A stretch of DNA of 32,941 nucleotides, from NCBI GenBank assembly GCA_945487905.1, contig CALYTW010000013.1, positions 1-32,941 of the forward strand, in the 5' to 3' direction. The translations under genes and the position numbers were made by a program. How positions within the stretch are numbered: the first letter of the stretch is position 1; every line of letters starts with the position of its first letter. Below the pieces are notes generated by a model. That model saw only the letters and a list, made by a program, of their open reading frames with translations. It had not been told where the DNA came from and searched no databases. Below are positions 1 to 32,941 of the stretch, one piece after another. This stretch comes from an uncultured cyanobacterium (GTDB lineage Bacteria > Cyanobacteriota > Vampirovibrionia > Gastranaerophilales > Gastranaerophilaceae).

Positions 1-143
1 GGCTCCTGCCCCCGCAGATCTTCCTTCCTTCTCGCTATTTATTATTTCGCTTTCATGTCCGACTGCCTCAACCCTGCGCTCTTGCGATTACTTAATTCAT
101 CACTCAGTTCTTCAACACCCGCAGGTCTCGCTTTCGTTCGAAC
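1..143 (-). ncRNA. Candidate structured RNA or leader running off the left edge
   Basis: Bases 1-120 are about 50% G+C, against a clearly AT-rich background, and contain no convincing reading frame on either strand. A good promoter reading leftward ends just before this block. The predicted transcript can pair CCTGCG (plus-strand 120-125) with CGCAGG (73-78), and a second small hairpin lies at 6-17. High GC, lack of coding and a strong promoter are typical of stable RNA genes or rRNA leaders. I could not match it to tmRNA, RNase P RNA or 6S RNA by eye. The rest lies outside the window, so identity is open. Confidence 0.4.
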
Positions 144-149
144 CTCTTT

Positions 150-177
150 ATCTTATCTCATCAAGATTCTTTGTCAA
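150..177 (-). promoter_or_regulatory. Leftward sigma70-type promoter
   Basis: On the minus strand there is a perfect -35 TTGACA (172-177), a 16-bp spacer and a -10 TAAGAT (150-155). Transcription would start near 143 and run into the GC-rich noncoding block at the window edge. Confidence 0.6.
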
Positions 178-230
178 CAGCTTAGTATAAAAAATTTTTT
201 CATGTTTTTACAAAACTTAAAATTCTTGTC

Positions 231-271
231 ATAACGACAAAAAAATGCATATATCCGTTTGTTGTCGTTAT
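231..271. repeat. Perfect 10-bp inverted repeat downstream of the pilin gene
   Basis: ATAACGACAA (231-240) is followed 21 bp later by TTGTCGTTAT (262-271). It lies just past the stop codon of the leftward pilin gene, so it may be that gene's terminator or an operator. The T-run falls in the loop rather than after the stem, which is unlike a standard intrinsic terminator. Confidence 0.45.
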
Positions 272-283
272 ATCCGGAAAAAC

Positions 284-952
284 CTACCACTTGTACGTTA
301 TCTTGCCGTCATTATCCATTATTGAACCTGCACAGAATTCCCCGGCTCCCTCAACATTGCTTGAACATAAATTTTCAGATTCGCCGGCTTTCCAACCACC
401 TCTTTTAGAGCCTGCTCCGTACACTTTACCCGTAGAACGGTTTATACTAAATGCCTGCACATCACGACCCAGAGCATTAGGTTTTTTTGATACCCCATTT
501 AAGTCGATATATATGAGATAAAATTCTTCAGACTCCTCATCCTCCATTGGAAACATAGCTAACGAGCCACTTTCTGATATATATAAATTTGTGTCATTCT
601 CTGGAAAATTTGCTATTTCATTTGCGTATGAAAAATCCGTGTATGAAGTTGTTTTATTGTTGATACCCGATCTAAAGTTCAAATAATCCGCAATTGTTTC
701 AATATATTTTAGAGACTCATCGTCGCCGATTTTTCCCACCTCTGTTCCTACTGCCTCATCAAGGTTTGGCACATCTTTTTCATTCATCAAAAGTGTATTT
801 GCATTTTCAAACAAGCTTACTGTCCTTGCAAAAGAAGTTTCCGTTTCCTTCTTTGTAATATTAGCATTCAGCATAGGAATCGTTATCGCTGCTATTACCC
901 CTAAAATCGACAGCGTTAGCAGAACTTCTATTAAAGTAAATCCTTTTTTCAT
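284..952 (-). CDS. Type IV pilin-like / type II secretion pseudopilin-like protein
   Basis: This 222-residue protein begins with a classic class III leader: a short basic Met-Lys-Lys-Gly, then FTLIEVLLTLSILGVIAAI, with Glu at position 5 after the predicted prepilin peptidase cut (Gly4/Phe5). The hydrophobic helix spans about residues 5-25. The rest is a soluble pilin head with two cysteines near the C terminus (about 196 and 208) and Gly/Ser-rich stretches. It should be inserted in the inner membrane, cleaved and methylated, then assembled as a pilus or pseudopilus subunit. It stands alone here with no pilus assembly ATPase or peptidase nearby. The start has a purine-rich ribosome site (AAGAGGT) and a promoter upstream. 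Family is clear; the specific role is unknown. Confidence 0.85.
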   Translation of the reverse strand: MKKGFTLIEVLLTLSILGVIAAITIPMLNANITKKETETSFARTVSLFENANTLLMNEKDVPNLDEAVGTEVGKIGDDESLKYIETIADYLNFRSGINNKTTSYTDFSYANEIANFPENDTNLYISESGSLAMFPMEDEESEEFYLIYIDLNGVSKKPNALGRDVQAFSINRSTGKVYGAGSKRGGWKAGESENLCSSNVEGAGEFCAGSIMDNDGKITYKW

Positions 953-995
953 ACTTCTCTTACCTCTTATTTAATATCTACTCTGTAGTGCTTCT

Positions 996-1024
996 ATACT
1001 AACATAATTTTTACAGCTTTTCAA
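996..1024 (-). promoter_or_regulatory. Promoter of the pilin-like gene
   Basis: Minus-strand -35 TTGAAA (1019-1024), a 17-bp spacer and -10 TAGTAT (996-1001) with an upstream TG (extended -10). Its predicted start is about 35-40 bp ahead of the pilin ATG. Confidence 0.55.
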
Positions 1025-1077
1025 CAAATCAGAACCCTTTTTAACAAAAGACCGCCATAAATTATAAGCATTGTCAA

Positions 1078-1112
1078 TAAAAAAAAATCGGCTTTAAAAA
1101 ACCGACTTTTTT
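1078..1112 (-). terminator. Intrinsic terminator after secF
   Basis: A short hairpin (TCGG paired with CCGA at 1088-1091/1102-1105, extended through A/T pairs with one mismatch) is followed on the minus strand by a run of about ten T. It sits just downstream of the secF stop. T/A runs on both sides mean it could also stop rightward transcription. Confidence 0.7.
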
Positions 1113-1129
1113 ATTTTTCAATTCAAATA

Positions 1130-2089
1130 TTATGCTGAAACAACTTTTGTCGATAAATTTTTATCTTCCCATATATCAACAAGCGTTGAACAGAAAAATA
1201 TACTTGAATAAGTACCGATGAATATACCAAGAATCATTGCAAGAACAAAATCTCTTGTTGTAACACCGCCAAAGAAATATAATGCCAAAAGCGTTATCAG
1301 TGTAGTCAAAGATGTGTTAATACTTCTTGCAAGAGTTTGATTAATGCTTCCGTTCATAATTTCGCTGAATGTCATTTTCTTTGAATAGTACTTTAAATTT
1401 TCACGAACACGGTCAAACACAACAATAGTATCGTGTACAGAAAAACCAATAACCGTCAAAAGTGCAGTTACGAAAAGTGCATCAACTTGAACACCATATA
1501 CAAGACCGAGAATCGAAAATACGCCGACTACGAATATTGTATCGTGCATAAGACCTAAAATCGCAGCAAGTGCATAGTCAAACTGAAATCTAAAGGTTAA
1601 ATATGCAATTATACCCAAAAGAGCCAGAGATAATGCTATTAAAGAATTTTTAAACAACTCTTTTCCGAGTGTCGGACCAACCGAAGCAACCTGAACAAGC
1701 TCCGAAGACCTGAATTCGGAACTGATAACTTTTGTAATCTTGTCCAAATCCTTTGACTGCTCATCAATGAATTTTGTTCTTACAGATAAAATTGCCTTTA
1801 AGTTATCATCATTTGCCGCCTTTACATTAATTATTTGGAGTGCTGGATTTTCAATTCCATTTAATTCAAGCCCCTTGCGAATTGCAGACAATCTGTCGTT
1901 CGTAATCGCTTCTTGAACACTGTATTGAAGTGTAGTACCGCCTGTATAATCAATACCAACTCTTATTGGTGTATGTGTATCATACGTAATAATTGAATAT
2001 ATCATTGAACATACCCCCGGAAGAAGGAGAATTGCCGATATACACAAGCATAACCATCTGTATTTTACTATATCTAATTTTAACTTCAT
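1130..2089 (-). CDS. secF: Protein translocase subunit SecF
   Basis: SecF partners SecD in the inner membrane and uses the proton gradient to pull exported proteins out of the SecYEG channel. The 319-residue product has one N-terminal transmembrane helix, a GIDYTGG motif at about residues 45-51, a periplasmic domain, then five C-terminal helices. The late segment carries the conserved FSVHDTIVVFDRVREN signature of SecF. Length is normal for the family. It lies 59 bp downstream of secD in the same direction and is followed by a hairpin terminator, so the pair is a two-gene operon. The start is an ATG (M1-K-L-K). Confidence 0.96.
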   Translation of the reverse strand: MKLKLDIVKYRWLCLCISAILLLPGVCSMIYSIITYDTHTPIRVGIDYTGGTTLQYSVQEAITNDRLSAIRKGLELNGIENPALQIINVKAANDDNLKAILSVRTKFIDEQSKDLDKITKVISSEFRSSELVQVASVGPTLGKELFKNSLIALSLALLGIIAYLTFRFQFDYALAAILGLMHDTIFVVGVFSILGLVYGVQVDALFVTALLTVIGFSVHDTIVVFDRVRENLKYYSKKMTFSEIMNGSINQTLARSINTSLTTLITLLALYFFGGVTTRDFVLAMILGIFIGTYSSIFFCSTLVDIWEDKNLSTKVVSA

Positions 2090-2148
2090 TTCTTTTATCC
2101 TTTATCGTTAATCTTGTAGGTTATTCAACCAACTAAATACATTGACCC

Positions 2149-3456
2149 TTAATCCAATATACCAAATTTTGCCTTTTCACGTTTCGTTTCAACCGCTTGA
2201 AATCCTTCACCGATTTCTTCAGGCTTCAAACCAAACATCGCCGGATTTTTAAGATTACCCGTGCCAAATGCAAGATGCATAAAGTTCTTCGTAATCGTAA
2301 TTGCAGAAAACATTGAAACTACTACACCAATTGCAAGAGTCAAAGCAAAACCTTTTACAATACTCGTTCCACAGCAATAAAGAATTATACAAGTAATAAT
2401 TGTTGTCATGTTTGAATCAAAAATACTTGTAAATGCTCTGTCAAATCCCGAGTTTATTGCCGTAAACAATGTTCTTCCGGCTCTTAGTTCTTCTTTTGTC
2501 CTTTCAAAAATAAGGATGTTTGCATCAACCGCCATACCGATTGAAAGAATAAACCCGGCAATCCCTGCCAAAGTCAAAGTTACAGGAATAGCCTTAAACA
2601 ATGCAAAAAGCATTATTCCGTATAAAATAAGGGCAATATCAGCAATTAACCCCGGAGCTCTGTAATAAAGGGCCATAAACAACATTACAAATCCTAAACC
2701 GATTGCACCTGCAATTTTTGATTTTGCAATACTATCAGCACCAAGCGTTGGCCCAACAGTATTTTCTTCAATAATTTTTGCGGGAATCGGCAATGCACCT
2801 GCGTTCAAGAGGTCAACCATTTTCTTTGCTTCTTCATAAGCAAATCCTGTATCTCCGCCTGAAATTTGAGCTCTCCCGCCGGTAATAGGTTCTCTTATTA
2901 CAGGAGCCGATTGAAGTTCGCCGTTAAAGAAAATCGCCATCTGCTGACCTACCATTTTTTTTGTAAGCTCTGCAAACTTTTTTGTACCTGCTGCATTAAA
3001 TTCCAAGTCTACAACCCATTGTCCGTTTTGTGAATTTGTACTCAGGTTTGCACTACTTAAGTCTTTACCCGATAAACCAGTTGCAACCCATTCTTCAGTA
3101 CCGTCTTTCATAACAGGTTTTCTGAAATCAAGCTCCGCAGTTTCGCCCAAATAAGCTTTTGCCTGATTTAAGTCAGAAACATCAGGAATTTCAACAACAA
3201 GCCGCTTATCTCCGGAACGCTGAACCACTGTTTCTGACACACCAAGTTTATTAACACGGTTTTCAATTGCAAACTGCAGGCTGGACATCATATCCGGTGT
3301 AATGTGTGAAATTGTATCAGTTGTTTGAGCTTCCAAAACCAATCGAGAACCGCCGACCAAGTCAAGTCCGAGTTTAGTCGGTTTCATACAAATTGTCACG
3401 ACTGAAGCAATGATTATCAAAACTATCGCCCAAAACATCGCCAGTTTGTTTTTCAT
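2149..3456 (-). CDS. secD: Protein translocase subunit SecD
   Basis: SecD is the larger half of the SecDF export motor. The 435-residue protein has an N-terminal transmembrane helix (about 7-24), the hallmark GLDLVGGSRLVLE motif just after it, a periplasmic P1 region, and a C-terminal five-helix RND-like bundle containing GMAVDANILIFERTKEE. It is shorter than the roughly 615 residues of E. coli SecD, in line with the compact form seen in many bacteria. A strong ribosome site (AAGGAGT) precedes the ATG. secF follows after 59 bp. Confidence 0.96.
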   Translation of the reverse strand: MKNKLAMFWAIVLIIIASVVTICMKPTKLGLDLVGGSRLVLEAQTTDTISHITPDMMSSLQFAIENRVNKLGVSETVVQRSGDKRLVVEIPDVSDLNQAKAYLGETAELDFRKPVMKDGTEEWVATGLSGKDLSSANLSTNSQNGQWVVDLEFNAAGTKKFAELTKKMVGQQMAIFFNGELQSAPVIREPITGGRAQISGGDTGFAYEEAKKMVDLLNAGALPIPAKIIEENTVGPTLGADSIAKSKIAGAIGLGFVMLFMALYYRAPGLIADIALILYGIMLFALFKAIPVTLTLAGIAGFILSIGMAVDANILIFERTKEELRAGRTLFTAINSGFDRAFTSIFDSNMTTIITCIILYCCGTSIVKGFALTLAIGVVVSMFSAITITKNFMHLAFGTGNLKNPAMFGLKPEEIGEGFQAVETKREKAKFGILD

Positions 3457-3468
3457 TTATTTACTCCT

Positions 3469-3499
3469 TTTATACCCTTTGTCATTAATTATATGTCAA
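3469..3499 (-). promoter_or_regulatory. Possible secDF promoter
   Basis: Minus-strand TTGACA (3494-3499) and TATAAA (3469-3474) are separated by 19 bp, longer than ideal. The -10 element lies very close to the secD ribosome site, giving a very short leader. Confidence 0.35.
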
Positions 3500-3516
3500 A
3501 CATTATTAAAGTGAAT

Positions 3517-3572
3517 AAGTGAGTTGAATGAGTTGTGAGAATAAAGTAGTTTATAAAAATTTCCACTCACTT
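3517..3572. repeat. 8-bp inverted repeat in the dapA-secD gap
   Basis: AAGTGAGT (3517-3524) and ACTCACTT (3565-3572) are perfect inverted copies about 40 bp apart, just downstream of the dapA stop. The large loop and lack of a U-run make it a weak terminator candidate. Confidence 0.3.
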
Positions 3573-3584
3573 TGTTCAATTTTC

Positions 3585-4463
3585 TTAAATTGAATCCAAG
3601 GTAAACAAAAGCTCAGCTTTTTCGGTTTTTGTCATTTCGACCAGCGGACGTCTTACGTATTCTTCTATTAAACCTTTGTTTGCAAGTGCGGTTTTAACAG
3701 GCACAGGATTAGATACCATAAACAGCTTCTTGAATATCGGAAAAAGTTTTATGTGCATATTCTTAGCAGTAGTAATATCGCCTGTTTTAAAGTTTCTTAT
3801 CATAGACTTTATTTCATTTCCGAAAAGATGTGATGCAACTGAAATTACACCATGCGCACCTAAAGAAAGCATCGGAAGAGTAAGACTGTCATCTCCTGAA
3901 TATATTGCAAAATCCGACGGGCAAACAGTTTTTAATTCGGTTAACGTATCCATATCAGCGTAACTTTGTTTTAACGCTACAATATTTTGATATTTTTTAG
4001 CAAGTATTTTAACCGTTTCAGGAGTCATATTAACACCCGTCCTTGAAGGAATATTATATATAATCACAGGCAGATTAACAGCTTCTGCAACGGCTGAAAA
4101 GTGTTCAATTATACCGCTTTGAGAAGGTTTATTGTAATAAGGAACAACAGAAAGAATTGCATCAGCACCTTCTTTTTCTGCTCTTTTAGACATCATAACA
4201 GCTGTTTCGGTACAATTTGAACCTGTACCCATAATAACTTTTGCTTTGTTGCTTACTCCGCGTTTTGCACTGCTCAATATTTCTATTTCCTCATCAAAAG
4301 TTAATGTCGGAGATTCCCCTGTTGTTCCTGTAACAAGAACCGCATCAGAACCGTTTTCAACAAGATAAGAAGCCAGCGCTTCAACCTTGTTATAGTCAAC
4401 TTCCCGTTTTTCATCAAACGGTGTTACCATTGCTGTTATAACTTCTCCTGCATCATATCTCAT
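3585..4463 (-). CDS. dapA: 4-hydroxy-tetrahydrodipicolinate synthase
   Basis: DapA condenses pyruvate with aspartate semialdehyde, the first committed step to diaminopimelate and lysine, and so feeds peptidoglycan synthesis. The 292-residue length is typical. Visible family motifs are GTTGES (about 46-51), YYNKPSQSG (109-117), YNIPSRTG (136-143) and the Schiff-base lysine in VALKQ (Lys165). It is the last gene of a leftward run of six, 56 bp after an unknown membrane protein gene. That gap contains a duplicated TATAAT-bearing 16-mer, so it may also have its own promoter. The ribosome site AAGGGGA precedes the ATG. Confidence 0.96.
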   Translation of the reverse strand: MRYDAGEVITAMVTPFDEKREVDYNKVEALASYLVENGSDAVLVTGTTGESPTLTFDEEIEILSSAKRGVSNKAKVIMGTGSNCTETAVMMSKRAEKEGADAILSVVPYYNKPSQSGIIEHFSAVAEAVNLPVIIYNIPSRTGVNMTPETVKILAKKYQNIVALKQSYADMDTLTELKTVCPSDFAIYSGDDSLTLPMLSLGAHGVISVASHLFGNEIKSMIRNFKTGDITTAKNMHIKLFPIFKKLFMVSNPVPVKTALANKGLIEEYVRRPLVEMTKTEKAELLFTLDSI

Positions 4464-4473
4464 AATAGTCCCC

Positions 4474-4507
4474 TTTTTTATTATATTTTGTTTTTTTATT
4501 ATATTTT
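4474..4507. repeat. Tandem 16-bp AT-rich direct repeat upstream of dapA
   Basis: TTTTTTATTATATTTT occurs at 4474-4489 and again at 4492-4507. Read on the minus strand each copy carries a perfect TATAAT (4480-4485 and 4498-4503). No good -35 element is visible, so an internal dapA promoter is possible but unproven. Confidence 0.4.
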
Positions 4508-4519
4508 ATATTAAAAATA

Positions 4520-5368
4520 TTATTCCACAAACCCACAAACTTCAATACTTCCTGTAGGTTTTTGATATTCTCCGAGTATAACGGTTTTATACAAAGCCGT
4601 TTCGTTAAAACTATATCTGTATGCTGTTTCCGCAAGCATTGTTATCTTGTTTGTTATTTTTAATTCCGCAAGCATTTTAATTTTATTTAGACACTCCGAC
4701 TCTGATTTATCCATTGTTTGTACGCAAATAACATAATCCAGCGGAGCATTTGATTTTAATAGCCTGAAAAATATTTCCAAAATTGTATCTATTTTATTAA
4801 AATGACTGAAAGAATACAAAAATCCGTATTCAAGAACGTCAGGCTGAACTCCGGTTTTCTCTACTAAAAACTTGTTCATTATTCGATTCTGTTCTTCTAA
4901 AGTATATCCGAAATTTGCATTGGCAAACTGTTTTTTTATTGAAGTTTTAACTAGAATTTTGTACTTGTTTACTCTGACTTCCCGTGCAGTCTGCTCTTGT
5001 AGTAAAGCCTTGTTAAAAGATGCCTCTTTTTGTTTTTTGTAGACAGTTTTTTGATATTCGATTTCATTAATAACAGGATTCAAAAAATTAACCAAAAAAT
5101 ACGTAATAATATATAAACTTGTAGCCAAAATGTATTTATATTCAAAAACAGTTCCCATGATATCTATCGAACCGTCAGATATTTTTGCGCCTGTATCTAT
5201 ATACCAATCCAATACAGGATGAGCAAAATTCATCCAAGCCAAATTCAAACCGATTAAATGCTGAATCCAATATAAAAGATTTAACATTAAAAAAAACATG
5301 ACAACTATTTGAAAAAACTGTACACAACTTCTGAAAAAATTAAATATATCAAATTGTTTTTTTTTCAA
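4520..5368 (-). CDS. Unknown integral membrane protein in the pantothenate/dapA operon
   Basis: I do not recognise this 282-residue protein. It has a hydrophobic N-terminal stretch at about 15-45, a second clear transmembrane segment at about 77-97, and then a charged, probably cytoplasmic region of about 180 residues that starts with a Lys/Gln/Glu-rich helix (about 100-140, coiled-coil-like). The rest is alpha/beta-looking with no known catalytic motif. The start is a TTG directly after the panC stop (one base between), with GGGAG inside the panC end as its ribosome site. Translation is therefore probably coupled to panC. Operon position suggests a housekeeping role, but none can be assigned from sequence. 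Confidence 0.75.
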   Translation of the reverse strand: MKKKQFDIFNFFRSCVQFFQIVVMFFLMLNLLYWIQHLIGLNLAWMNFAHPVLDWYIDTGAKISDGSIDIMGTVFEYKYILATSLYIITYFLVNFLNPVINEIEYQKTVYKKQKEASFNKALLQEQTAREVRVNKYKILVKTSIKKQFANANFGYTLEEQNRIMNKFLVEKTGVQPDVLEYGFLYSFSHFNKIDTILEIFFRLLKSNAPLDYVICVQTMDKSESECLNKIKMLAELKITNKITMLAETAYRYSFNETALYKTVILGEYQKPTGSIEVCGFVE

Positions 5369-5369
5369 A

Positions 5370-6227
5370 TTACTCTCCCAGGTATATATTATCTATAAGC
5401 CTGACTCCCTCAACTCTGCACGCAATCAGCACAATCGTATCTGCATCCGCTTGTTGTTTTTCTTCCAAAGTATTTTTATCGACAAGCTCAAGGTATTCCA
5501 TATCATGTTTTTCCGTCAAAAACGAATATGCAGTTTCTTTCAGTGCCGAAACATCCGTAATACCTTTTTTGAAACAAAGATTTATATTATTCAAAATCCT
5601 GCTTAATACAAGAGCTTCTTTTTTACCTTCTTCCGAAAGATATTTATTTCTTGAACTCAAGGCAAGACCTGATTCTTCCCTGACAATCGGACATTGAACA
5701 ATTTGTAGCGGTACATTCAGATCATTAACCATTTTTCTTACTATAACAACCTGTTGAGCATCCTTTTGCCCAAAAAATGCAAAATCAGGCTGTATAATAT
5801 TAAATAATTTCAAAACGACCGTACAAACTCCGTCAAAATGCCCCGTACGTGTCTTACCGCAAAGCTTATTTACATAGAAAAACGGAGGACAGACATACGT
5901 CAAAGTATCATTTGAGAGCCTTTGACCTTTGCCGTACATTTCGTCCGCAGAAGGTGCAAAAACTATATCAACCCCTTCTCTTTCGCAAAGTTTTGTATCA
6001 GCTTCAAGCGTTCTCGGGTATTTGTCAAAATCCTCTGACGGCCCGAATTGAATAGGATTAACAAAAACGGAAACAACTACCCTATCACACGTTTCTCTTG
6101 CTTTTTTCATAAGACTCAAATGTCCTGCGTGCAAGGCTCCCATTGTCGGAACCAAACCGATTTTAAGCCCGCTTGACTTCCACTCTTTTATTTGCTCTCT
6201 AACTTCTTTTATATTATTTAACAGCAT
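5370..6227 (-). CDS. panC: Pantothenate synthetase (pantoate-beta-alanine ligase)
   Basis: PanC joins pantoate and beta-alanine using ATP to make pantothenate, the coenzyme A precursor. Residues 25-42 read LVPTMGALHAGHLSLMKK, with the HxGH nucleotide-binding motif at 33-36. FFGQKDAQQ and LSSRNKYLS, the counterpart of the KMSKS region, follow. 285 residues is the usual length. The ATG lies inside the 3' end of panB (14-bp overlap), so panB and panC are translationally coupled. I see no panD nearby, so beta-alanine must come from elsewhere. Confidence 0.96.
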   Translation of the reverse strand: MLLNNIKEVREQIKEWKSSGLKIGLVPTMGALHAGHLSLMKKARETCDRVVVSVFVNPIQFGPSEDFDKYPRTLEADTKLCEREGVDIVFAPSADEMYGKGQRLSNDTLTYVCPPFFYVNKLCGKTRTGHFDGVCTVVLKLFNIIQPDFAFFGQKDAQQVVIVRKMVNDLNVPLQIVQCPIVREESGLALSSRNKYLSEEGKKEALVLSRILNNINLCFKKGITDVSALKETAYSFLTEKHDMEYLELVDKNTLEEKQQADADTIVLIACRVEGVRLIDNIYLGE

Positions 6228-7050
6228 TCAATTTCTCTCTTTCGCTTTCATTCAACTCAAAAGATTCGACTTCTGACGGGAACATCATTGACTTGACCTC
6301 TTTCTTGTAGTTTTCAACCCCGAGTAATACAGTATCGTGTATATTTGCAAACTTTTTAATAAACTTTGGAGCAAAATCCGTAAATTTTCCTAAAATGTCA
6401 TCCGTTACTACAATTTGCCCCGAACAATTTACACCCGCCCCAATACCGATTGTAGGGATATTCAGGTTTTTAGTAAGATATTCCGCACTAACAGCCGGAA
6501 TTAATTCCAGCACAACCCCAAACGCACCTGCTTCTTCAAGCTTTTTAGCCCATTCTAATATGCGTTCAGTATTGTCTGCGGTTTTTCCTTGGATTTTGTG
6601 TCCTCCAATTGTGTTCATCAATTGAGGAGTAAACCCGAGATGGGACAACACAGGAATTCCTGACTCAACACAACGCTTTGTAAGCTCAATGATATGCTCA
6701 TTACATCCTTCCAGTTTTACAGCATTTGCACCAGCTTTTATCATCTTTGAGGCATTTTCCAAACCTTGTTCTATCGACAGATTGTAACTCATAAAAGGCA
6801 TATCGCCTATTATAAAAGAATTTTTTGCACCCCGCGCAACAGCTTTAATAAAAATCAACATTTCATCAACAGTTATGTTGTAAGTATTTTCATACCCTAA
6901 AGCAACCATAGCAAGAGAATCTCCGACTAGAATTGCATCTATACCGGCTTTATCTAATACTTGAGCGGTCGAATAATCATATGCGGTAAGCATAGCTATT
7001 TTTTCACCATTGTCTTTTAATTTTTGAAAATTCAATACACTTTTCGCCAC
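6214..7050 (-). CDS. panB: 3-methyl-2-oxobutanoate hydroxymethyltransferase
   Basis: PanB transfers a one-carbon unit from methylenetetrahydrofolate to ketoisovalerate, giving ketopantoate. The 278-residue protein shows the family signature MLTAYDYSTAQ near residue 20, the metal-binding VGDSL at 42-46, VKLEG in the middle and VVLELIPA around the catalytic Glu. It starts with GTG, 5 bases after a GAGG ribosome site. It sits 12 bp after yvcK and overlaps panC by 14 bp. No panE (ketopantoate reductase) is present in the window. Confidence 0.96.
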   Translation of the reverse strand: MAKSVLNFQKLKDNGEKIAMLTAYDYSTAQVLDKAGIDAILVGDSLAMVALGYENTYNITVDEMLIFIKAVARGAKNSFIIGDMPFMSYNLSIEQGLENASKMIKAGANAVKLEGCNEHIIELTKRCVESGIPVLSHLGFTPQLMNTIGGHKIQGKTADNTERILEWAKKLEEAGAFGVVLELIPAVSAEYLTKNLNIPTIGIGAGVNCSGQIVVTDDILGKFTDFAPKFIKKFANIHDTVLLGVENYKKEVKSMMFPSEVESFELNESEREKLNAVK

Positions 7051-7062
7051 GATATCCTCTGA

Positions 7063-8373
7063 TTATTTTTTCATTGATTTTCTGTACCAGTAGTAAACCG
7101 CTCTTGCTACCCTGTTCGAGGAATGTCTAACAAGCCCTTCTTTATTTTCTTGAAGCAACTTTTGCGAAACCACAGTTACTCCCGTAGGTATAAGATTCTC
7201 CATATCAAGCCTTACCGGATAAGACCCGCTTTTTGCATATCCGTCGGAAATATTGACCGGAAGTGAGTTATTTACCAAAACTGCATCCAGAATTCTTTTG
7301 CCGCCGGCATGGCTTAAGAGAGCATTTACATGGCTTGCTACCGAATAATTATCCGTTTCTCCGGGCTGAGTCATAATGTTGCATACATAAATTTTCTTTG
7401 CATGAGATTGCTCAATTGCATCAACAATTCCCGCTACAAGAAGATTCGGAATAACGCTTGTATAAAGACTTCCCGGACCTAAAATTATCAAATCAGCATT
7501 TGCAATTGCATCCATAGCTTCCGGCAAAGCTCTGCACACAGAAGGCTCGGTAAACAGATGCTTAATTTTTTTGTGTGCCTCAGGAATATTAGATTCCCCT
7601 TGGACAATTGTTCCGTCTTCAAATTCTGCAGCAAGCTTCATATCATCAAGCGTTGTCGGAAGAACTACACCCCTAATATTCAGTACGTTTGAAGATTCAC
7701 GAACAGCCTTGACCATATTTCCCGTAATTGCACACATTGCAGTCAAAAACAAATTACCAAAACTATGTCCCTCAAGACCTTCGCCTTTTTTAAAACGATA
7801 TTGAAACAGTTTTGTAACCAAATCTTCGTCATCGGCAAGAGCTGCAATACAGTTTCTTATATCTCCGGGAGGAAGAATTCCCATTTCTTCTCTTAATCTG
7901 CCCGAACTTCCGCCGTCATCGCCTACTGTAACTACTGCTGTAATATTATTTGTGTATTTTTTTATACCTTTAAGGAGCATCGATAACCCTGTACCGCCAC
8001 CTATTGCAACCACTTTAGCACCTTTATTCAGCTTACTCCTCCTATACAAACGCTCAAGCAGGGATGTGTTTCCTTTCAATGAATCCATATCCATAATTGA
8101 CAAAGTTGTTTTTTTCCAGCCTTTAAAAAATACAATAGCACCTATTATGAAAAATATGGCCGCTAAAAGGTTTGAAGGCAGAATCAATGCCGCTTTTCTT
8201 ATAAATTCCATCATCATATAAATAGGCCGGACATCCATAATAATAAGGAGTCCCAAAACCATAAATATTGAACCGACAAAAATTAAAAACAGCCAGCGCT
8301 TTACATTTAACCCCGGAATTAGCCAGCCTACGTCTTTTGTAACTTTTATTTTTCTATTTTTTAAATCAACCAT
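7063..8373 (-). CDS. yvcK: YvcK/CofD-family (gluconeogenesis factor-like) protein with membrane anchor
   Basis: YvcK proteins bind UDP-sugars and are needed for envelope homeostasis and growth on gluconeogenic carbon in several bacteria. This 436-residue version has two transmembrane helices (about 27-48 and 65-84), then the CofD-like domain starting with AIGGGTGLSMLLKG (123-136). It continues with VTVGDDGGSSGRLR and the GILPPGDIRN motif. The membrane-anchored form is known from Cyanobacteria and related lineages. The ATG follows the upstream gene's stop by 2 bp with only a weak ribosome site, implying coupling. Linkage to panB/panC and dapA puts it in a metabolic/envelope precursor operon. 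Confidence 0.9.
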   Translation of the reverse strand: MVDLKNRKIKVTKDVGWLIPGLNVKRWLFLIFVGSIFMVLGLLIIMDVRPIYMMMEFIRKAALILPSNLLAAIFFIIGAIVFFKGWKKTTLSIMDMDSLKGNTSLLERLYRRSKLNKGAKVVAIGGGTGLSMLLKGIKKYTNNITAVVTVGDDGGSSGRLREEMGILPPGDIRNCIAALADDEDLVTKLFQYRFKKGEGLEGHSFGNLFLTAMCAITGNMVKAVRESSNVLNIRGVVLPTTLDDMKLAAEFEDGTIVQGESNIPEAHKKIKHLFTEPSVCRALPEAMDAIANADLIILGPGSLYTSVIPNLLVAGIVDAIEQSHAKKIYVCNIMTQPGETDNYSVASHVNALLSHAGGKRILDAVLVNNSLPVNISDGYAKSGSYPVRLDMENLIPTGVTVVSQKLLQENKEGLVRHSSNRVARAVYYWYRKSMKK

Positions 8374-8375
8374 AA

Positions 8376-9170
8376 TTAATCTACCCAGCCTGAAATCTTC
8401 GCATTATTGTAATTTACCGGTGCGGGAACAATAAGTTCTCTTGCCTGCTTGATTAAATCAAGTGAATTTTTATACTTGTTTGAAAAATGTATTGTATCAA
8501 CTTCCGCAAAACTCATTCCGCCAAGACTGTTGCCAATTTGAGAAGTGTGAAGAAGGTGTTGGAATCTCTTTATTAATTCATAATTATTTGTGTTATCTTC
8601 TTTTTCGTAATCAATCGTCAAATCAGCATTATACGTTTTTTCCAGAGATATTTCTCTTGCAACGGAGATTTCTGTTTCTTCCGAGACTCTTTCCGTAATA
8701 TCTCCTGCCGGAGCGTAATATATAAGCCATTCAGAGCATTTTTTTACCGCTTTTGCTATTGAAGCCGAGAATTCAAAATCTTCACCTGCCATCTTGTACA
8801 TAGCACCATGGGGTCTTACATGTTCAATACTTAATCCGTAAGCACGAGCAAATGACATTATTGCACCTACCTGATAAACAACCAGAGCTTCCAGTTCTTC
8901 ATCTTTAAGGTCAACCGAACGATACCCGAATCCTTGAATATCATTGAATCCTATATGCGCACCGATTGCAAGATTTTTTTCTTTAGCCTTCAAAAGTGCA
9001 TCTTTTATTGTAACAGGATCTCCCGCATGAAATCCCGAAGAAATGTTGACTGAACTAACATAATCGAGAAGTTCAAATTCGTTTGTATTTTTGTAAACTC
9101 CGTATGCCTGTGCCAAATCGCAGTTAAAATCTATATTTTTAATTGATTTTCGTTCCAAAACTTCTTGCAT
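8376..9170 (-). CDS. Divergent LamB/YcsF (PxpA, 5-oxoprolinase subunit A-like) protein
   Basis: The family fold is clear from NISSGFHAGDP, LAIGAHIGF and EHVRPHGAMYK, which match the PxpA blocks SANxACGFHAGD, AIGAHPSF and VKPHGxLYN. PxpA normally works with PxpB and PxpC to hydrolyse 5-oxoproline with ATP; neither is present here. The usual NxDLGEG motif reads NCDLAQA, and the conserved late CLHGD block reads TIHFSN, so the activity may differ. A frame is open back to a GTG at 9197, but I favour the ATG at 9170. It has a GGAG ribosome site 6 bases upstream, and a perfect -10 TATAAT would start transcription at or near the GTG. It is first in the operon and ends 2 bp before yvcK. Confidence 0.8.
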   Translation of the reverse strand: MQEVLERKSIKNIDFNCDLAQAYGVYKNTNEFELLDYVSSVNISSGFHAGDPVTIKDALLKAKEKNLAIGAHIGFNDIQGFGYRSVDLKDEELEALVVYQVGAIMSFARAYGLSIEHVRPHGAMYKMAGEDFEFSASIAKAVKKCSEWLIYYAPAGDITERVSEETEISVAREISLEKTYNADLTIDYEKEDNTNNYELIKRFQHLLHTSQIGNSLGGMSFAEVDTIHFSNKYKNSLDLIKQARELIVPAPVNYNNAKISGWVD

Positions 9171-9201
9171 AACATTCTCCAAAAATTGTTGATACACCGA
9201 A

Positions 9202-9207
9202 ATTATA
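9202..9207 (-). promoter_or_regulatory. -10 element of the six-gene operon
   Basis: A perfect minus-strand TATAAT lies 32 bp ahead of the favoured ATG (9170). The -35 region is poor (TTTTAA at 17-bp spacing). It is the only good promoter-like signal upstream of the pxpA-like, yvcK, panB, panC and dapA run. Confidence 0.45.
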
Positions 9208-9332
9208 CTACAAAAAACCTTCTTTTAAAATTTCAAATATAAACTTTTGTAACAGATAAACTTTATTCACAGCAATTTTTCATTAAAAAAAAACTTGATA
9301 TATATATAGGCAATTTGTGTGAAAGTGTATTA

Positions 9333-10088
9333 ATGTCATCAATCTACAGTAATTTTAACGTAAATAGCGGTTTTAATTTATCTCAAATAGGTTTCAGAAG
9401 CAATCCGACAACCTATATTCCCAAGGGTGTTCCGAGCAGTGACGGATATTCATCCAATCCGCTGTACGACAATTTCGGAACAAAGGCTGAAATTGAAACT
9501 GTAGCAAAAACAAATCCACGTATAAGAGAAATCCTTTCCGAACATAACCTCCCGGTTAAAGTTAATGAAAAAGAACTGGAAAAACTTAAAAACGGACATC
9601 TTCGGTCAACACGTGTTACTGCATCAAAAATATACTCAAGCCTTCCGGCTGAATTAAAATCAGAAGTGAATCCTGTTTCTCTACAGGAAGCTGCAATGTT
9701 CCACGATTACGGCAAAGTGTTAATTCCGGAACACGTCTTAAACAAAGAAGGTAAACTGACAGACGACGAATGGGAAATAATGGAACAACATTCCGAACTC
9801 GGGGCTGAACTTTTGAAAGACAAAAACCTTGATGAAAGAGCAATCGAATTGATAAAATATCATCATCAGAACAGAAATAACAGCGGATATCCTGCAGTTT
9901 TAAATGAATTTGAATATGGTTTAGACTCAGAGATTTTGTCTGTAGCAGATAAATATGAAGCATTGAGAGAGGAAAGAAGCTATAAACCAGCAATGACAAA
10001 AGAAGAAGCCTTGTCCGTAATTGCCGAAGATGTTGAAGCCGGCATGGTTTCTAAAGAGGTTTACAACGCTCTTAAGAAAGCAGTCTAA
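9333..10088 (+). CDS. HD-domain protein, HD-GYP-like (possible cyclic-di-GMP phosphodiesterase)
   Basis: From the ATG at 9333 the product is 251 residues. Residues 1-50 are rich in Ser, Asn and Gly and look disordered. An HD domain follows, with His89 (GHL), the HD pair in MFHDYGK (124-125, Lys128), His153 and HH at 177-178. The segment after HH resembles the HD-GYP signature (HHE..DGxGYP) but reads HHQNRNNSGYP, so Glu and the Asp-Gly are missing while Gly-Tyr-Pro stays. It could be a diverged phosphodiesterase or only a sensor. The frame extends to a TTG at 9315, but a TATATATA -10-like stretch just upstream makes the ATG more likely. Its stop overlaps that of the convergent GT10 gene. Confidence 0.75.
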   Translation: MSSIYSNFNVNSGFNLSQIGFRSNPTTYIPKGVPSSDGYSSNPLYDNFGTKAEIETVAKTNPRIREILSEHNLPVKVNEKELEKLKNGHLRSTRVTASKIYSSLPAELKSEVNPVSLQEAAMFHDYGKVLIPEHVLNKEGKLTDDEWEIMEQHSELGAELLKDKNLDERAIELIKYHHQNRNNSGYPAVLNEFEYGLDSEILSVADKYEALREERSYKPAMTKEEALSVIAEDVEAGMVSKEVYNALKKAV

Positions 10089-11056
10089 TTTTTTGAACCC
10101 GCTAAATAGTTTTCGTACAAATAGTCAAACGGTTTTGTGAACTTTTTAACCCGTTCATAGTTATCAAGTATCGCAGGAAGCCGTCTTTCGTATTCCTCTT
10201 TTGTGCATTCCTTGAGAACCTTTTTGATATCTGATTTTGTATCTATTTGAATAATTCCGTCAGTATTAAAGAAATCGCCAATTTTTGTTGCACCAAGATA
10301 TATCGGAATCGTTTGATTTGCAAAAGCACAAATAATAATTTCCGTAAAAAGATATGCTTCTTGTGCGTTTTCAATACAAATATTATAACGATAGTCCCTT
10401 AAAGGCTCGGTCAAAGTAACATAACCGCCTCCGTCAAATGTTCCAAAGGTATCGGCAAGTTTTTCATTTTTGCATTTCCAAGCCAAATCATATCTGAAAT
10501 TGTGCAATTTGCACATGTGTTTAGCAGAAGATAAAATAGAAACATTTTTTGTCTTATGCTTATGAATATCAGAAGGTGCAAATGAACTGTTGAAAAGTGT
10601 TGCCCCAAAAGGAACAAAACGTGCATTATCAAGCTTGTTTAATAAATTTTCAGAGTAAGTAAAAATAAGATCAAAATCTTTTTCTAAACCTTTAAATTTA
10701 TCAAAAAGTTTGTAAGATTTTGGAACAATAGTTTCTGTTTCAGTCAAAAATCCGTATCTTCTGTCTGGGTTGCCCATTGTTTCAAGCATTGATTCATGTG
10801 AATAGAAATGCGTTTTTAAACCAAAATTATATCTATCCCAAGTAAAATAGCGTGATTCCCTATATGGATGAGTTCTGTAATGCTTGTCTCTGATAAAAAA
10901 TTCCTCAAGCTTTTCGCCGTATTCGTTGTATAAGTTAGAATCTCCGTCAATTATTTTGGCTTTGTTATTGTAATTAGGCAGATAAACATAGCCGTATGCT
11001 TTGTTTTTAACACGTCTTAGATGCCTGTATAGATATTCTTCTATTTTATTGAACAT
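10085..11056 (-). CDS. Glycosyltransferase family 10 (alpha-1,3/1,4-fucosyltransferase-like)
   Basis: The C-terminal half carries the GT10 hallmark: YNICIENAQEAYLFTEII, then IPIYLGA, equivalent to the FxExS..dYvTEK...PVYxG block that binds GDP-fucose. The likely reaction is transfer of fucose from GDP-fucose onto N-acetylglucosamine or glucose in a surface glycan. I start it at the ATG at 11056, which has a near-ideal AAGGAG 6 bases upstream (323 residues). A longer in-frame ATG at 11095 lies inside the upstream gene. It overlaps that gene by 11 bp and is the last gene of the glycan locus. It has no room for a terminator, as its TAG overlaps the stop of the convergent HD gene. Confidence 0.87.
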   Translation of the reverse strand: MFNKIEEYLYRHLRRVKNKAYGYVYLPNYNNKAKIIDGDSNLYNEYGEKLEEFFIRDKHYRTHPYRESRYFTWDRYNFGLKTHFYSHESMLETMGNPDRRYGFLTETETIVPKSYKLFDKFKGLEKDFDLIFTYSENLLNKLDNARFVPFGATLFNSSFAPSDIHKHKTKNVSILSSAKHMCKLHNFRYDLAWKCKNEKLADTFGTFDGGGYVTLTEPLRDYRYNICIENAQEAYLFTEIIICAFANQTIPIYLGATKIGDFFNTDGIIQIDTKSDIKKVLKECTKEEYERRLPAILDNYERVKKFTKPFDYLYENYLAGSKN

Positions 11057-11678
11057 AAGTATCTCCTTCCGGAAAATGATAACTCCAATTAACATTTTCC
11101 TTTATCATTTTTGCAGGAGAGCCGACATATAAAGCATTTGGTATAGTACAATCTCGAGTAACATTCGCTCCTGCACCAAAAATACAATTATCTGCAATTG
11201 TAACACCTTTGAATACTGAAACATTCGAGGTTAACCAGCAGTGATTGCCGATTGTAATATTTCCACCTCTGTTCAAAACCTTTCCGTCCGTCGTTTGGTA
11301 AATACAGTGTGCATCAGATGCCGAAATCTCAACATTCGGTCCCATCATGCAATCATCTCCGATTTTTACATGCAAATTTGGTTCTCGGTATACGTTAATT
11401 CTGCAATTAAAGTTCGGTAAAAGATTATGACCAACCTCAAGGGAGCCATTTTCCGACCAAACATGAAGCTCCATTTTTTTTAGCTTTGTTCTGGACGACT
11501 TGAATGTTGCAGTACAATTGTTTCCCATAATGAGCTTTGAATTGCAAAATCTTACGCAAGGTTCGTGCAAGTATACCGTCGAATTGCTTCCCGTCCAAAT
11601 TATATGCAAACCCCAAACAAAAAAAACTCTGTGCTTTTTACCGTTTTTATCTATTTTATAAATTTTATTGTTTTTCAT
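11046..11678 (-). CDS. Left-handed beta-helix acyltransferase (WbbJ-like)
   Basis: Hexapeptide-repeat (LbH) proteins of this type move acetyl groups from acetyl-CoA onto sugars. The product is 210 residues from the ATG at 11678. The longer frame starts at a TTG inside the upstream gene with no better ribosome site. Imperfect hexapeptides run from about residue 85 to 185 (for example [34 protein letters not shown]). The probable catalytic His is in SDAHCIY, and the C-terminal VGSPAKMIK is typical of maltose/galactoside O-acetyltransferase relatives. It overlaps both neighbours (14 bp upstream, 11 bp downstream), so it is part of one transcript. Confidence 0.85.
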
Positions 11679-12342
11679 TTTTATATTTTTCCAAAAATTC
11701 AATCGCTTTATTTACATCCTGATAAGGACATTCTTTGAGAATTTTTTCATCCATATCCCACCATTTTAATTCAAGTAATCTCTTAATGGTTTCTTCGTCA
11801 AACCTGTATTTAATAACTTTTGCCGGAACTCCGCCTACTACGGCATAAGGAGGAACATCTTTTACTACAACAGCACCTGCGGCAATAGCAGCACCGTCTC
11901 CAACAGTAATACCATCCCTTATAAATACGCCATGACCTATCCAAACATCATTTCCTATCTTGCAAGGAATTGAAGTATTGTCATACTCATCTTTTTTGGA
12001 ATTATTCCAATCTAAAAATCCGCAATAGAAATAAGATGAGGTTGAAAGGAAATTCAACGGGTGATTTCCCGGTGCAATTGAAACATCTCTCCCAATTGAA
12101 CAGTATTTTCCGATTGTAGTCTGCGGATTTCCTACGTAGCATGATTTGTCACAGTATGAATATTTACCCATAACGCAAGAAATTCTTCTCGAAGCTCGTT
12201 CAATTCTGTTTTTTCCTTTTCTTCGGGTTATGTATTGCTGCAACGGCTTTCGAACAGATTTTACCGGAATAAGCCCCGCCAAAACACTCGCAATAGCATA
12301 CTTTACACTTAAAACATCTTCTATAACATACTTCAGTTTCAT
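11665..12342 (-). CDS. CatB/WbbJ-type sugar O-acetyltransferase
   Basis: 225 residues with LbH hexapeptide repeats: [44 protein letters not shown], ending [13 protein letters not shown]. The catalytic histidine is expected in APGNHPLNF. The long insert between SIAPGNHP and CKIGNDVW (rich in Tyr, Trp, Asp) is typical of the CatB-like branch. The N terminus carries an [16 protein letters not shown] stretch, basic and amphipathic, which is also seen in the acetyltransferase at 14179-14754. Its ATG lies 2 bp after the GT11 stop, and GAGG near that stop is the ribosome site. The acceptor is presumably the fucosylated glycan built by neighbouring enzymes. Confidence 0.87.
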
Positions 12343-12344
12343 AT

Positions 12345-13226
12345 TTACGCCTCTATTTTAATCCAATCTTCACAAATAATTTTATCATCTCCGTCAAGCC
12401 AAGGAGAAGGTGCTGTTATTATTTTATCGGGATTTTCAATCAACCATGCCGCCCACCAGGAGTATGAACTGTTTGCTATTATTCCGTGCTTGCATGCCCT
12501 CATCAAACGCATATTTTCGTGGAAAGTTTCACGAGTTTTATTCTTTTCGCCTATTAGCTTAAACTCACAACCTATATCAAATTCGTTATTGATAAAATCA
12601 GGGTCTTCGGCACAAAAAACAAAGAATGTCGGATTTTCAACCCGTTCTTTAATATACTGTACAGCTTTTTTGTAATAGTCCATCGAAATTACATATCCCA
12701 ATTTTATATAGTCATCAAGCCTTACATGAATAAAAACTGGGTTGTTTGAAGCTTCAATTTCAGCCATCAGGGCTTTGTTATAGTCATCATTTTCTCTCAA
12801 AGGAGGCATTTCGAAATCTTTAAGAAGCTGCGTTCTTATTGATTTAAAATATTTTTCATTCTGAAAATATCCCGTAAAATATCTGTATTTGTCATCTTTA
12901 AAGATATTTTCATCATAATTAAAAGCATCTCTTTCTTTATATTTTTTTGAAAGTCCTGTTAGATTCATTATTTTTATCGCAAGCGTTTGAAATTTACCCG
13001 CAAGTTTAGCTTTAACATTTGGCAATATAGTTATCTCATAATAATTTATTTGCAAACCGTTTTTGTATTTTCCGGTATCGCCGTCAATATATTTTTTTGC
13101 TTTTTCAAAAGAAGATATATCGTAAAATACATTTGCTCCTGTTTTTTCCTCAAGCGCTCTTCCAAGAGCATATTCGAACATTTGGTTTCCAATACCGCCA
13201 AGAAATTTTATTATTTTTGCTGCCAC
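12345..13226 (-). CDS. Glycosyltransferase family 11 (alpha-1,2-fucosyltransferase-like), intact copy
   Basis: GT11 enzymes transfer fucose from GDP-fucose to galactose in alpha-1,2 linkage. The 293-residue product has [18 protein letters not shown] at residues 8-25, FIHVRLDDY at 165-173 (motif I, normally HxRRGDY) and [11 protein letters not shown] near the C terminus (motif III). Motif I has Leu170-Asp171 where most relatives have Arg-Gly; the key Arg169 is kept. The start is a GTG one base after the GT2 stop, with AAGGA as ribosome site. Codons 1-94 fall in the direct repeat also present at 14908-16025, where only a truncated copy remains. Confidence 0.9.
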
Positions 13227-14060
13227 TTTATATTTCCTTATATTTTTTTAACTTTATTTTTAACCCTAAAATCGTCAAAATCTTATATTTTTCATCTCCA
13301 TACCACTCGTTTCTTACAGCAAAAAGTTTTTCAAATAATCCGCTCTTTTTCTTATGGTAATCTGTAATAGTTTTCATAATTTTTTTTTGCAACACAATAT
13401 CGTCGGTTAAAAAGCCCAAAAACTTTGCTTTTATTTCTTTTTCTGTTTTGTATGCCTGCTTGTTTGTCTTGTGGTAAAGTGAGTTTTGAGACATTCTGTA
13501 TTTTATCAGAGGCTCTTGTATGTTATAAAATTTCAGATGTTCCATCGCTCTTGAAAAGAACTCATAATCTTCCGCAGTTCTTAAATCAGGGTTATAATGC
13601 AGTCCGTATTTTCTAAAATCTTCCAGCCTCAGCATAGCAGTTGGCTGACTCAAAATTGCACCGCACAATAAATCCACAAATTTCGGATTCTCGGGCATTT
13701 GAAAAATTTTTTTATGAGGAAAACACTCAAGCAGAGAACCCACTGCAGAAATTTCAGGATGTTCATCCAAAAATTTTGCCTGTTTTTCTAATCTTTCCGG
13801 ATAAGCTATATCATCAGAATCCTGAAATGCCGTATATTTTCCTTGTGCCATATTAAGCAGTCTGTTTCTGGTCTCAGAAACACCTATATTCCGCTCATTT
13901 TTAAAAAATTTGATTCTGTTGTCATTGAAGGAATGTATAAATTCTGTAATATCTTTATCCGAACCGTCATCAACAATAATAAGTTCAAAATCGCTGAAAG
14001 TTTGGTTTAAAATACTTTCAACAGCTTCCCGCAAATATTCTTCTTTTGTGTTATATACCG
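12943..14060. repeat. Long direct repeat, copy 1 (about 1118 bp)
   Basis: Same orientation as 14908-16025, offset by 1965 bp, and identical wherever I compared it, including both encoded proteins and the opposite-strand frames. It covers the first 94 codons of GT11 and nearly all of the upstream GT2. The left edge is a T6 run (copy 1 has T7). At the right edge the copies first differ at 14061/16026, differ at three positions in the next 25 bases, and then diverge entirely upstream of the GT2 start. Confidence 0.95.
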
Positions 14061-14085
14061 GCATTAAAACCGAAATTTCAGGCAT
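13228..14085 (-). CDS. Family 2 glycosyltransferase, copy A
   Basis: A 285-residue GT-A fold enzyme. It has SVLMPVYNTKEEYL at the N terminus, the nucleotide-sugar site IIVDDGSD (36-43), RNIGVSETRN, and the metal-binding DSDD at 89-92 in AFQDSDDIAYPERL. The C-terminal basic stretch may hold it at the membrane. It should add one sugar to a lipid-linked glycan; donor and acceptor cannot be read from sequence. It is followed after one base by GT11. An AGAGGAG ribosome site precedes the ATG. It is the same as copy B (15193-16050) except for three residues in the first nine (P2/S, E3/K, P9/S). Confidence 0.92.
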   Translation of the reverse strand: MPEISVLMPVYNTKEEYLREAVESILNQTFSDFELIIVDDGSDKDITEFIHSFNDNRIKFFKNERNIGVSETRNRLLNMAQGKYTAFQDSDDIAYPERLEKQAKFLDEHPEISAVGSLLECFPHKKIFQMPENPKFVDLLCGAILSQPTAMLRLEDFRKYGLHYNPDLRTAEDYEFFSRAMEHLKFYNIQEPLIKYRMSQNSLYHKTNKQAYKTEKEIKAKFLGFLTDDIVLQKKIMKTITDYHKKKSGLFEKLFAVRNEWYGDEKYKILTILGLKIKLKKYKEI

Positions 14086-14178
14086 ATATACTCCTCTTAT
14101 ACATCCTTACATAGCAACACATATTAGACAAAGCGTCTTATCTTTGAGTGTAAAGTAATAATTAATAAGTGTCAATAA

Positions 14179-14754
14179 TTAATCGTAGTAATTAATAAAC
14201 TTCTTTTCTTCTTTTAATCTGTCGAATTGCTCAATATTTCTGTATTTAAACACTTGTGCCGGGTTCCCGCCAACAATTGCACAACGCGGAACTTCTCCAT
14301 GTACAACGGCTCCTGCCTGAATAATAGCACCCTCGCCAATTTTAGTACCAGGTAGTATCATAACCCCAGTACCAATCCAGCTAAAATCCCCAATCTCGAC
14401 ATTTTTTATAATATTATCTGTACTGTAAGGTATAGTTGTTCCGTTATCATAATCATGATTTGAGGTTAATATACGAACATCTTGACCGAATTGGCAGTAA
14501 TTCCCGATTATCAGGTTACCAAAACCATCTACTTTTAATCCGTTTATACGAACATTGTCCTTTATTATTGTATTTTTAGTACAATGTGACCTGCCCAAAC
14601 ATATAAAATTTTTGCCAATCTCTTTTGCTCTAGTTACTATTTTATAACCGTACAAAAATGTCTTAATTCTGTCACGGATTCTGCGTTTCACACTTTTCAC
14701 GGGTATAAATATTACCGCCAGTTTTGCCGTTATTTCTACTAAAAAATCAGACAT
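14179..14754 (-). CDS. LbH sugar O-acetyltransferase between the two direct repeats
   Basis: 191 residues. An N-terminal basic amphipathic segment (IFIPVKSVKRRIRDRIK) precedes LbH repeats: LIIGNYCQFGQDVRI, VEIGDFSWIGTGVMI, TKIGEGAIIQAGAVV and the closing IVGGNPAQVFKYR. The probable catalytic His is in TSNHDYDNG. It likely acetylates a sugar of the surface glycan. Its ATG overlaps the TGA of a remnant SGNH gene (ATGTCTGA), showing it once followed such a gene directly. It lies in the 1965-bp unit bounded by the two direct repeats, so repeat recombination would delete it. Confidence 0.87.
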   Translation of the reverse strand: MSDFLVEITAKLAVIFIPVKSVKRRIRDRIKTFLYGYKIVTRAKEIGKNFICLGRSHCTKNTIIKDNVRINGLKVDGFGNLIIGNYCQFGQDVRILTSNHDYDNGTTIPYSTDNIIKNVEIGDFSWIGTGVMILPGTKIGEGAIIQAGAVVHGEVPRCAIVGGNPAQVFKYRNIEQFDRLKEEKKFINYYD

Positions 14755-14815
14755 TTAAAATAAGCTCCTTTTTCAATGTGTCGTTGATAAGCTCAGATGC
14801 TTTAAGAGCACCTTT
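14747..14815 (-). pseudogene. C-terminal remnant of an SGNH-like gene
   Basis: Reading the minus strand from 14815 to a TGA at 14747-14749 gives KGALKASELINDTLKKEL followed by ILNV. This aligns without gaps to the last 22 residues of the SGNH-like protein at 16228-17100 (KGAKKISRIINDILEKEF then CLKV), with 13 of 22 identical. No start or upstream part remains; the frame runs straight into the tail of the chimeric frame at 14814. It is a ghost of a second SGNH gene, mostly deleted. Confidence 0.75.
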
Positions 14816-15191
14816 ACAAATGTTTCTTAAGCGCATTTATAATATCTGCATAAACCTCAAGTTCTTTCTCAGAGGATGTAAATATTATTTTTTGCAAAAA
14901 TGCTTTATTTTTTGAAAGTCCTGTTAGATTCATTATTTTTATCGCAAGCGTTTGAAATTTACCCGCAAGTTTAGCTTTAACATTTGGCAATATAGTTATC
15001 TCATAATAATTTATTTGCAAACCGTTTTTGTATTTTCCGGTATCGCCGTCAATATATTTTTTTGCTTTTTCAAAAGAAGATATATCGTAAAATACATTTG
15101 CTCCTGTTTTTTCCTCAAGCGCTCTTCCAAGAGCATATTCGAACATTTGGTTTCCAATACCGCCAAGAAATTTTATTATTTTTGCTGCCAC
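14814..15191 (-). pseudogene. Truncated GT11 fused to the tail of an XRE-type regulator
   Basis: Residues 1-94 are identical to the intact GT11 at 12345-13226. The frame then switches to NKAFLQKIIFTSSEKELEVY and about ten more residues. That tail matches the C terminus of the XRE regulator at 17171-17482 (NELQKIIHTSSEKELKLY). All GT11 catalytic motifs (HxR..D, SYSWW) are lost, so it cannot be an active fucosyltransferase. The GTG start and ribosome site are the same as in the intact copy, so a 125-residue protein may still be made. The joint lies in an A/T run (about 14908), which fits an illegitimate recombination event. Confidence 0.85.
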
Positions 15192-16025
15192 TTTATATTT
15201 CCTTATATTTTTTTAACTTTATTTTTAACCCTAAAATCGTCAAAATCTTATATTTTTCATCTCCATACCACTCGTTTCTTACAGCAAAAAGTTTTTCAAA
15301 TAATCCGCTCTTTTTCTTATGGTAATCTGTAATAGTTTTCATAATTTTTTTTTGCAACACAATATCGTCGGTTAAAAAGCCCAAAAACTTTGCTTTTATT
15401 TCTTTTTCTGTTTTGTATGCCTGCTTGTTTGTCTTGTGGTAAAGTGAGTTTTGAGACATTCTGTATTTTATCAGAGGCTCTTGTATGTTATAAAATTTCA
15501 GATGTTCCATCGCTCTTGAAAAGAACTCATAATCTTCCGCAGTTCTTAAATCAGGGTTATAATGCAGTCCGTATTTTCTAAAATCTTCCAGCCTCAGCAT
15601 AGCAGTTGGCTGACTCAAAATTGCACCGCACAATAAATCCACAAATTTCGGATTCTCGGGCATTTGAAAAATTTTTTTATGAGGAAAACACTCAAGCAGA
15701 GAACCCACTGCAGAAATTTCAGGATGTTCATCCAAAAATTTTGCCTGTTTTTCTAATCTTTCCGGATAAGCTATATCATCAGAATCCTGAAATGCCGTAT
15801 ATTTTCCTTGTGCCATATTAAGCAGTCTGTTTCTGGTCTCAGAAACACCTATATTCCGCTCATTTTTAAAAAATTTGATTCTGTTGTCATTGAAGGAATG
15901 TATAAATTCTGTAATATCTTTATCCGAACCGTCATCAACAATAATAAGTTCAAAATCGCTGAAAGTTTGGTTTAAAATACTTTCAACAGCTTCCCGCAAA
16001 TATTCTTCTTTTGTGTTATATACCG
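14908..16025. repeat. Long direct repeat, copy 2 (about 1118 bp)
   Basis: Second copy of 12943-14060. It holds all but the first eight or so codons of GT2 copy B and codons 1-94 of the truncated GT11. The sequence between the copies (14061-14907) holds an acetyltransferase gene and remnants of an XRE and an SGNH gene. No insertion sequence or integrase borders either copy. Confidence 0.95.
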
Positions 16026-16050
16026 ACATTAAAACCGAAATTTTAGACAT
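15193..16050 (-). CDS. Family 2 glycosyltransferase, copy B
   Basis: 285 residues, the same as copy A (13228-14085) after residue 9, with SKISVLMSVYN in place of PEISVLMPVYN at the start. All catalytic features (VDDGSD, DSDD) are intact, so it should be functional. It is preceded by AGAGGA and a leader sequence unrelated to that of copy A, so the two copies may be expressed differently. It is followed after one base by the truncated GT11. A TATAAT lies at 16110-16115 upstream on the same strand, but without a clear -35 element. Confidence 0.9.
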   Translation of the reverse strand: MSKISVLMSVYNTKEEYLREAVESILNQTFSDFELIIVDDGSDKDITEFIHSFNDNRIKFFKNERNIGVSETRNRLLNMAQGKYTAFQDSDDIAYPERLEKQAKFLDEHPEISAVGSLLECFPHKKIFQMPENPKFVDLLCGAILSQPTAMLRLEDFRKYGLHYNPDLRTAEDYEFFSRAMEHLKFYNIQEPLIKYRMSQNSLYHKTNKQAYKTEKEIKAKFLGFLTDDIVLQKKIMKTITDYHKKKSGLFEKLFAVRNEWYGDEKYKILTILGLKIKLKKYKEI

Positions 16051-16227
16051 CGTTTTTCCTCTGATTCTCTTAAATTAAAATATATTAAAAATCAGTTTAA
16101 AAATAAACCATTATAATCAGTTAGTTATAATCTTTTATAGTTGTGTTCTTTGTACATTTTGCTTATCCGAAACAAAAATTTTCCCCATTTTTTCTGCTTT
16201 TCTCAGTATATTATTTCCACCAAAAAT

Positions 16228-17100
16228 TCAGACTTTTAGACAAAACTCCTTTTCCAAGATATCATTAATAATCCTCGAAATCTTTTTAGCACCTTTTATG
16301 TTCAAATGATGTTCATCATAAAATTCTTCATGCTCAAACCCGTTATCGTCATACAGGTTTAATATTTTAACTTTGGGATGTTTTGAACACGCAGAATATA
16401 ATTTTTCAAACAGAATCTCTTTTTCAGGCAAAGTATTTCTGTATTCAGCCGGCATGGGAGATATTACAATAAGCAAATTTTGGTTGTTTTCTTGAATTGC
16501 TCCCATAAATTTTTCAAAATATTCCATTTGAGAACTCTCACGCTGATTTCCCTTATAATGCTTTAATGCTATTTTTTTAGCTTTTTCAGGATTTATATTG
16601 GTAGTATCAAAATAATCTTTTGGCATACCCCCTCTGTAATCCGGATTCTTTTCGGTTTTTTCATAAAACTCATCGACCTTTGATTTAAAGTGTTTTTCAA
16701 ACCACGGTAAATGCTTCTTTTTTGCAATTTCAGGAAACTGATAATCAATTCCGTACATAACTTTGTATAAAACAGCAAGCTTCTTTTCATTTGTTTTTAT
16801 CAGACAATGCCCCGGAGTAAATACAGAAAACGACAAAATAATGTTTTTTATTTTCGGGTTTTCACTATACAAAAGATTGTATAATTTATAAGAATAGTAC
16901 AAATCCTGCGACGCCATGCTCATATTTATTCCCGAATCATCAGGAATATACGAACCCATGTGAGAAGAACCCAAGGCAAGCGTTTGATAATCTTTCACAT
17001 GCTTATAAGCACAGTACGTACGAATTATACCAGGCAGATACAAAACTTTTCCCCTTAATATATCAATAAACTCTTGTACAAATCTTATTTTCACACGCAC
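16228..17100 (-). CDS. SGNH-like protein of the glycan locus
   Basis: About 290 residues, no signal peptide or convincing transmembrane helix. LALGSSHMGSY near residue 43 looks like SGNH block I (nucleophile Ser47), and FYDEHHLNIKGA near 261 looks like block V (Asp-x-x-His). ISPMPAEYRN lies between. Proteins of this kind in polysaccharide loci remove or transfer acyl groups, but the activity here is not shown. Start is uncertain: TTG at 17103, GTG at 17100 or GTG at 17094, all behind one GAGG; I chose 17100. It lies 70 bp after the XRE gene. A remnant of a second copy of this gene is at 14747-14815. Confidence 0.7.
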   Translation of the reverse strand: MRVKIRFVQEFIDILRGKVLYLPGIIRTYCAYKHVKDYQTLALGSSHMGSYIPDDSGINMSMASQDLYYSYKLYNLLYSENPKIKNIILSFSVFTPGHCLIKTNEKKLAVLYKVMYGIDYQFPEIAKKKHLPWFEKHFKSKVDEFYEKTEKNPDYRGGMPKDYFDTTNINPEKAKKIALKHYKGNQRESSQMEYFEKFMGAIQENNQNLLIVISPMPAEYRNTLPEKEILFEKLYSACSKHPKVKILNLYDDNGFEHEEFYDEHHLNIKGAKKISRIINDILEKEFCLKV

Positions 17101-17170
17101 CAATCCTCTGTCACTTGTTTTTACACAACTGCAAAAACTCTTATGCTGTTAACGGAATTACAAATATCTT

Positions 17171-17482
17171 CTAATCGTATTTTATAATTTCCAAATACAA
17201 TTTCAACTCTTTTTCTGAAGAAGTATGAATAATTTTCTGTAATTCATTTTTACGTTCAGAAATAATGCCACTCTCTGCTATTCCAAAATCTTTAAAAGAC
17301 AGCTTTAAAATTTCAGCTATTTTAAAGAAATTATCCAGAGCAGGATAATTTTTACCGGTTTCGATTTTACTAAGATGTTTTTCGCTTATACCAGCTTTTT
17401 CAGCAAGTTCAGATTGTCTTAAACCCTGCTCTTTTCTGGCATTTTTAATAATACCTGCCACATATTCTTTCGTATAATCCAT
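17171..17482 (-). CDS. XRE-family helix-turn-helix regulator
   Basis: A 103-residue protein with a Cro/C1-type HTH over about residues 8-62 (IIKNARKEQGLRQSELAEKA, then GISEKHLSKIETG). A short helical tail, LQKIIHTSSEKELKLYLEI, follows. It is the first gene of the leftward glycan locus and faces the divergent SGNH gene across 183 bp. A perfect palindrome TTATCTT-N6-AAGATAA starts 10 bp upstream of its ATG and would suit autorepression. The same tail sequence, diverged, ends the chimeric frame at 14814-15191, so a paralogue once existed there. Confidence 0.9.
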   Translation of the reverse strand: MDYTKEYVAGIIKNARKEQGLRQSELAEKAGISEKHLSKIETGKNYPALDNFFKIAEILKLSFKDFGIAESGIISERKNELQKIIHTSSEKELKLYLEIIKYD

Positions 17483-17492
17483 ACAAAACCCC

Positions 17493-17512
17493 TTATCTTT
17501 CTATTAAGATAA
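17493..17512. promoter_or_regulatory. Palindromic operator candidate upstream of the XRE gene
   Basis: TTATCTT (17493-17499) and AAGATAA (17506-17512) form a perfect 7-bp inverted repeat with a 6-bp spacer, just ahead of the regulator's ribosome site. Size and place fit an XRE dimer site. Confidence 0.5.
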
Positions 17513-17566
17513 ACTATTTAACCACCCATAAAAACATTACACGTAGCTATTAATAATAAAAACCGC

Positions 17567-17617
17567 CACATGTATTGACCACTTGTCCAAAACATGGTAT
17601 AAGTAATCACATGTATT
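17567..17617. repeat. Direct repeat CACATGTATT flanking a promoter
   Basis: CACATGTATT occurs at 17567-17576 and 17608-17617, followed by GACC and ACC respectively. The copies are 41 bp apart (about four helical turns). They sit over the -35 and just past the -10 of the rightward promoter, so they could be a paired regulator site. Confidence 0.45.
17575..17603 (+). promoter_or_regulatory. Promoter of the divergent SGNH hydrolase gene
   Basis: TTGACC (17575-17580), a 17-bp spacer and TATAAG (17598-17603) with TGG directly before the -10 (extended -10). The predicted start is about 55 bp ahead of the ATG at 17666. Confidence 0.65.
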
Positions 17618-17665
17618 ACCTCGTGAAAGTAATCTTTAAATTGCATAAAGAAATCGGAGAAAATA

Positions 17666-18448
17666 ATGTCACTAAAAAACATATTTTTAGCAGTCCTTAC
17701 AGCATTAATAACAGTATGCCTTATTTTCGAAATTATCATTTATTCAGGCTATAAAAGACTATGTAGAGATATAAATTTTGGCAGTTCAAAGTTTGAGTTA
17801 CTTAAAACCGAGTTTGATTATTTTGCACACTATTACAAGTATCAGACAGAATACTCTTCCGATGCCTTCAACTATTTGGCAATAGGAAATAGTATAACCC
17901 TTACACCTGAATTCGGACATGGTATGTGTTCCACAAAACCCGATAATGATTATTTTAACCTTGTACAAAAAAGCTTATTGAAAAATCATCCGAAAGTAAT
18001 TGCTTATCCATATAATTTCGCAGTATGGGAAAGAAGCAATAACAGAGAAGAAACCCTTTGTCTGCTTGATACATATTTAGATAAAAAACTTAATCTTGTT
18101 TCAATACAACTTGGCGAAAATGTGCAGGACATAACAACTTTGGAACAAGATTTTATACATCTTATAAATTATGTGAAGGATAAAGCACCAAATGCCAAAG
18201 TAATTATTGTTGGCGATTTTTGGAATAAAGACGTTAACGCAATACGGAAAAAATCAGCTGAAATTTCCGGTTGTGACTTTGTTGATATCTCAGCAATCAT
18301 AGGAAATAAGAATTTTCAATCTAAAGAAGGAACTGTCTCAATGCGACAGAATGGCTCTAAATGTATTGTAACTAAGGATATGTCCACACACCCCGGAGAT
18401 ACCGGAATGGAATATATCGCACAAGAGATACTAAAACATTTAAATTAA
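17666..18448 (+). CDS. Membrane-anchored SGNH/GDSL hydrolase-like protein
   Basis: 260 residues with one N-terminal transmembrane segment (about 5-27), probably leaving the domain outside the cytoplasmic membrane. The SGNH blocks are visible: AIGNSIT (nucleophile Ser76, Asn at the usual Asp position), SIQLGENVQD (block III-like with Asn), IIVGDFW, and DMSTHPGDTGMEYIA with His242 as catalytic base. Likely substrates are acyl groups on a cell-surface sugar. It is transcribed away from the glycan locus but shares the regulatory region with its XRE gene. Its ATG has GGAGAA upstream. The relation to the SGNH-like gene at 16228-17100 is only at fold level. Confidence 0.8.
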   Translation: MSLKNIFLAVLTALITVCLIFEIIIYSGYKRLCRDINFGSSKFELLKTEFDYFAHYYKYQTEYSSDAFNYLAIGNSITLTPEFGHGMCSTKPDNDYFNLVQKSLLKNHPKVIAYPYNFAVWERSNNREETLCLLDTYLDKKLNLVSIQLGENVQDITTLEQDFIHLINYVKDKAPNAKVIIVGDFWNKDVNAIRKKSAEISGCDFVDISAIIGNKNFQSKEGTVSMRQNGSKCIVTKDMSTHPGDTGMEYIAQEILKHLN

Positions 18449-18500
18449 CCCGCTAAACAGATGAAAAACATTTTGTTTGATATAAAACTGTATATAAAAA

Positions 18501-18529
18501 GAAAAAGTTGCCATTTGAATAACGGCAAC
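18501..18529 (-). terminator. Hairpin between the SGNH gene and murA
   Basis: GTTGCC (18507-18512) pairs with GGCAAC (18524-18529). The T-run flanks it on the minus-strand side (TTTTTCTTTTT), so as drawn it would stop leftward transcripts. Rightward, only ATTAAATAAAC follows. It may be a weak bidirectional terminator for the SGNH gene. Confidence 0.5.
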
Positions 18530-18824
18530 ATTAAATAAACACGAGGATATTAAGAGAGAGTATAAAAAGAATCTTTTTTATGACTTGGTTGAAATAAATT
18601 ATCCAACTCTTTGTCGCTTCTTTTGTTTTTTGTTTTGTTCGGTTCCTTAATCCTTACATTTATATAAAGTATTTTCTTTTTGCAAAATTGCCTTTTTTGT
18701 TTTATTTTTTTTAAAATTGTTACACTCCTTAAAACTGTATACACCAAATCTAGAATCTGTATATATCAAATATATGAAAACTAAAATCATGTATATACTC
18801 AAATTTGTCACAAATATTTCGTGC

Positions 18825-18853
18825 TTTACAATAGAGAATAATAATTGTATGAT
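18825..18853 (+). promoter_or_regulatory. murA-mfd operon promoter
   Basis: TTTACA (18825-18830), exactly 17 bp, then TATGAT (18848-18853). Transcription would start near 18860, a few bases before the GGAGG ribosome site at 18867-18871. The same TTTACA-N17-TATGAT layout occurs before the TPR gene at the right end. Confidence 0.7.
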
Positions 18854-18875
18854 TATAGAGTAAATTGGAGGAATT

Positions 18876-20201
18876 TTGGCTGACAAGTTTAGAATACATG
18901 GCGGAGAAATTTTGAGGGGCGAAGTATCAATATGCGGAGCTAAAAACTCTGTATTAAAGCTTCTTGCGGCAGCTATTTTGGTTAAAGGCTGCACAAAAAT
19001 ATACAATGTGCCTGATTTGACGGATGTTAAAATAATGCTTAAGGTTTTGTCGGAATTAGGAGCAAAGCTTGATTATAATATGGAAGAAAAGTCTGTTGTT
19101 GTTGATGCAACAAATATTTCATCAATTACAGCAAAGTATGAACTTGTAAGCAAAATGAGAGCATCTTTTACTATTCTGGGTGCATTAATTTCACGATGCA
19201 AAGAAGCTATTGTTGCTCTCCCCGGCGGTTGTGCAATCGGAGAGCGCAGGGTTGATTTTCATATAAAAGGCTTAGAATCTTTGGGTGCAAAAATCAAGAT
19301 AGAAAACGGTTATGTTCACGCAAAAGCACCGAAACTTGTCGGAACTGATTTATACTTGGATATTCCGTCAGTCGGTGCAACAGAAAATCTTATGCTTGCT
19401 GCAGTAACGGCACAAGGTTCAACAAGAATTCAAAATGCTGCTCAAGAGCCTGAAATCGTTGATTTGGCAAACTTTTTAAATACAATAGGCGCTGATATCA
19501 TCGGTGCAGGGACTTCTGAAATCGTTATCAACGGTGTGAAGCTTGAAAATTTCCATTCCGCAGAATATACCACAATCCCCGACAGAATTGAAGCAGGAAC
19601 TTTTATGTCGGCTGTTGTTGCAACAAGGGGTAAAGCTTTAATAAAAAATGTTTATCCTGCACACCTGACGTTTTTCAATGATAAGCTTATTCAAATGGGA
19701 GCCGGTATAAAACTTGCAGATCCGACTTCAATTGAAGTAAGCGCAAGAGGAAGACTGAATTCCATAAATTTTGTAACTCAGCCATACCCTGGATTTCCGA
19801 CTGATTTACAGGCAATTGCAATGAGTCTTTTAACCACTGCAAACGGGGTAGGGATTATTACCGAAAGTCTTTATGAAAACAGATTTATGCAAGTTCCTGA
19901 TTTAAGAAGAATGGGCGCTGATATACATCAGGACAGAAATCACGCCATAATAAAGGGTGTAAAAAGCCTTGAGAGTGCACATGTAGCAGCGAGCGATTTG
20001 AGAGCAGGTGCAGCATTGGTTATTGCAGGGCTTATGGCAAACGGAGAAACAATCGTTGAAAAATTGCATCATATAGACAGAGGGTATGAAGCTTTTGAAA
20101 AGAAGCTTGCTTCTCTAGGTGCGAAAATTGTACGTTTTAACGACGAAGATATAAATTTAGAACCAAATTCAATGGGGGTAGTGAATGAGTCCCGTTTATA
20201 A
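18876..20201 (+). CDS. murA: UDP-N-acetylglucosamine 1-carboxyvinyltransferase
   Basis: MurA adds enolpyruvate from PEP to UDP-GlcNAc, the first committed step of peptidoglycan synthesis in the cytoplasm. The 441-residue protein starts IHGGEILRGEVSICGAKNSV with the conserved Lys in GAKN. The active-site loop LPGGCAIGERRVDFHIKGLE keeps the catalytic Cys119, so the enzyme is expected to be fosfomycin-sensitive type. RGGAAL-like and PGFPTDLQA motifs are also present (LRAGAAL, YPGFPTDLQA). The start is a TTG four bases after GGAGG. Its 3' end overlaps the next gene by 17 bp. Confidence 0.96.
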   Translation: MADKFRIHGGEILRGEVSICGAKNSVLKLLAAAILVKGCTKIYNVPDLTDVKIMLKVLSELGAKLDYNMEEKSVVVDATNISSITAKYELVSKMRASFTILGALISRCKEAIVALPGGCAIGERRVDFHIKGLESLGAKIKIENGYVHAKAPKLVGTDLYLDIPSVGATENLMLAAVTAQGSTRIQNAAQEPEIVDLANFLNTIGADIIGAGTSEIVINGVKLENFHSAEYTTIPDRIEAGTFMSAVVATRGKALIKNVYPAHLTFFNDKLIQMGAGIKLADPTSIEVSARGRLNSINFVTQPYPGFPTDLQAIAMSLLTTANGVGIITESLYENRFMQVPDLRRMGADIHQDRNHAIIKGVKSLESAHVAASDLRAGAALVIAGLMANGETIVEKLHHIDRGYEAFEKKLASLGAKIVRFNDEDINLEPNSMGVVNESRL

Positions 20202-20529
20202 GAGATGGTATGACCATGACCCTAAATTATTAGAGGTTATAGAGCTTTTAAAAAATTATCAAGATGAATTGAAAGAACATGCGGTTGTATTTCTGGACAA
20301 ACTTGAGCAAAAAGTATCCAAGGATGCACTCGACAGATTTTACGATTTGGTAAAACCTGTTAACGGTTCAAGATGGTACGATAAAGACCCTATTATTTCA
20401 AAGACCGTTGAAATATTGCGTGTTGTACCTCCGGAAGTTCAACATGCCTGCGCAGAAAGATTTATTGCTGCGATAAAAGAAATGGGAATAGATTACGAAA
20501 GCCCTAATTTTAAGAATGAAGCCCGATAA
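20185..20529 (+). CDS. Small protein with two RWYDxDP repeats
   Basis: I do not recognise this 114-residue protein. It is an internal duplication: KRWYDHDPKLLEVIELLK at about 6-23 and SRWYDKDPIISKTVEILR at about 62-79, 56 residues apart. Each is followed by a predicted amphipathic helix pair. No signal, membrane segment or metal site is visible; it should be a soluble, mostly helical cytoplasmic protein. It overlaps murA (17 bp) and mfd (14 bp), so all three are probably translated together. Conservation of such overlaps suggests it is real and linked to envelope or DNA housekeeping, but no function can be given. Confidence 0.8.
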   Translation: MSPVYKRWYDHDPKLLEVIELLKNYQDELKEHAVVFLDKLEQKVSKDALDRFYDLVKPVNGSRWYDKDPIISKTVEILRVVPPEVQHACAERFIAAIKEMGIDYESPNFKNEAR

Positions 20530-23500
20530 TTGTTCATTTTATAAAAGTTTTGAAAGATTAATTAAGGCCGGAAGGGGGTTTACTCTAACAGGTTTAACCT
20601 CATTTAGCCGGATTTGGATGGCTAAAAATATTGCGGATATTTCTGGAAAAAAAATACTGTTTATAACTTCAACCGAACAGACCGCATTAAAGTATAATGC
20701 CGATTTAGAGATATTATTTGGAATTAAGTCAGAAGTTTTGCCTTACACAAATATATCTCCCTATGAAACTTTGCAGGCAAGTTTATATGATTATCAAAAG
20801 CAAATAAAAGTCTTAAAAAACGGCTCGGATTTTGTCATAATGCCGATTAAAGCAATTACCGAAAAATTTCCGAGCATCAGATTTTTTGATGAAAATAAAC
20901 TTTGTCTTAAAATCGGAGATTCTATTTCACAAAAAGAATTGCTTAATAAACTCGTATCATTCGGTTACAAACGCTCGACAATGGTGTCTGACATTGGCGA
21001 ATTTTCGATTAGAGGAGATATTGCCGATATTTATTCTCTTTATGATTTACCCATTAGAATTGAATTTTGGGGAGACGAAATTGTTGATATAAGGTTTTTC
21101 GATAATGAAACTCAAAAATCAATTGATAAAATTAAAGAAACAGAAATTTATCCGTTGTATAAATTTGTTTTGCCGAAACAAGCACCCGAAGAATTTAGCA
21201 CAAAATTGAAAGAAGAATTTAACGAGGAAGGATATTTTGAGGGTGTAAATGTATACCAATCTTATTTTAATCCAGATTTAGTTTCGGTTTTGGATTATTT
21301 TAAAGACTACATAATTGTCTTCGACGAAATAGCAGAATTAAATGCAAAGCTTGCACAGATTGAAGAAAACTTGCAAAAATCCTATGAAGAAGCTATAAAA
21401 ACCGAACAAATAGAATCTTTAAAAAATTTAAACCATTTTAGCGAAGCGGAAATTCGGCAGACATCCGCAGTATTTCAAAAAATTTATCTGAATAACTTTC
21501 TTTCCGATGAATCAAATGAGGTTATAGATATTGATTCGAGAACCATACCAATATTTGATGCAGATATGGAAAGGTTATCCAAATTTTTGCTTGAAAGGAA
21601 AGACTATGAAATCACTATTGCGACAGACTTTAAGGAACGTGTAAAAGAAATTTTGTCCGAATATGGCATTTTTAATTCGAATTATGTCGATAATATAAAT
21701 TCATCCGGTACGGAAATGCCTGACGGGAAAATGCTAATTATTACAGACAGAGAGCTTTTTAACAAACGTCAAAAAGATATTCCGTCAGTCAGAAGGAGTA
21801 AATACAAAGAAAAAGCAGAGTATATTGAAAATATTAACGACATAAAAGAAGGGGAATATGTAGTTCATTCTGTTCACGGGGTTGGTATATACATAGGTCT
21901 TACGAAACAGGAATTTGACGGTCAATTAAAAGACTATTTGACAATTGAATATGCAAACAAAGACAAATTGCATATTCCTGCGGAGCAAATCAACATGTTA
22001 TGCCGATATAGAGGCTCGGGGCAGATTAAGCCAAAACTTTCCAGAATGGGCGGAAGTGATTGGGAAGGAGTAAAAGCACGAGTCAAAAAAGCTGTTGAGG
22101 CTATTGCGTATGATTTACTCAGACTTTATGCACGAAGAAAAATGCAGGAAGGAATTGCGTTTGCAGAGGATTCTCCGCTTCAGGTTGAAATGGAAGAAGC
22201 ATTTGAATACATAGAAACTCCTGACCAAATGAAAGCTATAACAGAAATTAAATCTGACATGGAGTCTTCAAATCCTATGGATAGACTGATATGCGGAGAT
22301 GTTGGATTTGGGAAAACCGAAGTTGCAATGAGAGCCATGTTTAAGGCGGTAACATCTTTAAAACAAGTTGCCGTAATAGTTCCGACAACAATTCTTGCCT
22401 TACAGCATTATCAAACGATTTCCGAAAGATTTAAGCCTTTTGGAGTCGATGTCGAGCTTCTTTGCAGATTCAGAAGCAATAAGGAGCAGAAAGAAACGCT
22501 TAAAAACCTTGCAACAGGAAAATGTGACGTAGTTGTTGCAACTCATGCACTTTTGCAAGACAAGGTTATTTTTAAGGATTTGGGCTTACTCATCATAGAT
22601 GAGGAACACAGGTTTGGAGTAAGACATAAAGAAAAGTTGAAAGAATTTAGAGAAAACATTGATATAATTTCAATGTCAGCAACTCCGATTCCGAGAACGC
22701 TTTATATGTCGCTTTCCGGAATAAAAGATATTTCAATAATAAACACTCCTCCGCAAAACAGACTTCCCATTAAAACTTATGTCGGAGAGTTTAACGAGCA
22801 AACTGTACGAAATGCAATTACAAATGAACTTGACAGAGACGGACAGGTTTTCTATTTGTATAACAGAGTCGAAACAATTAACGAATTTAAACTTCAGCTC
22901 CAAAAACTTGTTCCACATGCACGAATAGCAGTCGGTCACGGGCAGTTGAGCGAAAAAGAACTTGAAGAAGTTATAATCGGTTTTGATAACCACGAAAGCG
23001 ATATATTGCTTTGTACAACGATTATTGAAAACGGTTTGGATATATCGAATGCAAATACAATAATTGTCCATGATGCTGATAAATTCGGACTTGCACAACT
23101 TTATCAACTCAGAGGTCGTGTTGGAAGAAGCGAAAAACAAGCTTATTGTTACTGTTTCTACAAGAAAAATAAAGAATTAACCCAAGAAGCTTCCGAAAGA
23201 TTAAAAGCGATAAAGGAATTTACGACTCTCGGAAGCGGATATAGAATAGCCATGCGTGATGTTGAGATAAGAGGTGTCGGAAACATTTTGGGTACAAAAC
23301 AGCACGGACACATGATAAATGTCGGGTTTGATACATATTGCCAACTTCTTGAAGAAACAGTTAACGAACTTAAGGGCGAAGGGGTAAATAAAGTCAAGCC
23401 GACAGTCGTTGACATCAATGTAACGGCATTTATTCCTGATGAATGGGTCGGTTCAAAAGAACAGAAAATGATTGAATACAAACGTCTTGCGGATGTTAAA

Positions 23501-23884
23501 AATGAAATTGAGCTTGACTATATCGTATCCGAATGGAAAGACAGATTTTCAAGAATTCCTGATGAAGTTGAAAACCTTATTAAGCTTATAAAAATACGTT
23601 TAACAGCAACGGAATGCGGAATTTCGGTTGTACGTGAAGCAAGTGAGAGCATAAGAATCTATACCCCGTTTACTCCTTACGAATGGAATATTTTAAAACA
23701 AAATATTAACAGAGAAATTCTTAAAAAAATCAAATTTGCCCCTGTACCAAAATCTTGTGTTGAAGGCAAGTCCATCTTGTTAATTGATACGGACACAATG
23801 CCTTTTAACGAAGTTTTTGAAACACTGACAAACTTATTTTATTCGATAAAAGAAGTTGTGAATAAGTATCAGAATATTGTATAA
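20516..23884 (+). CDS. mfd: Transcription-repair coupling factor Mfd
   Basis: Mfd pushes stalled RNA polymerase off DNA lesions and recruits UvrA. The 1122-residue protein has the full layout: UvrB-like N-terminal region, CarD-like RNA polymerase interaction domain at about 445-510 (YVVHSVHGVGIYIG), Walker A GDVGFGKTE near 594 and DEEH box near 694. These are followed by the SATPIPRTL motif, the conserved LRGRVGR (motif VI) near 863, and a C-terminal TRCF domain from about 980. All helicase motifs are intact. Its ATG lies within the previous gene. After its stop, 33 bp separate it from the convergent synthase gene, with no clear terminator. Confidence 0.97.
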   Translation: MKPDNCSFYKSFERLIKAGRGFTLTGLTSFSRIWMAKNIADISGKKILFITSTEQTALKYNADLEILFGIKSEVLPYTNISPYETLQASLYDYQKQIKVLKNGSDFVIMPIKAITEKFPSIRFFDENKLCLKIGDSISQKELLNKLVSFGYKRSTMVSDIGEFSIRGDIADIYSLYDLPIRIEFWGDEIVDIRFFDNETQKSIDKIKETEIYPLYKFVLPKQAPEEFSTKLKEEFNEEGYFEGVNVYQSYFNPDLVSVLDYFKDYIIVFDEIAELNAKLAQIEENLQKSYEEAIKTEQIESLKNLNHFSEAEIRQTSAVFQKIYLNNFLSDESNEVIDIDSRTIPIFDADMERLSKFLLERKDYEITIATDFKERVKEILSEYGIFNSNYVDNINSSGTEMPDGKMLIITDRELFNKRQKDIPSVRRSKYKEKAEYIENINDIKEGEYVVHSVHGVGIYIGLTKQEFDGQLKDYLTIEYANKDKLHIPAEQINMLCRYRGSGQIKPKLSRMGGSDWEGVKARVKKAVEAIAYDLLRLYARRKMQEGIAFAEDSPLQVEMEEAFEYIETPDQMKAITEIKSDMESSNPMDRLICGDVGFGKTEVAMRAMFKAVTSLKQVAVIVPTTILALQHYQTISERFKPFGVDVELLCRFRSNKEQKETLKNLATGKCDVVVATHALLQDKVIFKDLGLLIIDEEHRFGVRHKEKLKEFRENIDIISMSATPIPRTLYMSLSGIKDISIINTPPQNRLPIKTYVGEFNEQTVRNAITNELDRDGQVFYLYNRVETINEFKLQLQKLVPHARIAVGHGQLSEKELEEVIIGFDNHESDILLCTTIIENGLDISNANTIIVHDADKFGLAQLYQLRGRVGRSEKQAYCYCFYKKNKELTQEASERLKAIKEFTTLGSGYRIAMRDVEIRGVGNILGTKQHGHMINVGFDTYCQLLEETVNELKGEGVNKVKPTVVDINVTAFIPDEWVGSKEQKMIEYKRLADVKNEIELDYIVSEWKDRFSRIPDEVENLIKLIKIRLTATECGISVVREASESIRIYTPFTPYEWNILKQNINREILKKIKFAPVPKSCVEGKSILLIDTDTMPFNEVFETLTNLFYSIKEVVNKYQNIV

Positions 23885-23917
23885 ATCCAAAATACCAAAT
23901 ATTATACAATAAGAACC

Positions 23918-25222
23918 TTAAATAATATGCTCAGGCATAGCAAAACTGCCTTGCTGAAGTCTCTTTTCAAGTTCGCCTTCCGGTCTGTAGAAGGGTTCTA
24001 CTGTCATGATTCTTGCAGCAATATCCGGATAGTGATATATAAATTTTAATTCGCTCTCCGTTAATGGTTTTTGCGTATGTACGTTAGCGTAACGTGCCAG
24101 TTCAAGAATATTTCTCGCTTCGTTTTCATCCTTAAATTCAATTTCAAGTTTATTATATACGTTTCTAAACCCTTTAATACCGCCGTATTCTCCGGTTGTA
24201 ATCATACGCCCTGTTTCAATAATTTCAGGTTCGCCTCTACCGAGTTCCTCAAAATCATAAAGTTCATAATTTCTTCTGTCTTTCAAAGCACCGTCTGCGT
24301 GAATGCCTGATTCGTGTGCAAAAGCGTTATCACCAACGGCAGGCTGATTCATAGGAATCGGAAGCCCAAACGCATAAGCGGTATATTTGGCAAGCTTCCA
24401 CGATTTTGACAAATCGATTTGCTCATCAACAACATATTTGCCCTTGAATCCTGCAGATTTTAAGCAAGCCAAAAGACAGGAAACCAAATCTGCATTACCC
24501 GCACGTTCGCCCATGCCGTTTATTGCTGTATTTATATAAGCATCAACCCCTGCATCAACTGCTGCCATTGCACCTTCAACGGAACAAGCGACAGCCATTC
24601 CCAAATCGTTATGGAAGTGGAGTTCTATAGGCATTTCTACCGCTTTTGCAAGTTGGAATATCCTGTTATAAGTTGTATGAGGATCTTCATAGCCTAAAGT
24701 ATCACAGTATCTGAATCTCTGTGCTCCGCATTTTTTTGTTTCCTTTGCTATTTTTATTAAAAACTCCAAATCGCTTCTGGAAGCATCTTCGGCATTAACA
24801 CCAATTGTCTTAGCACCTTTTGTAACCGCACATTCAACAGCTTCACAGGTCATTCTCAAGATATCATCCGCTGTTTTTGCACCCAAATATTTACCACGAA
24901 TCATTTGCACCGAGGTTGATTGAGACAGATTGCAATGTTCAAGCAAAGGACAATTGCCAAAAGCAAGCTCAACATCTGATGTAATGGCTCTCATCCAGCC
25001 TGAAAGCCTTGTTTTTCTAATAACACCACGCTTTACAAGTTCCAAATTTGCGTTCAAATAGTTAATTTCGTGCATTGTAGTAGGAAAACCAAATTCCGAC
25101 TGAGTGATTCCCATATCATCAAGCATCAGGTTTATTATTGTTTTTTGGAGTTTTGCAAGCCCCAATCTTGAAGTCTGAACCCCGTCTCTGTTCGTTACAT
25201 CCACAAAATATATTTTCGGCAT
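23918..25222 (-). CDS. Homocitrate / 2-isopropylmalate synthase-family enzyme
   Basis: A HMGL-like TIM-barrel acyltransferase that condenses acetyl-CoA with a 2-oxo acid. The 434-residue protein begins YFVDVTNRDGVQTSRLG (equivalent to DTTLRDGEQ), then has LHFHNDLGMAVA with the metal-binding His-x-His, and NGMGERAGNADL. It continues with AFAHESGIHADGALKD. The C-terminal leucine-binding regulatory domain of full LeuA is not evident, so it resembles homocitrate synthases (NifV/LysS type) or citramalate-type enzymes. No nif, leu or lys genes are adjacent, so the substrate cannot be set. The ATG has AAGGAAG upstream, and a TATAAT lies at 25266-25271. Confidence 0.8.
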   Translation of the reverse strand: MPKIYFVDVTNRDGVQTSRLGLAKLQKTIINLMLDDMGITQSEFGFPTTMHEINYLNANLELVKRGVIRKTRLSGWMRAITSDVELAFGNCPLLEHCNLSQSTSVQMIRGKYLGAKTADDILRMTCEAVECAVTKGAKTIGVNAEDASRSDLEFLIKIAKETKKCGAQRFRYCDTLGYEDPHTTYNRIFQLAKAVEMPIELHFHNDLGMAVACSVEGAMAAVDAGVDAYINTAINGMGERAGNADLVSCLLACLKSAGFKGKYVVDEQIDLSKSWKLAKYTAYAFGLPIPMNQPAVGDNAFAHESGIHADGALKDRRNYELYDFEELGRGEPEIIETGRMITTGEYGGIKGFRNVYNKLEIEFKDENEARNILELARYANVHTQKPLTESELKFIYHYPDIAARIMTVEPFYRPEGELEKRLQQGSFAMPEHII

Positions 25223-25265
25223 AATACTTCCTTTGTTTGTAAATATGCATCATTTTACAACAGAA

Positions 25266-25271
25266 ATTATA
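25266..25271 (-). promoter_or_regulatory. -10 element upstream of the homocitrate/IPM synthase-like gene
   Basis: A perfect minus-strand TATAAT, 44 bp ahead of the ATG, with a weak TTTAAT -35 (25289-25294) at 17 bp. Confidence 0.45.
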
Positions 25272-25342
25272 TTCCAACAAGTTTAGATATTAAATAACTT
25301 AGAGAAAAAGGCTTTTATTTTAGAAAATGTCGGTGCAGTTTT

Positions 25343-25594
25343 TCATTTTACCTTGTTAAAAAAGTCTTCTGGGGGGGGGGGGAAATGCATACCGGTCTCA
25401 TCAATAGAAATCGCATTTAAAAAATCATATTTGCCGTCAGGCTGTTTGTTTGATGCTATGTTGTGAATAACACACAGCCTAATCATTCCGGTGTCATGAA
25501 ATTCTGTATTTATCGCCAAAACATCATATACGAATTTTTCAAGACGCTTAACATAATTTATTACCTGAGTTGATTTGCAATACTTTTTCCGACT
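25343..25594 (-). pseudogene. Gene remnant without start, containing a G12/C12 tract
   Basis: The minus strand is open for 84 codons from 25594 to a TGA at 25343-25345 and reads like protein: VKRLEKFVYDVLAINTEF, then MIRLCVIHNIASNK, then GMHFPPPPEDFFNKVK. There is no ATG near the front in this frame. However, an ATG at 25552-25554 in another frame would join it if one base were added within the next few codons (M-L-x-RLEKF). The four-proline stretch is made by twelve C (plus-strand G at 25371-25382). I do not recognise the family. It may be a frameshifted gene, or a sequencing/assembly error at one site. It overlaps the 3' end of the symporter gene. Confidence 0.5.
25371..25382. repeat. Homopolymer G12 tract
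   Basis: Twelve consecutive G in an otherwise AT-rich intergenic stretch. On the minus strand it is a C12 run inside an open frame. Such tracts slip during replication and are also prone to length errors in sequencing. Confidence 0.95.
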
Positions 25595-27039
25595 TCATAG
25601 CGTTCACAGTAGCGTTTAAGCTCCTTTACAACTATTCCTGACAATGCATAAACAGCTATTAAATTCGGTACAGCTAAAAATAATGTAACCGCATCCGACA
25701 AGTTGATTATTGAGCGGAAATTCATTGCAGATCCTGCAATTATACAAATGCAATAAATTGCCTGAAAAACTCTTGTATTTAATTTACCCCCGCCAAATAA
25801 AAAATTCCATGCTTTTACTCCGTAATATGAACCGCAAAGCATAGTAGAAAGAACAAAACAGCTTGCCATTACCGTAAGAAGAATAGGAAACCAACTGCAA
25901 ATTGTTCCAAAAGCTTTTGAAGTCAGCTCAATACCGGCAATTCCGTCTACGCTCAAATAAGCACCCGAAACAACTATTACGAAAGCAGTTGCAACACCTA
26001 CAATAACTGTATCGACAAAAGGTTGAAGCATTGATATAAAAGCCTGTACAACAGGTTTGTTTGTATTTACCGCAGAAAATGCAATCGGTGCAGTACCAAG
26101 TCCTGATTCATTCGCAAACATTGCCCTTCTGAATCCCCATAGCATACACGCAAAAGCTCCTCCGGTCATTGCTTTTGGAGAAAAAGCTTCTCTAAAAATC
26201 ATCTCAATTGTATGCGGTAAGTGACCTATGTTTAAAATACATACCAAAAACGCACTTGCTACGTACAAAGAACACATAACAGGTGTAACTTTTGAAGTAA
26301 ATTTTCCTATGGCTTTTACCCCTCCGATTACGGTAAACCAAGTGATTAAAGCAACTATCGCTCCAAGAAGCCACCCGTTATCAGCAAAAATACTTGAATC
26401 CCCACCTGTTACTTCCGTAAATTGAGCAGTCATAGCATTTATTTGAAACAGGTTCCAACCGCCAATCATAGCAAAAACAGCACATACAGCATAAATTTTT
26501 GCGAGAACAATTCCTATTTTTTCAATCGATTTGCCTCTGCCTTTGAATGCTACAGGAATATAATACATAGGCCCGCCTGATACCGTTCCGTCAGGGTTTG
26601 TGTGACGAAATTTAACGCCAAGCAAAACTTCCGAAAATTTTAATGCCATCGAAAACAATCCGGCAATAATCATCCAAAAAATTACCCCTGGCCCGCCTAT
26701 TGATACTGCCGCTGCTGAACCTGCAACATTGCCGATTCCTGCAGAAGCGGAAATCGTTGCACTTAAGGCTTGAAAAGACGAAAGTTCTCCTTTTTTCTTA
26801 CGCTGATAGCCCGTAGGGTTGTTGTGTACAAAGTTGTCCGTAATTAATCTTACGGCATGTTTAAACCCCCAAAAGCCTATAAAACCAAGCCTCAGAGTAA
26901 AAAATACAGCAGAGAATATTAACAGAGCTACAAGAAACTCTATTTTAATTCCATGTATTGTTACCGAAGAAAATATAACTCCGGAAACCTTGTCCGCTAT
27001 CGGAGCAAGCGTGCTATCTATTACGGCATCTATATTCAT
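25561..27039 (-). CDS. Alanine or glycine:cation symporter (AGCS family)
   Basis: A 492-residue inner-membrane transporter with about 11 hydrophobic helices. It carries the AGCS hallmarks: FQALSATISASAGIGNVAGSA with GIGNVAG near residue 100, GGPMYYI after GTVSGGPM, and RRAMFANESGLGTAPIAFSA. It imports alanine, glycine or a related amino acid with sodium. The ATG has only a weak purine-rich site. It is transcribed alone; upstream is the divergent region before the flavodoxin-fold gene, downstream a gene remnant overlaps its end. Confidence 0.94.
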   Translation of the reverse strand: MNIDAVIDSTLAPIADKVSGVIFSSVTIHGIKIEFLVALLIFSAVFFTLRLGFIGFWGFKHAVRLITDNFVHNNPTGYQRKKKGELSSFQALSATISASAGIGNVAGSAAAVSIGGPGVIFWMIIAGLFSMALKFSEVLLGVKFRHTNPDGTVSGGPMYYIPVAFKGRGKSIEKIGIVLAKIYAVCAVFAMIGGWNLFQINAMTAQFTEVTGGDSSIFADNGWLLGAIVALITWFTVIGGVKAIGKFTSKVTPVMCSLYVASAFLVCILNIGHLPHTIEMIFREAFSPKAMTGGAFACMLWGFRRAMFANESGLGTAPIAFSAVNTNKPVVQAFISMLQPFVDTVIVGVATAFVIVVSGAYLSVDGIAGIELTSKAFGTICSWFPILLTVMASCFVLSTMLCGSYYGVKAWNFLFGGGKLNTRVFQAIYCICIIAGSAMNFRSIINLSDAVTLFLAVPNLIAVYALSGIVVKELKRYCERYEVGKSIANQLR

Positions 27040-27099
27040 AGATTCTATTCTAATACAAAAAAATAATTATGTTTCGATATAATTTAATGTGCAGTTTTA

Positions 27100-27129
27100 T
27101 TGACTTTAGACAATGTACATAGATAATAA
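27100..27129 (+). promoter_or_regulatory. Possible promoter ahead of the flavodoxin-fold gene
   Basis: TTGACT (27100-27105) and TAATAA (27124-27129) with an 18-bp spacer. It would give a leader of about 190 bases before the ATG at 27329, containing a short frame with its own ribosome site. Confidence 0.4.
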
Positions 27130-27172
27130 GATTATAAGGTGTTTACGCTTAACAGTCGCTGAGGGAGTATAT

Positions 27173-27229
27173 ATGCAATATGTGAAATTAGTAAACACAA
27201 GGGTTGATAGTGTTTTACCGATGGTTTGA
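27173..27229 (+). CDS. Possible 18-codon leader ORF
   Basis: ATG at 27173 lies 5 bases after a strong GAGGGAG site and encodes MQYVKLVNTRVDSVLPMV before TGA. A second open stretch in another frame (from about 27205 to the TGA at 27330-27332) reads FYRWFDKKRINKIK and overlaps the next gene's ATG. Together these could be a regulatory leader or a decayed small gene. I cannot tell which. Confidence 0.25.
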   Translation: MQYVKLVNTRVDSVLPMV

Positions 27230-27328
27230 TAAGAAACGGATAAACAAGATAAAGTCGTTATTAGAAAAAGACTTGAAGCTCCATACGTATCGCATATCAA
27301 GACAGGACTATATTAAAGGAGAAAATAA

Positions 27329-27964
27329 ATGAAGGTATTGTTATTTAACGGTTCACCGCACAAAAACGGCTGTACTTATACAGCATTGGAAGAAGTAGCG
27401 AACACATTAGAAGAAGAAGGCATAGAATCTGAAATATACCAAATCGGTACAGGTTCAATAACACCATGCAAAGCTTGCTATGCTTGTGCAAAGCTTGGGA
27501 AATGCATAATCAATGATGATGATGTTAATAACTTCGTGGAATATGCAAAGGGATTTGACGGTTATATATTTGGATCTCCGGTTCATTACGGTTCGGCATG
27601 CGGAGGTATAACAGCATTTTTGGACAGAGCGTTTTTTGTAAGTTTTAGAAGCAGAAAAGGAGTTTTTGAACATAAACCTGCTGCCGCAATAGCAAGTGCC
27701 AGACGTGCCGGCACAACTGCCACATTAGACCAGCTTAATAAATATTTCACGATTTCACAAATGCCTGTCATCTCAGGAAGATATTGGAATATGGTACACG
27801 GAGCTACAGCAGATGAAGTTAAGCAAGATTTGGAAGGAATGCAGAATATGAGGATTCTTGCACGAAACATGGCTTGGCATTTAAAATGCCGTGAAGCAGG
27901 AGAAAAAGCAGGTATCCCAATGCCGAAAAAAGAAGAAACTGTCTTTACAAATTTTATCCGGTAA
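27329..27964 (+). CDS. Flavodoxin-fold NAD(P)H-dependent oxidoreductase, iron-sulfur flavoprotein-like
   Basis: 211 residues of the NADPH-dependent FMN reductase superfamily. The N-terminal LLFNGSPHKNGCTYTAL is the FMN phosphate-binding loop, and FGSPVHYGSACG binds the isoalloxazine ring. Between them CKACYACAKLGKC (Cx2Cx2Cx5C) resembles the compact cysteine motif of iron-sulfur flavoproteins, so a 4Fe-4S cluster is possible but not certain. Cytoplasmic redox role; substrate unknown. A strong AAGGAG site precedes the ATG. A broken small gene follows after 15 bp in the same direction and may once have been its operon partner. Confidence 0.85.
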   Translation: MKVLLFNGSPHKNGCTYTALEEVANTLEEEGIESEIYQIGTGSITPCKACYACAKLGKCIINDDDVNNFVEYAKGFDGYIFGSPVHYGSACGGITAFLDRAFFVSFRSRKGVFEHKPAAAIASARRAGTTATLDQLNKYFTISQMPVISGRYWNMVHGATADEVKQDLEGMQNMRILARNMAWHLKCREAGEKAGIPMPKKEETVFTNFIR

Positions 27965-27979
27965 AGGAAAGAACATAAA

Positions 27980-28216
27980 ATGAAAAATTTTTACTTTCAA
28001 TTTTAATAATTTCGTTTATGGCACAGAGCAGTTGTTACGGTGGAAAATTAAACAAAGAAAGCGAAGTGACTAAAAATATGAGTAGCGGGAAAATAGTACA
28101 AACAGCAGGCAGAGATATTAAAATAGGAATATTAAAGACGGTAAAACCTTTGTTATGAAAAATACTGTCAGAAGTTTCCTGAAATTGAAGAAATTCTTGA
28201 CAAGTTAGGATTATAA
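27980..28216 (+). pseudogene. Broken gene for a small exported protein
   Basis: After an AAGGAAAG site, ATG at 27980 reads MKNFYFQF and stops. Adding one base in the A5T5 run of codons 2-4 would give MKKFLLSILIISFMAQSSCY, a textbook signal peptide. It then stays open through GKIVQTAGRD to a TGA near 28158. A further frame change gives a natural-looking end, CQKFPEIEEILDKLGL, closing with TAA at 28214-28216. At least two frameshifts are therefore needed. The TAGRD segment recalls exported carboxymuconolactone decarboxylase-like proteins, but the rest of that domain is missing, so the family is a guess. Confidence 0.5.
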
Positions 28217-28225
28217 CTGCCGAAA

Positions 28226-28684
28226 TTAAATCCCCATACCTTTGTAGCTCTGATAATCTGTCATAATCCTTGTAACAAATCTCTGAGAATGTTTAGGGAC
28301 AGTATTTCCACTCCGTTTTACAGCCTCAGGCCCGGAATTATATGCGGCGACGGCGAGTTCCATCGACCCGAATCTGTCATACATATTTTTATAATAGGTT
28401 ATTCCGCCTTTTATATTATCATCGAGTTTGTATGGGTCTAGCCCCAAAGGCTTGGCTGTTGAATGAGACAATTGAAATACTCCTATATGTCCGCCGGCAC
28501 CGTATGCTGATTGATTAAATCCGGATTCGGTTTTTGCAATACTCAGAACTATCGCAGGCTCAACCCCCATTTCTTTTGCCTGCTTAATAATATTTTGCTT
28601 AACTTCTTCTGTGTTCGATGCAAAAGAAATACCGCAAATTAACATGCATAGAACAATTAATAACCCCCTATAAAATTTTCTCAT
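28226..28684 (-). CDS. Secreted lytic transglycosylase (SLT domain)
   Basis: A small 152-residue exported enzyme that cleaves the glycan strands of peptidoglycan to 1,6-anhydro-muropeptides. Residues 1-22 form a signal peptide (basic start, hydrophobic core, cut after SFA). The SLT fold follows: AIVLSIAKTESGFNQSAYG with catalytic Glu53, GVFQLSHSTAKPLG, and AVAAYNSGPEAV. It is close to the minimal size for a family-1 SLT domain and has no wall-binding module. Its stop is 9 bp from the end of the broken gene on the other strand. Confidence 0.92.
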   Translation of the reverse strand: MRKFYRGLLIVLCMLICGISFASNTEEVKQNIIKQAKEMGVEPAIVLSIAKTESGFNQSAYGAGGHIGVFQLSHSTAKPLGLDPYKLDDNIKGGITYYKNMYDRFGSMELAVAAYNSGPEAVKRSGNTVPKHSQRFVTRIMTDYQSYKGMGI

Positions 28685-28978
28685 TTAGCACACCCTCATC
28701 ATCTGAAACACTAACTATATATTATCATGTTTAATTATAAATCAGAATTAAGTTGTTACAATCAGCCACATTTACGTATTAAATGTTGAATTATCGGCAA
28801 AATTATATTGGTATCATGAGCAGGGTTGCTTTTTCCATATCACTTGCTTTATAAAAATTTCATCATTAGAATTTGCCTGAAGTTTATTAATCAATTTTTC
28901 AAATAAATTGTTTCGCACATCCCGAACAGAAGCTGATTTGAATAATTCTCCAGGTGCTAAGAAACTTTAATCTAATGC
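28685..28978. other. Intergenic region with a possible gene fragment
   Basis: On the minus strand 28814-28969 is open for about 50 codons without an ATG start (FLAPGELFKSASVRDVRNN, then LFEKLINKLQANSNDE) and ends in TGA. The residue make-up looks coding, and it lies directly after the TolC-family gene in the same direction. It could be the remains of a downstream operon partner. I do not recognise it, and chance is not excluded. The rest is AT-rich upstream sequence of the transglycosylase. Confidence 0.3.
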
Positions 28979-30379
28979 TTATATATCTTCCGGATTTAGG
29001 TTTAATACTTTTTCTTCTAACATAACAAGCGGAACACCTATTTCTTTTTCCAGACTTGCCGCCGTTACGTTATAATTAAGCATTGCATTGTAAAAGTCCA
29101 AACGTGCATTCAAATACGTATTCTCTCCGTCTTTCAACTCTATTGCATTACCGACTCCGGCTTTATACCTTCCCGTAACCTGTCTATACTGTTCTTCTGC
29201 CTGATCAAGAGCAAGTTTGGCAATAACAATTGATTCCGCAGCAGTTTGCAAGTCTATATAGTTCTTTTTAACATTCAAGTAAACCTCATCCTTAACAGAT
29301 TTGTATTCCGCCTGACTTTTATTAAATTCTGCTCTTGCCTGATTAACCTGTTTTTTAATATTTACAAGATTCAGTCCTGTGTATTTTAACCCGATTCCAA
29401 CCTGCATTGAACGCATATCATAAGCATTACCCAATCCGTTGCCGTAACTTCCGTAAGCACCCAAATCCGGCGTGAATTGTCTTCTTGCCGCTCTCAGGTT
29501 CATTTTAGCAGCTTTTGCTGTTTTTTCGGCAGACAAAAGTTCGGGTCGCATCTCCAAAGCATTATTTATGGCATCTTCTTCCGTAATATCATATCTGTTT
29601 AACAATAATTTATCGGACAGTTCGTAATTTTTATACTCGGGAATACCCATTATTTTAGAAAGCTGTACCTGTGCAACTTCAAGAACATTTTTCGCTTTTA
29701 CAAGATTCAATTGGGCTTTACCCAAATTATACTCAGCAGTTACCACATCTATTTTAGGCTTTGTACCGAATTTATAAAAACCTTTTGCCTGTTCCAACTG
29801 TAACTGATAATCTTTTACCGTATCTTCATATACTTTTACCTGTGCCTGAGCAAACAAAATATTATAATAAGTCGACTTAATACCGTATATTATCGTGTTA
29901 ATATTTTCTTTTGTATTTTCTTTGCTTGCCTGATACAAGTTTTTTACAGAATCCGCCGATGCTTTGGTTTTTCCAAAGTCAAAAAGAAGCATATCAGCAG
30001 AAACATTGGGGATATAACCAATCGTATTATATAAACGACTGTACGGAAGCGGTAAGTTCTTAAGGTGTGTATATTTTGTTCCGCTTCTTGAAATATCAGC
30101 ACCCGCACTTATACTCGGGAAATAATTAGCCCATGCCTGCCCTATTTTCGACTTATAAACTTCTTCATCATATATTGATGCACTGATAACAGGATTATTC
30201 TCTATTGCAATTTTCACACAATCGTCCAGCGACAAAACCGAATGAATTTCATTTGTGTATACCTGTTGTTCTGTTTTGGTTTTATTCTTCTTGGGTTGTT
30301 TTAGATCCTGAATGGCAAAGGCGGCATTAATCGTAAGTGCCAGCAAACATAAAATTACTGCTATTCTATTTATTTTCAT
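28979..30379 (-). CDS. TolC-family outer membrane channel protein
   Basis: 466 residues with a signal peptide (about 1-22, ending AAFA). Two OEP repeats, each a beta-strand pair with long helices, form the trimeric channel-tunnel of efflux pumps or type I secretion systems. Typical features are LSLDDCVKIAIENNPVI near residue 50, the long Gln/Ala/Glu-rich helices, and the second-repeat RPELLSAEKTAKAAKMNLRA. The late segment VTGRYKAGVGNAIELKDGEN is also typical. No inner-membrane pump or adaptor gene is next to it, so the partner is elsewhere. The ATG follows a GAGAG site and a TATAAT-containing promoter. Confidence 0.93.
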   Translation of the reverse strand: MKINRIAVILCLLALTINAAFAIQDLKQPKKNKTKTEQQVYTNEIHSVLSLDDCVKIAIENNPVISASIYDEEVYKSKIGQAWANYFPSISAGADISRSGTKYTHLKNLPLPYSRLYNTIGYIPNVSADMLLFDFGKTKASADSVKNLYQASKENTKENINTIIYGIKSTYYNILFAQAQVKVYEDTVKDYQLQLEQAKGFYKFGTKPKIDVVTAEYNLGKAQLNLVKAKNVLEVAQVQLSKIMGIPEYKNYELSDKLLLNRYDITEEDAINNALEMRPELLSAEKTAKAAKMNLRAARRQFTPDLGAYGSYGNGLGNAYDMRSMQVGIGLKYTGLNLVNIKKQVNQARAEFNKSQAEYKSVKDEVYLNVKKNYIDLQTAAESIVIAKLALDQAEEQYRQVTGRYKAGVGNAIELKDGENTYLNARLDFYNAMLNYNVTAASLEKEIGVPLVMLEEKVLNLNPEDI

Positions 30380-30425
30380 AAAATCTTGCTCTCTTAGCTA
30401 ATCCCTGTGTATAAAAACAATCATA

Positions 30426-30431
30426 ATTATA
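30426..30431 (-). promoter_or_regulatory. Extended -10 of the TolC-family gene
   Basis: Minus-strand TATAAT with TGG directly upstream (extended -10), about 47 bp before the ATG. The -35 (TTTCAG at 17 bp) is weak, as often seen with extended -10 promoters. Confidence 0.5.
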
Positions 30432-30555
30432 CCATAACTAAATTAAAACTGAAAGTTCAGGCACATTTTTTATATTATACCTTTTGCGGTATACGTTCAG
30501 GTAATGAAAAATGCAGAACGGATATTACAATAAAGTTAAAGAAACGGAGGTAAAT

Positions 30556-30888
30556 ATGAAAAAAATCTTGCCCCTAATCCTTATTTTAACTTCATATCCG
30601 GTTTTTGCATCCTGCCCTATCAGCGACAGTGCGTGTATAGCTGAATATCAGCAGACACAAAGCTCAAATCCATTGACAATGCCAATACCCAAAAACAGCA
30701 GTGCAAACACATTTGTTCCGACACCCTCTGCAACCAGCCTTAAAAGGGAAATTGCACCGGCAAGAGGTCTGAGAATGTTCGGCTCTACTGATGAAGACTA
30801 TGGCTATAATGCAAGCTGTCAATTCGGAGTCTGCCAAAACACCGGTACACCGAAAACCTTTTCTCCAAACAACGAACAACGATTTTAA
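30556..30888 (+). CDS. Small exported protein of unknown function
   Basis: 110 residues from the ATG at 30556, chosen because a strong GGAGG lies 5 bases upstream. A longer frame begins at 30511 but would hide the signal peptide. Residues 1-18 are a signal sequence (KKILPLILILTSYPVFA). The mature start SCPISDSACIAEYQ could be cut by signal peptidase I, or be lipid-modified at the first Cys if FAS-C serves as a lipobox. The mature part has four cysteines, two in the first 10 residues and two near the end (CQFGVC), possibly forming disulfides, and a Pro/Ser/Thr-rich low-complexity middle. No known domain. Divergent from tolC. Confidence 0.75.
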   Translation: MKKILPLILILTSYPVFASCPISDSACIAEYQQTQSSNPLTMPIPKNSSANTFVPTPSATSLKREIAPARGLRMFGSTDEDYGYNASCQFGVCQNTGTPKTFSPNNEQRF

Positions 30889-30894
30889 AAGAAC

Positions 30895-30939
30895 AGCGGG
30901 GGTGCTGTCTTTCAGACAGCACCCCCGCTATTACTAATC
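30895..30939. terminator. Strong bidirectional terminator
   Basis: A perfect 16-bp stem (30895-30910 with 30914-30929) with a 3-base loop TTC, among the most GC-rich stretches in the window. It is flanked by ATTACTAATCTTTTT on the plus side and GTTCTTTTAAAAT on the minus side. It lies between two convergent genes and serves both, overlapping nothing but the last bases before each stop. Confidence 0.9.
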
Positions 30940-32808
30940 TTTTTGGGTTGTCTTTTTTACCGGTTTCGCCGGCTTTTTTTCTGTTGGCTTAGTCGTTGTT
31001 TTAACTGATTTTGCTTGTTTTACAGTTCTCGATTTAGACTTTTTAGCAGGTTCTTTTTCAATTTTTAAAACTTTTGATTTAGATTTTAAAGCAGTTTTTG
31101 GCTTTACTGCATGCTTTGCCTCCGCTTCAGCCTTCAAAGCACACAATTTCCTTACATCTTCAATTACCCTGTTAACAGGAATATCCCAAGCTTTTGATGT
31201 TGGTGCCTGAAAAGGTTTGATACTCTTGTACCACGCAATATCTTCTCCGTCAACTTTAAACCAGCGCCATTCAGTAATTTTATTAAACAAACCGAATGTT
31301 TTTACGCCAAGAGCTCCTGCAAGGTTCATCACACCGTTATCGGTAGTTATAATCAAATCCATATTTTTCATTGCCGCCGCAGTATCTTCCCAATTTTTAA
31401 ATGTTCCGCCAAGTCTTATAAATTCATATCCCGGGGGAACTCTATCCATTTGATGAGAAAGGTCATCTACCTGAAAACTATATACTTCAACTTCCGGCAT
31501 TTGCATTAAAGGGTACAAATACGGCAAAGGAATATCACGATCTGTTTCTTTTGAAGCCAGCGTACCTTCATAGGCTATGCCTATTTTTAATTTGTTATTT
31601 TCATTAATATAATTTTCGCCATACTCTTTAACCTTTTCCTCCCTAACATGTAAATATCCTTCTGCCAGAGGAATTGTTTCAGGTTTAGTTTCACATACAA
31701 TAGGCAAATCCATCATCGGAATATAGTAATCATAGTGTAAATTATTTACTTCCGCTTCAGTACATATATCTATACCTAAATTTGAGCTTTTAAACAAATC
31801 AATTAATCCGTTCTGAACAGCAACAGTTACCTTTCCGCACATTGTTTTCAATTGTTTTACAAAACGTACAAACATAATTGAGTCGCCAAAACCCTGTTCA
31901 AAATGAACCAGAATATGTTTGCCGGTAATATCATTCTTCAAAGACCATCTTTTCTTTTTATTTGAGAATATCGGCGGGAATGAGACACCCTTCAAATCTT
32001 CTTTCAAGAATCTGTGCTGTAAGAACTTAAATCCTTCTGCAAAACGCTTGTGCTGAACCAGATATGCGCCATAAGAGTGCAAATCGGAGTGCGTAGGATT
32101 CAGATACATAAGTTTTGCATAAAATTCATCAGCTTTTTGTATTTCATGGAACTTACCATATACATAAGCGAGGTTTTTAACAACAATCCTGTTGTTTGGT
32201 GCTAATTGATAAGCTTTATTCAAATACTCAATCTGCTTCTCTTTAAACTTATCCTGATAATATGTTGAATACAAATGTCCCAGCATATTATATATTGCAA
32301 AATTGTCAGGCTTATTAATAAGAGCTTTTTCATAATACTCAATTGCCTTAAGATTATCTTTAATATCCGAATAAGTAATATCTGCAAGATAAACATAAAC
32401 ATCCTCTTTATCCGGAGAAATTTCTTCAAACTGCTTTAGAAAACGAATCGCCAAATCGACATTTCCCAAGCTTTTCATACAAAGACCGATATTTTTATAA
32501 ACACAGACAGGAAATCCGGGGAAATCCATTAAACTGCGATATAACTCTATTGCATCAGCATATTTTGATGCTTTGACCAAAATTCCGCCATAATTCAAAG
32601 CGTGTTCAATATACCTAGACATAGCAAAATTTCTGTCCTGATCGTTCAGGTAAGGCATGATTTTTTTAAACGCCTTTAAACCTTTTTCATAATCCTTATT
32701 AACACAATAAAATTCAGCCATAGAAATATCAAGAGCGTTGGTTAAATCTCTCGTATTCTCAACCGTCACACCGTGTTTAACAACCAGCTTTTTTGAAATC
32801 TGAACCAT
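30934..32808 (-). CDS. TPR protein with GT9-like domain and lysine-rich tail
   Basis: 624 residues in three parts. Residues about 25-275 hold tandem tetratricopeptide repeats (for example DVYVYLADITYSD, KAIEYYEKALINKPDN, FAIYNMLGHLYS). About 280-560 resembles the heptosyltransferase/GT9-like C-terminal domain of TPR glycosyltransferases, with HILVHFEQGFGDSIMFVRF, KIGIAYEGTL and the late LIITTDNGVMNLAGALGVKT. The last 60 or so residues are almost only Lys, Ala, Thr, Ser and Pro with a repeated K-x-K/KPxK pattern, histone H1-like and probably disordered. No signal peptide. It may glycosylate proteins or lipids in the cytoplasm. The promoter upstream is excellent. Acceptor and donor are unknown. 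Confidence 0.85.
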   Translation of the reverse strand: MVQISKKLVVKHGVTVENTRDLTNALDISMAEFYCVNKDYEKGLKAFKKIMPYLNDQDRNFAMSRYIEHALNYGGILVKASKYADAIELYRSLMDFPGFPVCVYKNIGLCMKSLGNVDLAIRFLKQFEEISPDKEDVYVYLADITYSDIKDNLKAIEYYEKALINKPDNFAIYNMLGHLYSTYYQDKFKEKQIEYLNKAYQLAPNNRIVVKNLAYVYGKFHEIQKADEFYAKLMYLNPTHSDLHSYGAYLVQHKRFAEGFKFLQHRFLKEDLKGVSFPPIFSNKKKRWSLKNDITGKHILVHFEQGFGDSIMFVRFVKQLKTMCGKVTVAVQNGLIDLFKSSNLGIDICTEAEVNNLHYDYYIPMMDLPIVCETKPETIPLAEGYLHVREEKVKEYGENYINENNKLKIGIAYEGTLASKETDRDIPLPYLYPLMQMPEVEVYSFQVDDLSHQMDRVPPGYEFIRLGGTFKNWEDTAAAMKNMDLIITTDNGVMNLAGALGVKTFGLFNKITEWRWFKVDGEDIAWYKSIKPFQAPTSKAWDIPVNRVIEDVRKLCALKAEAEAKHAVKPKTALKSKSKVLKIEKEPAKKSKSRTVKQAKSVKTTTKPTEKKPAKPVKKTTQKD

Positions 32809-32836
32809 AGAAGCCTCTCACTTAGTATATGAAAGA

Positions 32837-32865
32837 ATCATAGCATGTTTTACAGCAATTGTAAA
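32837..32865 (-). promoter_or_regulatory. Promoter of the TPR-GT9 gene
   Basis: Minus-strand TTTACA (32860-32865), a 17-bp spacer and TATGAT (32837-32842), starting about 22 bp before the ATG. It has the same two hexamers and spacing as the murA promoter. Confidence 0.7.
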
Positions 32866-32941
32866 CAATTGTAACAAATTTGGTCTGGTTGTGAAATTAT
32901 ATCTTTTGAAAATACTTTATATATATGTAAGCGATAAACAA

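What the first reader, a model, noticed from the sequence alone, without database searches (positions are those of the whole stretch)
12943..16050. 1.1-kb identical direct repeats that could switch off an acetyltransferase
Two copies of about 1118 bp lie in the same direction, offset by exactly 1965 bp, with no difference seen. Recombination between them would remove one GT2, the truncated GT11 and the acetyltransferase at 14179-14754 in one step, leaving GT2-GT11 intact. This would change surface glycan acetylation in part of a population. Identity over this length suggests recent duplication or ongoing gene conversion. The deletion is inference; the repeats are seen.
Basis: partly seen in the sequence, partly recalled or inferred. 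Interest (0 to 1): 0.75.

Follow-up and report, generated by a model that had tools for sequence, protein, structure and literature searches.

The report
Recent duplication in a sugar-coat gene cluster
A gut-type bacterium carries a perfect 1.1-kb repeat of one and a bit sugar-transferase genes in a surface-sugar cluster; it looks like a recent accidental duplication that could be lost again together with an acetyltransferase gene, which is ordinary bacterial genome behaviour rather than a proven on/off switch.

Summary
12943-14060 and 14908-16025 are identical over 1118 bp at an offset of 1965, and found nowhere else in the 1.66-Mb draft genome. Looser homology runs 25 bp further, to the GT2 start codon, with 3 mismatches. 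Deletion between the repeats would remove exactly 1965 bp, including acetyltransferase AT1, and leave intact GT2 and GT11 genes.

The copies are not equivalent. GT2b-GT11 keeps the gene order of another species in the genus (single copy, L095). The upstream copy is derived: its GT11 breaks after 95 codons at an A-run and is fused in frame to the tail of a lost XRE-type regulator. Such regulators often sit beside glycan genes in this genus.

Best reading: a recent illegitimate partial duplication, possibly joining two alternative modules, in a variable fucosyltransferase cluster, probably unstable through general (RecA-type) recombination. Nothing shows a working or reversible switch. The next-longest exact direct repeat in sampled relatives is 125 bp. 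Deletion is one-way. No reads were available, and an A-R-X-R-B loop in a 115-contig draft does not fix copy number or exclude a mixed population. Precedents exist in pneumococcal, Vibrio vulnificus and Haemophilus capsule loci.

The parts
12943..14060 (.). Repeat copy 1 (exact, 1118 bp): GT2b except its first 8 codons, plus the first 95 codons of the intact GT11
14908..16025 (.). Repeat copy 2 (exact, 1118 bp): GT2a except its first 8 codons, plus the 95-codon GT11 fragment
14061..14085 (.). Residual homology beyond the exact repeat (matches 16026-16050 with 3 mismatches), ending at the GT2 start codon
16026..16050 (.). Partner of 14061-14085; GT2a starts MSKISVLMSVYN, GT2b starts MPEISVLMPVYN
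15193..16050 (-). GT2a glycosyltransferase, full length, derived copy
   Evidence: GT2 family hit to its near-identical twin GT2b
14814..15191 (-). GT11 fragment (95 aa, without the HxRRxD-type motif) fused in frame to the C-terminal tail of a lost XRE regulator; probable pseudogene
   Evidence: no Pfam hit; XRE tail match at 14838-14918, 63% identity, E 0.0018
14814..14907 (-). Remnant of the XRE regulator gene (tail LQKIIFTSSEKELEVYADIINALKKHL), 59 bp upstream of AT1
14179..14754 (-). AT1: hexapeptide-repeat (LbH) O-acetyltransferase-like protein, the gene that a 1965-bp deletion would remove
13228..14085 (-). GT2b glycosyltransferase, copy in ancestral synteny with GT11
   Evidence: G009 aligned across GT11 and GT2
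12345..13226 (-). GT11 fucosyltransferase-family protein, full length; motif HVRLDD where the relative has HVRRDD
11665..12342 (-). AT2: hexapeptide acetyltransferase, downstream gene
11046..11702 (-). AT3: hexapeptide acetyltransferase
10085..11095 (-). GT10-like alpha-1,3-fucosyltransferase
   Evidence: 2nzw, E 7e-6 over about 58 aa
16228..17103 (-). SGNH1: DUF1574-like protein upstream of GT2a; would remain after the deletion
   Evidence: (below the curated cut-off)
17171..17482 (-). XRE-type regulator, intact, 67 bp upstream of SGNH1; paralogue of the remnant at 14814

Best explanation
This is a recent partial segmental duplication inside a variable surface-glycan gene cluster. A block carrying GT2 and the first 95 codons of GT11 came to lie upstream of the ancestral GT2b-GT11 pair, joined at an A-rich microhomology into the tail of an XRE regulator gene that preceded AT1. 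The result is SGNH1-GT2a-GT11'/XRE'-AT1-GT2b-GT11-AT2-AT3-GT10. The two 1118-bp copies should recombine by ordinary RecA-type homologous recombination. The expected products are (a) a one-step, irreversible 1965-bp deletion that drops AT1 and restores a single GT2-GT11 pair, (b) amplification of the AT1 unit, and (c) gene conversion that keeps the interior identical. Shown: the repeat, its edges, the fusion, and the ancestral synteny of copy 1. Inferred: the microhomology joining, the instability, and the effect on glycan acetylation.
For: Exact 1118-bp repeat, present twice in the genome. Left edge sharp at AAAAAA(A)TA(TA)AAG, where GT11 gives way to an XRE tail in frame. Right edge is a GT2 start codon with 3 mismatches in 25 bp, next to unrelated upstream DNA. 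The G009 homologue aligns without a break across GT11 and GT2 (69% DNA) and is followed by AT2 and GT10 (L095), so copy 1 is the ancestral arrangement. XRE genes of this type lie beside GT2, AT or SGNH1 genes at many loci in the genus (L138, L139, L146, L150, L152, L153, L155, L162, L165, L166, L168, L172; a few of these loci overlap one another). The deletion product keeps intact GT2 and GT11 ORFs. Precedents: RecA-dependent loss of a duplication in up to 45% of colonies in Staphylococcus lugdunensis (PMC5004866); capsule loss by duplication or deletion within the pneumococcal capsule operon (PMC4243769); repeat-mediated wzb deletion proposed in V. vulnificus (PMC7247339).
Against: No reads, no strain genomes and no independent record of the junction were available (the viral contig scan for the junction was empty). 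The source is a 115-contig draft, and some small contigs in it end in repeats of only about 30-66 bp. The order of events is not resolved: none of the other genomes of the genus that were searched (65 in all, own genome included) holds a near-identical GT2 or GT11.
Confidence: 0.68

Rival explanations
1. Assembly view of a mixed population, or of a repeat with uncertain copy number. The graph A-R-X-R-B is a simple loop that an assembler can unroll into two copies, whatever the true mix of A-R-B (deleted), two-copy and multi-copy cells. Small differences between copies may also have been smoothed to 100%.
For: Draft of 115 contigs with several small contigs ending in repeats of about 30-66 bp, yet an 1118-bp exact repeat is resolved inside a 33-kb contig without N. 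The loop topology is the one repeat type that can be unrolled without long reads (general knowledge).
Against: All four junctions are in sequence without N and need reads that cross them. The flanks differ at both ends, and three differences between the copies at the right edge were kept.
Confidence: 0.2
2. Evolved phase-variation switch: direct repeats maintained so that part of the population loses AT1 and presents a less acetylated glycan.
For: The deletion geometry is clean and leaves working neighbouring genes. Repeat-mediated capsule variation is known elsewhere (PMC7247339; PMC4243769).
Against: The deletion is not reversible. No comparable repeat was found in the sampled glycan loci of related species; the next-longest exact direct repeat there is 125 bp. 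The unit carries a broken GT11-XRE fusion, which looks like debris. Identity alone needs only recency.
Confidence: 0.08
3. A special case of the best explanation: fusion of two alternative modules, XRE-SGNH1-GT2-GT11 from one strain joined to XRE'-AT1-GT2-GT11 of another (a merodiploid), so that recombination returns the cell to the first form.
For: Both GT2 copies are preceded by a modifier-type gene and, before it, an XRE gene or remnant with similar spacing (59 and 67 bp). The GT2 5' ends differ as alleles would. XRE beside SGNH1 (L138, L139, L152, L155) and XRE beside an AT1 homologue (L168) both occur in other species. Transformation-generated merodiploids are known, including strains with two capsules (PMC3784515).
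Against: No donor allele was found, and the order of events is unknown. In most related loci the XRE gene is divergent from the glycan genes, not co-directional.
Confidence: 0.3

Closest known systems
Spontaneous duplications in pneumococcal capsule genes (cap3A, cap8E, tts)
   Same: Direct duplication inside a glycan locus that can be excised by recombination
   Different: There the duplication lies within one gene, breaks it, and is reversible. Here the repeat flanks another gene, and loss removes that gene for good (PMC4243769 and the papers it cites)
wzb deletion between repeats in the Vibrio vulnificus capsule operon
   Same: Gene inside a polysaccharide operon flanked by direct repeats whose recombination would delete it, leaving a locked variant
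   Different: Repeats there are short octamer arrays; here one 1118-bp coding repeat. The deletion was observed there by PCR, not here (PMC7247339)
Tandem gene duplication and amplification (isd of Staphylococcus lugdunensis; capB of Haemophilus influenzae)
   Same: Long identical direct repeats expected to expand and contract by RecA
   Different: Those units are whole loci with dosage effects; here a 1965-bp unit with one broken gene, and instability not tested (PMC5004866)

Membership tests
Recent tandem/segmental duplication | Two near-identical copies in the same genome, with novel junction(s) and single copy in relatives | tested here: met
   1118/1118 identity; two copies only; single-copy homologous pair in G009; novel GT11'/XRE' junction
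RecA-dependent gene duplication-amplification | Copy number changes between cells, abolished without recA | not testable with these tools
   Needs reads or cultures
Phase-variation locus by direct-repeat deletion | Both forms seen in one population or in several strains | not testable with these tools
   No strain genomes or reads of this species available; no junction record in viral contigs
Phase-variation locus by direct-repeat deletion | Repeat conserved as a device in related loci | tested here: not met
   No exact direct repeat longer than 125 bp in the sampled loci of related genomes; the 1118-bp sequence has no near-identical copy in the genus
Transposon or insertion sequence duplication | Transposase, terminal inverted repeats or target-site duplication | tested here: not met
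   No inverted repeats of 40 bp or more in the window; the repeat holds GT2 and part of GT11 only. Short terminal repeats were not searched for

The most novel reading that the evidence does not exclude
Two alternative glycan modules, each headed by its own XRE regulator, have been fused in tandem. The cell then carries both modifier genes (SGNH1 and AT1) and can fall back to the first form in one recombination step: a natural merodiploid stage in the serotype turnover of an uncultured gut lineage.
Probability: 0.25. Interest if true: 0.4.

Novelty: new member of a known kind. Interest (0 to 1): 0.25.

Why it matters
If real in the population, it catches a glycan locus in the middle of a rearrangement and gives a concrete 1965-bp deletion to look for in reads from an uncultured bacterium. 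It would show, in a group whose genetics is little known, the duplication-and-loss route known from pathogen capsules. It does not imply a new mechanism.

Tried and rejected
Mobile element: rejected (no transposase and no long inverted repeats in the repeat). Plasmid or phage origin: no similar DNA in either collection at megablast sensitivity, and no viral contig with the junction. Horizontal donor: 383 genomes of the family gave no near-identical copy; the best is G009 at 69%. Conserved repeat device: glycan loci (317 kb) and control loci (251 kb) of relatives hold no comparable exact repeat. A shared 26-mer inside GT11 (13086-13111) that matched many relatives looked odd; in the one locus where it was located (L173) it lies in different flanking sequence, and it was dropped as an A/T-rich match. 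The promoter scan did not clearly exceed shuffles (49 vs 40), so no operon claim is made. A PDB sequence search with GT11 found nothing. The viral, plasmid and phage searches state that records of the window's own genome may be left out, so their silence is weak evidence.

Full report
CHECK OF THE OBSERVATION. The direct repeat is real in the assembly: 12943-14060 equals 14908-16025, 1118 bp, no mismatch, offset 1965. It occurs twice and only twice in the 1,657,606-bp draft genome, of which the window is the whole contig 13. It is the only exact repeat of 30 bp or more in the window. BLAST carries the homology to 14085/16050 (1143 bp, 99.74%), i.e. to the GT2 start codons, with three mismatches all in the last 25 bp. 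If three differences fell at random over 1143 bp, all would land in that end with a probability of about 1e-5. With 0/1118 differences, the 95% upper bound on divergence in the interior is 0.27%.

ANATOMY. All genes here run on the minus strand. In the direction of transcription: XRE regulator 17171-17482; SGNH1 (weak DUF1574 match) 16228-17103; GT2a 15193-16050; a 125-aa ORF 14814-15191; AT1 (hexapeptide acetyltransferase) 14179-14754; GT2b 13228-14085; GT11 12345-13226; AT2; AT3; GT10-like fucosyltransferase 10085-11095. The 125-aa ORF is not simply a truncated GT11. Its first 95 aa are identical to GT11; the last 30 (tail KAFLQKIIFTSSEKELEVYADIINALKKHL) match the C-terminus of the XRE regulator in the same cluster (63% over 27 aa, E 0.0018). 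The switch happens at an A-run: GT11 reads TCAAAAAAATATAAAG and the fusion reads TCAAAAAATAAAGC. This looks like an illegitimate, microhomology-type join (inference).

WHICH COPY IS OLD. In another species of the genus (G009, L095) one contiguous GT2-GT11 pair (GT11 73% protein identity, DNA 69% across both genes) is followed by AT2, an NAD-epimerase-like gene and GT10. The window's GT2b-GT11-AT2-AT3-GT10 has the same order apart from the gene between AT2 and GT10, so copy 1 is ancestral and copy 2 derived. GT11 is rare in the genus (5 of 65 genomes, own genome included). The cluster lies between ycsF/HD-GYP and murA/mfd. In G024 ycsF and murA are only about 2.8 kb apart without it, and in G010, whose MurA is the closest (93%), the genes found beside HD-GYP and beside murA have no glycan-cluster signature. 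The cluster is therefore a variable insertion.

WHERE THE XRE REMNANT COMES FROM. XRE genes of this type sit next to GT2, AT or SGNH1 genes at about ten loci in other species, including XRE beside an AT1 homologue (L168) and XRE beside SGNH1 homologues (L138, L139, L152, L155). In the window both GT2 copies are preceded by a modifier gene and, 59 or 67 bp before that, by an XRE gene or its remnant. This parallel suggests that two alternative modules may have been fused, but no donor allele was found, so a simple segmental duplication into an XRE gene remains at least as likely.

WHAT IT WOULD DO. Deleting between the repeats gives the same product from either copy, 1965 bp shorter, with intact GT2 (with the GT2a start) and GT11, and without AT1 or the fusion. 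The mechanism would be general homologous recombination; long identical repeats in bacteria behave this way (RecA-dependent loss in up to 45% of colonies in S. lugdunensis, PMC5004866). The same pairing also allows amplification and gene conversion. The deletion is one-way, so 'switch' is the wrong word unless the lost DNA is regained by transfer.

LIMITS. There are no reads and no strain genomes. A loop A-R-X-R-B can be unrolled by an assembler into two copies even if the population holds deleted or amplified forms, and small differences can be smoothed out (general knowledge). The draft has 115 contigs, and some of the small contigs examined end in repeats of about 30-66 bp, so a resolved 1118-bp repeat deserves caution. 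All four junctions are nevertheless present without N, and the three edge mismatches were kept.

COMPARISON AND NOVELTY. Repeat-mediated capsule variation is known: V. vulnificus wzb (PMC7247339), pneumococcal capsule duplications (PMC4243769), amplified capB of H. influenzae (cited in PMC5004866), and merodiploids by transformation (PMC3784515). This is a further instance of a known kind, in a lineage known here from draft genomes. The search for a conserved device was negative: sampled loci of related genomes hold no exact direct repeat longer than 125 bp. In one of them (G004, L112) two acetyltransferase genes share a patch of about 190 bp with one mismatch inside otherwise diverged genes, which suggests local recombination between glycan genes elsewhere in the genus too.

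Noticed in passing
window 12345-13226: The intact GT11 has HVRLDDY where its relative in G009 has HVRRDDY (the family's HxRRxD-type motif); one conserved arginine is replaced by leucine, so its activity may be altered.
   Followed up: partly
L112 6252-6442 and 8377-8567 (G004:C67): Two hexapeptide acetyltransferase genes share a near-identical patch of about 190 bp (1 mismatch) inside otherwise diverged genes, which looks like local gene conversion in a glycan cluster of a related species.
   Followed up: partly
window 10085-13226: A GT11 and a GT10-like fucosyltransferase in one cluster suggest a fucosylated surface glycan, possibly Lewis-like; GT10 assignment by PDB match 2nzw, E 7e-6.
   Followed up: partly
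window 32856-32941: The contig ends in an approximately 86-bp repeat, 97% identical to one inside contig 12 and 82% identical to one in contig 2: a dispersed short repeat family.
   Followed up: no
L111 7138-7302 and 12343-12507 (G040:C23): Two copies of a roughly 165-bp sequence with ends like CAACACAATTATxATTGTGT lie 5.2 kb apart in a cluster with several acetyltransferase genes; it may be a small non-coding mobile element.
   Followed up: no
   Followed up: no
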